Shown: positions 1-64,000 of the stretch, in pieces
Numbering within the stretch: position 1 is the first letter of the stretch
How the letters are laid out: every line of letters starts with the position of its first letter
Assembly (NCBI GenBank): GCA_905234865.1
Contig: CAJOJE010000003.1
Span: 62,001-126,000, forward strand
Length of the DNA stretch: 64,000 nucleotides
Reading direction: 5' to 3'
Source of the DNA: Candidatus Gastranaerophilales bacterium
GTDB taxonomy: Bacteria > Cyanobacteriota > Vampirovibrionia > Gastranaerophilales > Gastranaerophilaceae
The notes under the pieces: generated by a model
The model's database searches: none
Seen by the model: only the letters and a program-made list of their open reading frames with translations
What the model was told of the DNA's origin: nothing
Position numbers and translations under genes: made by a program

Positions 1-88
1 GGAATTAAAATCAAACACTTTTTATCCTCACATTTTATAAATACATATTTATTATACAATTAAAAAATGTTTTTCAAATATCTTTTTG

Positions 89-1423
89 TTAAGAACCCGC
101 AAGAATAATCGTGATGTCTTTTGCGGCTTTATTTATTCCGATTGCATCGTATTCAATTTGTTTGTTTTTAAACTCATCTATCGTATTTTTCAAATCATCA
201 AGCGTTTCTTGGGAAACATCATAATTATGAATGGCAATATGATCGTGGCTTTGATATCTTATTTCTCTTAAATTAACCGTAATTCCTTTTGCTTCAAGCT
301 CACTCGAGAGGTTTTTTGCTCTTTCTTCGTTGTTTGCGGTATATAAAATTCCTGCTTCAAGGGGTCTATCCAATGCTTCTTGAGTTTGCTCATACACAAA
401 TTTGTTTACAAGCGCCTGAACTCCGACAGGGTCTAAAATCCAGTATGCGACATTTCCTCTTTGAGAAGGCTCACCGGGGAGCATAGCAACTTTTACGTTT
501 GATAAATCCGTTGATTTGACTAAAGATGCGTATTGCGCCAATTCATAAAAAGAAAGGTCGGTTTGCATATATTTTGAAACGGATTTTATTGCTTCGGGGA
601 TTTTAATAATTACCGAAGGGTCTTTGAGTTTTGCCGCAAGTGCGTTCAAAAACCACTGTTGACGACGTATTCTTCCTATATCGCCAAGCCCGTCTTTTCT
701 GTATCTCATATATCCTTCGACTTCGCTTCCGGAAAGATGTTGATTACCTTTTTGAAGGTCAATATGAAGTTTTGCGGTATTATCGGTATATTTCATATCT
801 TTTTCAATATAAATATCAACTCCGCCTATTGCATCTATAAATTCTATTAAAGCCCTGTTTGAAACAACAATGTAGTGGTCGATTTTAACGCCTAAAGTTT
901 GCTCTATCGTTTTAACGGAAGCGTCAATTCCGCCGTATGCAAAAGCATGGTTAATTTTATCGGGATTTTGACGAGAATGGATGTAAACTTTTGAATCTCT
1001 CGGTATGGAAATAACATTTACATTTTTAGCATGAGGAGTAACGGTTACAAGATAGATGGAATCAGACCTCGTATTTTCAAAAGGTCTTTCGGGATTTTCC
1101 GACACATCAACGCCCATGAGAAGAATGTTTTGACTTTTGGCACTAAAAGGAAGACTTATTTCCCATTTTTGATTTTTTGCATTAGCGGTAAAAAACCCTG
1201 AGGCAAAACTTTTTAATTCATCTTTATAAATAAAAAGAGCAACCAAGAAAACACAAATAAAACAAAATATAAACTGCCCGAAAAAATTATTCTTATATCT
1301 GCGTTTACGCCTTCTGACGGGCTTTACCTCAGGAAGGCTCTCATCTCTAAATTCGCTTTCAATTTCCATCATTTTATTTTCCGCCTCGGATTTTGAACTT
1401 TTTTTATTGTACTTTAAAAACAT
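89..1423 (-). CDS. LytR-CpsA-Psr (LCP) family cell-wall glycopolymer transferase with LytR_C domain
   Basis: Membrane-anchored LCP enzyme. The family moves undecaprenyl-linked glycopolymers onto peptidoglycan or related acceptors outside the cytoplasmic membrane. From the ATG at 1423 (MFLKYNKK) it is about 444 residues. A basic stretch (RRRKRRYKNN) precedes one transmembrane helix, then the LCP core: LLMGVDVSE, the acidic/Arg motif NTRSDSIYL, ISIPRDS, INHAFAYGG, and the C-terminal core motif GRIRRQQWFL. A LytR_C-like domain ends the protein. The reading frame stays open upstream to about 1510, but that would cross the promoter and start of the divergent TPR gene, so 1423 is preferred. The substrate cannot be told from sequence. 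Confidence 0.88.
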   Translation of the reverse strand: MFLKYNKKSSKSEAENKMMEIESEFRDESLPEVKPVRRRKRRYKNNFFGQFIFCFICVFLVALFIYKDELKSFASGFFTANAKNQKWEISLPFSAKSQNILLMGVDVSENPERPFENTRSDSIYLVTVTPHAKNVNVISIPRDSKVYIHSRQNPDKINHAFAYGGIDASVKTIEQTLGVKIDHYIVVSNRALIEFIDAIGGVDIYIEKDMKYTDNTAKLHIDLQKGNQHLSGSEVEGYMRYRKDGLGDIGRIRRQQWFLNALAAKLKDPSVIIKIPEAIKSVSKYMQTDLSFYELAQYASLVKSTDLSNVKVAMLPGEPSQRGNVAYWILDPVGVQALVNKFVYEQTQEALDRPLEAGILYTANNEERAKNLSSELEAKGITVNLREIRYQSHDHIAIHNYDVSQETLDDLKNTIDEFKNKQIEYDAIGINKAAKDITIILAGS

Positions 1424-1448
1424 TTTCTTGCAAAATACAATACAAAAA

Positions 1449-1461
1449 TGGTACGATTTTA
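1449..1461. promoter_or_regulatory. Overlapping divergent -10 boxes for the LCP and TPR genes
   Basis: Plus strand: TGG followed by TACGAT (about 1452-1457), an extended -10 ending six bases before the ATG at 1464. Minus strand: TAAAAT (about 1461-1456), giving a predicted start near 1449 and a short leader to the LCP ATG at 1423. The two hexamers share bases, so RNA polymerase should occupy only one direction at a time. No clear -35 box was seen on either strand. Confidence 0.5.
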
Positions 1462-1463
1462 GT

Positions 1464-2054
1464 ATGAAAAAAATATTATTTGCTATTTTTATATTACTTA
1501 TATTTAACAATTTTTCTTATGCCGACACAATTACAAATCTTGACGATGTCTTTGACATTAAAGAAAATGCTTTTGCCCTGTACAACACAAATCACGTCGA
1601 CGAAGCGTATTCTCTTTTAAATATGATAGACGAGAGTGCAAAAGACGAAGAAATTTATTTAATTTTAGGCAATATAGAAAATGAAAAAGGAAAGGACAAA
1701 AAGGCAGTCGAAAACTACAAAAAAGCTATCGGGAAAAACGACAAATTTTACAGGGCATATTATAATTTAGGCTTAATTTATATGGAAAAAAGAATGCCCC
1801 AAAAAGCGCTTGAGAGTTTTCAACATGCATACAAATTAAACAAGGAAAATCCTTATATTTTATATAATTTAGGGTGCGCAGAATTGGAAACGGAAAATTA
1901 TTCAAGCGCAAAAAGACATTTTACAAAAGCAATTTTTCTAAAAAATGACGAAAAAGATTTTTACTACAACCTCGCTTTTGCAAACAAAAAATTAAACAAA
2001 ACAAAAGAAACTCAAAAAATTATTGATTTTTATAACGAAAATTTTGTCAAATAA
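1464..2054 (+). CDS. Exported TPR-repeat protein
   Basis: About 196 residues. It starts with a signal peptide (MKKILFAIFILLIFNNFSYAD, cleavage probably after the Ala) and continues as TPR helices with typical spacing, for example YYNLGLIYMEKRMPQKALES and YNLGCAELETENYSSAKRHF. TPRs are protein-interaction scaffolds, so a periplasmic or envelope role is likely; partners are unknown. The ATG at 1464 is chosen over an upstream in-frame ATG at 1407 because it begins the signal peptide and sits six bases after an extended -10 box. It is divergent from the LCP gene and lies 33 bp ahead of ruvA, which has its own -10 box. Confidence 0.82.
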   Translation: MKKILFAIFILLIFNNFSYADTITNLDDVFDIKENAFALYNTNHVDEAYSLLNMIDESAKDEEIYLILGNIENEKGKDKKAVENYKKAIGKNDKFYRAYYNLGLIYMEKRMPQKALESFQHAYKLNKENPYILYNLGCAELETENYSSAKRHFTKAIFLKNDEKDFYYNLAFANKKLNKTKETQKIIDFYNENFVK

Positions 2055-2075
2055 TATTTTATAAAAAGTTTGATA

Positions 2076-2081
2076 TATAAT
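2076..2081 (+). promoter_or_regulatory. -10 box of ruvA, predicted leaderless
   Basis: A perfect TATAAT is followed by six bases and then the ruvA ATG at 2088. With normal -10 to start-site spacing the first transcribed base is the A of the ATG. No Shine-Dalgarno sequence lies between the box and the start. Confidence 0.55.
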
Positions 2082-2087
2082 TAACCT

Positions 2088-2696
2088 ATGTTTGATTATA
2101 TTAAAGGTGAATTGGTATTTAAAGGCGATAGCATCACGATTGAAAATAACGGCATAGGATATTCCGTTTTAACAAATTCAAGAACGGTATCGCTTCTGCC
2201 TGATATCGGAAGTCAGGTTAAAATTTATACAAAATTAATCCACAAGGAAGATTCTATGCTTCTTGTCGGTTTTAAACAAAAAGAGGACAGGGTAATTTTT
2301 GATGTTTTAACATCGGTTTCAGGCATTGGGGTTAAAGTTGCCCTTATTTTATTGGATGAATTTTCGGGACAAGAATTAATTGATTACGTTATATGCGAAG
2401 ATTATAAATCTATTTCAAGAGCAAAAGGCGTCGGACAAAAGCTCGCACAAAAAATTATTCTTGAATTAAAGGGAAAATTAACGGACAAAAAAACAACAAA
2501 AGATATAGCCCTCGGCAAATTTGAAAATGCAAACGTTGACGGCGAAGCAATTCTTGAAGTTCAAACCATTCTTCAATCTTTAGGATACACGCAAAACGAA
2601 TACACAAAAGCAATCGAATATGCAATTAATAATGCAAAAGCGACGGGAAGCGAGGAAATTTTAAAAGAAGCGCTTTCCTTATTATCAAATATTTAA
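2088..2696 (+). CDS. ruvA: Holliday junction branch migration protein RuvA
   Basis: 202 residues, the usual RuvA length. It binds four-way junctions and loads the RuvB motor during recombinational repair. The N-terminal OB-fold starts MFDYIKGEL and includes a YIKG motif. Two helix-hairpin-helix motifs follow (LTSVSGIGVKVAL and ISRAKGVGQKLAQKIILELK), then an acidic linker and the C-terminal three-helix RuvB-binding domain (LQSLGYTQNEYTKAIEYA). ruvB and ruvC are not nearby, as is common in cyanobacterial relatives. The start is fixed by the conserved N-terminus and the -10 box just upstream. Confidence 0.96.
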   Translation: MFDYIKGELVFKGDSITIENNGIGYSVLTNSRTVSLLPDIGSQVKIYTKLIHKEDSMLLVGFKQKEDRVIFDVLTSVSGIGVKVALILLDEFSGQELIDYVICEDYKSISRAKGVGQKLAQKIILELKGKLTDKKTTKDIALGKFENANVDGEAILEVQTILQSLGYTQNEYTKAIEYAINNAKATGSEEILKEALSLLSNI

Positions 2697-2755
2697 AGGA
2701 AATTTTATCCTTAAACAAACACTACAAAACAAAAAAGCGAAAAGAGAGGATGAAA

Positions 2756-4201
2756 ATGACAAAATCAAATGAATTTAAAAAAAACAAAATAAGAGTACTT
2801 ATGGCTTCGGCAGAAGTTGCCCCGTATTCTAAAGTGGGCGGATTAGCCGATGTTGTAGGCGAATTGCCTCCGTTTTTGGAAAAAGAAGGGTGTGAGGTTG
2901 CCGTTTTTACCCCTTTATACGGCTGCATTGACGAAGAAAAATGGGGAATAAAAGAAATCCCGAATTCTGAATTAAAAATTTCCATGGGACATACGGAACA
3001 TATTTTTAAATTAAAAACCACACATCACCCAAAATCAGATAAAATTAACATTTTCTTTGTCGACAACCCCAAATATTTTTCTTGTTTTAATGTTGTTTAC
3101 CCCGCTTGGGTTGATGAAATGTATGAGCAGCAAAGATATGTTTCTTTTTCGCTTGCAATTTTAGAATATGCAAAACTCCTTAATTTTAAACCGGATATAA
3201 TACAGGCTAATGACTGGCATACGGCAATGATTCCCGTATATTTAAAAACAAATTACAAATACGATGAATTTTATAAAAATACAAAATCGTTATTCACGAT
3301 ACATAACCTTGCATATCAAGGTTCATGCGACAAGGCGATAATTGATTTTGCAAATATGCGATGGGATAACGTTTGGTATGATAATTGCATTGAACATTAC
3401 GGCAGAGTAAATTGGGTAAAAGGCGCCATTTATTGTTCCGATATGATATCAACCGTATCCAAAAGGTACGCAAATGAAATTTTAACTTCCGACAAAGGCG
3501 AAGGAATGGATTACACGCTTCGTGGTCAAACGCATAAAATAAGAGGTATTTTAAACGGAACTTATTACGATAAAAAATTCAACATAAAAGAAAAGCCGAA
3601 ATTTAAAAAAGAAGTCCAAAAACTTTTCGGACTTCGAGATAATCCGAACAGACCCCTAATTGCGATGATTTCAAGGCTTGTTTATCAAAAAGGATTAGAT
3701 TTAATTGATTTTGCAAAATTTGATTTAATGAACATGCCTGCAGATTTCGTATTTTTGGGAACGGGAGAAGACGGATATCAAAATATGCTTATTTGGACAT
3801 CGAATAACTCCTCTAATATTCGTGCTTGGATAGATTTTAAACCCGATTTATCGGAAACGATTTATAAAGGTGCGGATATGTTCTTAATGCCTTCTTTGTT
3901 TGAACCTTGCGGAATAAGCCAAATGGTCGCCATGAAATACGGAACGATACCGATTGTAAGAGCAACGGGAGGATTAGATGATACGATTATTTCTTACCCG
4001 AATGAAAAAGCAAACGGCTTTAAATTCTTAGGGTATGACGCAAGAAGTATGGTTGATGAAATTAAAAACGGAATTTGGACATATTACGACAGAAAAGATG
4101 ATTTCAACCTTTTAATGAAAAATGCGACAAGCGCAAGATTTACTTGGGATGACAGCGCAAAACAATACGTTCAAATGTTTAAAGAAATGATGAATAAATA
4201 A
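2756..4201 (+). CDS. glgA: Glycogen synthase GlgA (ADP-glucose, GT5)
   Basis: About 481 residues, family GT5. It extends alpha-1,4-glucan from ADP-glucose in the cytoplasm for glycogen storage. The N-terminus carries the donor-binding motif YSKVGGLADVVGELP (KxGGL). The C-terminal half has the GT-B nucleotide-binding region ISRLVYQKGLDLI, then MPSLFEPCGISQMVAMKYGTIPIVRATGGLDDT. A first ATG at 2750 abuts the Shine-Dalgarno sequence GAGAGG with no spacer, whereas the ATG at 2756 sits six bases beyond it and is preferred. The gene follows ruvA by about 55 bp and is followed by repeat copy A, which contains a terminator-like hairpin. No other glycogen genes are in the window. Confidence 0.95.
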   Translation: MTKSNEFKKNKIRVLMASAEVAPYSKVGGLADVVGELPPFLEKEGCEVAVFTPLYGCIDEEKWGIKEIPNSELKISMGHTEHIFKLKTTHHPKSDKINIFFVDNPKYFSCFNVVYPAWVDEMYEQQRYVSFSLAILEYAKLLNFKPDIIQANDWHTAMIPVYLKTNYKYDEFYKNTKSLFTIHNLAYQGSCDKAIIDFANMRWDNVWYDNCIEHYGRVNWVKGAIYCSDMISTVSKRYANEILTSDKGEGMDYTLRGQTHKIRGILNGTYYDKKFNIKEKPKFKKEVQKLFGLRDNPNRPLIAMISRLVYQKGLDLIDFAKFDLMNMPADFVFLGTGEDGYQNMLIWTSNNSSNIRAWIDFKPDLSETIYKGADMFLMPSLFEPCGISQMVAMKYGTIPIVRATGGLDDTIISYPNEKANGFKFLGYDARSMVDEIKNGIWTYYDRKDDFNLLMKNATSARFTWDDSAKQYVQMFKEMMNK

Positions 4202-4231
4202 CTTTAAATTTAAAAGCATCGTTGTAAATCA

Positions 4232-4331
4232 AGTACGGTTTCAAATTAAGCAGAGAGCTATCCCGCTTCCTGCTTAATTTTTACACACTTCGGATTGCTA
4301 ATTTTAAAAAGCTCAAAATTCCGTCAATTTT
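4232..4331 (+). repeat. Dispersed ~100-bp intergenic repeat, copy A (contains hairpin/terminator)
   Basis: It begins TACGGTTTCAAATTAAGC and contains an 11-bp perfect stem (about 4243-4253 with 4270-4280), a 16-nt loop and a short T-run. Similarity to copy B (minus strand, about 33232-33135) continues past the hairpin: ATTTTTACRCACTTYGG, an AATT/AAAAA stretch and AAAATTYYGTCAA. The fourth stem pair is T-A here and C-G in copy B, a compensatory change. It sits between convergent glgA and the gene at 4353. The hairpin may end glgA transcription, but the conserved flanks suggest more than a terminator. Confidence 0.7.
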
Positions 4332-4352
4332 GTTTTTTCAAAACTTACTCCT

Positions 4353-5312
4353 TTAAAAAGCGGGCGTTGCTTCGTTAAACACCATTTTTTCAAATGCAAA
4401 ATCGGTGTGTTTTTGAACAAGATAAGTTTTTACAAAAATCTCGTTTTGGTGAGAGTTTTTATATTCTTCATCAAAGCTTTCTTTTAATTGAGTAAAGTTT
4501 GAGTAAAAACTTTCTAATTTTACATACAGGTTTTTAAAATTTTTATTGGTTGATAATTTTAATTCCGCATATTTGATAATATCGGGCGCATAAGCCTCAA
4601 AAAAAGGTTTTATCGCAAATTCGAGCGAATAATCCTGAATATTTATTTTTTGTAATCTGAAATATCCCAATATTTGATCATAGTTTTTATCAAGAAGCAA
4701 ATATTGTCCGACTTTAGAAAAATAATCTTTTCTTAATTCGGTTTTACTCTTCATAAACGTTCTTTTTTGATATGAAAACATCGTCCCGTTAATAAGATTT
4801 TGCACTTCTTTTATATCACGAAATTCCATAGGCTTTACATAATCAAAATTAAAGTTTTCGTTCTTGAAATCAATGTCTTTTTTTTCAATTTTATAGACAA
4901 TTTCTTTTGCGAAATTTTGAAACCCTAAAGCATCCTTGAACATGGAAATTAAATTCAAATTTTCACCGTCCACTATTGCGTAAAAAGATTCTGCCCCCTT
5001 TGAAAGATAAGCGTTTACAACGTAATTTACAAGAAGTTTTCCCGATTTTGCCGAATTTTCACCCATTAAAATTCTTGTAATTTTAACTTTTCTACTGCCC
5101 GTTTTCACAACGCTCATAAGTCCGTTAATTTTTTTATCTTCGATTGATACGAAAGTTTCCGTTAAAAATTTCAATTTTAACGGAAGAAGATAGTGAATAA
5201 TATCAATCGGGAAAAGAGAAAATTCAAACGGCATAAATTTAACACCCGCATATTCTTCAAGGGGTTTTAATTTATTTTTATTGACAAATACTACATTTTT
5301 TATAACCGTCAT
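4353..5312 (-). CDS. Uncharacterised protein, possibly tandem GNAT-like acetyltransferase fold
   Basis: 319 residues, soluble, no signal peptide or membrane helix. I do not recognise the family with certainty. The pattern of beta strands and helices (SVVKTGSRKVKITRILMGE followed by GKLLVNYVVNAYLSKGAESFYAIVD, then a second half with YLLLDKNYDQILGYFRLQKI) resembles two GNAT-type N-acyltransferase domains, but no clear acetyl-CoA loop can be confirmed by eye. The ATG at 5312 follows a TATACT box by eight bases, so the message probably has almost no leader. It is convergent with glgA; the small gene at 5367 lies directly upstream on the same strand. Confidence 0.7.
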   Translation of the reverse strand: MTVIKNVVFVNKNKLKPLEEYAGVKFMPFEFSLFPIDIIHYLLPLKLKFLTETFVSIEDKKINGLMSVVKTGSRKVKITRILMGENSAKSGKLLVNYVVNAYLSKGAESFYAIVDGENLNLISMFKDALGFQNFAKEIVYKIEKKDIDFKNENFNFDYVKPMEFRDIKEVQNLINGTMFSYQKRTFMKSKTELRKDYFSKVGQYLLLDKNYDQILGYFRLQKINIQDYSLEFAIKPFFEAYAPDIIKYAELKLSTNKNFKNLYVKLESFYSNFTQLKESFDEEYKNSHQNEIFVKTYLVQKHTDFAFEKMVFNEATPAF

Positions 5313-5320
5313 ATTGAAAT

Positions 5321-5326
5321 AGTATA
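5321..5326 (-). promoter_or_regulatory. -10 box TATACT, near-leaderless
   Basis: On the minus strand TATACT is followed by eight bases and then the ATG at 5312, giving a leader of zero to two bases. No Shine-Dalgarno sequence is present. Confidence 0.4.
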
Positions 5327-5366
5327 CTTTTGATTTAAAAAAATCAACGGATTATTTGATTATTTT

Positions 5367-5804
5367 TTAGTAATTGTAAAAATTATCTTGAAAAAATTTC
5401 CCTATTCTGTTTAAGCCCGAATGAATTTTCCCTACAATGCCGTTTTGGTGGGCTTCGGCAGATTTAAAGAGTTCTTCTGCCGCTTTTATTTCTTCTTCAT
5501 TTGGTTTTATTGAATTTTTCCATTCGTCTAAAGTCTTAACGCCTTTTTCTTTTAAAAATTCGGCTTTTTTCTCCATTAAGCCTACACCTTTTTTGTAATA
5601 AACAACTCCTGCAATCGTAGCGGCTAAGCCGATTAAAGCGGGGACCTTTTTGCTTTTCAAACCGGACTTAAATTCGTCTTTCGACTCTGTCGAATTTTGC
5701 GAATTCAAGCCGTTTGCCGAATTATTTCGGTTATTTGTTTGATAACAAGCGCCATTCATTGTAAATTGGGGATATACACCTGTCGATTGCACAATATTTG
5801 TCAT
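5367..5804 (-). CDS. Small uncharacterised protein with one hydrophobic segment
   Basis: 145 residues, family not recognised. The first 45 residues are Asn/Ser/Gln-rich and probably disordered (TNNRNNSANGLNSQNSTESK). A basic patch (KSGLKSKK) leads into one hydrophobic helix (VPALIGLAATIAGVVYYKKG), and the rest is a charged helical tail ending in aromatic residues. It may be a single-pass membrane protein with a cytoplasmic N-terminus, but that is inference. A weak GGT-type ribosome site lies about 8 bases before the ATG. Its low-complexity N-terminus resembles those of the tiny proteins at 24795 and 39285. Confidence 0.65.
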   Translation of the reverse strand: MTNIVQSTGVYPQFTMNGACYQTNNRNNSANGLNSQNSTESKDEFKSGLKSKKVPALIGLAATIAGVVYYKKGVGLMEKKAEFLKEKGVKTLDEWKNSIKPNEEEIKAAEELFKSAEAHQNGIVGKIHSGLNRIGKFFQDNFYNY

Positions 5805-5901
5805 TAAAAGAACCTTTTTTATTTATTTAAAACATGTAAACAGGGTTTTTTGACCGGAAAAATGATAAATAAGGAAAAATTAACCGTTATTTTTACAAAT
5901 T

Positions 5902-6708
5902 TTAATCATTCAAAAAAAGTTCTTTTACTTTATTTTTTTTCACGTTATCGGTAATTTCAAGAATTATTGAAATATCTTTTTGAGAAAAGTTCTTTTCTTT
6001 CAACAAATTTATTTTTTTCTTTAATAAAAGCTCATTGTATGAAACGTTATTTTTATGTATCATACAAACAAATTCACCCCTTGGAGGGTTTATTTTAAAA
6101 TGTTCGATTATATTTTTTATGTTATCGGTTTTTATTTCTTCAAATTTTTTTGTAAGTTCTCTGCCGATTGAAATTTTTGCATTCGGAAAAATGTTTAATA
6201 TTATTTCAAAAACTTTCTCAATTCTTTCTTTGCTTTCATAAAAAATAAGGTTTTCATTTGCATTATTAAAAATAATTTCTTCTATCCGAGCTTTAACTCT
6301 CGGTAAAAAACCGATAAATTTAAAATCCTCGCCCTCTCTTGAAACAGAAGATAAAAAGGTAATCGGCGCAGAAATTCCCCCGACGGGAACCGTTTTTATA
6401 CCGTTTTTAATTGCAAGTTCGACGATTTTATTCCCCGGATCCGATATTAAAGGAGTTCCCGCATCTGTTATAAGAGCAATGTTTTGACCCTGAATAAGTT
6501 TTTCGATTAAATCTTCGCTCTTTATTGTTTCATTAAATTTATGATAACTTTCAAGAGGAGTCTTTATTTCGTATTTTTCAAGTAAAATACCGGATGTTCT
6601 TGTATCCTCGGCAGCAATTAAATCTACGGACTTTAAAACTTCAATTGCTCTTAAAGTTATGTCTTTGAGGTTTCCGATAGGAGTTGCAACAATGTACAAA
6701 ACACCCAT
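5902..6708 (-). CDS. rsmI: 16S rRNA (cytidine-1402-2'-O)-methyltransferase RsmI
   Basis: About 268 residues of the tetrapyrrole-methylase fold family. RsmI methylates the 2'-OH of C1402 in the 16S rRNA decoding centre. Visible motifs: YIVATPIGNLKDITLRAIE at the N-terminus, AAEDTRTSG, LITDAGTPLISDPG, and the substrate-loop region VPVGGISAPITFLS. The start is placed at the ATG at 6708 (MGVLYIV), whose A is shared with the last base of the cysS stop codon (TAATG), rather than at an in-frame start at 6723 inside cysS. This arrangement implies translational coupling in a cysS-rsmI operon. Confidence 0.95.
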   Translation of the reverse strand: MGVLYIVATPIGNLKDITLRAIEVLKSVDLIAAEDTRTSGILLEKYEIKTPLESYHKFNETIKSEDLIEKLIQGQNIALITDAGTPLISDPGNKIVELAIKNGIKTVPVGGISAPITFLSSVSREGEDFKFIGFLPRVKARIEEIIFNNANENLIFYESKERIEKVFEIILNIFPNAKISIGRELTKKFEEIKTDNIKNIIEHFKINPPRGEFVCMIHKNNVSYNELLLKKKINLLKEKNFSQKDISIILEITDNVKKNKVKELFLND

Positions 6709-8099
6709 TATTGAACTTCCCAAACCGTTTTTTCTTTTGAATCTTTAATCGTAATTTTAAGTTTTAAAAGTTCATCTCTGATTAAATCGGATTTTGCCCA
6801 ATCTTTTTCTTTTCTTGCAAGATTTCTTTGTTCGATAATTTTATCAAGAACGACATCGGGCGGAGTTTGTTTGTCAAATTCAAACTTTTCATACAAGGGA
6901 AGAATTTTTTGCTTTAAGTCTTCGGTTGAAATTTCTTTTTTTGAAAAATCAAACCCCAAAACCTCGCCTAAAAGTTTAATCGTATTTGCATACTTAATAT
7001 CGGTTGAAGTTTTATATTTATTTACGAGAGAAAATAAAACCGCAAGAGCTTTTGAAGTATTCATATCATCATTCATTGCGCTTTTAAACTCGTTGATTTC
7101 ATCTTCATCGAGTTCATCCGTAAATTCTTCGACTTTTGCAATTGAATTAATTAAGCGCATTGCACCCGATTTTGCGGAATTAAGCGCTTCGTCGTTAAAT
7201 TCGACGGGCATTCTGTAATGGTTTGTTAAAATAAAAAATCTTATTGTATTTGAATTATGAGTTTTTAAAAGATCATCAATCGTAAGAAAATTATTCAGCG
7301 ATTTTGACATTTTTTCTTTATTTATGGTAACAAAACCATTGTGAAGCCAATAATTTACAAATTTTACGCCGTTTGAACACTCCGACTGAGCAATTTCGTT
7401 CTCATGGTGCGGAAATTGCAAATCCTGCCCGCCCGCATGGATATCAATTGTTTTCCCTAAATGCTTTCTAATCATGGCGGAGCATTCTATGTGCCAGCCC
7501 GGTCTGCCTTTATTCCAAGGACAATTATACCCATGGATTTCATCTTTTTTCCAAAGCGCAAAATCTAAAGGAGAACGCTTTTTGGTATCGGTTTCAACTC
7601 TGGCACCTGCCATTAAATCATCAATCGGCTGTTTTGAAAGTTTGCCGTAATTTTTAAATTTTGAAACCTCAAAATAAACATCGTCATCCGCAACATAAGC
7701 ATAACCCTTTGAGATTAATTCTTTAACCATAGAAATCATCTCTGACAATGTTTTTGTTGCAAAAGGTTCAATATCAGGCTTTAAGACGTTTAGTGCCGTC
7801 ATTGAATTTGTAAATGAAATATAAAACTCTTTTGCGATGTCATCAGGACTGACACCTTTTATATCCGCCTTTTTTAATATTTTATCGTCAACATCCGTAA
7901 CGTTTCTTGCATAAGTTACGTCATAACCCAAAAATTTCAAATAACGATATAAAACATCCCACGTTATATAACATCTTGCATGTCCTAAATGCGCCTTATC
8001 GTAAACGGTAGGACCGCAAACATACATTTTTATTTTGTTTTCTTCAATAGGTTTAAATTCTTCGAGAGAATTTGAATATGTATTAAAAAGTTTAAGCAT
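6708..8099 (-). CDS. cysS: Cysteinyl-tRNA synthetase
   Basis: 463 residues, normal for class I CysRS, which charges tRNA-Cys. The HIGH signature is HLGH at residues 37-40, right after the zinc-binding region (MYVCGPTVYDKA, with Cys28 as a ligand). Other zinc-site residues are in WHIECSAM and HHENEIAQ. The KMSKS loop is exact (KEKMSKSLNN). The C-terminus has the short helical domain with QRNLARKEKDWAKSD. It is first in a two-gene unit with rsmI and divergent from purA. A minus-strand TATAAT ends about 11 bases before the ATG, so the leader is only a few bases. Confidence 0.97.
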   Translation of the reverse strand: MLKLFNTYSNSLEEFKPIEENKIKMYVCGPTVYDKAHLGHARCYITWDVLYRYLKFLGYDVTYARNVTDVDDKILKKADIKGVSPDDIAKEFYISFTNSMTALNVLKPDIEPFATKTLSEMISMVKELISKGYAYVADDDVYFEVSKFKNYGKLSKQPIDDLMAGARVETDTKKRSPLDFALWKKDEIHGYNCPWNKGRPGWHIECSAMIRKHLGKTIDIHAGGQDLQFPHHENEIAQSECSNGVKFVNYWLHNGFVTINKEKMSKSLNNFLTIDDLLKTHNSNTIRFFILTNHYRMPVEFNDEALNSAKSGAMRLINSIAKVEEFTDELDEDEINEFKSAMNDDMNTSKALAVLFSLVNKYKTSTDIKYANTIKLLGEVLGFDFSKKEISTEDLKQKILPLYEKFEFDKQTPPDVVLDKIIEQRNLARKEKDWAKSDLIRDELLKLKITIKDSKEKTVWEVQ

Positions 8100-8110
8100 A
8101 CATTTATTTT

Positions 8111-8135
8111 ATTATAAAATTTTTTATAGTAAAAT
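8111..8135. promoter_or_regulatory. Divergent promoters between cysS and purA
   Basis: Minus strand TATAAT (about 8116-8111) serves cysS with a leader of about four bases. Plus strand TAAAAT (about 8130-8135) serves purA with a leader near 28 bases that contains AAGGG about nine bases before the ATG at 8170. No convincing -35 boxes were seen. Confidence 0.5.
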
Positions 8136-8169
8136 AGTTTGGTTGATTTAATTAAAAGGGTAACGATTT

Positions 8170-9468
8170 ATGAAAAATACGGCAGTTGTCGGCGCACAAT
8201 TCGGAGATGAAGGAAAAGCGAAAATAACCGATATTTTGGCTTCAAAAGCGGATATTATAATAAGATATCAGGGGGGTTGCAACGCAGGTCATACCGTTGT
8301 TTACAACAATAAAAAATATAAATTTCATCTTGTGCCGTCGGGCATTTTATACGAAAACAAAATCTGTTTTATAGGCGCAGGAGTTGTTATTTATCCGGAA
8401 AATTTAAAAAATGAAATTGAAGAGCTTAAAAAAGAGGGGATTTCCGAAGAACAATTTAAAAAAAGTCTTAAAATAAGCCCCTTAGCTCATATTACAATGC
8501 CCTATCACATTGATACGGACGGTGCGGGAGAAAAATCTTTAGGGCAAAATAAAATAGGAACGACGAAAAAAGGTATAGGACCTACATATACGGATAAATA
8601 CAACAGAAAAGGCATTAGGGTCGAAGATTTATTTAACGAAAAATCATTAGATAAAAAACTTGATATAATTTTGCCCGAAAAAAATGCGGTTTTAGAACAT
8701 GTATACGGGCTTAAAACATATACAAAAGAAGAAATTAAAGCAAAATTAAAAGAATATAAGGAATTTTTGGCTCCTTACGTTTGTTTTGACTGGCAAAAAG
8801 TTTTATCGGACGCAAAGGAAAATAAAACCATTCTTTTTGAAGGCGCTCAAGGAGTTTTGCTCGATATAGACTATGGAACATACCCTTTTGTTACAAGTTC
8901 CAACCCGATATCGGGCGGTGCGGCAGTGGGAGGCGGTATGGGCGCTATGGTAATTCAAGAAGCCGCAGGTGTTTTTAAAGCATATATTACTCGTGTCGGG
9001 GAAGGTCCTTTTATAACGGAATTAACCGATGAAACGGGCGACAAAATTCAAACAATCGGCGCCGAATTCGGTGTTACAACGGGAAGAAAAAGACGCTGCG
9101 GTTGGTTTGACGGGGTAATTGCAAAATACAGCGTACTTGTCGGAGGAATTTCTTCAATAGCGCTAACAAAACTGGATGTTTTTGATACTTTTGACGAAAT
9201 TAAACTTTGTGTTGCGTACAAACATAAAACAACGGGAGAAATAACGGATGTTTACCCGACGGATGTTTCCAAACACAGTGAATATGAGCCCGTTTATAAA
9301 ACTTTTAAAGGCTGGAAGTCCGATATTTCAAAAGCAAAAACTTATGAAGAATTACCCGAAAACGCTAAAATATATTTATCTTACCTTGAAGAATATTTGA
9401 ATACGAAAATTTCAATAATTTCCGTAGGACCTGATAGAGAACAAACCATATTCAAAAATTCTATTTAG
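8170..9468 (+). CDS. purA: Adenylosuccinate synthetase
   Basis: 432 residues. It catalyses the GTP-dependent joining of IMP and aspartate, the first committed step to AMP. Family motifs: N-terminal GAQFGDEGKAK (family consensus QWGDEGKGK, so W to F and the last loop Gly to Ala), GCNAGHTV with the catalytic His, GTTKKGIGPTYTDK, FEGAQGVLLDIDYGTYPFVTSS, and TTGRKRRCGWFD with the Arg residues that bind the substrates. Single transcription unit with a good ribosome site, convergent with atpG and separated from it by a strong hairpin terminator. Confidence 0.97.
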   Translation: MKNTAVVGAQFGDEGKAKITDILASKADIIIRYQGGCNAGHTVVYNNKKYKFHLVPSGILYENKICFIGAGVVIYPENLKNEIEELKKEGISEEQFKKSLKISPLAHITMPYHIDTDGAGEKSLGQNKIGTTKKGIGPTYTDKYNRKGIRVEDLFNEKSLDKKLDIILPEKNAVLEHVYGLKTYTKEEIKAKLKEYKEFLAPYVCFDWQKVLSDAKENKTILFEGAQGVLLDIDYGTYPFVTSSNPISGGAAVGGGMGAMVIQEAAGVFKAYITRVGEGPFITELTDETGDKIQTIGAEFGVTTGRKRRCGWFDGVIAKYSVLVGGISSIALTKLDVFDTFDEIKLCVAYKHKTTGEITDVYPTDVSKHSEYEPVYKTFKGWKSDISKAKTYEELPENAKIYLSYLEEYLNTKISIISVGPDREQTIFKNSI

Positions 9469-9491
9469 ATTTTTTAAGCCTTTATAAAATA

Positions 9492-9521
9492 AAACCCGAT
9501 TATTATAGATTAATCGGGTTT
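9492..9521. terminator. Bidirectional hairpin terminator between purA and atpG
   Basis: AAACCCGATTA pairs perfectly with TAATCGGGTTT (11 bp, 8-nt loop). A/T-rich runs on both sides allow it to work for purA on the plus strand and for the ATP synthase operon on the minus strand. Confidence 0.85.
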
Positions 9522-9546
9522 ATTATTTATGAAAATTATTCGGCAA

Positions 9547-10527
9547 TTATTTTTTTGCCATACTTGAAGATATGACTTCCGTTAATTCAAGCGTAATTGC
9601 CTCTTGTCTTGCTTTATTATAAGAAATTGTCAATCTCTTTATCATATCTTCCGCATTTTTTGTTGCAGCGCTCATTGCAGTCATTCTTGACGCTAATTCC
9701 GATGCTTTTGCTTCCAAAATCGCCTGATACATCGTATTTACTATATACATAGGAACAATTTTTTTCAAACATTCTTGAACACTCGGTTCAAATTTTTGCC
9801 CTACGGACGAATTTTGTTCAAAGAAAGTCTTATAATTTATATCGTTTTCAATATTAAATTCTTCCTTAAAAAACTTTAAAACCCTCTTGTTGCGGTTATC
9901 AATAACCGGAAGTAAGGGCCATTGTTCTGCTTTATAGCTCATCATATTGATATATCTTGTAGTTATCAGCCTTAACTCGTCAATTTCGCCCGATACAAAG
10001 GATTTTGCCAAATCCTGCGCAATTAAATCTACCGATTTTATATCAAAATCATCCAATACATCGGAATAAATTTCTTTTATTTCAAAATCATACGTCTTGG
10101 ATAAGGTAACAATCTGCGCTTCGGCTTTTTGCCCGATAAGAAAAAGTTTAACTTTAATATTATGCTTTAGAGTTCTTTTAATTAATTTTTCCGCATAACG
10201 AACTATATTGGAAGTATATGCTCCCGCAAGCCCCTTATTTGAAGAAATAACAACAAGCCCCAATGTTTTAATTTCTCTTTTTTCAAGCAATACGGGAAAA
10301 TTTTCAAGCGGATTTTCAACCCTAACAGGTTCAAACTTTTTATCGGGGATTGAATTATATATCTCAACAAAAGTCGTATACATCTCCATTGCAAAGGGTC
10401 TGCCCGATTTTACGGCAACTTCGGCTTTTTTTACATGGGCTGAAGCAACCATTTTCATTGCTCTGGTAATTTTTTGAGTATTTTTTACGCTTTGTATTCT
10501 GTCTTTTGTTTCTCTTAAAGTAGGCAT
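9547..10527 (-). CDS. atpG: ATP synthase F1 gamma subunit
   Basis: 326 residues, the rotor shaft of F1. The N-terminal helix PTLRETKDRIQSVKNTQKITRAMKMVASA and the C-terminal helix with SRMTAMSAATKNAEDMI and NKARQEAITLELTEV are the conserved coiled coil that turns inside the alpha/beta ring. The middle domain (LVVISSNKGLAGAYTSN) is typical. It is somewhat longer than the usual bacterial gamma (about 285-290), with extra sequence around residues 195-250. It is the last gene of the operon, two bases after atpA, with its ribosome site (GGGAT) overlapping the atpA end. Beta and epsilon do not follow, as in cyanobacteria. Confidence 0.96.
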   Translation of the reverse strand: MPTLRETKDRIQSVKNTQKITRAMKMVASAHVKKAEVAVKSGRPFAMEMYTTFVEIYNSIPDKKFEPVRVENPLENFPVLLEKREIKTLGLVVISSNKGLAGAYTSNIVRYAEKLIKRTLKHNIKVKLFLIGQKAEAQIVTLSKTYDFEIKEIYSDVLDDFDIKSVDLIAQDLAKSFVSGEIDELRLITTRYINMMSYKAEQWPLLPVIDNRNKRVLKFFKEEFNIENDINYKTFFEQNSSVGQKFEPSVQECLKKIVPMYIVNTMYQAILEAKASELASRMTAMSAATKNAEDMIKRLTISYNKARQEAITLELTEVISSSMAKK

Positions 10528-10529
10528 TT

Positions 10530-12056
10530 TTATCCCTTATTAAAAATATTTTCGGTAAAATTTTTCAACTGATTACACAATTCTTTAATGTCATCTTCTT
10601 CTAATTTTCCGCCGTCATTTAATTTGGCTTCCAATTCTCCCATATTGGACGAAAAATATTCAAACCATTTATTCTTATATTCTTGAATTTGGACATTCGG
10701 AATATTATCAAGGAAATTGTTGTTTCCTGCAAATAAAATCGTGATTTGCTGAGCAACGGTTAAAGGCGAATATTGAGGTTGAATTAAAATTTGCGTTAAT
10801 TTTTCACCTTTTAATAATTGCGCTTTTGTAGCCGAATCAAGGTCGGATGCAAATTGTGCAAATGCTTCCAGTTCTCTGTATTGAGCCAAATCCAATCTCA
10901 ATTGCCCCGCAACCTGCTTAATACCTTTTGTCTGCGCCGCTCCGCCTACCCTTGAAACAGAAACGCCCGCATTAATTGCCGGTCTTTGCCCTGCATTAAA
11001 GAGATTGGTTTCAAGGAAAATCTGCCCGTCCGTAATTGATATGACATTTGTCGGAATATAAGCAGAAATATCCCCTGCCTGCGTTTCAATAACAGGAAGT
11101 GCCGTTATTGAGCCTCCGCCCAATTCATCCGACAATTTACAGGCTCTCTCCAAAAGTCTTGAATGAAGATAAAAAACATCCCCCGGGTACGCCTCCCTTC
11201 CTGACGGACGTTTTAACAGCAAACTCATTGAACGGTACGCTTGAGCATGTTTTGTAAGATCATCATATACAATTAAACAATGTTTCCCCTGTTCCAAAAA
11301 TTCTTCCGCTATCGCACACCCTGCATACGGTGCAATGTATTGTAAGGGCGCCGATGCATCCGCAGGAGCCGCAACAATAATCGTATAATCCATAGCGCCC
11401 TTTTCTTCGAGAGTTTTAGCAAGATGAGCTATCGTGGATTTTTTCTGTCCTATTGCAACAAAAATACAAATAACGTCTTTATTTTTTTGATTAATTATGG
11501 TATCAAGCGCAATTGCGGTTTTTCCCGTTTGCCTGTCCCCGATTATAAGCTCTCTTTGCCCTCTGCCGATGGGAGTAAGCGCATCTATTGCGGTAAGTCC
11601 CGTTTGGAGAGGCTCATGAACGGATTTTCTCGTAATAATACCGGGTGCAACTCTTTCTACGGGTCTTGTTTTTGTATAATGAATTTCACCCTTGCCGTCC
11701 AACGGTATGCCCGTAGGGTCAATTATTCTTCCCATTAAACTTTCGCCGACGGGAATTGAAGCAATTTCGCCCGTTGTTTCAACTCTCATACCTTCTTTTA
11801 TTGAAGTATAATCACCCAAAATAACAACACCCACGTTATCTTCTTCAAGGTTGAGCGCAATTCCCAAGGTCCCTTTGCCGTCGTCAAATCTGACAAGTTC
11901 GTTCGACATAACGTTTTTCAAGCCCCAAACCCTTGAAATACCGTCGCCTATTTCAATTACCGTTCCGGTATTTGAAACATCGAGTTTATTTTCGTAATTT
12001 TCGATTTTGGATTTTATTATACTTGAAATTTCGCTTGAATTTATAGTTGCACTCAT
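10530..12056 (-). CDS. atpA: ATP synthase F1 alpha subunit
   Basis: 508 residues, standard length. Alpha forms the non-catalytic nucleotide sites of the F1 hexamer. Domain order is N-terminal beta barrel ([16 protein letters not shown]), P-loop GDRQTGKTA, the DELSEED-equivalent and signature region [17 protein letters not shown], and the C-terminal helical bundle. Gln in the P-loop is the usual alpha-type residue. It lies 11 bp after atpH with a good ribosome site (AAAGGGT), and its stop is two bases before the atpG start. Confidence 0.98.
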
Positions 12057-12067
12057 TGTTTTACCCT

Positions 12068-12598
12068 TTATATTTGTCTGAATTTTTCTAATTTCTTTTT
12101 AATGCTCAAATCAATGACGGTATCTTCAATTTGAATAATCATTCCGCCTATAATTTGCTCATCACGCTTAAATTCAGCTTTTATATCCGTTTTCAATTTT
12201 TCTTTTAACTTGTTAATAATTTCCGATTTTATACCCTCACCGGCCTCAATTGCAAGAGTAACCGACAATTTAACAATATTGTTTTTTTTATCAATCCTTT
12301 TTTCCAAATAATCGTAGATATCAAAAATGCAATCGAACCTTTTTTCATCAATCAAAAGTGTCAGGAAATTTTTAATTTCAAAAGAAAAGTCTTTCAAAAT
12401 GTCGTTTAAAATTTCTTTTTTCTTATCTTGCGGTATGACGGGATGAAAAATTAAATTTTTAAAATCGTCATTTATTAAAAGAAGATTTTTAAGCTCCTTT
12501 AATTCTTCCAAAAACCTGTTATAATCACTGTTTTCGATACTTTCAAAGAATGCTTCGCCATACCTTTTTGCAACTTTTCCCGTTTTTAAATCAACCAT
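12068..12598 (-). CDS. atpH: ATP synthase delta subunit (OSCP type)
   Basis: 176 residues, the usual size. Delta links the peripheral stalk to the top of F1. The N-terminal helical bundle begins [17 protein letters not shown], and a typical [23 protein letters not shown] segment follows. The C-terminal domain ends [22 protein letters not shown], the family signature (GG...D..ID.S). The ATG shares one base with the atpF stop (TAATG), so translation is probably coupled. Confidence 0.96.
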
Positions 12599-13116
12599 TA
12601 CCGCCTTCCCTCTTGAATAAACGAAAAATCATCAAGTTCATCCAAAGATTCAAGGATGATTTTCTTTTGCATATCGTAATTCAGCATATTTTTAATCGTA
12701 TCGACGGAGCAAAGATAAACCGCCTCTTGTACGGTTTTTGTTACTTTTTGAACTTTGGAGGACAAAATATTTTCTTTTGTTTTATTAAGATTTTCTTCAA
12801 TGTCTTTTGTTTTTTTCTCAATTTCAAAACCGTTTTTTTCTTGCAGTTTTTGAATTAACTCTTTTGAATTTTTGGAAATTTCCTCTTTTTTTTGCTCTGT
12901 TTTTTTGGCTTCAAGTTCTGTTTCTTTATATCTTTTTTTTGCATTTTCAACGTTTTTATAACTGATATCGACATTATTTTTTATTTCATCCGCCATAGCG
13001 TCGATTAAATCGCCCAAACGGCACTTTTTAAAAATAAATACAAGAATACTTACCATTATCAAAAAATTAATAATGTTAGACTCAAGTATTTGCTCGTATA
13101 TAAGTTGAAAATTCAT
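12598..13116 (-). CDS. atpF: ATP synthase Fo subunit b
   Basis: 172 residues. A single N-terminal membrane helix (NFLIMVSILVFIFKKC) is followed by a long charged coiled coil that forms half of the peripheral stalk. As the second of two adjacent b-type genes it matches the position of b in cyanobacteria, where b and b' form a heterodimer. The sequence after the helix is very divergent, as usual for stalk subunits. The start overlaps the b' stop by ATGA. The short C-terminal stretch LDDFSFIQEGRR has no evident counterpart in common b subunits. Confidence 0.9.
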   Translation of the reverse strand: MNFQLIYEQILESNIINFLIMVSILVFIFKKCRLGDLIDAMADEIKNNVDISYKNVENAKKRYKETELEAKKTEQKKEEISKNSKELIQKLQEKNGFEIEKKTKDIEENLNKTKENILSSKVQKVTKTVQEAVYLCSVDTIKNMLNYDMQKKIILESLDELDDFSFIQEGRR

Positions 13117-13583
13117 TTTATAATTTCATCCGCCTTTGAAAGTTCTAAAGAAATATTTTCTTCATTTGTTCTTAAAACCTTTGATACAACCTGTTTAACA
13201 TAAGAACCTATTTCATTTTTGAGTTCCTGCTTAACATTTTTTGATTGTTCATCCAAACTGATTTCAAGATTGTTTAAAATATTTTTTGCTTCTTCTTTTT
13301 TGTGACTGAGGATATTTTCTTTTTCAAGTCTATTTTTATCACTTGCTTCTTTTAAGAGTTTAGCATTTTCATATTTAGCATTTGAAATTTCGCTTTCGAT
13401 ATTTTTTTCCGTTTCATAAGCCTTTAGGTTAACATCATCAACCGTTTGACGATTTTTCTCATAAAGTTCTTCTCTTTCTTTAATGATTTTCAAAATCGGC
13501 TCATAACAAATTAATTTCATCAAAAAAATGAAAATCAAAAAACTTATAAATACGAAAATAAACGTTGCATCAAGAGAAAGCAT
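13113..13583 (-). CDS. atpF': ATP synthase Fo subunit b' (second b-type stalk subunit)
   Basis: 156 residues with an N-terminal membrane helix (LDATFIFVFISFLIFIFLMKLI) and the motif YEPILKIIKEREE at the start of the coiled coil. The family pattern of a Pro followed by a charged helix is retained. Its place between the c and b subunits is that of b' (called atpG in cyanobacterial naming). A split b/b' pair is typical of cyanobacteria, chloroplasts and some other phototroph-related lineages and supports the taxonomic inference. Confidence 0.9.
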   Translation of the reverse strand: MLSLDATFIFVFISFLIFIFLMKLICYEPILKIIKEREELYEKNRQTVDDVNLKAYETEKNIESEISNAKYENAKLLKEASDKNRLEKENILSHKKEEAKNILNNLEISLDEQSKNVKQELKNEIGSYVKQVVSKVLRTNEENISLELSKADEIIK

Positions 13584-13586
13584 TAA

Positions 13587-13823
13587 CTACCCCTTAATAA
13601 GAAAAACAACTACAAGAGCATAAATTGCACATGCTTCAATCAAGCCTGCACCGATATAAAAATATTTTGAAACTTGTCCTTCTGCTTCGGGTTGTCTTGC
13701 AATTGATTCAATGACCGTTTTTGTAGCAAGTCCCAATCCGATTGCAGGCCCTAAAACACCGAGTCCGATTGCAAAACCCATACCCAGATATTTAAAACAT
13801 GCTTCTAAAACCGCTAAATCCAT
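13587..13823 (-). CDS. atpE: ATP synthase Fo subunit c (ring subunit)
   Basis: 78 residues forming two membrane helices joined by the polar loop ARQPEAEGQ. The first helix has the glycine-rich packing motif (GFAIGLGVLGPAIGLG). The second carries the ion-binding acid in GAGLIEACAIYALV. The position that holds Gln in sodium-type rings (PGIGQG) is Leu here, and Ala rather than Ser/Thr follows the Glu, which argues for proton coupling. A strong ribosome site (AAAGGAGATACAA) precedes the ATG, as expected for a subunit made in many copies. Confidence 0.96.
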   Translation of the reverse strand: MDLAVLEACFKYLGMGFAIGLGVLGPAIGLGLATKTVIESIARQPEAEGQVSKYFYIGAGLIEACAIYALVVVFLIKG

Positions 13824-13837
13824 TTGTATCTCCTTTA

Positions 13838-14623
13838 TTAATGACTGTCACCGACTGCGCTTCCAAGATATGCATTTGTTAAAAACGTAAATACAAGAGC
13901 TTGGATAAACGCAACAAATAATTCAAAAAACATTGCAGGTAAGGGCAACAATGACCCTAAAAATAATCCGATATTATGCACAACGTTTTCGGGCAATATT
14001 CCAAACAATAAATTAACCGTAATATTATGAATAACATCGGGAGTTAAAAAACTTGCAATAAGCCCCGCAAAAACCATAATCATAACTTCACCCGCCATAA
14101 TGTTTGCAAAAAGTCGAAGTGCAAGCGTAAACGGCCTTGTAAAATCTTCCAAAACATTAAACGGGGTCATAAACCATACGGGTTTGTAGTAATGCTTAAA
14201 ATAAGATAACCCTTTTGCTTTTATACCTTTGTATATGTAATAAATTAAGACAAATACGGCAAGTGCCGCAGTCGTGTTTAAATCGTTATTCGGGGAAGCA
14301 AATTCTCCTTCGGGCAAATGTATTATTTTTAAAGGAACCTGCCCTAAAAGATTGCTTGTTAAAATTAAAAGAAAAATGCACATTAAAACTAATGCCGAAC
14401 TTCCTTGATTTTTCCCCAGATTACTCGTCATGCCGACAAAAAGCGTGACAATTTTTTCAAAAATCGTTTGGATTTTATTCGGGACAATTTTGATTTTGGC
14501 GGTTGCAAAAGCCGAAAACAACAAAATTATCAACATTGAAATCCAAAGAGTAAGAAGCGTATCAAGATGGACATCAAAGCCAAATAAATTATATATGTAA
14601 TGTTCTCCGATTTTAATATCCAT
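13838..14623 (-). CDS. atpB: ATP synthase Fo subunit a
   Basis: About 261 residues from the ATG at 14623 (MDIKIGEHYIYNLFG). It forms the two proton half-channels beside the c ring. Several membrane helices are visible; the essential-Arg helix contains RPFTLALRLFANIMAGEVM and the last helix QALVFTFLTNAYLGSAVGD. The frame is open 27 codons further upstream, but that stretch overlaps the promoter, and GAGG lies just before 14623. First gene of the operon; no atpI precedes it. Confidence 0.95.
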   Translation of the reverse strand: MDIKIGEHYIYNLFGFDVHLDTLLTLWISMLIILLFSAFATAKIKIVPNKIQTIFEKIVTLFVGMTSNLGKNQGSSALVLMCIFLLILTSNLLGQVPLKIIHLPEGEFASPNNDLNTTAALAVFVLIYYIYKGIKAKGLSYFKHYYKPVWFMTPFNVLEDFTRPFTLALRLFANIMAGEVMIMVFAGLIASFLTPDVIHNITVNLLFGILPENVVHNIGLFLGSLLPLPAMFFELFVAFIQALVFTFLTNAYLGSAVGDSH

Positions 14624-14648
14624 TTTTGCCTCAAAAAAGTATGGAATA

Positions 14649-14654
14649 ATTATA
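14649..14654 (-). promoter_or_regulatory. -10 box of the ATP synthase operon
   Basis: Minus-strand TATAAT ending 25 bases before the atpB ATG at 14623, with GAGG in the leader. No matching -35 was found at 16-18 bp. Confidence 0.55.
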
Positions 14655-14733
14655 CAACAAAAAAATAATTTTAAAAAGTTTGGTATGATTGACAAGCAAA
14701 ACACAGATAAAACAAAGGCTTAAAAGGCAAATT

Positions 14734-14751
14734 AATCTAAAGATTTAGATT
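14734..14751. promoter_or_regulatory. Inverted repeat in the atpB/response-regulator divergent intergenic region
   Basis: AATCTAAA and TTTAGATT form perfect 8-base arms around two central bases, a shape typical of a dimeric regulator site. It lies between the divergent atpB operon and the response-regulator gene. No protein can be assigned; autoregulation by the neighbouring LuxR-type regulator is one possibility. The rest of 14655-14884 shows a GATAAT box near 14853 and a GGAGGG ribosome site near 14870 for the regulator. Confidence 0.35.
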
Positions 14752-14884
14752 TGAAGAATACCCCCAAAAAAAGTATTTTCAACCCATATATTGATGTTTA
14801 TGCACATTAAACGGGCTATTATTCCAATATGGTCAACCAAATACATTAGACCGATAATATGAGAATTTTGGAGGGTTAAATAAA

Positions 14885-15592
14885 ATGAGAAGACTGGATT
14901 TTCAAAGAAAGACAAGAGTTATCGTAGTTGATGATAATTACGACCATGCATCGGGAATAAGAGAACTTATCAATCTTGAAAATGATTATGAAGTTATCGC
15001 AAATGCCGGAAACGCTAACGTTGCAATTTCTTTAATCAAAAAATACCAGCCCGATATCGTTTTAATGGATATGAATATGCCGGATGTTGACGGAATTACG
15101 GCAATTTCAAGAATAATGGAATTAAATCTTGATTCAAAAATCGTTGTTTTAACCGCTTATGATGATACGGATTTAGTTTTCAGAGCAATGAAACTGGGCG
15201 CAAAAGGATACATTTTAAAAACCATGGCTTCTTGCCAATTAATCCATGCATTGGATGAAGTTGCTCAAGGCAAAGTTTATCTTCCAAGCGTTCTTTGCAC
15301 AAAATTCTTTGATTACTTCCAAAACTTTGAAAAAAATCAACAAAATAAAATGTCCGAAGATGAAAATAACCTGTTAAACGACTTAACAAACAGAGAAGAA
15401 GAAGTTTTAACTCTTTTAACACAAGGAATTACTTATAAAGGGGTTGCTCAAAAACTCTTTATCTCCGAGACAACGGTAAAAACCCATGTTAATAATATTT
15501 TCCAAAAATTGCAGGTAAACGACAGAACGCAAGCCGTTTTATACGCAATCAACAAGGGCTTTTTAAATAAACAAAAAATGAAAATTGCGTAA
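14885..15592 (+). CDS. Response regulator, NarL/FixJ family (REC-LuxR HTH)
   Basis: 235 residues. The receiver domain (residues about 10-130) has the acidic pair in VIVVDDNYDHA, phospho-acceptor Asp62 in IVLMDMNMPDVDG, the Thr switch in VVLTAYD and the Lys in GAKGYILKTM. A LuxR-type helix-turn-helix near the C-terminus (LTNREEEVLTLLTQGITYKGVAQKLFISETTVKTHVNNIFQKL) binds DNA. It is therefore a phosphorylation-dependent transcription factor; targets are unknown. A strong ribosome site (GGAGGG) precedes the ATG. The next gene, 33 bp on, encodes a histidine kinase-like protein, its likely partner. Confidence 0.94.
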   Translation: MRRLDFQRKTRVIVVDDNYDHASGIRELINLENDYEVIANAGNANVAISLIKKYQPDIVLMDMNMPDVDGITAISRIMELNLDSKIVVLTAYDDTDLVFRAMKLGAKGYILKTMASCQLIHALDEVAQGKVYLPSVLCTKFFDYFQNFEKNQQNKMSEDENNLLNDLTNREEEVLTLLTQGITYKGVAQKLFISETTVKTHVNNIFQKLQVNDRTQAVLYAINKGFLNKQKMKIA

Positions 15593-15625
15593 TATTAAAA
15601 TTATTTTTGTAAGAATTCGGGAAAA

Positions 15626-16822
15626 ATGTATAAAAAACAAAGAAAAAATCTTAAATCATTTTTAAATCTTGATACATACAATGACGACGTATTTTCAAGA
15701 AATTCAATGAACACGATAATAAGGGCGCTTTTGGAGCCTGTCGCAAACCACAATACAAATTCAATCCTTTTTTCAAGAATAAAAAATAAAGAAGGGCTTG
15801 AAGGACTTATAAAGCGCCTTGAATATTGTACAAACGTCGAGATGACAGACGTGCTTGAACCCGGCATAATCAAAAGAGATGATTACGTTGAATTGGAATT
15901 TCTTATTTTTACGTCGGCAAGATACAATTTTGCACTCATTTGGGATTATTCGACAGACAAGGAAAAAAATTATACAAAAAGCTTCTTCCTTGCAAATTCA
16001 AGATGTATAAACGATATTTTTGAAATTTTGCAGGAAAATATGTACATAGATTACAGAGAGAAGTTCTATCTGCATAAGCCCGAAAGACGTGATAACGAGC
16101 TTTTAAACGAAGCTATGTTCAACGTATTTAAAAAATTAAACAATAGCATTGAAGAAGGCGGATATGATATTGAGGGAGATTTAATCGTTGATTTAGAAGA
16201 TGAAAGCGAAGAAAAAATAAGAGAAATATCGCACGAAATTAAAAACGAGTTATCAATTTTAGATATTTACACGACAATTTTGGAAAAAGAACTCGGAAAA
16301 AACAAAAATCTTGATGTCATAAAAAAATCAACGTCAATGATAGCGTTTCACCTTAACCGATTAAAACACTACGATTCAAGAGAAATCGAAGAAATAAACA
16401 TAAGAGATTTGCTTCTTGAAGCAATCCAAATGACGGAAGGTGTTGTAAATATCAATAATAATAAGATTAAATTGAGCGAAAATAATCAAGATTATAAAAT
16501 TTTCGGCAATTACGACAAATTACTCTCCGTTCTTTTAAATATAATAAAAAACGGCAGCGAAGCCACGAAAAATGACGAAATATCGGTTGAATTCAAAGAG
16601 GAAAATAACATTCTTCTAATCGACATAAAAAACCATGGAGAAAAAATTAACGAAACCGTTGCAAGCCGAATATTCGAAAAAGGATACACGACAAAACAAG
16701 AAGGAACGGGATACGGCTTATACTCAAGCAAAAGATATCTCAAAGAATTAAGGGGAGATATAACCCTTTTAAGTTCAGATGAAAATGAAACAATATTTAG
16801 AATTTCACTTCCGACAATATAA
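15626..16822 (+). CDS. Soluble sensor histidine kinase
   Basis: 398 residues with no membrane helix. An unassigned N-terminal sensory region (residues 1-190) precedes the dimerisation/phospho-acceptor helix with His203 in REISHEIKNELSILDIY. The ATPase domain has an N box (LLNIIKNGSEATKN), a G1-like box in which the usual DNGxG is altered to IKNHGEKINE, and the G2 box EGTGYGLYSSKRYLKEL. Altered G1 residues could mean reduced or unusual ATP binding. It follows the response regulator in the same operon and ends at a strong terminator. The signal sensed is unknown. Confidence 0.88.
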   Translation: MYKKQRKNLKSFLNLDTYNDDVFSRNSMNTIIRALLEPVANHNTNSILFSRIKNKEGLEGLIKRLEYCTNVEMTDVLEPGIIKRDDYVELEFLIFTSARYNFALIWDYSTDKEKNYTKSFFLANSRCINDIFEILQENMYIDYREKFYLHKPERRDNELLNEAMFNVFKKLNNSIEEGGYDIEGDLIVDLEDESEEKIREISHEIKNELSILDIYTTILEKELGKNKNLDVIKKSTSMIAFHLNRLKHYDSREIEEINIRDLLLEAIQMTEGVVNINNNKIKLSENNQDYKIFGNYDKLLSVLLNIIKNGSEATKNDEISVEFKEENNILLIDIKNHGEKINETVASRIFEKGYTTKQEGTGYGLYSSKRYLKELRGDITLLSSDENETIFRISLPTI

Positions 16823-16830
16823 AATCAAAA

Positions 16831-16851
16831 GCCCCGTTAATTAAACGGGGC
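16831..16851 (+). terminator. Rho-independent terminator after the two-component operon
   Basis: GCCCCGTT pairs with AACGGGGC around a 5-nt loop, followed shortly by a T-run. It lies just after the histidine kinase stop. The remaining stretch to 16982 shows no gene. Confidence 0.8.
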
Positions 16852-16982
16852 AAACTTTTTGAGACGTACAATTTGAAAGTAGAATTTGGAATAGTGAAAT
16901 AAAGTGTACTATTTATATCGGCATGTAAAAAGTAAACTTTAGCAATTAAAAAAAATTATTAATATTTCTTAACCATTTAGAA

Positions 16983-17483
16983 TTAAAGGCATTTGTTTTT
17001 CATATATTTTGAAAAAATAAGTTTTAATAAAGCCTTGCCATAGATATGTTCCGGGTTTATTTCAACGAGTTTTTGAAGAATTTCAATCGCCTTTTCATAT
17101 TGTTCAAGTTTTTTATACGCTGCACCCAGTGCAAAAAGAGAGTCTTGAAACAAAGGGTCGATTTCAAGCGTATAATTTAAGTCTGAAATTGCATTTTGAA
17201 TTTGTAATTCATCAATATTTTTTGTTGATAAAACAATTTTTGCTCTATTGTAATAAGCATCAATCATTTTATTATCCAATTCAATTGTTTTCGTATAATC
17301 TAAAATTGCCTTATCATTACATTCTAATGCCTGATAGCAAGCGCCCCTGTAAAAATAAGATACGGAAAAATCAGGATTTAATTCAATGGATTTATTTATT
17401 AAATCAATACCCGTTTTATAATTTCCGTTTCTAAAATTATAAATACCTTCATCAAGATAAAATTTATACTGAAATTCTTCCAA
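16983..17483 (-). CDS. TPR-repeat protein
   Basis: 166 residues made almost entirely of TPR helices, with no signal peptide, so probably cytoplasmic. Repeats are seen at GIYNFRNGNYKTGIDLINKSIELNP, SYFYRGACYQALECNDKAI and SLFALGAAYKKLEQYEKAIEIL. A TTG start at 17483 is chosen because a strong ribosome site (GGGAGAA) lies seven bases upstream and no ATG is suitably placed. Its role is unknown; it is monocistronic between the kinase terminator and the pilin gene. Confidence 0.8.
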   Translation of the reverse strand: MEEFQYKFYLDEGIYNFRNGNYKTGIDLINKSIELNPDFSVSYFYRGACYQALECNDKAILDYTKTIELDNKMIDAYYNRAKIVLSTKNIDELQIQNAISDLNYTLEIDPLFQDSLFALGAAYKKLEQYEKAIEILQKLVEINPEHIYGKALLKLIFSKYMKNKCL

Positions 17484-17598
17484 ATTTAATTTCTCCCATA
17501 AGTTTATATTAAAACAAAAAATTAAATCGGCAAGAAAAACAAATCAAAGAAATTAAATTGATAAAAATAATAAAATCCTACAAAATTTTAAACAAAAA

Positions 17599-17620
17599 AG
17601 ACAGGGTTTTCGCCCTGCCT
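17599..17620 (-). terminator. Terminator of the pilin-like gene
   Basis: On the minus strand GGCAGGG pairs with CCCTGTC (one G-U pair) around a short loop, followed by a run of T. The wobble pair forms only in minus-strand RNA, which supports this orientation. It lies about 35 bp after the pilin stop. Confidence 0.8.
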
Positions 17621-17652
17621 TTTCTTTATAGCCGTTAAAACTATTCTCTGAA

Positions 17653-18339
17653 CTATTTTTGTGATTGATACATAGCTTTTTGAGCTGTTGCGCCGAGAGG
17701 AATAGCTTTTTCGTCGGTAATCATAACCGAGAAAGCATCTCTCAATAATGAATCACCGGCGCCGGGGTATGAAATTACGCCGTTTGCGTCATCAGCATTA
17801 GCCGGGTTCGGTTTTTTGTCGCCGTTAACGTCAACCATGATTAAGCAAGGTGATGTTGAATTGTTAGCGCTTGAACCGCCTAACTCTTTAGTACCGCATT
17901 TACCGATACGATTATCTGATAAGTTGCCTGCATCATTCAAGGTCATTGTATGGCCATTTTCATAAGATGTGAAGTTTGCGTTGTAAGCATCTGAACCTGT
18001 ACCCGTAAAGGTCGGGAATTCAAATCTCATACCGTCTGTTGTATAGAAAGCAGCGTTTCCGTTTTTCGAGAATTTCAATTTTGTTGTTGATTCCATAACT
18101 GACATATGTTGTTGTAAGTATGAGAACAAGTCAGTATTGTCATAAGGTGATTCGCCTTCAAGAGCGATATTCATTGTTAATGATGAGTTCAAAACCGAAA
18201 TAGCTTTTCTGAAGCCTGTTCTGAATTCTGCCTGGTTCGTATTAACGATAACCGAAGGAATTGTCATCGCAGCAACTACACCGATAATAGCCAAAGTAAT
18301 AAGAACTTCAGCCAAAGTAAAACCTAAACTCTTTTTCAT
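17653..18339 (-). CDS. Type IV pilin-like protein (prepilin)
   Basis: About 228 residues. It opens with a short leader and the class III prepilin signal KKSLG/FTLAEVLITLAIIGVVAAM: processing would occur after Gly6, leaving N-methyl-Phe and the conserved Glu5. The hydrophobic helix assembles pseudopilus or pilus fibres. The globular part holds a cysteine pair and DVNGDKKPNPANADD, which resembles a calcium-binding loop and recurs in the pilin at 33269. The ATG at 18339 has an AAAGG ribosome site ten bases upstream; an in-frame ATG at 18357 precedes that site and is rejected. No secretion ATPase or prepilin peptidase genes are nearby. Confidence 0.9.
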   Translation of the reverse strand: MKKSLGFTLAEVLITLAIIGVVAAMTIPSVIVNTNQAEFRTGFRKAISVLNSSLTMNIALEGESPYDNTDLFSYLQQHMSVMESTTKLKFSKNGNAAFYTTDGMRFEFPTFTGTGSDAYNANFTSYENGHTMTLNDAGNLSDNRIGKCGTKELGGSSANNSTSPCLIMVDVNGDKKPNPANADDANGVISYPGAGDSLLRDAFSVMITDEKAIPLGATAQKAMYQSQK

Positions 18340-18374
18340 AATTAAAATACCTTTCATAAATTAGGACCAAAATT

Positions 18375-18404
18375 ATTATAACACTTTTTTTCGGTTCATT
18401 GCAA
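18375..18404 (-). promoter_or_regulatory. Promoter of the pilin-like gene
   Basis: Minus-strand TTGCAA, 18-bp spacer, then TATAAT (with TG just upstream of the -10). The predicted leader of about 30 bases contains the AAAGG ribosome site for the ATG at 18339. Confidence 0.65.
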
Positions 18405-18444
18405 GAGTATAAAATTAAAATACATCAATTGTTTTATTATCATT

Positions 18445-19560
18445 TTATCTGATTTTGGTTTGAAACCCTCTGATAGTCGCAATTGTGCATAAAACACAAA
18501 TTGTTAAAATCGGCAAAATGTTTAAGAAAACGTAATAAAAATTCATATTTTTTAAAATAATTCCTTTTGAAATAACAAGAAAAAACCTCAAAGGATTCAA
18601 AACCGTAAGATGTTGAAGAAATTCGGGCGTAATATTTTCAATCGGTGTTGTATACCCTGAAAGCGTAATTGCAGGGAACATGAAAAGAAAAACGAACGTC
18701 ATTGCCTGTTCTCTGCTTTTTGATATCGTCGATACAAAAATTCCGATTAAAGAAATCGAAAGAAGAAAAACGAAAAGCGCCGAAAGATAAGCCAAAAAGG
18801 ACCCTTGAAAGGGGATTTTAAAAAATATCAAAGACAAAATAATAAGCGAAATTCCGCTTAAAAGCCCAAAAAATAAAGAAATCAAAACTTTTGAGAATAA
18901 AATTTCCTCATCTTTTAAAGGCAAAACCAATAATTCCCTAAAACTGCCGTTTTCTCTATCTCTTGAAAAAGAAAAGGAAGATAAAAGCATAACCGTACTC
19001 ATCGGAATAATACCGAATAAGCTCGCCAAAATAAACCAATGGTAAGATAAATTCGGATTAAAAGCATTTTCGGTTATAATATTTACTTTTTGTTTTTCGG
19101 GGTGCAATCCGATCGGAGAAAAATTTTGGGCTATTTCCGTTATATAACCCGATATAATACTGCTTGAATTTGTTCTTCTGCCGTCCGTTACGATTAAAAC
19201 CTGCGGTTTAAGGTTTGCTTTGTATTTCTTTGTAAAATCATTATTAATATAAACGGCGGAGCGGATTTTTTCCCTATCCATTAAATTTTTTAATTCTTTC
19301 TCGTTATCTAAAAAATAAGTTTTTGTAAAATATCTGCTTGTTTTAATTTGTCTTATGAATTCTCTTGAAATTTCCCCGTTATCTTTATCTAAAATTCCGA
19401 TTTTTATATTTGTAATATCCAATGTTGCGGCATAAGAAAATATAAAAAGCTGTAATATTGGAGGAAAAATAATCACCGCCCTTGATTTTTTATCTCTCCA
19501 AACTGAGAGAAATTCTTTTTTTATAAGCGCAAGAAACCTTTTATTAAGTATCATATTCAA
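18445..19560 (-). CDS. ABC-2 type efflux permease
   Basis: 371 residues with the ABC-2 export permease layout: a cytoplasmic N-terminus, one membrane helix (AVIIFPPILQLFIFSYAATL), a large extracytoplasmic domain of about 150 residues, and five more helices in the C-terminal half. Resembles YbhR/YhhJ-type subunits of drug or lipid exporters. It overlaps the preceding permease gene by about 17 bases and is the last gene of the five-gene efflux operon. The two permeases probably form a heterodimer served by the tandem ATPase upstream. Confidence 0.9.
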   Translation of the reverse strand: MNMILNKRFLALIKKEFLSVWRDKKSRAVIIFPPILQLFIFSYAATLDITNIKIGILDKDNGEISREFIRQIKTSRYFTKTYFLDNEKELKNLMDREKIRSAVYINNDFTKKYKANLKPQVLIVTDGRRTNSSSIISGYITEIAQNFSPIGLHPEKQKVNIITENAFNPNLSYHWFILASLFGIIPMSTVMLLSSFSFSRDRENGSFRELLVLPLKDEEILFSKVLISLFFGLLSGISLIILSLIFFKIPFQGSFLAYLSALFVFLLSISLIGIFVSTISKSREQAMTFVFLFMFPAITLSGYTTPIENITPEFLQHLTVLNPLRFFLVISKGIILKNMNFYYVFLNILPILTICVLCTIATIRGFQTKIR

Positions 19561-20698
19561 GCCTTTCCTGCATTAAAAAATAAGTCAAAAAAGCTAAAAG
19601 AATAGAAAATAAAAGAAGAAAACAGGAATTATATATTAAATCGGGAAAAACATTCCCCGACAAAAACAATGAAGTAACCGTCGAAACATAATATTTGGCG
19701 GGTATGCAATAAGACAACATTTTTATTAAATACGGCATGGAATCAATTTCATAAATTAACCCCGATAACATCATAGCAGGCATAAACCCTATCGTTCCCG
19801 CTATTTGGCTTGATGTAAACCTGTCTTTCATAACGGTTGAAATTAAAAGCCCCGTACCTATACCTGTGAGCATAAACAAGCCTGATGCTAAAAAAAGCCA
19901 AAAATAAGACCCCCTGAAAGGTACTTTACATATAAAAATAATAATAAAAAGACAAAAAAGAACGGATAAAAAGCCTAAAATAAAATATGCAAGATATTTT
20001 GATATTAAAAATTCCCCTTTTGTAATTTCCGTTGTCAAAAGAATTTCCATATTGTATTCTTCCCACTCTTTTGCAACGACAAGGGCGGTTAAGATTGTTC
20101 CCGTTAAAGTCATAATTATCGATAACGACCCCGGCAAAATAAAATACAAACTCAATAAAGACGGGTTATACCAAGTTCTTTGAACGGGGGTGATTTTAGG
20201 CGCATTTTGCGTTTTATCGTTTGAATAAACGTAATTTGCATAATTAAATTTATTTTCATCCTCATATTTAATAAAACTTGAAACTGCGCCTTGCATGTAT
20301 GAAGAAGCGAATTTTGCGCTGTTGGGTTCGCTTCCGTCCGTTATAATCTGAATTTCCCCTGAATTTGTTTTAAATTTTTTTGTAAAATTAACGGGAATAA
20401 CCCCTATCGCTCTTATTTTCCCCCCTTTCAAAGCTTCCATGGCGTTTTTTACATTATTAAAAGATACGACATCTAAATATCTCGAATTAGAAAAACTTTG
20501 TTCCAAATCTCTTGAAATATCGGTATTATCAAGATTTACCACACCTATTTTTACGGTATTCGTATCAAAATTAATCCCGTATCCGAACAGAAAAAGCAAA
20601 ATCAAAGGCAGGACAAATGCGGTTATAATTCCCGAAAAATCTCTTATTATTTGAATAAATTCTTTTTTAACAAAAGTTTTTATAATATTAATATTCAT
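19544..20698 (-). CDS. ABC-2 type efflux permease
   Basis: 384 residues, same architecture as its downstream neighbour: N-terminal helix (GIITAFVLPLILLFLFGYGI), extracytoplasmic domain with a conserved NLDNTDISR stretch, then a membrane bundle including FILPGSLSIIMTLTGTILTALVVAKEWE, the amphipathic coupling region that contacts the ATPase. Its ATG overlaps the ATPase stop by four bases (ATGA). Resembles YbhS-type subunits. The substrate is unknown. Confidence 0.9.
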   Translation of the reverse strand: MNINIIKTFVKKEFIQIIRDFSGIITAFVLPLILLFLFGYGINFDTNTVKIGVVNLDNTDISRDLEQSFSNSRYLDVVSFNNVKNAMEALKGGKIRAIGVIPVNFTKKFKTNSGEIQIITDGSEPNSAKFASSYMQGAVSSFIKYEDENKFNYANYVYSNDKTQNAPKITPVQRTWYNPSLLSLYFILPGSLSIIMTLTGTILTALVVAKEWEEYNMEILLTTEITKGEFLISKYLAYFILGFLSVLFCLFIIIFICKVPFRGSYFWLFLASGLFMLTGIGTGLLISTVMKDRFTSSQIAGTIGFMPAMMLSGLIYEIDSMPYLIKMLSYCIPAKYYVSTVTSLFLSGNVFPDLIYNSCFLLLFSILLAFLTYFLMQERLEYDT

Positions 20699-22362
20699 AA
20701 CGCCTCTCGTATAATTTGGATAAAGGCGTTTTCCATGGTCTTTTTACCGTTTTTTACCGATTGAACAAAATTATTGGGGGTATCTTCCTTTAAAATTTGA
20801 CCGTTATAAATCAGTCCGATTTTGTCACAAAAATGCGCTTCATCCATAAAATGCGTCGTCACAAGAACCGTTGTTTTTTGTTTTACAAGGTTATTTATTC
20901 TCATCCAAAATTCATACCTTGAAAGAGGGTCAATACCGGATGTGGGTTCGTCTAAAAATAAAACGGGCGGATGATTAATAAGAGCGCAAATAAAGGAAAG
21001 ACGCTGTTTATAGCCTAAAGGAAGGAGGTTTGCGTTTATTTTTTCGTATTTTTTTAAATCATAAGATTGCAAAATTTTTTCTATATCAATATTAATATCA
21101 AAAACGCCCTTAAAAAATTCAATGTTTTCTCTCACGTTTAAGTCGGGAAAAAGAGAGAATTTTTGCGCCATATAACCAAAATTTCTTTTTGCCTCCTGCG
21201 GATTTTTAAATATATCGATTCCCATAACTTTTGAATTGCCGAAATCAGGAATTATAAGTCCCGTCAACATTTTAAAAATCGTCGATTTGCCCGCCCCGTT
21301 AGGACCCAAAAGCCCGTATACCGTTCCTTTTTCTACTTTTAAATTTATATTTTTTGCGGCATAAAAATTTTTATATTTTTTTACCAGTTCCGTTGCCTCA
21401 ATTGCAATATTTGTCGAATTTTGAGGTATCTTTGTTTCATAATTAATTAAAGAAATTTCTCTTTTTTTAAAATTCCCCCAAATAAAATCTTCAAAAACGG
21501 GAGTTGCTTGTTCTTTTTTATAAGGGAAATTTTCCGCCGATTTTTTTGTATCAAATATTACCCTGATTTTATCTCCGTCGAGGTTTGCCCTTATAACCCC
21601 TTTTGTTTTTCCGATTTTTTCCAAAAAAATTCTTGAATTATCTTTAATATCAACATAAAAAACTTTCCCTTCCATTGTTTTTGAAGCCTTTTTAACGTTT
21701 CCGAAATAAATAATCTCCCCGTTTTGAATAAAAATTACTTTATCAAAATTCTCGGCTTCGTTAGGGTAGCTTGTTGCCCAAATTACCGTTTGATTGTTCT
21801 CTTTTGAAACAATATCAACCATTTCAATTAAATTCTTGGCAGACAATGGGTCAACGCCGACCGTCGGTTCGTCCAAAAACAAAACTTCGGGATTATTTAA
21901 AAGCACACGAATTAACCCCAATTTTTGCTTCATGCCGCCTGAAAGCGCCCCTGCCATGCGCTTTTTAAACCGCAAAAGCCCCGCAATATTTAAAAGTTTA
22001 TTGAACAATTCTTCTTTTTGGCTTTTTTCAATTTTATCTTTTTTTAAATTGAAAAAAAATTCCAAATTTTCTTCAATCGTCAAATCCTCGTACAATCCGA
22101 AATTTTGAGGCATATATCCTATTGTTTTTTTCACGTTTGAAGGATTTTTATACGGAGAAAAACCTTTAATTAAAATCGGGTTTTCGTTTTTGTTATCGGG
22201 AATTAAAAGCCCCGATAAAAGTCTTAATAAGGTTGTTTTCCCCGAACCGTCGGAACCTGTGAGGGCAATTTTTTCTCCTTTTTCAAGAGAAAAATTGATA
22301 TCTTTTAAAACCGGTTTTTTATCAAAACTTTTTTGTAAATTTTTTACTTCAAGAATTTTCAT
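20695..22362 (-). CDS. Tandem-domain ABC exporter ATPase (YbhF-like)
   Basis: 555 residues with two nucleotide-binding domains. Domain 1: Walker A GSDGSGKTT, signature LSGGMKQ, Walker B LFLDEPT, but Ser in place of the switch His (WATSYPNEAE). Domain 2: Walker A GPNGAGKST, altered signature LPLGYKQ, Walker B LFLDEPT and an intact switch His (TTHFMDEA). Because each ATP site combines Walker A of one domain with the signature of the other, both changes fall on the same composite site, leaving one canonical and one degenerate site. The ATPase overlaps the HlyD gene upstream by 14 bases and feeds the two permeases downstream. Confidence 0.93.
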   Translation of the reverse strand: MKILEVKNLQKSFDKKPVLKDINFSLEKGEKIALTGSDGSGKTTLLRLLSGLLIPDNKNENPILIKGFSPYKNPSNVKKTIGYMPQNFGLYEDLTIEENLEFFFNLKKDKIEKSQKEELFNKLLNIAGLLRFKKRMAGALSGGMKQKLGLIRVLLNNPEVLFLDEPTVGVDPLSAKNLIEMVDIVSKENNQTVIWATSYPNEAENFDKVIFIQNGEIIYFGNVKKASKTMEGKVFYVDIKDNSRIFLEKIGKTKGVIRANLDGDKIRVIFDTKKSAENFPYKKEQATPVFEDFIWGNFKKREISLINYETKIPQNSTNIAIEATELVKKYKNFYAAKNINLKVEKGTVYGLLGPNGAGKSTIFKMLTGLIIPDFGNSKVMGIDIFKNPQEAKRNFGYMAQKFSLFPDLNVRENIEFFKGVFDINIDIEKILQSYDLKKYEKINANLLPLGYKQRLSFICALINHPPVLFLDEPTSGIDPLSRYEFWMRINNLVKQKTTVLVTTHFMDEAHFCDKIGLIYNGQILKEDTPNNFVQSVKNGKKTMENAFIQIIREAL

Positions 22363-23173
22363 CCTCTAAAACCTCGATTGTAACGGGCATTCCCTGTCTT
22401 AAATATAAATCGGTATTATCAATTATTATTCTTACACGATAAACCAAATCACCTCTTAAAGTTGTTGTTTCAACAGTTTTGGGAGTAAATTCCGCAACGG
22501 GGGAAATAAAGCCTATATGTCCCAAATACGGGTTTTTTGGTCTTGAATCGGTATAAATTAAGGCCTTTTGCCCTAATTTTACTTTTCCTAAATCCGGTTC
22601 TTCAATATATGCTCTGATAAAAACGGGCTCTATCATTGAAATAGAATAAATAACGGAAGAAGAATCAACCATTGTTCCTTTTTCTCTTATTCTTGATAAG
22701 ATTATTCCTCTGTACGGGGCATACAATTTTGTATCATCAAGGTCGATTACGGCATTTTCAAATTTTGCAACCGATTCGTCATATTCTCCTTTTGCAAATT
22801 TAAAATCATTCTCTAAATTGGAGCATTCCTCTTTTGATACGGTGAAATCCTCGCATAAGGGCTTATTAAATTTATAAATCTTTTCTCTTTTGTATTTTTC
22901 CGCCCTCTGTTTTACGACTTGCGCCCTTTTTTCAAAAAAAGAAGCCTTGTAGGGTTCATTATCAAGCTCTGCAAGCAATTCGCCTTCCATAACTTCATCC
23001 CCTTCTTCTTTATATAACTTTGATAATCTTCCCTTAACCCTGAAAGAAAGGTCAGAGGAGCGGATTTCAACGTTTCCGAAAAGTATTATTTTGTTTTCTT
23101 TTTTGTGAAAAAAAACAAACAGAATTGCCGAAACAACCGCAACAAGCAAAAGAAAGAAGAAAATTTTTTTCAT
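22349..23173 (-). CDS. HlyD-family membrane fusion (periplasmic adaptor) protein
   Basis: 274 residues. One N-terminal membrane anchor (FFFLLLVAVVSAILFVFFH), then a half-lipoyl/beta-barrel arrangement split by a short helical hairpin (residues about 75-140): VKGRLSKLYKEEGDEVMEGELLAELD before the hairpin and LYAPYRGIILSRIREKGTMV after it. This bridges an inner-membrane ABC exporter and an outer-membrane channel, as in YbhG. It lies four bases after the TolC-like gene and overlaps the ATPase gene. Confidence 0.92.
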   Translation of the reverse strand: MKKIFFFLLLVAVVSAILFVFFHKKENKIILFGNVEIRSSDLSFRVKGRLSKLYKEEGDEVMEGELLAELDNEPYKASFFEKRAQVVKQRAEKYKREKIYKFNKPLCEDFTVSKEECSNLENDFKFAKGEYDESVAKFENAVIDLDDTKLYAPYRGIILSRIREKGTMVDSSSVIYSISMIEPVFIRAYIEEPDLGKVKLGQKALIYTDSRPKNPYLGHIGFISPVAEFTPKTVETTTLRGDLVYRVRIIIDNTDLYLRQGMPVTIEVLEDENS

Positions 23174-23176
23174 TTT

Positions 23177-24493
23177 TTAAAGCGCTCCGCCAACGGCTTT
23201 ATATAAAGTTAAAAGGTTTGTAAAATTTTGGTTCTTGGAATTTTGATATGAAATATCGTTTTTTAAAAAAAGAATGTTTTCATCCAAATAGTCAATATAA
23301 CTTTTTGTCCCTTTATTAAACGAATTTGAAACCTTTTTAAAGTTTGAATTTGAAAGATTTAATTTCATCTTTTCGTTCTCATAAACCTTGTAATCCGTTT
23401 TCACCTTAAATAGTGCGTCATTTACTTCCTTTAGGGCGTTAAGGTCCGTTTTTAAAAAATTTTCCACCATTAATTCATACTCCGCTTTTCTTTTTTTAAG
23501 CGTAAAAACTCTCTTTCCGCCGTCAAATATATTTTGTGTCGCCCCTGCCAGCAATGCCGCAAAAACTCCGTCCCAGCCAAAGTTTTGAACAAACGTCGAA
23601 AAAACCATAAGACCTATAATGTTTATTTGAGGCAAAAATTCTTTCTTTGCAATCGTAATGTCGATTTTTGCCTTTTCAAGTTCGTTTTCCATTTTTGAAA
23701 CATCGGGACGATATTGAATAATGTCACCCTTTAAGGTTTCGGGATAAACCCCCTTAAAATCAATATCGCCGAAATGCGTAATTTTTATTAAATCCCTGTT
23801 TGACGGGGTTTTCCCCATATAATACAAAAGAGATGTCAAAAATCTTTCCTTTTCCGTATACAAAATTTCACATTTGTTTTTTTCTTCCAAATAATTTTCT
23901 TCCGCCTTATTTAATTCAATCGAAGAAATAACCCCGTAATCAAACATTTTTCTTTTTCTTAGAAAAATTTGATAAGAATTATCTTTTATTTTTGTTTGTT
24001 TTTCTATTTCTTCGTTCAGTTTTGAAATATTGAAATAAAAAGAAGCAACATCGGACACTACCATTAAATTTGATGCCTTTAGTTCAAGGTAAGAATTTTT
24101 TTCATCGAGTCTTGATTTTTGAACTTGGTTATAATTTTTCAAAAGATAATCAACCTCCCACTGCACATTGAAAGGAAGAGCATAGCTGTTTGTTTGAATA
24201 TCGTTATTGGGAATTGCGGTTTTTGGAACTTTTAAAAGCAGGTAATCCGAACCGACATTTACGTTCGGCATTTCTTTTGATATGTTTAAATTGGTTTCCT
24301 GCCTTAATTTTAATATGTTTTTTCGGGCAATTTGTATGTCTTTATTGTGAGATAGCGCCTCATAAATACATTTTTTTAAATTTTCGTCATGAAAATTATC
24401 AAACCAATTAAGATTTATCCCGAAATCGTTTCCGTAAGCACATTGAAAGTTTAAAAACAATCCTAAAAATAAAATTTTCAACTTATTATTCAA
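23177..24493 (-). CDS. TolC-like outer-membrane efflux channel protein
   Basis: About 438 residues of the outer membrane efflux protein family. A signal peptide (KLKILFLGLFLNFQCAYG) precedes two alpha-helical hairpin/beta-strand repeats; recognisable parts are LSHNKDIQIARKNILKLRQE and the second-repeat RPDVSKMENELEKAKIDITIAKKEFLPQI. A TTG at 24493 is chosen: AAGGAG lies six bases upstream of it, inside the longer open frame that begins with another TTG at 24517. First gene of the efflux operon. An outer-membrane channel here shows the cell is diderm. Confidence 0.9.
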   Translation of the reverse strand: MNNKLKILFLGLFLNFQCAYGNDFGINLNWFDNFHDENLKKCIYEALSHNKDIQIARKNILKLRQETNLNISKEMPNVNVGSDYLLLKVPKTAIPNNDIQTNSYALPFNVQWEVDYLLKNYNQVQKSRLDEKNSYLELKASNLMVVSDVASFYFNISKLNEEIEKQTKIKDNSYQIFLRKRKMFDYGVISSIELNKAEENYLEEKNKCEILYTEKERFLTSLLYYMGKTPSNRDLIKITHFGDIDFKGVYPETLKGDIIQYRPDVSKMENELEKAKIDITIAKKEFLPQINIIGLMVFSTFVQNFGWDGVFAALLAGATQNIFDGGKRVFTLKKRKAEYELMVENFLKTDLNALKEVNDALFKVKTDYKVYENEKMKLNLSNSNFKKVSNSFNKGTKSYIDYLDENILFLKNDISYQNSKNQNFTNLLTLYKAVGGAL

Positions 24494-24693
24494 GAAACTC
24501 TCCTTGTTATAATTCAAAAAAATGTTACAACCTTATTTAAAATAAAAAAATTACCCCCTCAGGCTAAACTTTAATTTTTATCAAAATTTATAATTGTCTG
24601 TTTTACACTTATTGAATTTTTTTTTAAAATCAATTTAAAAAATTAGTCTGAAACTCTTTATTTATGCAGAAATTAAAAAAATATAAAAAGGGG

Positions 24694-24722
24694 TTGACAA
24701 ATTATTTTATTAGTTACATAAT
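24694..24722 (+). promoter_or_regulatory. Consensus sigma-70-type promoter
   Basis: TTGACA, a 17-bp spacer, then CATAAT. Predicted transcription start is near 24729, followed by a 19-bp palindrome and a leader of about 66 bases with GAGGT before the ATG at 24795. Between 24518 and 24690 there is only very A/T-rich DNA without a recognisable gene. Confidence 0.7.
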
Positions 24723-24737
24723 AACAATGTAATGATT

Positions 24738-24756
24738 AAGTGTTTCTGAAACACTT
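24738..24756. promoter_or_regulatory. Perfect palindrome just downstream of the promoter (operator candidate)
   Basis: AAGTGTTTC and GAAACACTT are perfect 9-base arms around one central base, starting about ten bases after the predicted start site. This is where a repressor would block elongation. As RNA it could also form a tight hairpin at the 5' end of the message. Confidence 0.45.
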
Positions 24757-24794
24757 CTCAAGAAAAAGAAAATATAGAGGTTAAAAGATTAATT

Positions 24795-25031
24795 ATGAGA
24801 ATAGACAGAATAAATAACGTAAATAATACACTAAATAGTCAAATAAGTTTTAAATCGGGCGTTCAAACAAACTACGGAATACAAGCTCCCTCGCCTAAGG
24901 ATAACATTGTTGAAGGCGGTTTGTTGACAGGGTTTGTCGGAACGATTATGCCTTTCTTCAGCCAAACAAAACAAAGAGCTCAAAGTATTGAAGAAAAAAT
25001 GTCACAAACCAAATTAAATTTAATTGCATAA
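24795..25031 (+). CDS. Small uncharacterised protein with N-terminal SFK motif
   Basis: 78 residues, family not recognised. An Asn-rich N-terminus runs into SQISFKSGVQ, followed by a Gly-rich hydrophobic stretch (GGLLTGFVGTIMPFF) and a charged helix. The polar start ending in an aromatic-Phe-Lys-Gly/Ser motif is shared with the tiny protein at 39285 (NFTFKGAM). The gene has the best promoter in the window, a palindrome and its own double-hairpin terminator, so it is probably strongly and conditionally expressed. Function unknown; one amphipathic or membrane helix is possible. Confidence 0.7.
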   Translation: MRIDRINNVNNTLNSQISFKSGVQTNYGIQAPSPKDNIVEGGLLTGFVGTIMPFFSQTKQRAQSIEEKMSQTKLNLIA

Positions 25032-25077
25032 ATTATGGATAAGAATTATTTATCGACACCTAACAACACAATCCCAA

Positions 25078-25133
25078 AGCTCGGTAAGCACACATTTTCC
25101 GAGCTGACTCCGTCCTTTTAACGGAGTCTTTTT
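25078..25133 (+). terminator. Double hairpin ending in a rho-independent terminator
   Basis: The first hairpin pairs AGCTCGG with CCGAGCT (14-nt loop). Directly after it GACTCCGT pairs with ACGGAGTC and is followed by TTTTT. The second is a classic terminator for the small gene at 24795; the first may stabilise the 3' end. Confidence 0.8.
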
Positions 25134-25163
25134 GTATATTGCTTTTTAAACCCGTTGCAAAAT

Positions 25164-26297
25164 TTATCTGACGTAAATTCTGGGCAATCTGACTTTTAGT
25201 CTGCAAGTCAATTCATAGTTAATCGTATTGAGTTTTTTTGCCCAATCGTCAACAGTAAGGCTTTCGCCCAAAATTTCTACAATATCCCCGTTTTCCGCTT
25301 CAACACCCGTTATGTCAAACATCATCTGATCCATTGTAATTCTTCCTATTTGGGGAACAAGCTTTCCGTTTAAAATCCCTTGAATTTTTCCCGATAAATT
25401 CCTTGAAATGCCGTCAGCATACCCTAATGGAACCGTTGCAACTTTTGTTTTACGTTTGGCTTTAAAAATGTGAGAATAACTGACACCTTCATTTTCTTCT
25501 ATCATGTGGATATTTGTTATTCTTCCCTTAACGCTTATGAGCTGCCTTAACTTTGGAAGTTCCACACAGGGAGCAACGCCCTCGCTTAGCGGAGAAAGCC
25601 CGTATATAACAATTCCGAGCCTTATCCAATTATATCTTTTATCGTTAATTAAAAATGCGCCTAAGCTGTTTTGACAGTGTATTTTAAGGCCGTCAAGGCT
25701 GATATTGTCAAGAACATAATTGAATTTTTCGATTTGGGATTTTAAAATTTCCTCATTCTCACAATCGGCAAAATGAGTAAAAACTCCCGTTAAATTAAGA
25801 CAATCAAGATTTCTTAATTTATTTATAAAATCAGGAGCCTTTTTGTAATTAATCCCTATACGGTTCATGCCCGTATCAACTTTAACCTGAACGTTTATTT
25901 TTTTACCCGTTCTCTCGTATAAAATTTTTATCGCTTCAATATGTTCGTCATTAAAAACGGAGACTTCTATATTATAATTTAACGCAGCCTCAAATGCCCA
26001 AACGGGAACCGCCCCCAAAACAAGAACGGGGCAATTTATTTTATTTTCCCTGAGTTCAATCCCCTCATCAATCGAAGCGACGCCAAAAGCCTTTATTCCG
26101 CATGCCAGAAGCGTCGGAGCGCACATTATGCTACCATGCCCGTACCCGTCAGCCTTTATTACCGCCATTAAATTTTTATTTTCAACATCTTGAATTTTTT
26201 CTTTTATGTTTTCTATATTTTCTTCCAAATATTCAAGATTAATCTCGGTCCAAGAATCCCTGTGCTTATTCGTAAAACTCGTTCTAACGTTTTTCAT
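25164..26297 (-). CDS. alr: Alanine racemase
   Basis: 377 residues. This PLP enzyme interconverts L- and D-alanine to supply D-Ala for peptidoglycan. The PLP lysine is Lys48 in AVIKADGYGHG. Further motifs: VKVDTGMNRIG, the catalytic-Tyr region GVSYSHIFKAKRKTKVATVPLGYADGI, and GRITMDQMMFDI. It is the last gene of a three-gene operon and overlaps folD by 14 bases. Confidence 0.97.
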   Translation of the reverse strand: MKNVRTSFTNKHRDSWTEINLEYLEENIENIKEKIQDVENKNLMAVIKADGYGHGSIMCAPTLLACGIKAFGVASIDEGIELRENKINCPVLVLGAVPVWAFEAALNYNIEVSVFNDEHIEAIKILYERTGKKINVQVKVDTGMNRIGINYKKAPDFINKLRNLDCLNLTGVFTHFADCENEEILKSQIEKFNYVLDNISLDGLKIHCQNSLGAFLINDKRYNWIRLGIVIYGLSPLSEGVAPCVELPKLRQLISVKGRITNIHMIEENEGVSYSHIFKAKRKTKVATVPLGYADGISRNLSGKIQGILNGKLVPQIGRITMDQMMFDITGVEAENGDIVEILGESLTVDDWAKKLNTINYELTCRLKVRLPRIYVR

Positions 26298-27153
26298 TTT
26301 TTAATCCCTTTTGAAGAAGGTAAAGTTCGTATGTGTTTACCATTAAATTTGCTATCGTTAAAGGCCCTATGCCGCCGGGTACCGGAGTAATCAAAGAGGC
26401 TTTTTTTGAAATCGAATTAAATTCAAAATCGCCCTTAATTTTTCCGTTTTCATCCCTTACAATGCCGACATCAATACAAACCGCCCCGTCTTTTATCATA
26501 TCGCCCGTTATAAATTCTTTTTGACCCGTTGCGGATACCACAATATCGGCTATCTTGGTTAATTCTTTTAAGTTTTTGGTTTTTGAATGTGCCTGAATAA
26601 CGGTTGCGTTTTCTTTTAATAAAAGGCTTGCAATCGGTTTTCCGACAATATTCGAGCGCCCGATTACGATTGATGTTTTTCCTTCAAGTTGAACGTCGTA
26701 CAACTTTAAAACGCCCATTATCCCCTTTGGCGTACAAGGAATTGCATACGGTTTTTCACCTTTGAAAAGTTTTCCCGAATTGTATGTATTAAACCCGTCA
26801 ACATCTTTAACGGGCGATATTTCATCCAAAAAATCTTTCTCCGATAAGTGTTTTGGAAGCGGAAGCTGAAGCAAAATGCCGTTTATATTTTCATCATTGT
26901 TCAAAGTTCTTATCGTATCAAACAATTCTTCTTTTGTAACATTTTCGTCCAGTTCTTTCAAAATTGAATTAAACCCCAGTTCCTGCGCTTTTTTTATTTT
27001 GTTTTTAACATAAATTTTGCTTGCTTCGTTTTGCCCCGCAATAATAACGCAAAGCGTCGGTTTTTCTTTCAAAATTGAAACTTTGTTTTTTAAGTCTTGA
27101 ATAATGTCGTTTGCAATTTTTTTTCCGTCGATTATGTTTGGCATAAATCTCAT
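26284..27153 (-). CDS. folD: Bifunctional methylenetetrahydrofolate dehydrogenase/cyclohydrolase
   Basis: 289 residues, normal for FolD, which converts 5,10-methylene-THF to 10-formyl-THF in one-carbon metabolism. Seen: the active-site helix ASKIYVKNKIKKAQELG with the Tyr and Lys of the family, GILLQLPLPKHL, VDGFNTYNSGKL, PCTPKGIMGVL, NAD(P)-site GRSNIVGKPIASLL and the C-terminal PVPGGIGPLTIANL. The ATG at 27153 overlaps the upstream stop by ATGA; a second ATG nine bases in (MPNIIDG) is also possible. Confidence 0.96.
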   Translation of the reverse strand: MRFMPNIIDGKKIANDIIQDLKNKVSILKEKPTLCVIIAGQNEASKIYVKNKIKKAQELGFNSILKELDENVTKEELFDTIRTLNNDENINGILLQLPLPKHLSEKDFLDEISPVKDVDGFNTYNSGKLFKGEKPYAIPCTPKGIMGVLKLYDVQLEGKTSIVIGRSNIVGKPIASLLLKENATVIQAHSKTKNLKELTKIADIVVSATGQKEFITGDMIKDGAVCIDVGIVRDENGKIKGDFEFNSISKKASLITPVPGGIGPLTIANLMVNTYELYLLQKGLKNEKR

Positions 27154-27890
27154 TCCCCCATCGGATTTTGCGGAAGATTTAATCTTGAGTATATTGTTTT
27201 TAGGCTGTTTTTAAATTCTTCCCCGTTTATATTTTCGCAAAAATCGGGGATTACCCCCAAAAGATTTAAATCAAAAGAGTTTAAAACCCCCGTTACTTTT
27301 TCAAGGTTATCTTCGTTTACTTTATTTAAAATTACGCCAAACTGCCCGTTTGAAGCATATTTTTTAGAATTTTCGAAAATCTTTTCCGATAATGCTATGG
27401 ACTTTTTATCGGGATTTGCAATCACAAGAGTTGTATCAATAGGATAATCGACAAGCTGATGAAGATATTTAAGGTCATATTCACAATCAAATATGACAAA
27501 ATCATATCTTTCAACCAATTTAACAAGGGCATCGTTCATTTGTTTCGTAATCGGACATCTGCAATCTTTTGAAGCAACCAGCCATGACACTATAATATCA
27601 ATATTATCATCAACTTCAACAATAATATCTTCAAGCGCCCATTCGATGTATTCCTGTTTGGTCATTTTGCTCGGAATACCGGTATTATATTCGTGTTTTC
27701 CGCTTCTTATGCCGTAAATCGTATTTTCTATTTTTAAACCGAAAAATTCGGCAAGTTCTCCGGTTAAATCGTTATCAACCAAAAGAATGGATTTTTCGGG
27801 AAACATGTTTTTAATAATATCCGATAAATAATATACGACGCTTGTTTTGCCGCTTCCCGATTTCCCTACCGTTGCAATTGTCGATGTCAT
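27150..27890 (-). CDS. CooC/MinD-like P-loop ATPase
   Basis: 246 residues of the SIMIBI class. The deviant Walker A is GKSGSGKTS near the N-terminus, followed by LLVDNDLTGELAEFFG (switch Asp) and FVIFDCEYDLKYL (Walker B region). VVSWLVASKDCRCPITKQMNDALVKLV carries two close cysteines and resembles CooC-type nickel-enzyme maturation ATPases more than MinD. No membrane-targeting helix is visible. It heads the operon with folD and alr, with a good AGAGG ribosome site. No carbon monoxide dehydrogenase is in the window, so the client is unknown. Confidence 0.8.
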   Translation of the reverse strand: MTSTIATVGKSGSGKTSVVYYLSDIIKNMFPEKSILLVDNDLTGELAEFFGLKIENTIYGIRSGKHEYNTGIPSKMTKQEYIEWALEDIIVEVDDNIDIIVSWLVASKDCRCPITKQMNDALVKLVERYDFVIFDCEYDLKYLHQLVDYPIDTTLVIANPDKKSIALSEKIFENSKKYASNGQFGVILNKVNEDNLEKVTGVLNSFDLNLLGVIPDFCENINGEEFKNSLKTIYSRLNLPQNPMGE

Positions 27891-27921
27891 TAATTTTTCC
27901 TCTTTCGATATTATTTATTTT

Positions 27922-27931
27922 ATTATAAAAT
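27922..27931. promoter_or_regulatory. Overlapping divergent -10 boxes (ATPase-folD-alr and GT9)
   Basis: Minus-strand TATAAT (about 27927-27922) and plus-strand TAAAAT (about 27926-27931) share two bases. The plus box ends seven bases before the GT9 ATG at 27939, predicting a leaderless message; the minus transcript has a leader of about 25 bases with a Shine-Dalgarno sequence. Confidence 0.5.
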
Positions 27932-27938
27932 TTTAATT

Positions 27939-28952
27939 ATGAAAAATGAAAATTGTAAAAACACTCTTTTTATAAACTATGGCGGAATAGGAGATGAAAT
28001 TCTGTTTTTGCCCGTTATTTCGGGCTTTAAAAAACTTTATCCGAAATCAAAAATAACACTATGCCTTGAGCCCAGAGCAAAAGGAATTAAAAATTTAACC
28101 GATTTAATTGATGATGTTATTGAAGTTGACATTAAAGCGAAGGGCTTCAAAAAATATTTTAATATTTTAAATTTAATATTTAAAACGTGGTCAAATAACT
28201 TTGATACGATTATATCAAGCGGAAAATCCCCTCTTGTTGCTTTAATCTTATTTTTATCAAAAGCAAAAACAAAAATCGGATATAAAACAAAAACTTCTTT
28301 TTTGCTTTCGCATTCCGTCAAATTAAACCAAAATCAATATGCGGGATATATGTATTTTGATTTAATTTCTCCTTTTGAAAAGGTTGATTTTGAAATTCCC
28401 GAAATTAAACACGATGAAAATTTTGAACTGCCCTATGGGGTTTGTAACAAAGAATATATTTTAATTCACCCCGGAGTTTCATTAATGAGCATTCAAAAAG
28501 GCATTTATAAATGCCCCGAAAGCAATTTTTGGATTAGTCTTATAAAAGAGCTTTTAATCAACAACAAAGTCCTTTTAGCGGGAGGTCCCGACGATAAAAA
28601 AATAATTGATGAAATTACCCGTAATAAAGAAATTTCCGACAATCCCAATTTTTATTCCATGTTCAATAAAACAAAAAATTTATACCAAATGGCGGGATTA
28701 ATTAAAAAAAGCAAAAGAATGATTTGCTGCGACAGTGCTCCTTTTCATTTAGGAGTTTCTTTAAATACCGATATAACGGTAATTTTTGGTCCGACAAACG
28801 AAAATAAACTTGTTTTTAAAAGGGATAACATTAAAGTCGTAAAAAAAGATTTAGCCTGTCGTCCTTGCCTTTGGGATGAAAGAACGGAAAACTGTCAAGC
28901 ATCTTTTTGTCTTAACGTTTCAAAAGAAGATGTTTTAAATACTGTGGAGTAA
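27939..28952 (+). CDS. Glycosyltransferase family 9 (heptosyltransferase-like)
   Basis: 337 residues with the GT-B fold of ADP-heptose:LPS heptosyltransferases. The N-terminus TLFINYGGIGDEILFLPVISGFKKLYP is the acceptor-domain signature. The donor-site region is MICCDSAPFHLGVSLNTDITVIFGPTNENK, with the family D(S/T)xxxHLA-type motif (HLGV here). Such enzymes build the inner core of lipopolysaccharide on the cytoplasmic side of the membrane. The C-terminus has a Cys-rich stretch (CRPCLWDERTENCQASFC) seen in some GT9 members. Start fixed by the -10 box just upstream. Confidence 0.9.
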   Translation: MKNENCKNTLFINYGGIGDEILFLPVISGFKKLYPKSKITLCLEPRAKGIKNLTDLIDDVIEVDIKAKGFKKYFNILNLIFKTWSNNFDTIISSGKSPLVALILFLSKAKTKIGYKTKTSFLLSHSVKLNQNQYAGYMYFDLISPFEKVDFEIPEIKHDENFELPYGVCNKEYILIHPGVSLMSIQKGIYKCPESNFWISLIKELLINNKVLLAGGPDDKKIIDEITRNKEISDNPNFYSMFNKTKNLYQMAGLIKKSKRMICCDSAPFHLGVSLNTDITVIFGPTNENKLVFKRDNIKVVKKDLACRPCLWDERTENCQASFCLNVSKEDVLNTVE

Positions 28953-28986
28953 ATGTTTATTTTTGTTTGCGAATAAAAGCAAACCA

Positions 28987-28995
28987 TGATAAAAT
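28987..28995 (+). promoter_or_regulatory. Extended -10 promoter of the SLH gene
   Basis: TGA followed by TAAAAT. The leader to the ATG at 29038 is about 36 bases and contains AAGAAAGG at a normal ribosome-site distance. Confidence 0.5.
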
Positions 28996-29037
28996 TCAAC
29001 AAAAACAACTTTTTGTATTGTCAAGAAAGGTAAAATA

Positions 29038-30288
29038 ATGAAATCAAACAAGTTCTTAATATTGTGTTTAATAGGTTTTAGTACAATGCTTCCTTCGTAT
29101 TCTTCGAGCATTTTAACCGATGTACCTGATAATTATTGGGCAAAAAAATATATTGAAAACTCAATTCAACAAAATTATTTTAATTTATCAAGCGACAAAT
29201 TTAACCCCGATTTGCCGATTACAAGACAAGAATTTGCAAATGCAATTTATAACATCATAGAAAGAAATTTACCCGTTGACGAAAATATTTTTACCGACGT
29301 AAACAATGATACAAAATACGGTAAAAGCATATCGGGCTTAAATAAATTAAAAATTATGTTCGGATATCCCGACAAAAGCTTTAAACCCGAACAAAACTTA
29401 AAAAGAAGCGAAGCTTCGAGCGTTGTTGCTAACGTAATCAGAAGCGAAGTATGGAAACTTGATGTTTTGGATAATTTTAAAGATAAAAACGAAATCCCGA
29501 ACTGGGCAAAAGACTCTTACGTTAATAACATAATAAACAGAATTTATGTAAATTACCCACACGCTGACGAACTTGCCCCGGAAAAAGAATTAACAAGGGC
29601 GGAAGCTGCCGTTTTAGTCGTAAAATTAAACGAAGCGGTAGAAAATTATAAAGCGTTATTTATGGCTTCGAATAATTCTCAAATTAAAGAAGAAATTGAA
29701 GAACAAGAAGAATTAAAGGCTGTCCCCGTTTTAAAAAATACTCATACTCTTGAAGAGATGAAAAATTCCTACGAAACAAAAGTCGAAATTTACGATACAA
29801 AAAAAGTTATCCTTGCAGGAAACATAATTCCGATAAAAGCGGTAAAAAAAGTTGATTTTTCAAAGGTAAAAAAAGGGGATGTCATAACTTATCGGTCATT
29901 AGGAGATATTTATTCAACGCAAGGAGAAAAATTATACTCTAAAGATACGACTTTTAAAGGAATTATTCAAAAAACGGGAAAATCTTTAATTTTCAAAAAA
30001 CAAAATAAGGCATACTTAATCTTTAACGAAGCAATATTATCAAACAAAAATAAAATTCCGATTGCGGGAGTTTTATACACAACGGAAAAAGGGAAAGTCG
30101 TTAAAGGAAAAAATAAAAATTCAAAAAAAGTACAAAAAGACCTTACAAAACAATACTCTAAAGAACTTGCGGGCATAAAATTTAAAAACAAACTTACGCC
30201 TCTCGTAAAATATCGTGATAACGCCAAAGATAACGTATTTATGCTTCTTACGGCAGACATGATTATTCCTTCCGATACCGGATTATAA
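29038..30288 (+). CDS. Exported SLH-domain protein
   Basis: 416 residues. A signal peptide (FLILCLIGFSTMLPSYSS) is followed by three S-layer homology repeats: TDVPDNYWAKKYIENSI, TDVNNDTKYGKSISGLNKL with GYPDKSFKPEQNLKRSEA, and NWAKDSYVNNIINR with APEKELTRAEAAVL. SLH domains bind pyruvylated cell-wall polymer or peptidoglycan. The C-terminal half (residues about 225-416) is a basic, strand-rich domain I do not recognise. In cyanobacterial relatives SLH domains commonly tether outer-membrane proteins to peptidoglycan; no porin barrel is obvious here. Confidence 0.88.
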   Translation: MKSNKFLILCLIGFSTMLPSYSSSILTDVPDNYWAKKYIENSIQQNYFNLSSDKFNPDLPITRQEFANAIYNIIERNLPVDENIFTDVNNDTKYGKSISGLNKLKIMFGYPDKSFKPEQNLKRSEASSVVANVIRSEVWKLDVLDNFKDKNEIPNWAKDSYVNNIINRIYVNYPHADELAPEKELTRAEAAVLVVKLNEAVENYKALFMASNNSQIKEEIEEQEELKAVPVLKNTHTLEEMKNSYETKVEIYDTKKVILAGNIIPIKAVKKVDFSKVKKGDVITYRSLGDIYSTQGEKLYSKDTTFKGIIQKTGKSLIFKKQNKAYLIFNEAILSNKNKIPIAGVLYTTEKGKVVKGKNKNSKKVQKDLTKQYSKELAGIKFKNKLTPLVKYRDNAKDNVFMLLTADMIIPSDTGL

Positions 30289-30312
30289 AAGTTAAAAACA
30301 ATTTGATTTTTT

Positions 30313-30321
30313 TGGTATAAT
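30313..30321 (+). promoter_or_regulatory. Extended -10 box TGGTATAAT, predicted leaderless
   Basis: TATAAT (about 30316-30321) with TGG directly upstream, then six bases and the ATG at 30328. The arrangement is the same as at ruvA and pheA. No Shine-Dalgarno sequence. Confidence 0.6.
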
Positions 30322-30327
30322 TTCTTT

Positions 30328-32112
30328 ATGGATAATGAAGTTTCAAAACTGTTGGAGCTCGCATACGAGCTGATTACAAATAAAGAATATGACGAAGCGT
30401 ATAAAAAGCTTTCAAAAGCTCTTATAATCGCTCCCGAAGAATTGGAAACAATTAAAGCGGCGGGACTTGCGCTTGTTAATCTTAAAAATTATACGGAAGC
30501 GGCTAAGTTTTTCAAAAAAGCCGTCGAAAAAGATGATGATGACGCAAAATCCTGGTATTATTTAGGATATTGCCTCGATAGAGAAGATGATATAAACGGC
30601 GCAGAAGCGGCATATAAAAAGGTTATTTCTCTTAGAGAGGAATATTATGACGCTTACACGAATTTGGGAATTTTATACCTCAAGACGGGTAAATACGAAA
30701 AGATAAGAGATAATTTATCCAAAATAATCGAAATCGGAAAAGACGATTATCAATCTTATTATATTATGGCTTCTGCCAATATGGCTCTCGGGGACGATAA
30801 AAAGGCGACCGAATTTTTAGAAAAAGCTCACGAATTAAACCCGAACCATGTTCAAATTATTAACAATTTATCAAGCTGCTACATTTCTCAAGGAAAATTA
30901 GAAGAAGCAAAAGATTTAATTGAAAACGGGCTTAAAATTAAAGCGGACGACGCTCAATTAAATTTCAACATGGGAACAATTTATAAAATTAAAAATGACT
31001 ACAAAAATGCCATTTCTTATTTTTCAAAAGCATACGTTAAAGAACCTGCAATTGCAACCTTAACAAGCCTTGCTTCATGTCAGGCGGCAATCGGGGATTA
31101 TAAAAGCGCCTACACTCATTACAGCTCCCTTCATATCATGTACCCCGACAAATACAGTTTTGCAATAAATTTAATTAATTGTGCAATTGAGTGCAAAAAG
31201 TATGACGAAGCATATAAAACAATCGTAAAAACGATACCCAAAAAACCAAAATCAATAGATTTAATGAAAAAGCAAGGGTACGTTTTAAGAATGCTCGGAA
31301 AATACGAAAGTTCAATCAAGATTTTTGAAGAACTCATAAAAAAAGGCAAGATTGATTACGATACCTACTATAATTTAGGTGTTGCAAAAGCTAAAATCGG
31401 AGAATTGGAAGAAGCAAAAGAAAACTTTAGAAAATGTCTTTGCTTGGAGCCTGAAAACCCGATTGCAAGAAAAGATTTAGGGGTATTATATCTTTATATG
31501 AACCTTATTGATTGGGCGCAAGATGAACTGAAAACGGCTTACGAACTCGAGCCCGACAATCCCGAATATGTTTATACTTACGCTTTTACGCTTCATAAGG
31601 GCGGAAATTACGACAAAGCGAACGAATATTACAAAAAAGCGATTGAGCTTGATAATCAAAACTCGATGTATTATTCTTCGTATGCGGAAAATTTAATGAT
31701 TTTGGGAAAAATCGACGAAGCAAAAGAAAATTATCAAAAAGCAATAGAAATTGACCCTTTAAATATTCAGGCAATGTTCGGTTTATCTCAAATTATGATT
31801 AGAGAGAAAAAATATTCCGTTGCAAAAGAACTTTTGGAAGATTTAAACTCAAAAACCGACAACCCCGAAATTTCAAACAGTCTGGGTATCGTTTATCAAA
31901 AATTAAAAGAATACGACAAAGCAATTCATATTTTTCATCATCTTATTGAAGATTATCCGAATAATCACATTCTTGCAACAAGAATGGCGGAATGCTGTTT
32001 AAAATCAGACAAATTGGAAGAAGCAAAAAAGTTTGCGATGAAAGCTTTAGAAATCTTCCCCGATGCTCAAGATGCACAAAAAATTCTAAAAGAGGTAAAT
32101 AAAAATGAGTAA
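30328..32112 (+). CDS. Large TPR-repeat protein
   Basis: 594 residues, TPR-type helical repeats from end to end (for example SWYYLGYCLDREDDINGAEAAYKKVISL, YYNLGVAKAKIGELEEAKENFRKCLCLEPENP, YYSSYAENLMILGKIDEAKENYQKAIEIDP). No signal peptide, so probably a cytoplasmic scaffold. Some repeats in the middle are degenerate. The stop lies inside the start of trpS, which overlaps by eight bases, so the two are co-transcribed. Partners are unknown. Confidence 0.88.
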   Translation: MDNEVSKLLELAYELITNKEYDEAYKKLSKALIIAPEELETIKAAGLALVNLKNYTEAAKFFKKAVEKDDDDAKSWYYLGYCLDREDDINGAEAAYKKVISLREEYYDAYTNLGILYLKTGKYEKIRDNLSKIIEIGKDDYQSYYIMASANMALGDDKKATEFLEKAHELNPNHVQIINNLSSCYISQGKLEEAKDLIENGLKIKADDAQLNFNMGTIYKIKNDYKNAISYFSKAYVKEPAIATLTSLASCQAAIGDYKSAYTHYSSLHIMYPDKYSFAINLINCAIECKKYDEAYKTIVKTIPKKPKSIDLMKKQGYVLRMLGKYESSIKIFEELIKKGKIDYDTYYNLGVAKAKIGELEEAKENFRKCLCLEPENPIARKDLGVLYLYMNLIDWAQDELKTAYELEPDNPEYVYTYAFTLHKGGNYDKANEYYKKAIELDNQNSMYYSSYAENLMILGKIDEAKENYQKAIEIDPLNIQAMFGLSQIMIREKKYSVAKELLEDLNSKTDNPEISNSLGIVYQKLKEYDKAIHIFHHLIEDYPNNHILATRMAECCLKSDKLEEAKKFAMKALEIFPDAQDAQKILKEVNKNE

Positions 32113-33115
32113 AGAAAAAATTATTTTATCCCTTATGCGCCCGACGGGAAAACTCCATTTAGGGCATTATCTCGGGGTTTTAACAAATTGGGTAAATCTT
32201 CAAAATGAAAATAATTGTTTTTTTGGAATTGCTGACTGGCATGCTCTTACGACAAAATTTGACGAAACGGACAGTTTAAAATTAAATACGACGGAGGTTC
32301 TTTTAGATTGGCTCGGAGCAGGAATTGACCCCGATAAATCAACGGTTTATCTTCAATCAATGATTCCCGAAACCGCAAAATTACATATTTATTTAAGTAT
32401 GACAACCCCGATAAATTGGGCGGAACGTGACCCTACCTTAAAAGATATGGCAAAAATTATGAAGACAAAAGGCGAAAACGAAGAAAGTTTTTCATACGGA
32501 CTTATAGGATACCCGATTTTAATGGCGGCAGATATTCTTACATTTAACGCCGATTATGTTCCCGTCGGAATTGATCAGGTTGCACACATTGAAATCACGA
32601 GAGATATCGCAAGAAGATTTAATAACATCTATAAAACCGATTTATTAACCGAACCCACGCCTAAATTAACCCAAATTCCTTTATTAAAAGGTTTGGACGG
32701 CAACAAAATGGGAAAATCTTTCAATAACGATATTAAAATTTCCGATACGGAAGATGTTACAACCAAAAAAATTATGACGGGCATAACTGACCGCTCAAGA
32801 ATGAGAAGAACCGATTTAGGGCACCCTGACGAGTGCGAAGTTATTTTCCCGTATTGGAAAATTTTCGGAAGCAACGAAGAAGTTAATGAAATTAAATGCG
32901 CTTGCGAAAAGGGAGAAATCGGTTGTGCCGATTGCAAAAAACGTCTTAGCAAAAAAGTAAACGAAAAAATGGCTCCGGTTCGAGAAAAAAGAAAATATTA
33001 CGAAGAACACCACAGTGAATTAAACGACATAATTTATGAAGGCTCAAAAAAAGCAAGAATTAGAGCAAAAGAAGTCTTAGAACAAGTCGAAAGTAAAGTT
33101 ATGGTATATAGATAA
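32105..33115 (+). CDS. trpS: Tryptophanyl-tRNA synthetase
   Basis: 336 residues, a class I synthetase of usual bacterial length. The HIGH motif is HLGHYLG at residues 18-24 (RPTGKLHLGHYLGVL); the KMSKS equivalent is KMGKS in GLDGNKMGKSFNN. Tryptophan-pocket motifs YPILMAADIL and GIDQVAHIE are present. The C-terminal part has a CACEKGEIGCADCKKRL stretch common in this family. A GAGGT ribosome site lies within the end of the TPR gene. Downstream is repeat copy B. Confidence 0.97.
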   Translation: MSKEKIILSLMRPTGKLHLGHYLGVLTNWVNLQNENNCFFGIADWHALTTKFDETDSLKLNTTEVLLDWLGAGIDPDKSTVYLQSMIPETAKLHIYLSMTTPINWAERDPTLKDMAKIMKTKGENEESFSYGLIGYPILMAADILTFNADYVPVGIDQVAHIEITRDIARRFNNIYKTDLLTEPTPKLTQIPLLKGLDGNKMGKSFNNDIKISDTEDVTTKKIMTGITDRSRMRRTDLGHPDECEVIFPYWKIFGSNEEVNEIKCACEKGEIGCADCKKRLSKKVNEKMAPVREKRKYYEEHHSELNDIIYEGSKKARIRAKEVLEQVESKVMVYR

Positions 33116-33134
33116 TCGGAACTATCCAAAAAGC

Positions 33135-33232
33135 AAAAATTTGACAAAATTTTAAGTTTTTTAATTGTAGCCAAAGTGCGTAAAAATCAAGCGAGAAAAG
33201 GGACAACTTCTCGCTTGATTTGAAACCGTATT
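33135..33232 (-). repeat. Dispersed ~100-bp intergenic repeat, copy B
   Basis: Minus-strand copy of the element at 4232. It begins TACGGTTTCAAATCAAGC and has a 14-bp perfect stem (about 33184-33197 with 33208-33221) around a 10-nt loop that keeps the TCCC seen in copy A. ATTTTTACGCACTTTGG and an AAAATTTTGTCAAA tail follow. The fourth stem pair is C-G here and T-A in copy A. It lies between convergent trpS and the pilin at 33269, in the orientation of the pilin gene. Confidence 0.7.
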
Positions 33233-33268
33233 CTATTTGTACAGACTCTTTTTAGACCATTTTTAAAA

Positions 33269-34483
33269 CTATAATTTACAATAAGTGTAAGCATTGTACA
33301 ATTGCAAAGGATTTCCAAGTTCATGCACCCATGGAAAATCAGGGTCATAGGCGCTCCCATTATACAATGATGCGGGGTCCCAAGCTAAGATTTGACTATC
33401 ATCAAGCCATATGGTTAATGCCTTTTGTTTATTATTATCCGTTATTAAATCACTCATTACCAATTGATGAGTTACTCCGTTTAAACCGTATTCTTCCAGA
33501 CGTGATTCATTAATATCGGGCAGCCAGTATGCACCCTGTTGATATAAAAGTTTATCTGCCGTTATATTTGTGTTGTAAAGATAACTCACCACAGGTGCAA
33601 GATCGGTCGAGCTTACGATTTTATCCTGCCCGCCGCAATAATCAACAAGTCCTGCATACCAATTCTGGGACGGACCGCATATATCTTGACTTACTCCATA
33701 TTTATTTTTTATTGCCACGCACTCGTCATACGTTGTACTTAAAAAATTTGCGGCAGCAACAGGCGTTGAAAAACATAATCCTTGAGCCGAGCCTGTGGCG
33801 CAGGAATTACCAATAGTTTGCGCCATACCGAATAAGAAAACGTCTTTATTTAAAGTGTTCGGTTTTTTATCTCCGTCTACATCGACCAGTCCCGACAGAC
33901 AATTTTGAGATATTTCTTTTCCTCTGAAAATTCCTTTATCGTATACAACCTGAGTGCATTTTGTATTGTGCGAAACAAGAAATCTCGTACCGTCAATCAC
34001 TATAAAAGCAATATTGTCGGATGACCAATCATTAGAGGCATCGGAATTTAGCTTAAATTGTGCGCCCGTTTTAATATCCTTTAACGGAAAGTCCGTACCG
34101 TCCGTCAAATGTACATTTTCGTAATTATCGCCAAAACAGCTTGTAACAGGGGGGAGCTCGGACGGGGAATCGCCTACTCTGCATATATGATTGATTTTAA
34201 AATGTTTTTTTAATTCATTTACAAAATCCAAAGTATCGGCATACTGAGGACCCAGTTTCTCATTAAAAACCATTTGCTCAAGAGCTTTGTTGAGTTTTAA
34301 TTTTGCAACTTCAACCTGACGTTCTCTTACTTTCGTTTGAATTAAATAACTTAATGCAGGTATCATAATCGCAGCTACTATCCCTATTACAGCAAGAGCA
34401 ATTAATGTTTCTGCAAGCGTAAAACCTTTATTCCACCCCTTTTTTTGTATGTGTGAAGCTATAAAATCTTTTTTCTTTTTCAT
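33269..34483 (-). CDS. Type IV pilin-like protein with long leader
   Basis: 404 residues. A 20-residue basic leader ends in Gly20, followed by FTLAETLIALAVIGIVAAIMIPAL, the prepilin cleavage and N-methylation signal with the conserved Glu. The large globular domain contains several cysteines and GLVDVDGDKKPNTLNKD, the same DxxGDKKPN loop found in the pilin at 17653. It is larger than major pilins, so a minor pilin or pseudopilin is likely. A minus-strand -10 (TATAAT preceded by TGG, about 34523-34518) gives a leader of about 28 bases without a clear Shine-Dalgarno sequence. Confidence 0.86.
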   Translation of the reverse strand: MKKKKDFIASHIQKKGWNKGFTLAETLIALAVIGIVAAIMIPALSYLIQTKVRERQVEVAKLKLNKALEQMVFNEKLGPQYADTLDFVNELKKHFKINHICRVGDSPSELPPVTSCFGDNYENVHLTDGTDFPLKDIKTGAQFKLNSDASNDWSSDNIAFIVIDGTRFLVSHNTKCTQVVYDKGIFRGKEISQNCLSGLVDVDGDKKPNTLNKDVFLFGMAQTIGNSCATGSAQGLCFSTPVAAANFLSTTYDECVAIKNKYGVSQDICGPSQNWYAGLVDYCGGQDKIVSSTDLAPVVSYLYNTNITADKLLYQQGAYWLPDINESRLEEYGLNGVTHQLVMSDLITDNNKQKALTIWLDDSQILAWDPASLYNGSAYDPDFPWVHELGNPLQLYNAYTYCKL

Positions 34484-34514
34484 AAAATAATCTTTTTAAA
34501 AACATAAACCATCA

Positions 34515-34526
34515 TACATTATACCA
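34515..34526 (-). promoter_or_regulatory. Extended -10 promoter of the second pilin gene
   Basis: Minus-strand TGG followed by TATAAT; predicted start about 28 bases before the ATG at 34483. Confidence 0.5.
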
Positions 34527-34561
34527 TATTTTTTTATTTTTTAAAAGGTGGCAAACGAAGC

Positions 34562-36298
34562 CTACATCGAAGCTCCGTAAACATTTTTTGCGGCTGCCGA
34601 ACTTAATTTATTTGTCAAAGAAGGGCTGTACGAAACGGGAATAGATTGTGCGGGGAGCTTTGTATTCGGAATATTATTTACGTTTGCTCTTTGTATATTT
34701 CCTTGATTAATGTTATTTTTTCCCAAAACATCAATTATGACGAGTCTTTTATCGTCTTTTACCGATAAACCGTTATTTTGAGGCATTTTTTTCAAATAAT
34801 CAATCAGACATTTATCTTTATCATAATCAAATCGCTTTAAAATTTGCTTATTCGCCATTTTTTCGGGAACAAAAACGGGATATTCCGTTCCTTTAGCGAG
34901 AAAGCTGTCGTAACATACGGTATAAGCTTTATCTGTCGGGTTGTTTATGTCAATTTGTGTTTTATTGCCGTTCTTATCAACAAAATACAATTCATGTAAA
35001 TTGCCCGCATTATCGGCTTTATAGCTTAAACCGGATGTATGTAAAAGCCCCGGTTCGCCGGTTTCGCTTGAATAAGTTGCTTTTAGCGAATCTTTTAATC
35101 CTTGAACGATTTCTTTTTCGCTCATATACTTTACCAGAAGTTTATTTTTCAAAGGGGTAGATTCGCTTATGTCACGTTCGGTTAAACTTCCCGTCTTTGG
35201 AACTTTTCTTGTATTTGCCGCATTAATAAAGGCAATATCGGCGCCCGCTTCTTCCCTCATGGCATCGCACATAAAGTTTGTCCAAGCGCATGGAGTTGTT
35301 CTTCTGTTTGCGGGAAGCGGATCCGTATGGAGAATTTTTGCCACAACGGGAGATTTTCCCAAAGTTGCGTCTTTCAAATAACTTAAAACGGGTGATTTTT
35401 CCGTATTCATTTTTATTAAATTGTTTTCGGCAGAAACAGGAACTCCTTTTTCGTCAAATTCGATATTTAAAATTCCCGCATTTCTTGCATTTTCGCCGGT
35501 TTGAACGATTAAAACGGGGTCACCGTCCAAATTGTTAAACAAATTCTTATTCGGTTCAATTCCTTTTACTTCGGTATGGGAGTGTCCGCCCACAATTACG
35601 TCGACTTTATGGAGTTTAGGGGCAATTTCTTTATCTTTGTCGTTTCCTATGTGCGTTATAAGAATAATTTTATCAACGCCTTGCTGAGTAAGTTTTTCGG
35701 CTTCATCATTTACGATTTTTACCGAATTTTCAATATCGTAGGGGCGAATGCCTTCCATTTTTTCATCGTCTTTTCCGCAAACGGTTTCCAAATCAAAAGG
35801 CAAAAGTCCGATTAAGCCGTATTTGTGTCCGTTTACTTCAACAATGCTTGATTTTTGAACATTGTTATAAAATTTTGAGTTGTTCGGAGCTTTTGCATTA
35901 GCTGCAATAAATTTTGTTTTATCAGGGTTTAAATATGTGTAAAAAGAACTTATCGTAGAATCAAATTCATGGTTTCCGACGGCAGATGCGTTAATTCCCA
36001 TTCTTGACAAAAGATTTATGACAAGTTTATTCTTTTTCTTATCGCCGCCTGCAATATTGTCACCGCCCGAGATTTTCAAAGTGTCTGTCGTACTCGATTT
36101 AATTTCTCTGTCAAATTTATCGGAAGCGGCAACAAGTCCCGACATATTATCTATGTTTCCATGCAAATCGTTAATGTAAAAAATGCTCAGTTTCGTCCTG
36201 CCGTCTTTATGTTGAGCGGATACAGGCGAACTAACATTTTGAGGTGTCATTACATTTATCATACAGGGATAAAACCGATGAACCTCAAAAATTGCCAT
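34562..36298 (-). CDS. 5'-nucleotidase/UshA-like metallophosphoesterase
   Basis: 578 residues, or about 566 if the ATG at 36262 (MINVMTPQN) is used; neither start has a clear ribosome site. The N-terminal calcineurin-type domain has INDLHGNI, SGGDNIAGGD, GNHEFD, ILITHIGND and GGHSHTE, the full set of metal ligands. The C-terminal 5'-nucleotidase domain (from about residue 330) holds the substrate-recognition part (FINAANTRK, GLSYKADNAG, YDSFLAKGTE). Family members hydrolyse nucleotides or UDP-sugars outside the cell, but no signal peptide is visible here, which is odd and leaves location open. Confidence 0.88.
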   Translation of the reverse strand: MAIFEVHRFYPCMINVMTPQNVSSPVSAQHKDGRTKLSIFYINDLHGNIDNMSGLVAASDKFDREIKSSTTDTLKISGGDNIAGGDKKKNKLVINLLSRMGINASAVGNHEFDSTISSFYTYLNPDKTKFIAANAKAPNNSKFYNNVQKSSIVEVNGHKYGLIGLLPFDLETVCGKDDEKMEGIRPYDIENSVKIVNDEAEKLTQQGVDKIILITHIGNDKDKEIAPKLHKVDVIVGGHSHTEVKGIEPNKNLFNNLDGDPVLIVQTGENARNAGILNIEFDEKGVPVSAENNLIKMNTEKSPVLSYLKDATLGKSPVVAKILHTDPLPANRRTTPCAWTNFMCDAMREEAGADIAFINAANTRKVPKTGSLTERDISESTPLKNKLLVKYMSEKEIVQGLKDSLKATYSSETGEPGLLHTSGLSYKADNAGNLHELYFVDKNGNKTQIDINNPTDKAYTVCYDSFLAKGTEYPVFVPEKMANKQILKRFDYDKDKCLIDYLKKMPQNNGLSVKDDKRLVIIDVLGKNNINQGNIQRANVNNIPNTKLPAQSIPVSYSPSLTNKLSSAAAKNVYGASM

Positions 36299-36329
36299 TA
36301 TAAAACGTTAATTGTAACAAGTTTTAAAA

Positions 36330-37703
36330 TTAAGCCGACAAATTTAATCGTTCATTAGACACTTTATTTTCGCCGTTTGTGAATTTCTTAAACGCATTTT
36401 TATCGATATGTTTTACAAATTCATTATGGAATTTTTGAAATTCGCTTTTATTATTCGGATTTTTCTCCTGATGATTATAGCGATATTGAGTCCAAAGCCT
36501 TGTTATTAACGACAGTGAAAAACCCATGAACAAAAGACTGAAAGCGTACGGAACGCCCGTTATTATTGCTTTTTCTTTCGTCAGGCGCTTAAATTCATCT
36601 TTTATGTTTGTGCCTTTTTTCTTTGCAATATCAGCGGCAAGTTCTTCAAGTTTATCGCTTGAAGGAATTTTTTGAACCGAACCGTCAACTCCTTTTTTAA
36701 TCAAATCGGGAAATTTTCCTTTTTTTGCAAGTATATTTTTAAATGCCCAATCAAACATCGAACCGCCAAAAATTGTATAAAATACAACTAAAGGAACTCT
36801 TGTCCAAACTTCCTTATAATCCAATTCGCCCCTGTCTTTTGCGGCGCTTGAATACCCGAATAACCCTGCTATTGCGGTAAGTGCCAGTTGCCCTTTTGAT
36901 AAATCCATTTTTCCTTTTGAACAATCAAAATCAAGATTAAGATATTCATTTAAAAATTCATCCGCATTTTTGGCAAATTTTCCGCCTTTATCCACAGCAT
37001 GCGTTTTCGCCTTTTTATCAAACCCGAAAAGACTTGATATTTTTTTCCCCGGTTCTAAAAGAGCTTCCGAGAATTTCATTGCATTTTTTGATTTTGCACC
37101 GTATTTAGCGAGAGCAAGACCGCCCAAAAGAGCTGCCGTTGAATATCCGACAGCTTTTTTAAGCTGAGTTTTGGCATGGTTTTCGACAAGTTCTTTTTGT
37201 GCTTTAGTTTCGTTTTCATCGCCTTCAAGGTTTGCAATATCGTTAAAATTAGCTTTATCAAACGTTTTTAGGGTAAATAAATTCTTTGCAAAACTCAAAT
37301 TGTATTCCGCAACGGGAACAGCGGCACATGCAAGAGTTATTCCCGCTTTTGTTGCTATGGATTGGTTTTTTACGGCATCGGTTAAAGTTTTGTCGTTTTT
37401 AATAATATCAACACTTTTTGGAATTAATTCCGTAACTTTTTCTTTTATGGCTTCGGGTTGAACCTTTTTGAACAAATTATTTCTGTATAATTTTTCGCCG
37501 ACACAAGGAGCCATAAAATAAAATATTGCAGACTCCAAAAACTCTAAAAAGCTCATTTCCGCAAAATCAGCTTTGCTTCTTGTACATACTGCTTTCGGAA
37601 GCCAGTTTGTCGTTGTATCTTGGATAAAGCGAGTATTTGATAAATTTTCCTGAGATTTAATAAAACCCGTTAATAATTTTGTATTAAAATCATCCGAAAT
37701 CAT
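36330..37703 (-). CDS. Uncharacterised membrane protein downstream of a possible attenuator
   Basis: About 457 residues, family not recognised. The N-terminal 60 residues are soluble (SNTRFIQDTTTNWLPKAV, then DFAEMSFLEFLESAIFYFMAP). Hydrophobic segments follow near residues 115-130, 190-205, 280-295, 305-325 and 390-410, separated by long charged, Lys-rich loops. The C-terminus is charged and polar. The ATG at 37703 has a TAAGGAAA ribosome site; an alternative TTG at 37733 lies in the terminator tail and is rejected. The only promoter seen upstream is at 37892-37920, so expression must pass the hairpin at 37736-37763. No function is proposed. Confidence 0.75.
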   Translation of the reverse strand: MISDDFNTKLLTGFIKSQENLSNTRFIQDTTTNWLPKAVCTRSKADFAEMSFLEFLESAIFYFMAPCVGEKLYRNNLFKKVQPEAIKEKVTELIPKSVDIIKNDKTLTDAVKNQSIATKAGITLACAAVPVAEYNLSFAKNLFTLKTFDKANFNDIANLEGDENETKAQKELVENHAKTQLKKAVGYSTAALLGGLALAKYGAKSKNAMKFSEALLEPGKKISSLFGFDKKAKTHAVDKGGKFAKNADEFLNEYLNLDFDCSKGKMDLSKGQLALTAIAGLFGYSSAAKDRGELDYKEVWTRVPLVVFYTIFGGSMFDWAFKNILAKKGKFPDLIKKGVDGSVQKIPSSDKLEELAADIAKKKGTNIKDEFKRLTKEKAIITGVPYAFSLLFMGFSLSLITRLWTQYRYNHQEKNPNNKSEFQKFHNEFVKHIDKNAFKKFTNGENKVSNERLNLSA

Positions 37704-37735
37704 GATAAATTTCCTTATATAAGCTGCGAACAAAA

Positions 37736-37763
37736 AAACCGCCTTAACGGATTAAGGCGGTTT
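37736..37763 (-). terminator. Strong hairpin terminator upstream of the membrane protein gene (attenuator candidate)
   Basis: AAACCGCCTTAA and TTAAGGCGGTTT pair over 12 bp around a 4-nt loop. On the minus strand this is followed by a U-run of about seven. It lies between the mini-ORF (stop at 37789) and the ATG at 37703. Part of its 5' arm (CGCCTTAA) is repeated inside the mini-ORF, so alternative pairings are possible. Confidence 0.8.
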
Positions 37764-37788
37764 AAAAAATTAATGTGTGTAGAAAAAT

Positions 37789-37869
37789 TCAGATGCACAT
37801 TCGTTTTATGCCGCCTGTTAAGGCGCACATGCACATCATCATTTGATTGTTCGAGTTATAAAATTTCAA
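37789..37869 (-). CDS. Met/Cys-rich mini-ORF (leader peptide or micropeptide)
   Basis: Too short for routine gene calling. From a TTG at 37869 (GGAAAA ribosome site ten bases upstream) it reads 26 codons; from the ATG at 37842 it reads 17 codons, MMMCMCALTGGIKRMCI. Five Met and three Cys among 17 residues is extreme. The sulfur codons sit directly before the segment GCGCCTTAAC, which can pair with the downstream AGGCGG. Either a leader peptide whose translation senses Met/Cys supply, or a micropeptide with its own promoter and terminator. Translation is not proven. Confidence 0.5.
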   Translation of the reverse strand: MKFYNSNNQMMMCMCALTGGIKRMCI

Positions 37870-37891
37870 AATTTGTTTTCCTTTTTTAAAT

Positions 37892-37920
37892 ATAATAAAT
37901 AATTTAAAATTAATTGTCAA
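37892..37920 (-). promoter_or_regulatory. Consensus promoter for the mini-ORF/membrane-protein unit
   Basis: Minus-strand TTGACA, exactly 17 bp, then TATTAT. Predicted start near 37885. One of only two TTGACA boxes with ideal spacing that I noticed in the window. Confidence 0.65.
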
Positions 37921-37996
37921 CATTACAATTAAAACATGAAATAAAAACTTTTTGCTATTAAATTTTGTAAATTATAATTTTTTACTACGGGTATAG

Positions 37997-38024
37997 TTGC
38001 AAAACAACAAAAACAGGCTATAAT
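37997..38024 (+). promoter_or_regulatory. Promoter of ilvE
   Basis: TTGCAA, 16-bp spacer, TATAAT. The leader of about 17 bases includes GGAG before the ATG at 38048. Confidence 0.65.
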
Positions 38025-38047
38025 TTTAAAAGATAGTGGAGAAATAA

Positions 38048-39067
38048 ATGAAAAAAGATATCGAATGGACAAAAATCGGCTTTTCATACATTAAAACGGA
38101 TAAACGTTTTGTGTCGAACTACAAAGACGGTTCATGGCATGATTTGGGGCTGATTGATGATGACAAAATTATATTAAACGAAAGTGCGGGAGTTCTTCAA
38201 TATGCTCAAACCTGTTTTGAAGGATTAAAGGCATATACGACGGTTGATAACAAAATTGTTTGTTTCAGACCCGATTTGAATGCCGAAAGAATGTATGATT
38301 CATGCACTTATCTTGAAATGCCCCCTTATGATAAGGATAAATTTGTTGAAGCAATCGTAAAAACAGTTGAGGGAAATATTGATTACGTTCCCCCGTACGG
38401 CACCGGCGCAACATTATATATAAGACCGTACATGTTCGGTTCAAACCCCGTAATTGGCGTAAAGCCCGCTGACGAATACCAATTTAGAATTTTTACGACA
38501 CCCGTTGGACCTTATTTTAAAGGCGGAGCAAAACCGATTGTAATAAGAATTTCCGATTTTGACAGGGCTGCTCCCAAAGGAACGGGACACATAAAAGCGG
38601 GTTTAAACTACGCAATGAGCCTGCATGCTATTGTCGATGCCCATAATAAAGGGTATGCGGAAAATATGTATCTTGACCCCGCAACAAGGACAAAGGTTGA
38701 AGAAACAGGCGGTGCAAACTTTATTTTTGTAGATAAAAACAACACCGTAATTACCCCGAAATCAACTTCGATTCTTCCTTCAATTACAAGGCGTTCGCTT
38801 TTATACGTTGCGGAACATTATCTTAACCTTAAAGTTGAAACAAGGGAAATCTTTAAAGAAGAATTGAAAGATTTTAAGGAATGCGCTCTTTGCGGAACTG
38901 CGGCGGTATTATCTCCCGTCGGAAAAATAAACGACCATGGGGAAGACATAACTTACAATATGGATTCTATGGGTGAAATTACAAAGAAACTTTACGACAC
39001 TTTGATTGGTATTCAATTGGGAACGATTGAAGCTCCTAAAGGTTGGATAAAAGTTATAAAAGAATAA
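38048..39067 (+). CDS. ilvE: Branched-chain amino acid aminotransferase
   Basis: 339 residues, class IV PLP aminotransferase of the longer BCAT type. It performs the last step of Leu/Ile/Val synthesis or the first of their breakdown. The PLP lysine is Lys183 in GTGHIKAGLNYAMS. Other motifs: ESAGVLQYAQTCFEGLKAY, RPYMFGSNPVIGV, VEETGGANFIFV and the phosphate-site region CALCGTAAVLSPVG. Monocistronic, with its own promoter and a hairpin downstream. Confidence 0.96.
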   Translation: MKKDIEWTKIGFSYIKTDKRFVSNYKDGSWHDLGLIDDDKIILNESAGVLQYAQTCFEGLKAYTTVDNKIVCFRPDLNAERMYDSCTYLEMPPYDKDKFVEAIVKTVEGNIDYVPPYGTGATLYIRPYMFGSNPVIGVKPADEYQFRIFTTPVGPYFKGGAKPIVIRISDFDRAAPKGTGHIKAGLNYAMSLHAIVDAHNKGYAENMYLDPATRTKVEETGGANFIFVDKNNTVITPKSTSILPSITRRSLLYVAEHYLNLKVETREIFKEELKDFKECALCGTAAVLSPVGKINDHGEDITYNMDSMGEITKKLYDTLIGIQLGTIEAPKGWIKVIKE

Positions 39068-39093
39068 TTTCATCGCTGATTTTTATTAAACTC

Positions 39094-39120
39094 GGGCTGT
39101 TAAATATATTTTAACGGCCC
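39094..39120 (+). terminator. Hairpin after ilvE
   Basis: GGGCTGTTAAA pairs with TTTAACGGCCC (11 positions, one wobble) around a 5-nt loop. The expected T-run is weak, so termination efficiency is uncertain. From 39121 to 39243 no gene is visible. Confidence 0.5.
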
Positions 39121-39243
39121 GTTAAAATATAAAACATTCATCATGCAACAACTGAAAATTTTAATCGTTTTTATGGTATATGACATTTTGCGTTTATAAA
39201 ACAAACTTTTATGTTAATTTTATTGTATTTTATACACTAAAAA

Positions 39244-39266
39244 ACCTGCGGACAACTTCCGCAGGT
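39244..39266 (-). terminator. Terminator of the small SFK-type gene
   Basis: ACCTGCGGA pairs perfectly with TCCGCAGGT around a 5-nt loop; on the minus strand a T-run of about six follows. It lies 20 bp after the stop of the gene at 39285. Confidence 0.85.
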
Positions 39267-39284
39267 CAAAATTAATTTTTTGCC

Positions 39285-39488
39285 TTACGCCATAACATTC
39301 AATTTTTTAACATTATCGCTTTCGGGTGCTGCGCTGTTTCCCGCAATCGGAGCACCGGAACTTTCCTGTATTCTGGTTACTTCCGTTACGGTGTCTTTAT
39401 AATCTCTTCTTACTGAAGAAATACCGCCGCCGATAGGAGATGTCATGGCACCTTTAAATGTAAAATTTTGTTGAACAGGATTTATCAT
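39285..39488 (-). CDS. Small uncharacterised protein with N-terminal FTFKG motif
   Basis: 67 residues from the ATG at 39488 (MINPVQQNFTFKGAMTS); the frame is open 11 codons further, but GAAAGGTG lies about nine bases before 39488. After FTFKG comes a Gly-rich segment (SPIGGGISSV), then a charged region and a polar, Ala/Ser-rich tail. No signal peptide or membrane helix. The start resembles the SQISFKSG start of the small protein at 24795. A TGT-TACAAT extended -10 (about 39559-39554) and a strong terminator make this an independent gene. Function unknown. Confidence 0.65.
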   Translation of the reverse strand: MINPVQQNFTFKGAMTSPIGGGISSVRRDYKDTVTEVTRIQESSGAPIAGNSAAPESDNVKKLNVMA

Positions 39489-39553
39489 ATCTTCACACCT
39501 TTCCCCGTTTCTATAAAACACATAACACGATTTTTTTGCTTCCTATATAACAA

Positions 39554-39562
39554 ATTGTAACA
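39554..39562 (-). promoter_or_regulatory. Extended -10 promoter of the small gene
   Basis: Minus-strand TGT followed by TACAAT; predicted leader of about 59 bases to the ATG at 39488. Confidence 0.4.
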
Positions 39563-39658
39563 TAAAGTTAAACAAAATTCCACATATTTTAATATTTTTT
39601 AATGGTTTAAAGGCAATATTCTTTAAAAAACAGACATTAAACGCCGGATTTTAACTTT

Positions 39659-41362
39659 TTAAATATCGTACGGAATTAATATCTCAAAAAAAGTTGCTTT
39701 TTCGCCTTTTTTTACATTTGACTCAAAAGAAATCTTTCCTTTATGTTTTTCGACTATTTTTTTACAAATAGCAAGCCCGAGTCCCGTTCCTTCACCTACT
39801 TTTTTTGTCGTAAAACCTGCCTGAAAAATTTTCTTTTTGTTTACATCATCTATTCCGCAGCCGTTATCGGTAATTTTTATTATTAAATTATCATCCGCTT
39901 TTTTGGTTAAAATTTCTATTTTTCCCTTATAATCCGCACCGGTCAGGGTTTTTTGTTTTTCTATACTTTGAACGGCATTCATTAAAATATTTAAAAATAC
40001 CTGATTTAACATATTCGGGTAACATTCGATTTCTTCAATTTCACCGTAATTTTTTACGATTTCTATTCCCTTTTTGGTTTTATGCCTTAAAATTTCCAAA
40101 GTTAAATCGAGTTCTTTATTAATATCAGCTTTTTGAAGAACCGTTTCGTCCAATCTTACAAACCTTTTTAAAGATTGAACAAGATTATTTATTCTTTTTA
40201 TTGCCTCAAAATCAATAGAATTAATATCCTCGAACATTTCTTCCAAATCGTCGTTCAGTTTATCTTTAAACAACTTTTTCATAATTTCGTTATTCGCAGA
40301 AATTGAAGCCAAAGGCGTATTTATTTCATGTGCAACGGAAGCTATTAATTGTCCCAAAGAAGCCATTTTTTCCGAGTTTATAAGCTGTAATTGAGTTTCT
40401 TTCAACTCGTTTAAAGTTTTTTGCAATTCTTCTTTTTGTTTATTCACTTCCATAAACAAACTTGCACCCAAAAGCGCATTTGAAATCTGAATTGAAATAC
40501 TTAATAAAAGCTCTTTTTCGACATCGGAAAAATTTTTCTTTGGGGTAAAAATTACTATAATGCCAAACAAATCCCCCTGTTTCATAACCGGCATGATAAT
40601 TCTTGCAAACGGAGATTTCATCGGAGTTTTTGAATTATCATGCTCTTTTAAAAAGTTACCGTTATGAATTTCCCCCTTTTCGAGAACCGACATTATTTTT
40701 TCTTCATAATACAAAATTTTATCCTGCGGAATTTTATTCTCAGGGTAAGAAAATTCAACCTCAAAGTTGTCCATCGCAGTTCTTTTTGCAAAATACAATT
40801 TATTCGCACCAAAAATTATACTTAACTCTTTGAGCGCAGTTTTAACCATAGTGTCAAAATCCAAAGTTTTTGACAAACCCGTTAAAACTCTGTTTAAAAG
40901 CCCCATTTTAAAAGCTTGATTTTGAACTTTGGAATTTGTACTTGCAAATTTCTGATTTTGTATTTTTAGTTTTTCGTTTTCTTCGGCTATTTTTTCACAG
41001 TTAAGTTCTTTGGTACAGTCATAAAAATAAATTATTCTGTACCTTTTGACGGAAAACGCTTTTATTATGAAATAAAAAAGCCGAGTATCCGATTTTTGGT
41101 AAATTCCGTACGTCGTAAATACACAAGAAGAATGAACTGCTTCCATAAAAGGCGACCACATGATATCGTCGTTTTTTAAAAGACAAAAATCAAAATGAAA
41201 TTTGTACCCCGTCTTTTCAAGAGCTTTTATTCCCTCTTTTTCTATATTGGGACCAAAAATACTCTTAGATGCTCTGTTTTGGTAAAAAATACCGTTTAGA
41301 GTATCATATATAATAACGGGCTCTTTTAAATTGTGGTAAAAACTTCGTATTAATTTACTCAT
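39659..41362 (-). CDS. Soluble PAS/GAF sensor histidine kinase
   Basis: 567 residues without membrane helices. Order: PAS-like region (about 1-115), short coiled coil, GAF-like domain (about 160-300), coiled coil, HisKA with His345 in LGQLIASVAHEINTPLASI, and a full ATPase domain (N box NQVFLNILMNAVQSI, G1 ITDNGCGID, F box GFTTKK, G2 EGTGLGLAICKKIVEKH). This is a competent kinase for an intracellular or membrane-permeant signal. No response regulator adjoins it. It follows the MerR-like coiled-coil gene by four bases and is clearly co-transcribed with it. Confidence 0.92.
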   Translation of the reverse strand: MSKLIRSFYHNLKEPVIIYDTLNGIFYQNRASKSIFGPNIEKEGIKALEKTGYKFHFDFCLLKNDDIMWSPFMEAVHSSCVFTTYGIYQKSDTRLFYFIIKAFSVKRYRIIYFYDCTKELNCEKIAEENEKLKIQNQKFASTNSKVQNQAFKMGLLNRVLTGLSKTLDFDTMVKTALKELSIIFGANKLYFAKRTAMDNFEVEFSYPENKIPQDKILYYEEKIMSVLEKGEIHNGNFLKEHDNSKTPMKSPFARIIMPVMKQGDLFGIIVIFTPKKNFSDVEKELLLSISIQISNALLGASLFMEVNKQKEELQKTLNELKETQLQLINSEKMASLGQLIASVAHEINTPLASISANNEIMKKLFKDKLNDDLEEMFEDINSIDFEAIKRINNLVQSLKRFVRLDETVLQKADINKELDLTLEILRHKTKKGIEIVKNYGEIEEIECYPNMLNQVFLNILMNAVQSIEKQKTLTGADYKGKIEILTKKADDNLIIKITDNGCGIDDVNKKKIFQAGFTTKKVGEGTGLGLAICKKIVEKHKGKISFESNVKKGEKATFFEILIPYDI

Positions 41363-41366
41363 TTAA

Positions 41367-42050
41367 TTAAAACGTGAAATTATCCGTTGAAGTTTTCTTG
41401 ACATATAAGCCTAAACCTACCGATTTAAACGAAGAATTTTCCGTTTTCAAAGCAAAATTTTCTTTATTTAAATCGTTTACTTTTTGTCTTAAAGTTTCAT
41501 TTTCGGTTTTTGCTTTAATTAATTCAACAATAACTTCATCCAAACCGTCCAATTTTTCGCTTAAAATGTCGGTTAATTTAGATATTACGTTGTTTTCTAC
41601 CGCATCAATCTTATTAACCAAAGCTTCATTCATAGCGACTTGCATTGTTTGAACCTGCTTTGCGGAAACATTTTCAGCGGGAAGAAGTTTTTCTTCGTTT
41701 TCGGATACTTGAGGGGCTTCGGTTTCTTTTTTTCTGTCCTCAAATTCAAATCTTACGGGCTGAATTTTTTCAATTTTCTTTCCTTGAAATCTTTTTCTCT
41801 CAACTGAAGATTTTTCCGAAAAAGAACGTCTTTCCTCTTGAATTTTCTTTGTTTGTTCATACAATTCTTTTACTTTTCTTAAAACATCAACATCGCCTTT
41901 TGAAAAATAAACATTGCCAAAACCATCTTTTTTCGGTCTTAAACATGCTTTTTGACAAAGGGATGAAACTTCGTTAGCATCGGTATCCAGTATTCTTAAA
42001 AGCTGACCTGCGCTTACAATCTCGTCGGGGTAATTAGTCTTTGTTTCCAC
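41367..42050 (-). CDS. MerR-type helix-turn-helix protein with C-terminal coiled coil
   Basis: 227 residues from a GTG start. Residues 1-65 look like a MerR-family winged helix (SAGQLLRILDTDANEVSSLCQKACL ... YFSKGDVDVLRKVKELYEQ). A basic, low-complexity linker follows, then a long Leu/Asn coiled coil (about 140-210) instead of a ligand-binding domain. It may be a DNA-binding structural or regulatory protein. It shares an operon with the soluble histidine kinase, so functional linkage is likely. A TTTGTACAAA palindrome lies upstream in the divergent region with tmk. Confidence 0.7.
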   Translation of the reverse strand: METKTNYPDEIVSAGQLLRILDTDANEVSSLCQKACLRPKKDGFGNVYFSKGDVDVLRKVKELYEQTKKIQEERRSFSEKSSVERKRFQGKKIEKIQPVRFEFEDRKKETEAPQVSENEEKLLPAENVSAKQVQTMQVAMNEALVNKIDAVENNVISKLTDILSEKLDGLDEVIVELIKAKTENETLRQKVNDLNKENFALKTENSSFKSVGLGLYVKKTSTDNFTF

Positions 42051-42081
42051 CTTGAAACTTCCTCTTTCAATTTATAAACAA

Positions 42082-42091
42082 TTTGTACAAA
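42082..42091. promoter_or_regulatory. Short palindrome in the MerR-like/tmk divergent region
   Basis: TTTGTACAAA, a perfect 10-bp palindrome about 30 bp upstream of the MerR-like start. It could be an operator; ten bases of A/T-rich symmetry is weak evidence alone. Confidence 0.25.
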
Positions 42092-42152
42092 CATAATAAT
42101 TTAAAAGATTTAAAATTACCATAAAATGTAATTTTATTTTTACAAAAGTTTT

Positions 42153-42161
42153 TGATATAAT
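42153..42161 (+). promoter_or_regulatory. Extended -10 promoter of the tmk operon
   Basis: TGA followed by TATAAT; leader of about 15 bases containing AAGAAGGAG before the tmk start. Confidence 0.6.
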
Positions 42162-42182
42162 TTTTTACAAAGAAAGAAGGAG

Positions 42183-42809
42183 ATGATGAAAAAGGGTTTA
42201 TTCATTACATTTGAGGGCGCAGACGGCTGCGGAAAAACGACTCAAATCGAGCTTCTAAAAACTTATCTTGACAAAAATAATATTGCTTCTCTTTTAACAA
42301 GAGAACCCGGTTCGGGAGATTTAGGATTAAAGTTAAGAGAAATATTACTGCATTATGATAAACCGATAGCCGATAATGCGGAAGTTTTCATGTATTTAGC
42401 GGATAGGGCGCAGCATACGGAGTATGAAATTGTCCCCTTTTTAAATAAAGGCGGTGTCGTTTTATGCGACAGATTCATTGATTCGACAATTTCTTATCAG
42501 GGATACGGGCGAGGTTTAGATATCAATATGCTTGAAAACCTGAATAATATCGCAACTAAAGGTTTAAAACCGGACTTAACGATTGTTTTTGACATAGATA
42601 CAAAAATTGCGCAAAATAGAATTAATAAAAGATGCGACAAAAAAGACAGGCTCGAAGAAGAAGGGCTTGAATTTCACAAAAAATTAAGAACGGGATATCT
42701 TGAAATCGCAAAGAAAAACCCCGACAGAATAAAAGTTATCAATGCGGATGATTCAATAGAAAATATACATAAAAAAGTCATGGAATTATTTTTAGAGATT
42801 AAAAAATGA
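42183..42809 (+). CDS. tmk: Thymidylate kinase
   Basis: 208 residues. It phosphorylates dTMP to dTDP. P-loop EGADGCGKTT at residues 11-20, the DR motif LCDRFIDSTISYQGYGRG, TREPGS (dTMP-binding) and a lid region with arginines (NRINKRCDKKDRLE). The ribosome site GAAGGAG directly abuts the first ATG, so the second ATG at 42186 may be the real start. First gene of a unit with the TPR lipoprotein-like gene, which overlaps by four bases. Confidence 0.96.
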   Translation: MMKKGLFITFEGADGCGKTTQIELLKTYLDKNNIASLLTREPGSGDLGLKLREILLHYDKPIADNAEVFMYLADRAQHTEYEIVPFLNKGGVVLCDRFIDSTISYQGYGRGLDINMLENLNNIATKGLKPDLTIVFDIDTKIAQNRINKRCDKKDRLEEEGLEFHKKLRTGYLEIAKKNPDRIKVINADDSIENIHKKVMELFLEIKK

Positions 42810-43711
42810 AAAAAATTACACTTATAATATTATTGTTTTTAATTCAAGGTGTTGCCTTTTCAAAAGACACGGAACCCGTATTTGCGAATGCGGAAACCGT
42901 CGCCGAAAACGCCGTTCAAACCGAAAACAACAAAAACAAAGACAAAAACGACATCGATTATTATATGAATAAATATAAAAAATTAAAAGCAAAAAATAAA
43001 GACGAAAAGGCTTTTGAAGCTCTAAAAAGCGCTTATTCGCTGGACAAAACAAATTACGATACGTTGTCTGAAATAATAAAAGTTTTAATTAATGAAAACA
43101 AACCCGATGAAGCGATAAAATATTTTGAACAATCGCTTTTATCAAACCCCGAATTTGAAAGTTCGCCCGAAATTTTATCTTATATGGCACAGGTTTATAT
43201 TTTATCGGGAGATTTGAATAATGCGCTTAATTACCAATTGAAAGCAATAGAGCTCGATAAAGATAATAAAGAAAATTACGTTACTTTAGGAAAAATTTAT
43301 CTTGAACTCGGCAAATGGTTAAACAGCGTAAACGCTTTTGAATATGCCATTTCCGGCAATATTCCGAAAGATGCGGAATGTTATAATTTTATAGGAATTG
43401 CAAACGTAAAAAGAAAAAATTATGCGCAGGCAATTTCAAATTTTGAAAAATCCGCCGAATTAAAAGAAGGATTTTCAAATCTTGCAAATCTTGCCAAAAC
43501 ATATAAAGCAAAAGGCGATTGGGGAGATTACCGCAAAACTTTGGATAAAATTCAATTATCATATTTAAAAAAACCGAAAGAATTTATTTATCTTGCAAAT
43601 GAATACCAAAGAATTAACATAGAAAAATCAAACGAAATCATAAACAAAGGTCTTGAATTATTCCCGAAAGAACCTACTTTAAGAGAAATGGCACAAAGAA
43701 ACAAAAAATAG
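42806..43711 (+). CDS. Exported TPR-repeat protein
   Basis: 301 residues. Signal peptide (KKITLIILLFLIQGVAFSKD), a short Asn/Lys-rich linker, then TPR repeats (LSYMAQVYILSGDLNNALNYQLKAIELD, YVTLGKIYLELGKWLNSVNAFEYAI, YNFIGIANVKRKNYAQAISNFEKSAEL). Probably periplasmic; no lipobox Cys. Its ATG overlaps the tmk stop (ATGA). It is the fourth TPR protein in this window, and the second with a signal peptide. Partners are unknown. Confidence 0.85.
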   Translation: MKKITLIILLFLIQGVAFSKDTEPVFANAETVAENAVQTENNKNKDKNDIDYYMNKYKKLKAKNKDEKAFEALKSAYSLDKTNYDTLSEIIKVLINENKPDEAIKYFEQSLLSNPEFESSPEILSYMAQVYILSGDLNNALNYQLKAIELDKDNKENYVTLGKIYLELGKWLNSVNAFEYAISGNIPKDAECYNFIGIANVKRKNYAQAISNFEKSAELKEGFSNLANLAKTYKAKGDWGDYRKTLDKIQLSYLKKPKEFIYLANEYQRINIEKSNEIINKGLELFPKEPTLREMAQRNKK

Positions 43712-43803
43712 TTTTTACGGGGGAACTTAATAAATTTTAAATATATCTTTAATTAAAACGATATTCATGGGAAAATTTATTTAACATTGTGTAAGGTTTT
43801 ATT

Positions 43804-45087
43804 ATGAAAAAAGATTTAAAGGCGGTAATACTCGCAGCAGGCAAGGGTACAAGAATGAAATCAAAAACCCCGAAGGTTTTGCATGAAATTTTTAATAAAC
43901 CGCTTATTGCAAGGGTTATAGAAGCGACAAATAAAACAGGCTCCGTTGAAAACATTGTCGTTATAGGACATGGCGGAGAACTTGTTGAAAAATATTTATC
44001 TCAGAATTATAAAAATTCAACCATAGTAGTTCAAAAAGAACAGTTAGGAACAGGACATGCCGTAAAAACAGCGAACGAGAAACTGAAAAATTACAAAGGC
44101 AATGTCCTTATTTTATGCGGCGACACACCGTTAATAAAAAAAGAAACTTTGATTGATTTTGTAAACTTTCACAACGAAAACAACTCCGATATAACGGTTA
44201 TGAGCGCCGTTTTTGATAATCCGAAAGGATACGGCAGAATAATAAGAAATAAAAACGATGAGCTCGAAGAAATCATCGAAGAAAAAGACGCAGACGAAAA
44301 CGTAAAAAAAATAAAAGAAGTCAATGCGGGTGTATATTGCATAAACTGGGAAACATCAAGCATCGGAATTGATGAAATAAAAAACAATAACGCACAAAAA
44401 GAATACTATATAACGGATATTATTAAATGGGGAAAAATTAACAATAAAAGAGTTTTTCCTTACACAATAAACGACTCCGATGAAATTTTCGGAATAAATT
44501 CAAGAGAAAATTTAGCCGAAGCAGTGCAAATTTTGAGAAAAAGAAAATTAAAAGAGCTTATGGATGAAGGAGTAACAATAGTTGATACAAATACGACTTA
44601 TATTTCTCCCGAAACTCAAATTGAACCCGACACGATAATTCTGCCTTCCGTTGTAATCGAAGGAGAAAATAAAATCGGCAAAAATTGCAAAATCGGTCCT
44701 TTTTCGCATTTAAGAGGGGATTGCACAATAGAGGACAACGTAAAAATCGGAAATTTTGTTGAGCTTAAAAAAGCACATGTTAAATCCCGCACAAACGTTT
44801 GCCACTTAACTTACATAGGCGACAGCGAGCTTGGAGAAAACGTAAACATAGGCGCAGGAACAATTACGGCAAATTACGATTCAAGAACAAAAATAAAGTC
44901 AAAAACAATAATAGAAAACGGTGCTTCAATCGGCTCAAATACGGTTATGGTGGCTCCCGTCACAATAGGAGAAAATGCTCTAATCGGAGCAGGCTCAATC
45001 ATCACTAAAGATGTCGGAGCTAATTCCTTGGGTCTTACAAGAGCGCCCCAAAAAGAAATTAAAAATTACATAAACAAAGGAGAATAA
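43804..45087 (+). CDS. glmU: Bifunctional GlmU: GlcN-1-P acetyltransferase / GlcNAc-1-P uridyltransferase
   Basis: 427 residues. It makes UDP-GlcNAc for peptidoglycan and lipopolysaccharide. The N-terminal uridyltransferase begins with LAAGKGTRMKSKTPKVLHEI, with QLGTGHAV and LCGDTPL further on. The C-terminal left-handed beta helix (hexapeptide repeats such as IGKNCKIGPFSHLRGD and NVNIGAGTITANYD) performs acetylation. It is slightly shorter than E. coli GlmU (456), mainly at the C-terminus. An AAGG ribosome site lies seven bases upstream. The stop is one base before prs, so they form an operon. Confidence 0.96.
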   Translation: MKKDLKAVILAAGKGTRMKSKTPKVLHEIFNKPLIARVIEATNKTGSVENIVVIGHGGELVEKYLSQNYKNSTIVVQKEQLGTGHAVKTANEKLKNYKGNVLILCGDTPLIKKETLIDFVNFHNENNSDITVMSAVFDNPKGYGRIIRNKNDELEEIIEEKDADENVKKIKEVNAGVYCINWETSSIGIDEIKNNNAQKEYYITDIIKWGKINNKRVFPYTINDSDEIFGINSRENLAEAVQILRKRKLKELMDEGVTIVDTNTTYISPETQIEPDTIILPSVVIEGENKIGKNCKIGPFSHLRGDCTIEDNVKIGNFVELKKAHVKSRTNVCHLTYIGDSELGENVNIGAGTITANYDSRTKIKSKTIIENGASIGSNTVMVAPVTIGENALIGAGSIITKDVGANSLGLTRAPQKEIKNYINKGE

Positions 45088-45088
45088 A

Positions 45089-46108
45089 ATGAGTGCTTCA
45101 GCTCAAGTTTTGTCGGAAAGACAGCAAAATATACTTCCAACCCATGAAATAAAACTTTTTTCGGGAAGGTCAAACCCCGTTTTAGCCGAAGAAATCGCAA
45201 AATATTTAGGAACATCCGTCGGCCCGATGATTATTAAAAATTTTTCCGACGGTGAAACTTACGTTCAAATTCAAGACTCGATAAGAGGAGATGATGTTTT
45301 TGTGGTTCAGCCGATATGCAATCCCGTTAACGAAAATTTGGTCGAACTTTTAATTATAATTGACGCATTTAAAAGAGCTTCCGCAAAAACCATAACAGCC
45401 GTTATTCCATACTACGGTTACGCAAGACAAGACAGAAAAACAACGGGCAGAGAAGCAATTACGGCAAAACTCGTTGCCGACCTTTTAACAACCGCAGGAG
45501 CAAACAGAGTTCTCGCAATGGATTTACATACGGGTCAAATTCAAGGCTTCTTCAATATTTTGGTTGACCATATTTATGCAACAAGTATAATAGTAAATTA
45601 CATCAAAAATTTAAACCTCAATCAAGAAGAGCTCGTTGCCGTTTCTCCCGATACGGGCGGCGTTCAAAGAACAAGAGTTTTTGCAAAACAACTTTCATGT
45701 CCGCTTGCAATAATTGATAAAAGAAGAACTCAACACAATGTTGCGGTAGCAGATCATGTGATTGGCGAAGTTAAAGGCAAAATTTGCGTTATGTTTGATG
45801 ATATGATTGATACGGCAGGAACAATTTGCGAAGCAAGCAAGCTCTTAATTAAAGAAGGCGCAAAAGAAGTATATGTTTGTGCGGTACACCCCGTATTTTC
45901 GGGACCTGCGCTTCAAAGATTAAACGACGCTCCGATTAAAGAAGTTATCGTAACAAATACAATTCCTTTATCACAAAATGAATATATCCCGGAAAAAATT
46001 ACTCAATTATCGGTGGCACCGTTGCTTGGAGAAGCAATTTCAAGAATTCACGACGATCAATCGGTAAGTTCTTTGTTTGGATTTGAAAAGGAATATAAAA
46101 CTAATTAA
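45089..46108 (+). CDS. prs: Ribose-phosphate pyrophosphokinase (PRPP synthetase)
   Basis: 339 residues, class I. It makes PRPP for nucleotide, His and Trp synthesis. Motifs: KLFSGRSNPVLAEEIAKYLG, FSDGETYVQI, PYYGYARQDRKTTGREAITAK with the flexible loop, MDLHTGQIQGFF and the PRPP-binding loop VMFDDMIDTAGTICEA. About 20 extra N-terminal residues precede the core. Co-transcribed with glmU upstream and the glycosylase downstream (TAATG overlap). Confidence 0.97.
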   Translation: MSASAQVLSERQQNILPTHEIKLFSGRSNPVLAEEIAKYLGTSVGPMIIKNFSDGETYVQIQDSIRGDDVFVVQPICNPVNENLVELLIIIDAFKRASAKTITAVIPYYGYARQDRKTTGREAITAKLVADLLTTAGANRVLAMDLHTGQIQGFFNILVDHIYATSIIVNYIKNLNLNQEELVAVSPDTGGVQRTRVFAKQLSCPLAIIDKRRTQHNVAVADHVIGEVKGKICVMFDDMIDTAGTICEASKLLIKEGAKEVYVCAVHPVFSGPALQRLNDAPIKEVIVTNTIPLSQNEYIPEKITQLSVAPLLGEAISRIHDDQSVSSLFGFEKEYKTN

Positions 46109-46674
46109 TGCTGAAAGAATTAAAAGAAAAATTAAAAGATTGCACAAATTGCTCCCTATGTAGTTCAAGGAGCAATATTGTGTTTTCTGACGGGTCCGAA
46201 AACGCTAAAATTATTTTAATCGGAGAAGCTCCGGGCGCCGATGAAGATAAATCGGGCATACCTTTTGTGGGGAGAGCGGGCAAGCTCTTAAACGAATTTT
46301 TATCAAATGCCGGAATTGACAGAAAAAAAGATTTATACATAATAAATACGGTAAAATGCAGACCGCCCGAAAACAGAAAACCCACAAAAGAAGAAAAAAA
46401 CGCTTGCGGTAAAAATCTCGAAGCACAAATTAAAGCGGTTAATCCAAAAGTAATTATTTTGTGCGGAGCGACTGCGTTTGAGAGTTTTATTGATGATAAA
46501 AAAATGACAATTTCAAAAGCAAGAGGTCAAATTTTTGAATATAAAAACGGAATAAAATTAATTCCCGTTTTTCATCCGTCGTTTCTTTTAAGAAAACATT
46601 CGACAGAGCCGAATTCGCCCAGAGATTTAACTTTGAAAGATTTGATACTGGCGAAAGAATTGTCAAATTTGTAA
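46108..46674 (+). CDS. Uracil-DNA glycosylase, family 4 (Fe-S type)
   Basis: 188 residues. It removes uracil from DNA. A 4Fe-4S cluster is expected from Cys12 and Cys15 (CTNCSLC) plus the later cysteines in NTVKCRPPENR and KNACGKNLEAQ. The catalytic/uracil-pocket motifs are GEAPGADEDKSGIPFVGRAGKLL and VFHPSFLLR, both standard for type-4 enzymes. Last gene of the glmU-prs unit; its start shares a base with the prs stop. Confidence 0.93.
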   Translation: MLKELKEKLKDCTNCSLCSSRSNIVFSDGSENAKIILIGEAPGADEDKSGIPFVGRAGKLLNEFLSNAGIDRKKDLYIINTVKCRPPENRKPTKEEKNACGKNLEAQIKAVNPKVIILCGATAFESFIDDKKMTISKARGQIFEYKNGIKLIPVFHPSFLLRKHSTEPNSPRDLTLKDLILAKELSNL

Positions 46675-46738
46675 AAAAACAAGGTTTGATGTAAAATACT
46701 GATTAATACGGGAAAAATATCGGATTGGATTAAATAAC

Positions 46739-49700
46739 ATGAGTACCAACAATTTAGAGGTAAGAGTAAACGAACTTACAAATGCTGTAAGAAATTTATC
46801 CAGCAGACCAATGTTGACTTCAGGCGATATAAATAATCTTTTAAACAATTTGTCGACAAGGTTTGAAAACATTAATTCAAACAGCGTTGATAATATTCAG
46901 GACTTAATGTTAAATGCTCTTGAAAAACAGCGCCAAGAGGTTCAGGAGAGGTTTTCAACTTTTGAAACTTTTATAGCATCCGTTGAAAAGGTTGTTCAAA
47001 ATCCGAAATTAGACTCAGATATAACAAGAATTTTAAATGATATTGAAGCCCTGTATTCAAAAATGAATAATCAAGAGCTTATTTACGACAGCGTTAAAAA
47101 GGGGCTTGAAACTCTTAAAAATTCATCCGCTTCAATTCAAATTACAAAATTAAGCGATGAAATTCTCTCAATTTCAAAATCATACGACGGAATTGCAGAA
47201 GTCTTAAACAATAATTTTGAAGAATTTTTGAAACGTGTTGAAACCCTAAGTTCAAGAGAAGAATTTCAAAGATTGAGATATTATCTTGAAACAATCGAAA
47301 GCAATCAAAACGTTTTGGTTTCAGCAATGAACGTAGTAAGCGACAAACAGGAAGAAATCAAAAACATAATACGTCAATCGGGACAAAACCAAACAAAAGA
47401 AAAATTTGAACAACTTCAAACCGATTTAGCTCAAATTGAACAGCAGCTTATCGACTTAACTTCAAAAAAAGATTTGGAACTTGTTGAAAGCAAAATTAAC
47501 GCAATCTTTAATCTCTTGAGTGATATTAAATCGAGTATTGATAATCCCGACAAAGACGGTGTTCAAGCAATTATTCAAACACAATTAAATAAATTAATCG
47601 GCAAAATCGAAGAATTAAAAATTGATTCGAATTCTTCTTTAGGGGAAGATATTATTCGTTTATACACTTCCGTTGCCGAATTTAAAGAAGGAATTTTTTC
47701 AACTTTAAACAATAAATTAAACGAAATTTCTTCAAATTTTGATGCAAGCTTTGATAAAATTTCAAGCTCGCTTTTAAATTCAAACATAAGCACAAACGAC
47801 AACGTAACCAATATGATTGGAGAAGTTCAAAAGTTAAACAGTATTCTCCAAGACGATTTCACATCCAAAGCGGATGATATAAAGCAAGAAATCGAAAAAA
47901 CAAACCAAGCAAGTACGATAACCGTAATTAACGCCATTAAATCCGAATGCGACGGTCTTTTGGACGAACTTAGCCATATAAGCGGAAAAGTAGATAACAG
48001 AGAACTTTTAAGTTCTATTGAAGCAATTAAAAATTCTTCAAACAAAGATGAAATTTTATCCGAATTAAAGAAAATTCAGGATGTAACCAATTTTGAAACA
48101 ATTGCAAAAGAACTTTCTTCAATCGTGAAAAGTGAAGAACTTGCCCCCATTTATCAAAAACTGGAAGCATTGAACGAACTTAATTCAATAAAAGAAAACA
48201 TTGCGCAAAATGCAAAAAGTGAAGAAATAATTGAAATTAATCAAAAACTGAACGCTCTAAGAGAAGTTGAACAGATAAAAGCCGAGATTTCAACCGTCTC
48301 AAAAAGCGATGAAGTTAATGCCGTTTCGCAAAAGCTGGAACATATCAAAGAAATTTTAAACGACAAAACGACTCATGACGTAAGCGAAACCTATTTTAAA
48401 GACATTCAGGATAAATTATCGAATTTGATTGAAGTAACGGGGATAATTCAAAATAACTCCGCCGAAGAAAAAATCAAAGATGTTAATGATAAAGTTTCTC
48501 TTTTGGTTGAACTTATTAAAAATATTTCCAATGTATCAATTGAAGAACAAATTAATGCTCTTGAGCAGAACGTTTTAACTCAAGGGCTTGAAAACGCCAA
48601 GAGAACAACCGATTTTATATTGGAATTTCAAACAAATATTCAAGAGGACATTGAAGGACTTAAAAAAATCCTTGAAAGCAACGACAATTCAGCTTCTAAC
48701 GATGCGATAACCTCAGCCGTTACCGAACTTGAAGCGGTTTTGCATTCAAAATTAAGCTCAATTTGTGACATAGTCGAAAATATTAAAGGCGGCACAAAAG
48801 AAGAAGTTAAAGCCGAAGTTCAAGACTCTTTAAATAATTTCAAGCCTGAAATTAAAGAACTTATAAAAGAGCTTTTAGATAAAGCGGAAGCCGATAAATT
48901 CGACTCGTTAAGCACGTTTATAAAAAACCAATCCGAAGAATTAAAAATTGATATTTCATCATATTTAAAACAAGAAGCGGAAATTTTAACAACGCTTACA
49001 AACGAAAAAAATGACGCTTTAAATAATGAAATTCTTGAAAAAATTGCAAGAATTGCAGATATTAAAGATAATTCCAAAGACAAAGAAGAAATATCAAGAA
49101 AAATCTTAGAGGACTTATATGAAGTTATCAACAGTTCTAATGTTATAAAAACAGGGATTGACGAAAGCGGAAATATCTTAAACGAATTAAAAGAAAGAAT
49201 CGAAGATATTAATGCAAATTTTGCGGCTGCAATTTCAAAAAATAAAGAAGAATTGATTAATTTAATTAATCAAAACGCAGCTCCCGTTGAAAGCGCTCAA
49301 ACGGATAAACTTTTAGAAAACGGTTATGTTCTTAAAGAAAATCTTGAAAGATTAAGCGAAGTAACCGAAGAAATCAACGAAAAAGTTTCAATCAACAGCG
49401 ACAAAATCAATAAATCAATTGAAGATAAATTTGATTTAATCGGCGAACATCTTGAACTTATAGGAACAAGAACTTCTAATTTATCCTATCTTGATAACAA
49501 TTCAAATATTGAAGAACATATAAAAACAATTACGGATAAAATCGAAAGTCATTGCAACGAAATTAAAGATTTCGTCGACTTAAAAGACTCATCCGTTGTC
49601 GAAAACATTAAACTTATCGGCGAAAACATTGCAAGTATTAATTCAAAAGTATCAAAAGAAGAAAACACAAGCAATATTACGGAAGAAATCAAAAACGTTA

Positions 49701-50683
49701 TTGACGATATTAGAAAAGAATTTCAAGAAGCAAAAGATACGGCAATTAACGAACTTAAAGAAGAAATTCAAAAAATTACCGAAAAAAATTCGAGCATTGA
49801 AGAATTAATCGAATATTCTACCGAAAACTCGGACAACAGAGTTTTAGAATTATTAACATCTAACAGAGAAATTTACAAAGAGAATTTAGACGAAAAAACG
49901 GAAGCTCTATCCAAAAAATTCGATGAAGCGATTAGTGAAATTTATCATAGAGTTGACGAAAAAGTTTATGAAATCATAAGCAGAAATAACGACATCATAA
50001 GAGATGAGTTGAAAATGAACACGACCAATTCTCAAAAATTATTATCAAGAGAATTGGAAGAAAAAATTTCTAAAATTGAAAACTATTTTTCAAACTCAAA
50101 AGAAGAAAACAGTGAGCATGTCTATACCATGGCTGATATGGAAACCGACATCGCAAAAATTAAAATCGGTCTTGAAAAAAATAATAAATTAAGTAATTTT
50201 AAAGAATTTGCGACAAGACTTGTTGAATTAAAAAATATCAATCTCGAAAGTGCAAAAATTTCCAGAGCAATCGGCTCTGATATTATGCGTTTTGATAATT
50301 GGATTAAAAATGCAACCGCAAAAATTGACCATCTTGCAGCAAAAATCGAAAAATCAGACAAAATCAGAATGGAAGATTACAAAGCAAGAATAATGCAAGG
50401 CGAAAAAAATAATATTTCGCCGCACAAACTTGAAGAAGTTCTGACAAATGTTTATAAAAAATACAGAATACAAGAGATGAAAATTGAAGAGTTGATGTCA
50501 AAAATTGACTCTGTATACCAAAAGCAAAACGAATCATTCAATGCAAAAGAGTTTATTGATATTTTCTACGATAATACACAAAAAACTCAAGGCATGGTAG
50601 CAAGAATGGATGCTCTTGAAGACAAAATAGATTTAATTCAGGCAAAAATAGACCATATTATATCATCTTGCATTGATGAATAA
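46739..50683 (+). CDS. Very long coiled-coil protein of unknown function
   Basis: 1314 residues, almost all predicted amphipathic helix or coiled coil, very rich in Glu, Lys, Ile, Asn and Ser. No signal peptide, membrane helix or catalytic motif seen. Around residues 464-550 there are near-tandem repeats of about 29 residues (KSEELAPIYQKLEALNEL, KSEEIIEINQKLNALREV, KSDEVNAVSQKLEHIKEI). The C-terminal 250 residues are more basic and less repetitive and may be a globular or self-association region. Codon use matches its neighbours. A TAAAAT box near 46692 is the likely promoter; a strong terminator follows. A cytoskeletal or structural role is plausible but unproven. Confidence 0.85.
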   Translation: MSTNNLEVRVNELTNAVRNLSSRPMLTSGDINNLLNNLSTRFENINSNSVDNIQDLMLNALEKQRQEVQERFSTFETFIASVEKVVQNPKLDSDITRILNDIEALYSKMNNQELIYDSVKKGLETLKNSSASIQITKLSDEILSISKSYDGIAEVLNNNFEEFLKRVETLSSREEFQRLRYYLETIESNQNVLVSAMNVVSDKQEEIKNIIRQSGQNQTKEKFEQLQTDLAQIEQQLIDLTSKKDLELVESKINAIFNLLSDIKSSIDNPDKDGVQAIIQTQLNKLIGKIEELKIDSNSSLGEDIIRLYTSVAEFKEGIFSTLNNKLNEISSNFDASFDKISSSLLNSNISTNDNVTNMIGEVQKLNSILQDDFTSKADDIKQEIEKTNQASTITVINAIKSECDGLLDELSHISGKVDNRELLSSIEAIKNSSNKDEILSELKKIQDVTNFETIAKELSSIVKSEELAPIYQKLEALNELNSIKENIAQNAKSEEIIEINQKLNALREVEQIKAEISTVSKSDEVNAVSQKLEHIKEILNDKTTHDVSETYFKDIQDKLSNLIEVTGIIQNNSAEEKIKDVNDKVSLLVELIKNISNVSIEEQINALEQNVLTQGLENAKRTTDFILEFQTNIQEDIEGLKKILESNDNSASNDAITSAVTELEAVLHSKLSSICDIVENIKGGTKEEVKAEVQDSLNNFKPEIKELIKELLDKAEADKFDSLSTFIKNQSEELKIDISSYLKQEAEILTTLTNEKNDALNNEILEKIARIADIKDNSKDKEEISRKILEDLYEVINSSNVIKTGIDESGNILNELKERIEDINANFAAAISKNKEELINLINQNAAPVESAQTDKLLENGYVLKENLERLSEVTEEINEKVSINSDKINKSIEDKFDLIGEHLELIGTRTSNLSYLDNNSNIEEHIKTITDKIESHCNEIKDFVDLKDSSVVENIKLIGENIASINSKVSKEENTSNITEEIKNVIDDIRKEFQEAKDTAINELKEEIQKITEKNSSIEELIEYSTENSDNRVLELLTSNREIYKENLDEKTEALSKKFDEAISEIYHRVDEKVYEIISRNNDIIRDELKMNTTNSQKLLSRELEEKISKIENYFSNSKEENSEHVYTMADMETDIAKIKIGLEKNNKLSNFKEFATRLVELKNINLESAKISRAIGSDIMRFDNWIKNATAKIDHLAAKIEKSDKIRMEDYKARIMQGEKNNISPHKLEEVLTNVYKKYRIQEMKIEELMSKIDSVYQKQNESFNAKEFIDIFYDNTQKTQGMVARMDALEDKIDLIQAKIDHIISSCIDE

Positions 50684-50711
50684 TTGTATTTAAAGCTATA
50701 CTTTCAATAAC

Positions 50712-50740
50712 AAAAAGCAAACCTAAACGGTTTGCTTTTT
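50712..50740. terminator. Bidirectional terminator between the coiled-coil gene and map
   Basis: AAAAAGCAAACC pairs perfectly with GGTTTGCTTTTT (12 bp, 5-nt loop) with A/T runs on both sides, serving both convergent transcripts. Confidence 0.88.
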
Positions 50741-50764
50741 TAAGTTTTAAATTGTTCATATATT

Positions 50765-51511
50765 TTATAGTTTAGTTAAAATTAAAGGTTCGCTTTCTCC
50801 TGCCATAACGGTATGTTCAAAATGAGCGGAAGGCAATTTATCTTTTGTGATTACCGTCCATTCATCCCCCAAAACCATTACATCATCAACCCCTAAATTT
50901 AACATAGGTTCAATTGCAATGACGTTTCCCGCTTTTATTTTTGTCTTACTTCCGACACGATAATTATACAAGAAAGGTTCTTCATGCATGTTATGACCAA
51001 CGCCATGACCGCCATATTGACGAACTATCCCAAATTTTCCTTCGTTTGCAACATCTTCTATTGCGCCTGAAACATCATCCAAAACGTTTCCTTCTATCAT
51101 TTTTGAAATACCTGCGTATAAAGCTCTTTCGGTATATTCTAAAAGTTTTTGAACTTTAGAATCAATTTCCCCCACAGGGTAGGTCCAAGCTCCATCGCCT
51201 ACAAGCCCCCTGTAAGTTGCGCCGACATCAATGGAAATAACATCTCCCTCTTTTAAAATTCTTTTTTCGGACGGAATTCCATGGACGACTTCTTCGTTAA
51301 TTGAAGCACAAATTGAAGCGGGAAACCCATGATAACCCAAAAATGTCGGGGTTGCTTTATTGTCCTTAATTATTTCGTAAGCAATTTTATCAAGGTCCAG
51401 TGTCGACATCCCCGGTTTTATAACATTTTTCATTTCAGCATGAACCTTTGCAACAATAGAACCTGCTATTTTCATTAATTTAATTTCTTCTCTTGATTTT
51501 TTAGCTACCAT
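50765..51511 (-). CDS. map: Methionine aminopeptidase type I
   Basis: 248 residues. It removes the initiator Met from nascent proteins. The metal ligands are visible: D in VISIDVGATYRGLVGDGAWTY (two Asp), His in GGHGVGHNMHEEPF, Glu in AIEPML and Glu in WTVITKDKLPSAHFEHT region. Last gene of the ribosomal/secretion cluster; a terminator-like hairpin lies between adk and map. Confidence 0.96.
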   Translation of the reverse strand: MVAKKSREEIKLMKIAGSIVAKVHAEMKNVIKPGMSTLDLDKIAYEIIKDNKATPTFLGYHGFPASICASINEEVVHGIPSEKRILKEGDVISIDVGATYRGLVGDGAWTYPVGEIDSKVQKLLEYTERALYAGISKMIEGNVLDDVSGAIEDVANEGKFGIVRQYGGHGVGHNMHEEPFLYNYRVGSKTKIKAGNVIAIEPMLNLGVDDVMVLGDEWTVITKDKLPSAHFEHTVMAGESEPLILTKL

Positions 51512-51547
51512 ATTATGTCTCTTTTCTAATTTTTAGTATGTCACTAA

Positions 51548-51570
51548 AAAAGGCGAGGTATTCGCCTTTT
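51548..51570 (-). terminator. Hairpin between adk and map
   Basis: AAAAGGCGA pairs with TCGCCTTTT (9 bp, 5-nt loop), overlapping the adk stop codon and followed on the minus strand by T-rich sequence. It should reduce read-through into map, which lies 37 bp further on, so map may have a second promoter. Confidence 0.65.
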
Positions 51571-52228
51571 AAACTCTTATTTTAATCGTTTGAATTAATT
51601 CATCCCAAACGTCCTCAATTGCTTGATTCGCATTAACCGTTTTCAAATTTCCTCGACTCGTATAAAATCCAATTAACGGGCGAGTTTCTTTATCATAAGT
51701 TTCAAACCTTAAAAGCGCCGTTTCTTTTGTATCGTCTTTTCTTTGAATTAATTCGACATTACAATCATCACATAAATTTTGATTTTTCGGAGGATTAGTT
51801 TTTAAGTTGTAAATTTTACCGCATTTAGGGCATGAACGTCTGTTTACAAGCCTTTCAACCAAAACTTCAACAGGAATGTCAAAATAAATGGCATCCAATT
51901 CAACTTTAAAATCAAGATTGTTAATAATTTTATTCAAAGAATGAGCTTGTTCTAAACTTCTCGGAAAACCGTCCAATACAAAACCGTTTTTACAATCACT
52001 GCTTTTAAGACGATTTTCAATAACGCTTGTCACGACTTCAATAGGAACCAATTGCCCCTTATCAATGAATTTTTTTGCAATAATTCCGATTTCTGTTTCT
52101 TCTTTGATATTTTTTCTAAGCAAAGAACCGGTATCAATATGCGGCAATTTTAATTCCTTTGCCAGAAGTTCCGTCTGAGTACCTTTTCCGCAACCCGGAG
52201 GTCCTAAGAAAATAAATGCTTTTGTCAT
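51569..52228 (-). CDS. adk: Adenylate kinase (long form with zinc lid)
   Basis: 219 residues. It interconverts AMP and ATP with two ADP. P-loop GPPGCGKGTQ at residues 8-17; AMP-binding DTGSLLRKNI and GFPRSLEQA; the lid carries CPKC and CDDC, a four-cysteine zinc site of the Gram-positive/cyanobacterial type. It follows secY by ten bases in the usual secY-adk-map order. Confidence 0.97.
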   Translation of the reverse strand: MTKAFIFLGPPGCGKGTQTELLAKELKLPHIDTGSLLRKNIKEETEIGIIAKKFIDKGQLVPIEVVTSVIENRLKSSDCKNGFVLDGFPRSLEQAHSLNKIINNLDFKVELDAIYFDIPVEVLVERLVNRRSCPKCGKIYNLKTNPPKNQNLCDDCNVELIQRKDDTKETALLRFETYDKETRPLIGFYTSRGNLKTVNANQAIEDVWDELIQTIKIRV

Positions 52229-52238
52229 TGTAAACGTC

Positions 52239-53576
52239 CTATTTTAAGAATGTCTCGTAATTTTTTGCTAAAAGATGTGTTTTAATTCTGTTTATAAAGT
52301 CAAGTGCAACACCAACCATAATAATTAATGAAGTTGCGCCCAAACCTTGCATGGTAGTAATTCCCGATACACCCGAAGCAACGGTCGGAACCATAGCGAT
52401 AATACCCAATGCAATAGCACCTATAAACATTAATCTTGATAAAATTTCATCAAGTTTATCCGCCGTAGGTTTCCCCGGTTTAACACCGGGAATTGCAGAC
52501 CCGTATTTTTTAAGATTGTCCGCTATTTCTTTCGGCTGCATGTTAGGCATAATTGAAGCATAAAAGAAAGTAAGGGCAAATATCAAAAAGAAATAAATAA
52601 TATAATAGCTTATACTTGCAGGGCTCAAAAGAGAATTAATGTGTTCCAGCGTACTTTTTACCGCATAATTATCAATTTTCATCTGAGTTAATAATTGTAA
52701 AATGGTAGACGGGAACAATAAAATAGCTATTGCGAAAATAATCGGCATAACTCCGCCCGGATTTAATTTAAAAGGAATATTAGAGCTTTGTCCGCCGTAT
52801 ACTTTATTGCCGACCTGCCTTCTTGCCGATACAATCGGGACTTTTCTGACAGCGTCATGGAGAATAATAATAAATATTGTTGCCGCAATAAAAATTGCAA
52901 GCAAAATCACTAAGCCCAACTGGAGCCTCGGGTCCTGGGAAACAAGCGTCGCAGTTCTTTCCGTATACAGAGGAATACCTGCTATAATACCGACAAAGAT
53001 TATGAGCGACGCACCGTTTCCAATACCTTTTTCGGTTATGAGCTCACCGAGCCACATAACAAAAACCGAACCTGCGGTTAGTGCCACCATTGAACCAATG
53101 TAAAACAACATCGGATTCAAGGAAGAAACTACCGTTCCGGGGAGCTTTGACAACAAAAGAACAAATACGAGGGATTGAAAAAGAGCAATACCAACCGTAA
53201 ACAGCCTTGTTATCTGTTGGATTTTTCTTCTTCCCGCTTCACCTTCTTCTTTTTGGAGCCTTTCAAGACCGGGAATTATAACCGCTAAAAGCTGAATTAT
53301 AATTGAAGAAGTAATATACGGCCCGATACCGAGAGCAAAAATTGAAACTTTTCCTAAAGCACCGCCTGAAAATAAATCAAGAAACCCTATAATATTATTT
53401 CCGGAAGCAAGATGTCTGAACGCTTCATTGTTAATCCCGAATATGGGAAGCTGCGTTCCGAATCTAAAGAGCGCTATCATTAGAAACGTAAAAATCAATT
53501 TTTGTTTCAAACCGCTTGATTGAATATTGTTCATCAAGGATTGGAACATTTGTTCATTTGTTGCTTGTTGTTGCAT
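52239..53576 (-). CDS. secY: Protein translocase channel subunit SecY
   Basis: 445 residues with ten membrane helices, the central pore of the Sec translocon. Landmarks: N-terminal KLIFTFLMIALFRFGTQLPIFGI, plug region with GGALGKVSIFALGIGPYITSSIIIQLL, the cytoplasmic loop GEAGRRKIQQITR, AVRKVPIVSARRQ and the C-terminal loop MQPKEIADNLKKYGSAIPG that contacts SecA and ribosomes. Directly follows rplO (two bases). Confidence 0.98.
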   Translation of the reverse strand: MQQQATNEQMFQSLMNNIQSSGLKQKLIFTFLMIALFRFGTQLPIFGINNEAFRHLASGNNIIGFLDLFSGGALGKVSIFALGIGPYITSSIIIQLLAVIIPGLERLQKEEGEAGRRKIQQITRLFTVGIALFQSLVFVLLLSKLPGTVVSSLNPMLFYIGSMVALTAGSVFVMWLGELITEKGIGNGASLIIFVGIIAGIPLYTERTATLVSQDPRLQLGLVILLAIFIAATIFIIILHDAVRKVPIVSARRQVGNKVYGGQSSNIPFKLNPGGVMPIIFAIAILLFPSTILQLLTQMKIDNYAVKSTLEHINSLLSPASISYYIIYFFLIFALTFFYASIMPNMQPKEIADNLKKYGSAIPGVKPGKPTADKLDEILSRLMFIGAIALGIIAMVPTVASGVSGITTMQGLGATSLIIMVGVALDFINRIKTHLLAKNYETFLK

Positions 53577-53578
53577 TA

Positions 53579-54022
53579 TTAAACTATTTCAACCTTTCCG
53601 CCAGCTTTTTCGATTTTTTCTTTAGCACTTTCCGTAAAGTAGTTAGCTTTAACGGTAACTTTTTTGGTTAATTCGCCGTTTCCCAAAACTCTTAAAACTT
53701 CGGTTGAGGGATGAACGATTTTATTTTCAACCAAAACGGAAAGCGTAATCTCATCAGCGTTTATTCTGTTTAAATCAGAAACGTTAACTGCCGATGTATT
53801 CAAAGCAAAGACGTTGTTGAAACCTTTTAATTTGGGTAAACGTCTAAATGCAGGCATTTGACCGCCTTCAAAACCTCTTTTTGAGGATCTGCCCGATCTT
53901 TGTCCTTCGCCGTTGTTACCTCTCGATGAAGTCTTACCGCAGCCTGACGAGCGTCCACGTCCGACTCTTACGACTTTTTTAACGGAACCCTGATTGGGTT
54001 TTAAATCTTCTAATGTTATCAT
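53579..54022 (-). CDS. rplO: 50S ribosomal protein L15
   Basis: 147 residues. Gly/Arg-rich N-terminus (VGRGRSSGCGKTSSRGNNGEGQRSG) that penetrates the 23S rRNA core, RRLPKLKGFNN, and a C-terminal globular part ending with VKANYFTESAKEKIEKAGG. Normal length and place between rpmD and secY. Confidence 0.97.
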   Translation of the reverse strand: MITLEDLKPNQGSVKKVVRVGRGRSSGCGKTSSRGNNGEGQRSGRSSKRGFEGGQMPAFRRLPKLKGFNNVFALNTSAVNVSDLNRINADEITLSVLVENKIVHPSTEVLRVLGNGELTKKVTVKANYFTESAKEKIEKAGGKVEIV

Positions 54023-54039
54023 TTTATACCCTTTTCTAA

Positions 54040-54228
54040 TTATTCAACGATTTCTACCAAATGAGGGATTTTATTAACCATACCCATAATGGTAGCTGAT
54101 TTAGCATGTTCTACTACCCTGTTGGTCTTTGTTAAGCCGAGCGCCTTAACGATTTTTTCATGTTTATCGGGAGCGCCGATTGTGCTTCTGACCAATTTTA
54201 TTTTGATTTTTTCTTCTTTTTTAGCCAT
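54040..54228 (-). CDS. rpmD: 50S ribosomal protein L30
   Basis: About 62 residues from MAKKEEKIKIKLVRS; the frame allows three more codons upstream (start at 54237). Conserved core IKLVRSTIGAPDKHEKIVKALGLTKTNRVVEH and the end GMVNKIPHLVEIVE. A basic ribosome-site region (AGGTGAT) precedes the ATG. L30 is absent from true cyanobacteria, so its presence here sets this lineage apart from them. Confidence 0.95.
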   Translation of the reverse strand: MAKKEEKIKIKLVRSTIGAPDKHEKIVKALGLTKTNRVVEHAKSATIMGMVNKIPHLVEIVE

Positions 54229-54238
54229 TTTTATCACC

Positions 54239-54874
54239 TTATCCTAATACTTGTTTCAATGAAATGCCTCTTTCTTTAGCGACATCTTTAAAAGTTCTTA
54301 ATTCTTTAAGAGCTTTTAAAGTAGCATTTGCCGCATTAAGAGGAGATTTTGAACCTAATGATTTGCCCAAAATGTTTTCGATACCGCAAAGTTCAAGTAC
54401 CGCACGAACCGCACCGCCCGCAATAACACCGGTACCTTGAGATGCGGGTCTTAATTTAACATAACCTGCACCTGATTTACCTGTGATTTGGTGAGGAATT
54501 GTGGTTTTGTAAATAGGAACGGTGATTAAATTTTTTCTGCCGTCGGCAATTGCTTTTTGAATAGCAACGATAACTTCGGCAGCTTTTGCAACGCCCATAC
54601 CGACTTGACCTTTTTTGTTACCGACAATAACAATTGCTCTAAAGCTCAATTTCTTACCGCCTTTAACAACTTTGGTAACACGACGGATTTGAACGACTTG
54701 TTCTTTCCATTCCGACTCAACGGGTTCAACCGTTTCGATTTTTCTTCTTCTTGACTGTTTTCTTTGAGGTTTTAAAGTTGTGACTTCAGCTTCTTCAACG
54801 GCATTTTCCGCATCATTTGCTTCAACAACTTCTTCCGTATTTTCAACAGTAGTTTCTTTAATTTCTTCGCTCAC
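54239..54874 (-). CDS. rpsE: 30S ribosomal protein S5 with acidic N-terminal extension
   Basis: 211 residues; E. coli S5 has 167. The conserved core begins at [31 protein letters not shown] and includes [46 protein letters not shown] and [16 protein letters not shown]. Residues 1-55 are a lineage extension, very rich in Glu/Val followed by a basic patch ([13 protein letters not shown]). A GTG start is used with GAAAGG upstream. rplR, which normally precedes rpsE, is missing; a malic enzyme gene lies there instead. Confidence 0.96.
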
Positions 54875-54881
54875 GTTAAAT

Positions 54882-55016
54882 TTACCTTTCGATTTTGTTT
54901 TGACTATTTATTTTAGTGACAACATAAAGAACACCCCCATACAGAACTTCGGGTTTTAAGCTGTCCTGCGTTTTAAGGATTTTATTTTCGGTGTTCGGTT
55001 GTAAAATTTCTGACAT
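54882..55016 (-). CDS. Possible 44-residue ORF between malic enzyme and rpsE
   Basis: An ATG at 55016 opens [17 protein letters not shown], a short reading frame that overlaps the 3' end of the malic enzyme in another frame and stops seven bases before rpsE. A TATTAT box lies five bases upstream of its ATG. It has no recognisable family. It may be a leader ORF that couples translation into rpsE, or chance. Low confidence. Confidence 0.25.
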
Positions 55017-56457
55017 GATTAATAATACTTGCTGAAATATTTTTTGCAACCCTGTAATCAATTGCATCGGGTATAATATAATCTTCGTCCAATTCGTCGT
55101 CATACACCATACCTGCCAAAGTTTTTGCGGTCATAATTTTTATTTCATCGGTAATTTTATTTGCACCCGAGTCAATTATTCCTTTGAATAACCCGGGGAA
55201 AACAAGAGAATTATTGAGCTGATTTGGAAAATCCGAACGCCCCGATGCATAAACCCTGACGCCCGCCCTTTTTGCAAGATTCGGCATAATTTCGGGCGTC
55301 GGATTTGCAAGAGCAAAAACAATCGAATCTTCTGCCATATCCTTTACCATATCTTCTCTTAAAATATTTCCTGCGCTAAGTCCTATAAAAACATCCGCCC
55401 CTTGGAGCGCTTCTTTTAGTCCGCCTTTTATATTATCAAGATTGGTTATTTTTGATATATCGTCAAGCGATTTATCGTTTTCCTTGCGCCCTTTATAAAC
55501 AATTCCGTACACATCGGTCATTATAATATTTTTTGCACCCGCCTTGAGTAAAAGCCTGCAAGTTGCCTGCCCTGCCGCTCCTGCGCCCGATATTGCTATT
55601 TTTACGTTTTCTATTCTCTTTTTAACAAGACGAAGTGCATTATAAAGCCCCGCAAGAACAACAATTGCGGCACCATGCTGATCGTCATGGAAAACGGGAA
55701 TTTTCAAATTTTGTATTAAAAACGTTTCAATGTTAAAACATTCAGGCGCTTTTATATCTTCTAAATTTATTCCCGAAAAGGAATCTTCTAAAAGATAAGC
55801 TATTTTTTTAATTTTATTTATATCCTGAGTTGCAAGACATAAAGGAAGCGCATTAACTTCGCCCAATTCTTTGAACAAAACCGCTTTTCCTTCCATAACG
55901 GGAAGCCCCGCCCAAGAGCCTATGTTCCCGAGCCCCAAAACGGCAGAGCCGTCAGAGATTATGGCAACGGGTTTTATTTGTTTGGAAGATTCGACGACTC
56001 TCGTTTCCAAAACCCCGCCGAAAGCGCTTCTAAGCTCAATCGGCTGCATATTTTCAATTTTTATAAAGTCAGGTAAAACGCACCCTTTTGAACAAGTCGG
56101 AATAAATTCGTCGTTATCAAAAGGAAGCCCTTTTGTAAGAGTTGTATCAACACCCATAAAGTTAGGCATTATGGCTTCTTCTACCATTTGAAATTCTTCT
56201 TTGGAACATTTTTTAATCACAAGAGGAATGGCATCCGTTGTTCTTGTTTCTTTTAAAAATACGGCACGTTTGGTTGATTCTTCAAGGTTGTAAGATAAAA
56301 CCGCAACTTGATTTGAGCGGTTGGTAAGTTCAAAAACTTTCTCCAAATCATCTTGTATTTTAAGGCAGCTCTCGGCAACACCGGGGGTATAAACCAATGA
56401 TAAAATTTTTTTGTTTTTAACTTGAACTTTTGGAGCAAATTCGATATTTTTCATCAT
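54982..56457 (-). CDS. Malic enzyme with a ~110-residue insertion
   Basis: 491 residues. It oxidatively decarboxylates malate to pyruvate with NAD(P). Family motifs are split: LVYTPGVAESCLKI and RSNQVAVLS (residues about 22-55), then an unrelated segment of roughly 110 residues (about 56-164), then SDGSAVLGLGNIGSWAGLPVMEGKAVL, VFHDDQHGAAIVVLAGL, GAGAAGQATCRLLLKAGA and FALANPTPEI. In ordinary bacterial malic enzymes VAV.S is followed at once by DGTAVLGLG. The insert holds three cysteines, two in CSKGC. Start overlaps the plsY stop (ATGATGA); MMKN or MKN are equally possible. Confidence 0.93.
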   Translation of the reverse strand: MMKNIEFAPKVQVKNKKILSLVYTPGVAESCLKIQDDLEKVFELTNRSNQVAVLSYNLEESTKRAVFLKETRTTDAIPLVIKKCSKEEFQMVEEAIMPNFMGVDTTLTKGLPFDNDEFIPTCSKGCVLPDFIKIENMQPIELRSAFGGVLETRVVESSKQIKPVAIISDGSAVLGLGNIGSWAGLPVMEGKAVLFKELGEVNALPLCLATQDINKIKKIAYLLEDSFSGINLEDIKAPECFNIETFLIQNLKIPVFHDDQHGAAIVVLAGLYNALRLVKKRIENVKIAISGAGAAGQATCRLLLKAGAKNIIMTDVYGIVYKGRKENDKSLDDISKITNLDNIKGGLKEALQGADVFIGLSAGNILREDMVKDMAEDSIVFALANPTPEIMPNLAKRAGVRVYASGRSDFPNQLNNSLVFPGLFKGIIDSGANKITDEIKIMTAKTLAGMVYDDELDEDYIIPDAIDYRVAKNISASIINHVRNFTTEHRK

Positions 56458-57053
56458 CTTACCTTGTTTTCACATCCTTTAATCAATCTTTTAATATTTT
56501 CTCTATGAAGATAAATTATGTAAATTGCGGCAATTAAAGCGTAAATCGTATAGCATAACGGGTTTTTGAATAAATACATAAGAACGGGCGCACAAATAAG
56601 CGCAATAATAGAGCCTAACGATACATATTTTGAAATATATGTAATCACTCCCCATATAAGAGCTAAACTTATTCCGACAAAAAAGTTAAGCCCCAAAAAC
56701 GTCCCGACACCGGACGCTACGCTTTTTCCGCCACGAAACCCGAGAAAAACGGGTTTAGCATGTCCTATAATAACAAAAATTGCGGCAATTACGGCATAAA
56801 GACCCATGGTATCATTTTGAATTAGGTATTTTGCAAATATGACGGGAATAAACCCTTTTATTGCATCAAGAATCATAACCGTAAAGAACCATTTTTTTCC
56901 GAGTATTCTTTTTACGTTTGTTGCGCCCGTCGAGCCTGAACCTGTGTTTCTTATGTCTTGTCCCGTTTTACATTTAACGATAATGTAGCCTGTGGGAATT
57001 GAACCCGCCGGATATGCTATGAGAGCGGTTAATAAAATCAGCCCTAAAGACAT
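56454..57053 (-). CDS. plsY: Acyl-phosphate:glycerol-3-phosphate acyltransferase
   Basis: 199 residues, integral membrane. It acylates glycerol-3-phosphate from acyl-phosphate to begin phospholipid synthesis. The three family motifs are present: GSIPTGYI, GSTGATNVKRILG and GHAKPVFLGFRGGKSVASGVGTFLG. Five or more membrane helices. Its ATG abuts the der stop (TAATG), and it overlaps the malic enzyme start. Confidence 0.96.
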   Translation of the reverse strand: MSLGLILLTALIAYPAGSIPTGYIIVKCKTGQDIRNTGSGSTGATNVKRILGKKWFFTVMILDAIKGFIPVIFAKYLIQNDTMGLYAVIAAIFVIIGHAKPVFLGFRGGKSVASGVGTFLGLNFFVGISLALIWGVITYISKYVSLGSIIALICAPVLMYLFKNPLCYTIYALIAAIYIIYLHRENIKRLIKGCENKVR

Positions 57054-58366
57054 TATTTTTCTCCCTTTTCTTTAAAATTCAACCGAACGGGAGTGCCAAA
57101 AAATCCGAAAGCCTCTCTGAGTTTTTTCATTAAATACCTTTTATAAGAATCCTGCAAAAGCTTTCTTGAATTTACAAAAAAAGTAAATGTCGGAGGACAG
57201 GTTTTAGATTGAGTCGCATAATAAATTTTTAAGAATTTTCCCTTAATCGAGCTTGGCGGATTAAGGCTCAGCGCTTCATTCAAAATTTTATTCAACACAC
57301 TTGTTTGAACTTGTTTTTTCCTCTCACTCCATACTTCTTTCGAGATTTCAAAAATTTGATTTATTCTCTGTCCCGTTTTTGCGCTTATAAAGATTTTTTT
57401 GGCATAATTTAAAAAAGGAGCGTCCTTTTCAATTTCCTGCTCAAGTTTATGAGTTTGAACATTTTTAATTAAATCCCACTTATTAAAAACGAGAATTATA
57501 CCCGAGCCTGCTTCTTCTATGGTTTGCGCAATTTTTTTGTCCTGATCGGATAAGCCTTCGGTCGAATCTATCACAAGAAGCGTAACATCGGCTTCCCTTA
57601 TTGATTTTATTGCTCTATCAACGGCAAAAGCCTCAACACCGTAATCAACTTTAGATTTCTTTCTGATTCCTGCGGTATCAATTAAAATGTAATCATCGCC
57701 TTTGTATGTAATTTCGGAATTGATAGAATCCCTTGTTGTACCCGACACATCAGAAACAATTGCTCTTTGTTCATTCAAAAGACTGTTCAAAATCGAACTT
57801 TTTCCCGCATTGGGCTTTCCTGCAATTGCAATTTTAATTGCTCCGAAATCGTCGGGTTCTTCCAATCTTTCAATGTCTTTTGTTATTTCATCCAGCAAAT
57901 CGCCGATTGTACCGGACCCATGGAGGGCGGAAATCGGCATAACTTTTTCAAAGCCCAAAGAATAAAATTCCGTATACGAAGTTATTTCATCATTAGAGTC
58001 AACTTTATTTGCGGCAACAATAACTTCTTTTTTTGATTGTCTTAAAATATCTGCAATATCATTATCGTAAGGATTTAAGCCCGTTTTTGCATCCGTTACA
58101 AAAATTATAAGGTCGGCTTCTTCAACCGCAATTTTAGCTTGAGAAAAAATATTTTTTACAAATTCATCTTCGTCATTTGTAATAATACCGCCCGTATCAA
58201 TCAAAACAAATGGTTTATTCTGCCATATCGCATCAAAATAAATCCTATCTCTTGTAACCCCCGGCATATCATCGACGATTGAACGTCTTTCGCCCGTTAT
58301 TCTGTTTACAAGAGTGGATTTGCCTACGTTTGGGCGCCCGACTATTGCTATTGTTTTTGTTTTCAT
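57053..58366 (-). CDS. der: Ribosome-assembly GTPase Der (EngA)
   Basis: 437 residues with two GTPase domains and a KH-like C-terminal domain. It acts in 50S subunit maturation. G domain 1: GRPNVGKST at residues 9-17, DMPGVTRD, DTGG, NKVD. G domain 2: GKPNAGKSS, VSGTTRDS, DTAGIRKKSKVDYGVEAFAVDRA, NKWD. C-terminus: KGKFLKIYYATQSKTCPPTFTFFVN. A TAAAAT box ends six bases before the ATG, so the mRNA is probably leaderless. Confidence 0.98.
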   Translation of the reverse strand: MKTKTIAIVGRPNVGKSTLVNRITGERRSIVDDMPGVTRDRIYFDAIWQNKPFVLIDTGGIITNDEDEFVKNIFSQAKIAVEEADLIIFVTDAKTGLNPYDNDIADILRQSKKEVIVAANKVDSNDEITSYTEFYSLGFEKVMPISALHGSGTIGDLLDEITKDIERLEEPDDFGAIKIAIAGKPNAGKSSILNSLLNEQRAIVSDVSGTTRDSINSEITYKGDDYILIDTAGIRKKSKVDYGVEAFAVDRAIKSIREADVTLLVIDSTEGLSDQDKKIAQTIEEAGSGIILVFNKWDLIKNVQTHKLEQEIEKDAPFLNYAKKIFISAKTGQRINQIFEISKEVWSERKKQVQTSVLNKILNEALSLNPPSSIKGKFLKIYYATQSKTCPPTFTFFVNSRKLLQDSYKRYLMKKLREAFGFFGTPVRLNFKEKGEK

Positions 58367-58372
58367 AAACGT

Positions 58373-58378
58373 ATTTTA
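58373..58378 (-). promoter_or_regulatory. -10 box of der, predicted leaderless
   Basis: Minus-strand TAAAAT, six bases, then the ATG at 58366. No Shine-Dalgarno sequence in between. Confidence 0.5.
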
Positions 58379-58423
58379 CAATAAAAAACTTTTTTTACAT
58401 ATTATGTTAAAAGTTTTATTAAA

Positions 58424-59797
58424 TTACCCCGCAACAAAAGCATAACCTTTTATAAATTCTTTTAAAAAATTTATTTTGGATTTTGAAGCAGATTCTATAT
58501 AAAACCTTAAAAGCGGTTCCGTCCCTGATTTTCTTATTAGAATTTGGGTATAATCGCTGTTCAAATAAAGCTTTATGCCGTCAAGATCGGATTTTTTTAC
58601 GATTTCGTCTTTGCCGAACATTTCTTCTTTGCTTATTTTGTAAATTATTTCATTTTTTATATCGTCCGATTCGAGTTTTATATCAACCCTGTCTTGAAAA
58701 AGCTCTACGCCTGCAAACTCTAAAATTTCTTTTTCAAGCTCAACAAGAGATTTTCCCGTTTTTGAAACCGCTTCCATAATTAAAAGGTTTGCAAAAATGC
58801 CGTCTTTTTCGCTGATATGTTCTCCAATCGATAATCCGCCCGAATCTTCACCGCCTAAAATCGTTTTGTTTTCTCTCATTTTTGCTCCAATCCATTTAAA
58901 GCCGACAGGAGTTTCAATTACGGGAATTTCAAGTTTATTTGCAACGATTTCGACGATTTGACTTACGCCTGCCGTCTTAACGACGGCGCCTTCTTTTCCT
59001 TTTTCTTTTAAATATTTTAAAAGTATTGCCATTATGATATTGGGGGAAACCCAATTGCCGTTTTCATCCAATACCCCGTATCTATCGGCGTCACCGTCAT
59101 TTGCAAACGTTATATGATTTACCTTTGAATGAAGCAAAAATTCCTTTTTCGGCTCGGGTAAAAACCCGCCAAAATCAGGGTCGTGACGGTCATTATAAAT
59201 TTCAAATTCTATATTATGATTTTTTAAAATAGTATCAAAATATCCGATTGAAGCGCTAAAAAGCCCGTCATAAATAATTTTCGGCGGATTATTTTTTATT
59301 ATTTCAAAATCAATTAATTCATCAATTCTTCTAAAATAATCGAAAGAAAAATCTTTTTGAACGGCGCTTCCTTCTCTTTTTTCAAGAGTAAAAGTACCGT
59401 TTTGTATGATTTCTTCTATTTCGTTTGTAATTTCTTCGGTTGCAGGCCCGCCGTAACTCGGAATAAATTTAATGCCCAAATATTCCTTAGGGTTGTGAGA
59501 AGCCGTAAACATAAGAGCACCTGCACATTTTTTAGTAATTAGCGCTTGATATGCGACAACAGGGGTGGGCACTACTCTATTCGATAAAATAACGTCAAAC
59601 CCGTATTCCGCAAGAATTTCGGCAGCCTGCCTTGCGTATTTGTCGGCGTCATGTCTTGGGTCGTACCCTATGATTACGTTTCCGCAAAACATATATTGTG
59701 CTATTGCTTTGACAATTGTTTCAACCGTTTTCGGGGTAAAAGTTTTCCCCATAATTCCTCTAAAACCGTCCGTTCCGAATTTAATTTTTGTATTCAT
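58424..59797 (-). CDS. Phosphohexomutase (phosphoglucomutase/phosphomannomutase family)
   Basis: 457 residues, four-domain alpha-D-phosphohexomutase. Motifs: FGTDGFRGIMG, phosphoserine loop TASHNPKEYLGIKF, metal loop DGDADRYGV, sugar-binding GGEDSGGLSI and phosphate-binding RKSGTEPLLRFYIES. The phosphoserine loop lacks the NGIK that follows in typical GlmM, so glucose-1-phosphate/glucose-6-phosphate mutase activity is more likely, which would fit glycogen synthesis by GlgA. Exact specificity cannot be read from sequence. It has an AGGT ribosome site and is divergent from pheA. Confidence 0.92.
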   Translation of the reverse strand: MNTKIKFGTDGFRGIMGKTFTPKTVETIVKAIAQYMFCGNVIIGYDPRHDADKYARQAAEILAEYGFDVILSNRVVPTPVVAYQALITKKCAGALMFTASHNPKEYLGIKFIPSYGGPATEEITNEIEEIIQNGTFTLEKREGSAVQKDFSFDYFRRIDELIDFEIIKNNPPKIIYDGLFSASIGYFDTILKNHNIEFEIYNDRHDPDFGGFLPEPKKEFLLHSKVNHITFANDGDADRYGVLDENGNWVSPNIIMAILLKYLKEKGKEGAVVKTAGVSQIVEIVANKLEIPVIETPVGFKWIGAKMRENKTILGGEDSGGLSIGEHISEKDGIFANLLIMEAVSKTGKSLVELEKEILEFAGVELFQDRVDIKLESDDIKNEIIYKISKEEMFGKDEIVKKSDLDGIKLYLNSDYTQILIRKSGTEPLLRFYIESASKSKINFLKEFIKGYAFVAG

Positions 59798-59806
59798 TTT
59801 TTTACC

Positions 59807-59815
59807 TGCTAAAAT
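59807..59815 (+). promoter_or_regulatory. Extended -10 box of pheA, predicted leaderless
   Basis: TGC followed by TAAAAT, then six bases and the ATG at 59822. A TTGTAT lies 16 bp upstream as a possible -35. No Shine-Dalgarno sequence before the ATG. Confidence 0.55.
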
Positions 59816-59821
59816 ATTTAT

Positions 59822-60664
59822 ATGAATAATTATATTAGAAAAATAATTTATTTAGGTCCTAACGGAACAAATTCCGAATTTGCAGCAACAAAATTTACGG
59901 AGAAATTAGGGATAGACGCCGTATTGGAGCCTATTTCAACCATTACAAAAGTAATCAGTCAATTGGATGAGAAAGAACCCGAAACAACAATTGCAATTTT
60001 ACCTATCGAAAATTCAATCGAAGGAATCGTAAGGGAAACAATAGATAATCTCGTTAAAACAAAATCCGACATTTTTATTCAAGCGGAATTTTCAATTCCG
60101 ATTTCTCATTGTCTTATTTCAAAAGGAAAAGATAAAAAAGAAATAAAAACGATTGTTTCGATTTCTCAAGCCGTTATGCAATGTAAAGAATACATTGCGG
60201 ACAACTTTAAAAAAGATGTTGAAGTTGTTTTATATACATCAACGTCCGCTGCGGCAAAATTTGTATCGGAAAAAGACGATACTTATGCCGCAATTGCCTC
60301 CAAAAGGTGCTCTTTATTATACAATTTGAACGTTATCGAAGAAAATATAAACGATATTAAAGACAATCAAACAAATTTTATAGTTTTATCCAAAAAGAAA
60401 CTTTTTAAATCGAAGGAAACAAGAACCCTCATTGCTTTTACGACAGAAAATAAACCGGGGGCATTGTTAGAAGTTTTAACCGTATTTAAGAAAAATAACT
60501 TAAATATGGTTTATCTTGAATCTCGCCCGTCTAAAAAGGTTTTTGGCGAATACATTTTTTATGCCGAAGTGGATAAAGGCATAGATGATATTAACGAAGC
60601 TCTTTTTGAGATAAAAGAAAAAAGCAGCTATCTTAAAATTTTAGGTTCTTATTGCATATTATGA
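59822..60664 (+). CDS. pheA: Prephenate dehydratase with ACT domain
   Basis: 280 residues, monofunctional. It converts prephenate to phenylpyruvate in Phe synthesis. The catalytic domain has YLGPNGTNSEFAA, LPIENSIEGIVRETIDNL and DNQTNFIVLSKK; the family motif is TRF, so the catalytic Thr is kept but Arg is replaced by Asn. The C-terminal ACT domain (TENKPGALLEVLTVFKKNNLNMVYLESRPSK, with GALL and ESRP) binds Phe for feedback inhibition. Its stop overlaps the hydE start by ATGA. Confidence 0.94.
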   Translation: MNNYIRKIIYLGPNGTNSEFAATKFTEKLGIDAVLEPISTITKVISQLDEKEPETTIAILPIENSIEGIVRETIDNLVKTKSDIFIQAEFSIPISHCLISKGKDKKEIKTIVSISQAVMQCKEYIADNFKKDVEVVLYTSTSAAAKFVSEKDDTYAAIASKRCSLLYNLNVIEENINDIKDNQTNFIVLSKKKLFKSKETRTLIAFTTENKPGALLEVLTVFKKNNLNMVYLESRPSKKVFGEYIFYAEVDKGIDDINEALFEIKEKSSYLKILGSYCIL

Positions 60665-61644
60665 ATAAAAAAGAAATAATCGAGCTATTATCCTTAAAAG
60701 ATTATACGGCGCTTATTGAAAAAGCGGATGAAACAAGGAAACAATACAAAGGGGACGGGGTTCATCTAAGAGGTTTAATCGAATTTTCAAATATTTGCAA
60801 AAGGAATTGTGCATATTGCGGACTGCAAGCGCAAAATAAAAACATAAAAAGGTATAGATTAAACGAAGATGAAATAATTGCTCTCGGGAAAAAGGGTGCG
60901 GAATTAGGATATAAAACCGTTGTCTTACAATCAGGAGAGGATGATTACTTTAACAGGGAAAGAATTTGTAAAATTTTAAAAGGCTTGAAAGAATTTGACC
61001 TTGCGGTAACCTTGAGCATAGGAGAAAGATTAAAAGACGATTATAAAGCATTTAAAGATTTTGGCGCAGACAGATATCTTCTAAGAATTGAAACAACGGA
61101 TGAAAATTTATATAAAAAATTACACCCGAATATGGATTTTAAAAACAGAGTAAAATGTTTACACATTTTAAAAGAACTGGGATATGAAACGGGAACAGGC
61201 TCTCTTGTAGGGCTTTTAGGACAAACGGTTTCTTCGCTTGCGGATGATATTTTGTTTTATAAGGAATTAAATGCCGATATGGTAGGAATAGGTCCTTTTA
61301 TTCCGCACCCCGATACACCTTTACGGGGCGAATTAAATAAAGAAAATTTTGATTACGCTATAAAAATGATGGCAATAACAAGAATTTTAATGCCCGATAT
61401 TAATATTCCCGCAACAACCGCAATGGAAACCATTAACCCAAAAGGAAGAATACTTGCGCTTCAATCGGGCGCAAACGTTGTCATGCCGAACATTACAACA
61501 ACCGAATACAGAAAGCATTATGAAATTTATCCGAATAAAATTTGCCTGAATGATTCATCGGATAAATGCAGAAATTGCATTGAGGGGAAAATCAAATCAA
61601 TCGGAAGATATGTAAGCCAAAATAAAGGCTTTAGAAACGATTGA
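60661..61644 (+). CDS. hydE: [FeFe]-hydrogenase H-cluster maturase HydE (radical SAM)
   Basis: About 327 residues. The radical-SAM cluster motif CxxxCxxC is Cys46, Cys50, Cys53 in EFSNICKRNCAYCGLQ. HydE-type features: RGLIEFSN before the cluster, LQSGEDDYF, RYLLRIETTDENLYKKLHP, GTGSLVGLLGQT and GIGPFIPHPDTPL. A C-terminal CRNC may hold the second, non-essential cluster. HydE acts with HydF and HydG to build the H-cluster dithiolate; neither is in this window. PylB and BioB are related alternatives but the GPFIPHPDTPL region favours HydE. It is translationally coupled to pheA, an unusual pairing. Confidence 0.87.
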   Translation: MNKKEIIELLSLKDYTALIEKADETRKQYKGDGVHLRGLIEFSNICKRNCAYCGLQAQNKNIKRYRLNEDEIIALGKKGAELGYKTVVLQSGEDDYFNRERICKILKGLKEFDLAVTLSIGERLKDDYKAFKDFGADRYLLRIETTDENLYKKLHPNMDFKNRVKCLHILKELGYETGTGSLVGLLGQTVSSLADDILFYKELNADMVGIGPFIPHPDTPLRGELNKENFDYAIKMMAITRILMPDINIPATTAMETINPKGRILALQSGANVVMPNITTTEYRKHYEIYPNKICLNDSSDKCRNCIEGKIKSIGRYVSQNKGFRND

Positions 61645-61663
61645 TTAATTTTAAATTTGTTCC

Positions 61664-61697
61664 AAAAAGGCTCGAAGCTTTAATTCTTCAAGCCTTT
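61664..61697 (-). terminator. Terminator of gyrB (convergent with hydE)
   Basis: AAAGGCTTGAAG pairs with CTTCGAGCCTTT on the minus strand (12 positions, one G-U that exists only in minus-strand RNA) around an 8-nt loop, followed by T's. Confidence 0.75.
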
Positions 61698-61718
61698 AAT
61701 TTTAATTTAACAGAGATT

Positions 61719-64000
<2,282 letters not shown>

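Follow-up and report, generated by a model that had tools for sequence, protein, structure and literature searches.

The genome of Candidatus Gastranaerophilales bacterium (GCA_905234865.1) appears to have, for about 7% of its genes, sigma-70 promoters whose transcription start (+1) is the A of the ATG, giving leaderless mRNAs, with the 5' ends predicted from sequence and a probability of roughly 0.9 assigned to this reading. The analysis started from a window of 64,000 nucleotides (contig CAJOJE010000003.1, positions 62,001 to 126,000, forward strand), to which all coordinates without a locus label refer. In the proposed arrangement, an ordinary sigma-70-type promoter, with TT(T/G) near -35, a 17-nt spacer and a T-rich stretch, often with TG, before TANAAT, would have its -10 box placed such that transcription, naturally beginning 6 or 7 nt downstream of the box, starts on the A of the ATG of the gene. 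A start on this A means that the transcript would begin with AUG, and it would be translated as a leaderless mRNA without Shine-Dalgarno (SD) pairing, with initiation presumably on the bare 5' AUG. This mode would serve roughly one gene in fourteen, with AUG only, alongside a majority of genes with leaders, and the leaderless genes would stand first in their transcription units, in many cases at compact intergenic regions between divergent genes.

In the window, ruvA (2088..2696, plus strand; TIGR00084, 173.5 bits, alignment from residue 1) is leaderless by this geometry, having the -10 box TATAAT (2076..2081, plus strand) separated by the gap TAACCT from its ATG at 2088. The RuvA protein is 72-76% identical to those of eight relatives (seven Gastranaerophilales and one Candidatus Galligastranaerophilus). 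The preliminary description had cited six examples of a -10 box ending 6 or 7 nt before the ATG, and all of these, as well as ruvA, were found in the sequence as described. These include two TPR genes, with TACGAT (1452..1457, plus strand, gap 6, ATG 1464) and TATAAT (30316..30321, plus strand, gap 6, ATG 30328; promoter profile (PWM) 13.0 bits), a GT9 glycosyltransferase gene with TAAAAT (27926..27931, plus strand, gap 7, ATG 27939; PWM 14.9 bits), der (Der by TIGR03594) with TAAAAT (58373..58378, minus strand, gap 6, start 58366), and pheA for prephenate dehydratase with TAAAAT (59810..59815, plus strand, gap 6, ATG 59822). The TGn reported directly ahead of the -10 box in three of them is present as TGG at 1464 and 30328 and as TGC at pheA. 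Two other genes, one starting at 5312 (TACTAT, 5319..5324, minus strand) and cysS (identified by TIGR00435; TAAAAT, 8106..8111, minus strand, start 8099), had been called near-leaderless; both show the identical, exact gap of 6 nt. The reported lack of an SD sequence also held, with GGAG, GAGG and AGGA all absent ahead of the cited genes, none of which carries the GGAG-like motif 5-12 nt ahead of the start that defines the SD-led class, although this absence is partly forced because the box occupies -12 to -7. Two further ORFs of the window have TANNNT at -12, at 36298 on the minus strand (TAACGT) and at 43804 (TAAGGT), and these may be chance matches.

The expectation that distances from the -10 box to the start codon form a sharp peak was borne out over background, both in the own genome and across the family. 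The own-genome sample covers 464 kb in 21 stretches (the window and 20 others) with 398 ORFs, each opened at its first ATG by a simple caller and left uncurated, and the background was the mean at positions -30 to -15. TANNNT starts at -12 in 46 ORFs versus 15.25 per background position (Poisson P 1.7e-10), and TANAAT in 29 versus 3.5 (P 2e-17), with flat neighbouring positions (nothing at -14, -11 and -10) except for a TANAAT shoulder of 8 at -13. The family sample, 1.65 Mb in 81 stretches from the own and other genomes of the family, has TANAAT at -12 in 83 of 1419 ATG genes. TANNNT about 12 bp upstream and above background, the TA-like leaderless signal as defined by Zheng 2011 (PMC3160421), is present in these data.

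A codon test independent of the choice of start scored each codon 3-15 nt after TANAAT that opens a frame of at least 90 codons. With 64 codons tested in the family sample, ATG was found 86 times at gap 6 and 27 times at gap 7, with a background of 10.1. Among the codons listed, no other is markedly over-represented at gap 6 from TANAAT, the largest excess of the next codon being 2.9, and the alternative starts GTG and TTG are found one and two times at this gap in the same sample. First-ATG calling can pick a wrong start, and the called ATG could be spurious, with the true start downstream and having its own SD; the chance of this is close to negligible, given that an ATG-limited peak would not arise in this way, that the alignments of RuvA, Der, CysS, UvrA, Dxr, TrkA and GlyS with their family profiles begin at residue 1-5, and that the start is common to orthologues.

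The promoter signature extends beyond the box to features outside the gene selection criterion, namely the -35 element, T at -15, T at -1 and the loss of A at -3. In the 83 TANAAT genes, the positions -35 to -33 have T 70%, T 60% and T 52%/G 24% (background T 38/36% at -35/-34), followed by a 17-nt spacer to the box, and T is found in about 57-71% at -20 to -17 and in 75% at -15, with G in 39% at -14. A at -3 is present in 28% of these genes versus about 51-57% in SD genes, and T at -1 in 87% versus 42% of 772 SD genes (P 1e-15 on rounded counts).

Start sites of sigma-70 promoters vary by a base or two. Together with the existence of the gap-7 class (22 genes), this could fit a start site just ahead of the ATG, with leaders of 1-3 nt and not of zero. 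Under the Y(-1)R(+1) initiator rule, however, a leader of 1 nt would predict a purine at -1, whereas T occupies this position in the gap-6 genes at the percentage given above and in 21 of the 22 gap-7 genes, as the Y(-1) of an initiator ending at the ATG. The pyrimidine-purine start step therefore ends on the ATG in both classes, and leaders of 1-3 nt have only a slim chance of being the correct description. A locus-cross-validated promoter profile, used at 8 bits, placed the predicted +1 at 0 in 70 genes, at -1 in 15 and at +1 in none.

The genomic context of the box is that of transcription units and their first genes. It was found in 41 of 432 divergent genes versus none of the 213 that overlap a co-directional gene upstream, and a tight co-directional context is present for 10% of the box genes versus 41% of the SD genes, which agrees with the restriction to single or operon-proximal genes in Zheng 2011 (PMC3160421). 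Of 30 divergent starts 40-60 bp apart, the profile scored 14 as leaderless, versus 7 of 120 for those 90-150 bp apart. As separate observations, the locus L083 (5602-5644) has a divergent leaderless pair of dnaX and a gene for an uncharacterised 261-aa protein, with 41 bp between the start codons and almost fully overlapping promoters. A second divergent pair, with 46 bp between the start codons, lies at L081:11129-11176 and encodes a FlhA C-terminal-like protein and a 119-aa protein; for the FlhA-like protein (L081:9681-11129), the match to the FlhA model is confined to the second half of the model and scores 144 bits vs a cut-off of 772.

The upstream regions are AT-rich and S1-type proteins are present, as would suit a TA-rich hexamer acting in translation, that is, a non-SD AT-rich signal for binding of the ribosome or S1 within a longer leader, a mechanism put forward for some non-SD phyla. 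Such an element should serve operon-internal genes too, and the -35 in register, T at -15 with TG, T at -1, the loss of A at -3 and the absence from overlapping operons are features of transcription, which leaves a translational element with a very slim chance. The earlier interpretation that the start site lies on the A of the ATG draws support from the same features, the 5' end being a predicted one.

The geometry had also been described as frequent. It does recur genome-wide, and its share is only about 7% of the ATG ORFs, since a profile trained solely on the other genomes of the family called 30 of 388 in the own genome versus 1.8 at shifted positions; the training set of this leaderless PWM belongs to the same motif class as the genes called. 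The called genes include dnaX, cysS, der, uvrA, dxr, glyS, trkA, ruvA, pheA and a gene for a TatD-type nuclease.

The geometry is inherited among orthologues. In the eight nearest relatives, within the genus, TATAAT at -12 of ruvA is kept in all, the der orthologues are split evenly between gap 6 and gap 7 (four each), seven of the cysS orthologues have gap 6 and the eighth has gap 7, and seven of the pheA orthologues have gap 7 and the eighth has gap 6. For the gene at 5312, the box is at -12 in three of three distinct upstream sequences of the genus orthologues found. The clearest example is dnaA (TIGR00362, 446 bits): in ten genera of the family, none of them the window's own, every one of the 33 genomes with a scorable start has TANNNT precisely at -12. 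This set consists of 32 distinct upstream sequences plus the locus L101 (TAAAAT at -12, at the locus edge); it leaves out L093, where the start lies outside the locus, and the window's own genus, and the repeat loci L242 and L243 come from the genomes of L117 and L113, respectively. In the 32 upstream sequences, T-19 to T-17, T-12, A-11, A-8, T-7 and T-1 are invariant, an SD-like motif was found ahead of none, and the pairwise identity is 0.90 in the box vs 0.36 at -45 to -22.

Among 620 orthologue pairs of the family, 51 are leaderless in both members versus 9.2 expected, and 49 of the 100 pairs having any leaderless member are discordant. For the TPR gene at 1464, the relatives L002 and L003 keep the box at -12, and in L004 and L005 the same TGGTACGAT box precedes a short leader, which in L004 contains AAGGAG. 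Similarly, many distant relatives have the TATAAT of ruvA further upstream, with GGAG between the box and the ATG. Thus one and the same gene can switch between a leaderless and an SD-led form. In the ruvA loci L013-L035, TATAAT puts the predicted start at or just before GGAG, with leaders of roughly 10-15 nt. A sharp -10-to-SD spacing class with the start on the A of AGGAG, prompted by the distant ruvA, was tested on 452 SD genes and rejected because the boxes form a broad hump at about -13 to -27 from the SD, without a single dominant position.

The translation background of the lineage is a mixed one, in which SD-led and leaderless modes coexist. SD-like motifs are found ahead of about half of the ORFs in the own-genome sample. 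Proteins with S1 domains were found in 20 of 20 relatives searched, the S1-type proteins having about 360 aa. By exact string match, the anti-SD string GGATCACCTCCTTT was present in three of nine order-level 16S loci, and the 16S search gave no match in the own genome. With these counts, loss of S1 or of the anti-SD as the driver of the leaderless mode was considered and is not supported.

The breadth of the signal was examined with whole-genome counts of the pattern TATAAT-N5-T-ATG, the control being the reversed string, a choice that leaves the general AT-richness of DNA ahead of start codons uncontrolled. The own genome has 58 matches vs 10 in the control, and 26 genomes of the family have 2054 vs 422, the lowest genome having at least 55. 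The genus g14 showed no -12 peak among 80 genes, and despite this its three whole genomes have 117 matches vs 44. In 33 genomes elsewhere in the phylum the pattern was not enriched (186 vs 241). Within the same order, the families f15 (101 vs 28) and f14 (122 vs 48) look positive and f11 (260 vs 149) weakly so, and f10 and f12 gave no positive pattern signal; elsewhere in the class, the ratios lie at 2.0-2.6 for the families f6, f4 and f3, whose counts are smaller, these family sums leaving out f2. Because the reversed-string control is imperfect, the enrichment in the sequences outside the family (f3, f4, f6, f11, f14 and f15; ratios 1.7-3.6) is suggestive only. In f4 (L168-L172), TANAAT was observed 7-8 nt before the ATG, with six at -14 in 81 genes and mostly without T at -1, a geometry unlike that of the window's family.

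Leaderless gene starts of this kind are known, if uncommon, in other bacteria. Of 953 bacterial genomes surveyed in Zheng 2011 (PMC3160421), 207 have the same signal, and Cyanobacteria are described there as relying largely on atypical signals; the StartLink paper (PMC9581028) predicts leaderless transcription in 21.6% of bacterial species. In Deinococcus, such a motif has been shown experimentally to be a -10 element (Zhong 2025, PMC12340547). As reported for Deinococcus-Thermus (PMC12340547, PMC3160421), TANNNT a few bases before the ATG acts there as the -10 element and leaderless genes exist alongside SD genes; however, about 30-40% of the genes are involved, with TANNNT as the motif, in contrast to about 7% here, with an AT-rich TANAAT, a visible -35, a T-rich/TG element and AUG only. 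Low-GC Firmicutes such as Lactococcus (PMC3160421) likewise have TAtAAT at about -12 with a TG peak before it, at an average of 4.2% of the genes in positive genomes, in an unrelated phylum. In photosynthetic cyanobacteria, which belong to the same phylum, transcripts beginning at the start codon have been mapped by RNA-seq; they differ in that leaderless mRNAs are sparse, with 51 cited for Synechocystis 6803 (PMC9938897) and 19 for Synechococcus elongatus UTEX 2973 (PMC6091082). For non-SD cyanobacterial genes, leaderless mRNA and/or S1 had been suggested by Nakagawa 2017 (PMC5397173). The preliminary description knew of no such report for this lineage, and in agreement with it no leaderless description for Melainabacteria, Gastranaerophilales or Vampirovibrio was found in open-licence PMC full text. 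On dnaA mRNA in connection with leaderlessness, one paper (PMC4117421) was listed there.

The finding extends a known kind of gene start to a new lineage; less usual are the strict signature of AUG-only starts with T(-1) and the conservation of a leaderless dnaA. It is doubtful, and offered here as a tentative thought, that leaderlessness is a selected, gene-specific state and not drift, with an output that could depend on the condition of the ribosome pool (70S or initiation-factor ratio). The genes cited for it are dnaA, with its register in every scorable genome of ten genera, ruvA, uvrA, dnaX and the TatD-type nuclease gene, and also cysS and glyS. If true, such control would set genes for replication/repair and aminoacyl-tRNA synthetases apart from SD-led genes.

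In practical terms, gene finders tuned to SD sequences may misplace the starts of leaderless genes, and Gastranaerophilales could respond differently to antibiotics whose effect differs between leadered and leaderless mRNA, as described in PMC9581028. The leaderless class is added to a gut lineage of non-photosynthetic cyanobacterial relatives inside Cyanobacteriota, in which ruvA and the TPR gene have changed between a leadered and a leaderless form from one relative to another, and the conserved leaderless dnaA provides a clean test gene for why a bacterium retains the leaderless mode.

Follow-up and report, generated by a model that had tools for sequence, protein, structure and literature searches.

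Transcription attenuators that respond to amino acids are known for biosynthetic operons. The trpL leader of E. coli ends in WWRTS and a stop codon that lies ahead of segment 2; its cognate codons adjoin segment 1 of the transcript, the 1:2, 2:3 and 3:4 helices exclude one another, and an intrinsic terminator follows. T-box and SAM riboswitches are the usual devices for methionine and tryptophan control, answering to Met/SAM or to uncharged tRNA, often by way of a terminator and an antiterminator. TnaC is not known to have an intrinsic terminator switch, and has spaced Trp codons and a site at the stop codon in common with the leaders described here. It senses free tryptophan in excess (ligand: PMC8429421). 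The his, leu and ilv leaders, including that of ilvBNC in Corynebacterium (PMC11857589), combine a long run of cognate codons with the logic of three hairpins, and control the biosynthesis of the amino acid that they sense. Finally, amino-acid biosynthetic enzymes show a cognate bias (PMC4209129): proteins required when an amino acid runs short are themselves poor in it.

The locus described here lies within 64,000 nucleotides of DNA from a Candidatus Gastranaerophilales bacterium, a stretch referred to below as the window. To judge from sequence, it very probably encodes a ribosome-mediated transcription attenuator, with charged methionyl-tRNA as the sensed molecule, that is induced by starvation for an amino acid that the cell cannot make. 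The position of the cognate codons next to segment 1, the exclusive helices and the intrinsic terminator are shared with trpL, and the long cognate run with the his, leu and ilv leaders. In contrast to trpL, the target is a membrane protein without a known family, found mostly in genomes that lack trpA and IGPS, and leaders of the Met and long Trp types extend beyond segment 2 to a second cognate codon at their end. Unlike the situation with the his, leu and ilv leaders, most hosts lack the pathway for the sensed amino acid and the target is no biosynthetic enzyme, and, unlike in T-box and SAM riboswitches, sensing would proceed through translation of a leader ORF. The element is strongly supported as an attenuator and is expected to work like the trp and his leaders; it appears to be new in its sensed amino acid, its target, its two-site leader and its link with auxotrophy. 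A limited search of the open-access literature found no methionine-codon attenuator, nor any attenuator in Melainabacteria.

Anatomy of the proposed switch

The elements of the proposed switch all lie on the minus strand of the window, in the order promoter, Shine-Dalgarno sequence, leader ORF and gene. The promoter (37892-37920) consists of TTGACA at 37920-37915, a 17-bp spacer and TATTAT at 37897-37892, matching the consensus at 11 of 12 positions. An AAGGA ribosome-binding site (37879-37883) precedes the leader ORF (37789-37869), which begins with TTG at 37869 and runs for 26 codons, (M)KFYNSNNQMMMCMCALTGGIKRMCI, to a TGA at 37791-37789; an ATG at 37842 offers an alternative start for a version of 17 codons. 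These last 17 codons include five Met and three Cys, and the Met-rich leader is kept in homologs. No ORF with at least five Met arose in 2000 dinucleotide shuffles of the window leader. The control codons, ATG ATG ATG TGC ATG (37828-37842), are followed by segment 1, CGCCT (37821-37825), which pairs with the AGGCG of segment 2 in the 1:2 hairpin. Segment 2, AGGCGG (37811-37816), is the 5' strand of the putative antiterminator, as judged from pairing and covariation. Beyond it lie the terminal CGA-ATG codons (37798-37803), a possible second site at which the ribosome is held over segment 2, and then segment 3, CCGCCT (37755-37760), which can pair with either segment 2 or segment 4. The intrinsic terminator (37729-37763) is made up of the 3:4 stem (37763-37736) and a T-rich tract, and the membrane-protein gene starts with ATG at 37703, with AAGGA in front.

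Promoter, mini-ORF, terminator, ribosome site and start codon are thus all where the original prediction had placed them, and folding reproduces the pairings that it described: 5 bp for 1:2 (-7.1 kcal/mol), and AGGCGG with CCGCCT for 2:3. It had counted the shortness of the 2:3 pairing as a weak point. The pairing is longer than that, as a further A/U-rich helix continues it, and the stretch from segment 2 to segment 3 folds with -16.3 kcal/mol (z -3.9). The terminator has a 12-bp stem, a 4-nt loop and a U-run, and folds with -15.6 kcal/mol (z -5.5). An Rfam scan of the window at the gathering threshold gave no T-box, SAM or leader family match, and a scan of nine loci at E values up to 0.1 gave no leader family (Trp_leader, His_leader, Leu_leader etc.).

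The proposed switch would operate as follows. When methionine is sufficient, the ribosome would pass the Met codons and reach the end of the leader, so that segment 2 would be covered or held in the 1:2 hairpin, the 3:4 terminator would form and transcription would end. When methionine is short, the ribosome would stall on the Met run and cover segment 1, whereupon segments 2 and 3 would pair, the terminator would be blocked and the membrane protein, together with the genes behind it, would be expressed. By standard footprints, a ribosome with the last Met (or second Trp) codon in its A site should have its edge about 13 nt downstream, covering segment 1 and freeing segment 2. We infer that such stalling and antitermination occur in vivo. 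Other members of the family appear to be served by the same device, read through Trp codons or, in one case, Ile/Leu codons, mostly where the host cannot make that amino acid.

Conservation of the leader and its alternative helices

The DNA upstream of 147 homologs of the membrane protein was read, 133 of them having distinct leader peptides, and an ORF was sought within 300 nt. Attenuator-type mini-ORFs were found in 127 of the 133 distinct upstream regions, 98 with a Trp-Trp pair and 29 with at least five Met, where dinucleotide shuffles gave averages of 1.44 and 0.06, and control stretches farther upstream gave 0 and 1 of 183, respectively; the ORF was picked by a score that favors W and M, and the shuffled and control sets had equal freedom. 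Of the 80 loci in another, GTDB-derived set, which partly overlaps the first, 79 have Met leaders, with 53 new peptides. Conservation of the Met codons, on which the original prediction had been staked beforehand, extends to 83 distinct leaders, with a mean of 7.5 Met besides the start. Most of the homologous Met leaders are preceded by a Shine-Dalgarno sequence of 4-6 matching bases, and TTGAC with a -10-like hexamer at 16-19 bp stands ahead of 52 of 80 Met and 64 of 101 Trp leaders, against a shuffled mean of about 1.

When 98 genomes were searched with covariance models built on the Met element and on the long Trp element, the strong matches (the best 19 and 17, respectively) all lay ahead of this membrane-protein family, and the Ile/Leu leader was also recovered. 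The device is apparently exclusive to one membrane-protein family in uncultured gut Gastranaerophilales. Weaker matches, with E above about 1e-4, are A/T-rich, many of them lying at terminators only, and were treated as background. Very distant homologs in two class-level relatives outside the order (G082 and G092), both of which lack trpA, IGPS and methionine synthase domains, likewise follow Met- or Trp-rich mini-ORFs and then strong terminator-like hairpins. Their leaders include the Met-rich MGMMMLMAMPMMCMAPAG... (L055) and MMCQMPMPAMMMVAMMMRL... (L057) and the Trp-rich ...GQWWWPGLTKRGFRWRGV (L062), which ends at its stop codon; the fourth locus of this kind, L060, is ambiguous. On the basis of these sequences, the pair of Met and Trp leaders may be older than the order Gastranaerophilales.

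The original prediction had offered, as its alternative, a free-standing micropeptide gene. The hairpin would then be the terminator of that gene, and the membrane protein would be transcribed separately. An ORF with promoter, Shine-Dalgarno sequence and terminator is indeed expected to give a short transcript, leader peptides with functions in trans are known (peTrpL, PMC7298713), and the C-terminal R-M of the peptide is conserved. However, the N-terminal half is not conserved and the peptides vary widely outside the Met and Trp codons, homologs have a Trp or Ile/Leu leader in the same place, the element is never strong without the membrane-protein gene in the 98 genomes searched, and CGA is the only codon used for the terminal Arg, which reflects a constraint on nucleotides or codons. 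Covariation between segments 2 and 3 would, moreover, lack a reason in such a gene, and we regard this explanation as extremely improbable.

That covariation was assessed by pairing segment 2 of each locus with its own segment 3 and with those of other species. In the Met type, the own partner gave -17.5 kcal/mol and those of other species -12.0 (30 loci; 0 of 10000 permutations); in the long Trp type the values were -18.0 and -13.3 (36 loci; 0 of 10000). The 3:4 pairing behaves in the same way. The short Trp type, which is little variable, displays a weaker preference for its own partner (94 of 10000 for 2:3). When the Met leaders are aligned, individual positions are seen to vary in all three strands together, from C-G-C to T-A-T or from G-C-G to A-T-A. 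The covariation score is 0.462 for 3:4, compared with 0.255 when shuffled (0 of 500), and 0.267 for 2:3, compared with 0.208 (10 of 500), with segment 2 misaligned in four relatives of the same genus. Since segments 2, 3 and 4 change together across species, both antiterminator and terminator are preserved. Covariation of the stems, which the original prediction had named as a check, is found for 2:3 and 3:4 and, together with the leaders upstream of the homologs, bears out the attenuator reading. The 1:2 hairpin is clear in the window and in the Trp leaders, and amounts to 3-4 bp or is ambiguous in some Met leaders. One branch of Trp leaders, ending in WWRGLV or WWRRSV (genus g25; L097, L098, L102, L104, L110, L116-L134 and similar), has a strong 2:3 pairing and a short 3:4 hairpin that lacks a clear U-run; control in this branch may take a different form, for example translational attenuation.

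Short Trp leaders (..NWWRL before the stop) resemble the end of trpL and lack a terminal cognate site. Among Met leaders, a Met lies at most three residues from the end in 76 of 83, and a terminal Trp is present in all 37 long Trp leaders, mostly 33 nt (range 30-33) after the Trp pair. Terminal Arg-Met is found in 73 of the 83 Met leaders, and in all 73 the Arg codon is CGA, a codon that accounts for 4% of Arg codons in the downstream CDSs. CGAATG is invariant in the Met alignment (A2), and the Ile/Leu leader (L032) retains GCGAATGTGA out of frame, apparently as a relic of a Met leader. CGAATG may have a role at the nucleotide level. A ribosome waiting at the terminal CGA-AUG would sit on segment 2 and favor termination. 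Published modelling traces basal read-through to early release at the stop codon of the leader (PMC1183508), so a pair of codons read slowly just ahead of that stop could cut the leak. Visual inspection suggested a hairpin between the terminal CGAATGTG and CACATT further downstream in some of the Met leaders; it is absent from others and was discarded.

A conserved Met or Trp shortly before the stop codon could also point to arrest by the nascent peptide, in which free methionine or tryptophan would be sensed and the ribosome would stall at the leader end when the amino acid is abundant, much as TnaC combines spaced Trp with arrest at its stop codon. Arrest peptides require conservation of the intervening residues, yet the leader peptides are variable between the key Trp and the stop, and those ending in WWRL have no terminal site at all. 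An intrinsic terminator with mutually exclusive helices is present, and the low content of the cognate amino acid in the protein, described below, points to expression in shortage. We consider arrest of this kind very unlikely.

Leader type, auxotrophy and protein composition

In a tree of the membrane proteins, the Trp-leader and Met-leader sides are separated by a branch with 100% support, and the window protein belongs to the Met clade. The sole Ile/Leu-rich leader, MITSLNIAIISLIIISLLDSKRLLYCECEI (L032, genome G020), sits within the Met side, at the end of a long branch. IlvC (PF01450) occurs in 87 of the 98 genomes and is absent from G020. IGPS (trpC, PF00218) was detected in 1 of 31 genomes with a Trp leader and in 23 of the order's 50 other genomes examined (p 3e-5, or 0.007 at the level of genera), and trpA in 2 of 31 and 23 of 50, respectively, in tests that ignore phylogeny and with gene absence from a draft genome being no proof of auxotrophy. 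Genome G069 is an exception, with both trpA and IGPS present and yet a Trp leader. MetE/homocysteine methyltransferase domains were found in none of 42 genomes that have the gene and a typed leader, as opposed to 6 of 39 without, and methionine synthase was not detected in any Met-leader genome; the test for Met alone is weak (p 0.33). The leader type has changed very few times, and families f2 and f3 are wholly without the membrane-protein gene, so the association with auxotrophy is partly phylogenetic.

The original prediction held that the leader senses the supply of the sulfur amino acids Met and Cys. Methionine stands as the main signal. Cysteine has a secondary place, being encoded in 66 of the 83 Met leaders and often only once, and because Met-type leaders often contain it, sensing is not confined strictly to a single amino acid. 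Sulfur metabolism as such is not upheld as the theme: a sister branch has Trp leaders, and the logic is accordingly that of starvation for an amino acid that cannot be made.

The composition of the proteins mirrors the leaders. Trp is absent from 40 of 46 Trp-type proteins and from none of the 97 Met-type proteins; in the window, none of the 24 proteins of at least 350 aa is without Trp. Met-type proteins contain 0.73% Met, compared with 1.32% in the Trp type (p 5e-11), and 0.43% Cys, compared with 1.07%. The L032 protein, whose Met leader has been lost, has 3.7% Met. In the membrane protein of the window, the depletion of Met is only slight (1.31%, where window proteins have 1.89%). As the leader type changed few times, this avoidance rests on few independent events, and the near-absence of Trp has been retained across a diverse Trp clade. 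Proteins synthesized while the leader's amino acid is scarce are expected to show such avoidance. As in cognate bias, shortage proteins would contain little of the scarce amino acid; the difference is that the family here is a non-biosynthetic membrane protein and that avoidance is near-absolute for Trp.

These patterns also bear on whether the leader could be a general sensor of translation stress, responding to antibiotics or to any starvation and using Met and Trp only because each has one codon and its tRNA is scarce. No other amino acids have just one codon, Cys codons too are frequent in the leaders, drug-responsive uORFs with similar anatomy are known (PMC12121999, PMC4191407), and the downstream gene has no known role with amino acids. 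Nevertheless, the leader amino acid follows the biosynthetic gaps, down to the Ile/Leu leader of the genome that lacks IlvC, and each protein avoids precisely its leader's amino acid, which would not be expected of a drug sensor. A general stress sensor is therefore unlikely. As the same device recurs with Trp or Ile/Leu codons, mostly where the host lacks the means to make the amino acid concerned, the protein most likely belongs to the cell's reaction when an amino acid that it needs is exhausted.

The membrane protein and its neighbors

The regulated gene (36330-37703, minus strand) encodes an alpha-helical membrane protein of 457 aa. Its AlphaFold model is confident and almost all-helical (pLDDT 87.7, pTM 0.83). 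It matched no Pfam or NCBIfam family and had no credible sequence match in the PDB, and fold searches of the PDB and a viral library were without a match (best E 0.58 and 0.035; TM of the best hits below 0.25). Homologs were found in 45 of 98 relatives and in 203 of 383 genomes of the order; a contig scan with the single protein as query gave no match, whereas a query built from an alignment succeeded. With no recognizable transporter or enzyme fold, the link of the protein to amino-acid supply is indirect. Acquisition of amino acids from outside the cell, or survival when they are short, is the most likely function, at about an even chance when judged from regulation and composition. The amino acid of each leader would indicate which amino acid each paralog answers to, a direct lead on what this orphan family does.

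A broader proposal, to which we give somewhat less than even weight, is that auxotrophs across the clade place paralogs of a new membrane-protein fold, each dedicated to acquisition of, or survival without, one required amino acid, under Met, Trp or Ile/Leu attenuators. The long leaders would then be two-site devices, in which a stall at the first run turns the gene on, and a terminal pause on segment 2, reinforced by CGA in Met leaders, locks it off. If this is true, the two-site leader would give a sharper threshold or a lower leak. The system bears on how auxotrophs cope with shortage, and is a case in which leader codons and protein composition evolve together.

Behind the membrane-protein gene, after a gap of 31 nt, lies a gene for a 5'-nucleotidase/metallophosphoesterase (34562-36298, minus strand; PF00149 and PF02872) that is probably co-transcribed with it. 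This linkage is genus-specific. In most relatives of the same genus, a winged-helix-like ORF (MEKLTKSLEKYL...; L004-L007) is located between the two; it is missing from the window. The neighbors were considered as a clue to function and set aside, the linkage with both the 5'-nucleotidase and the winged-helix ORF being confined to the genus.

On the other side, a branched-chain aminotransferase gene (IlvE type II; window 38048-39067, plus strand) adjoins the Met attenuator and is divergent from it. A separate observation concerns short N-terminal motifs, among them NFTFKGA, NFKGT, SFKG and FTSN, which recur at the starts of unrelated Gastranaerophilales proteins, among them the product of window 39285-39521 (minus strand) and the N-termini of homologs such as L010, L012 and L016. 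These motifs are possibly a shared sorting signal.
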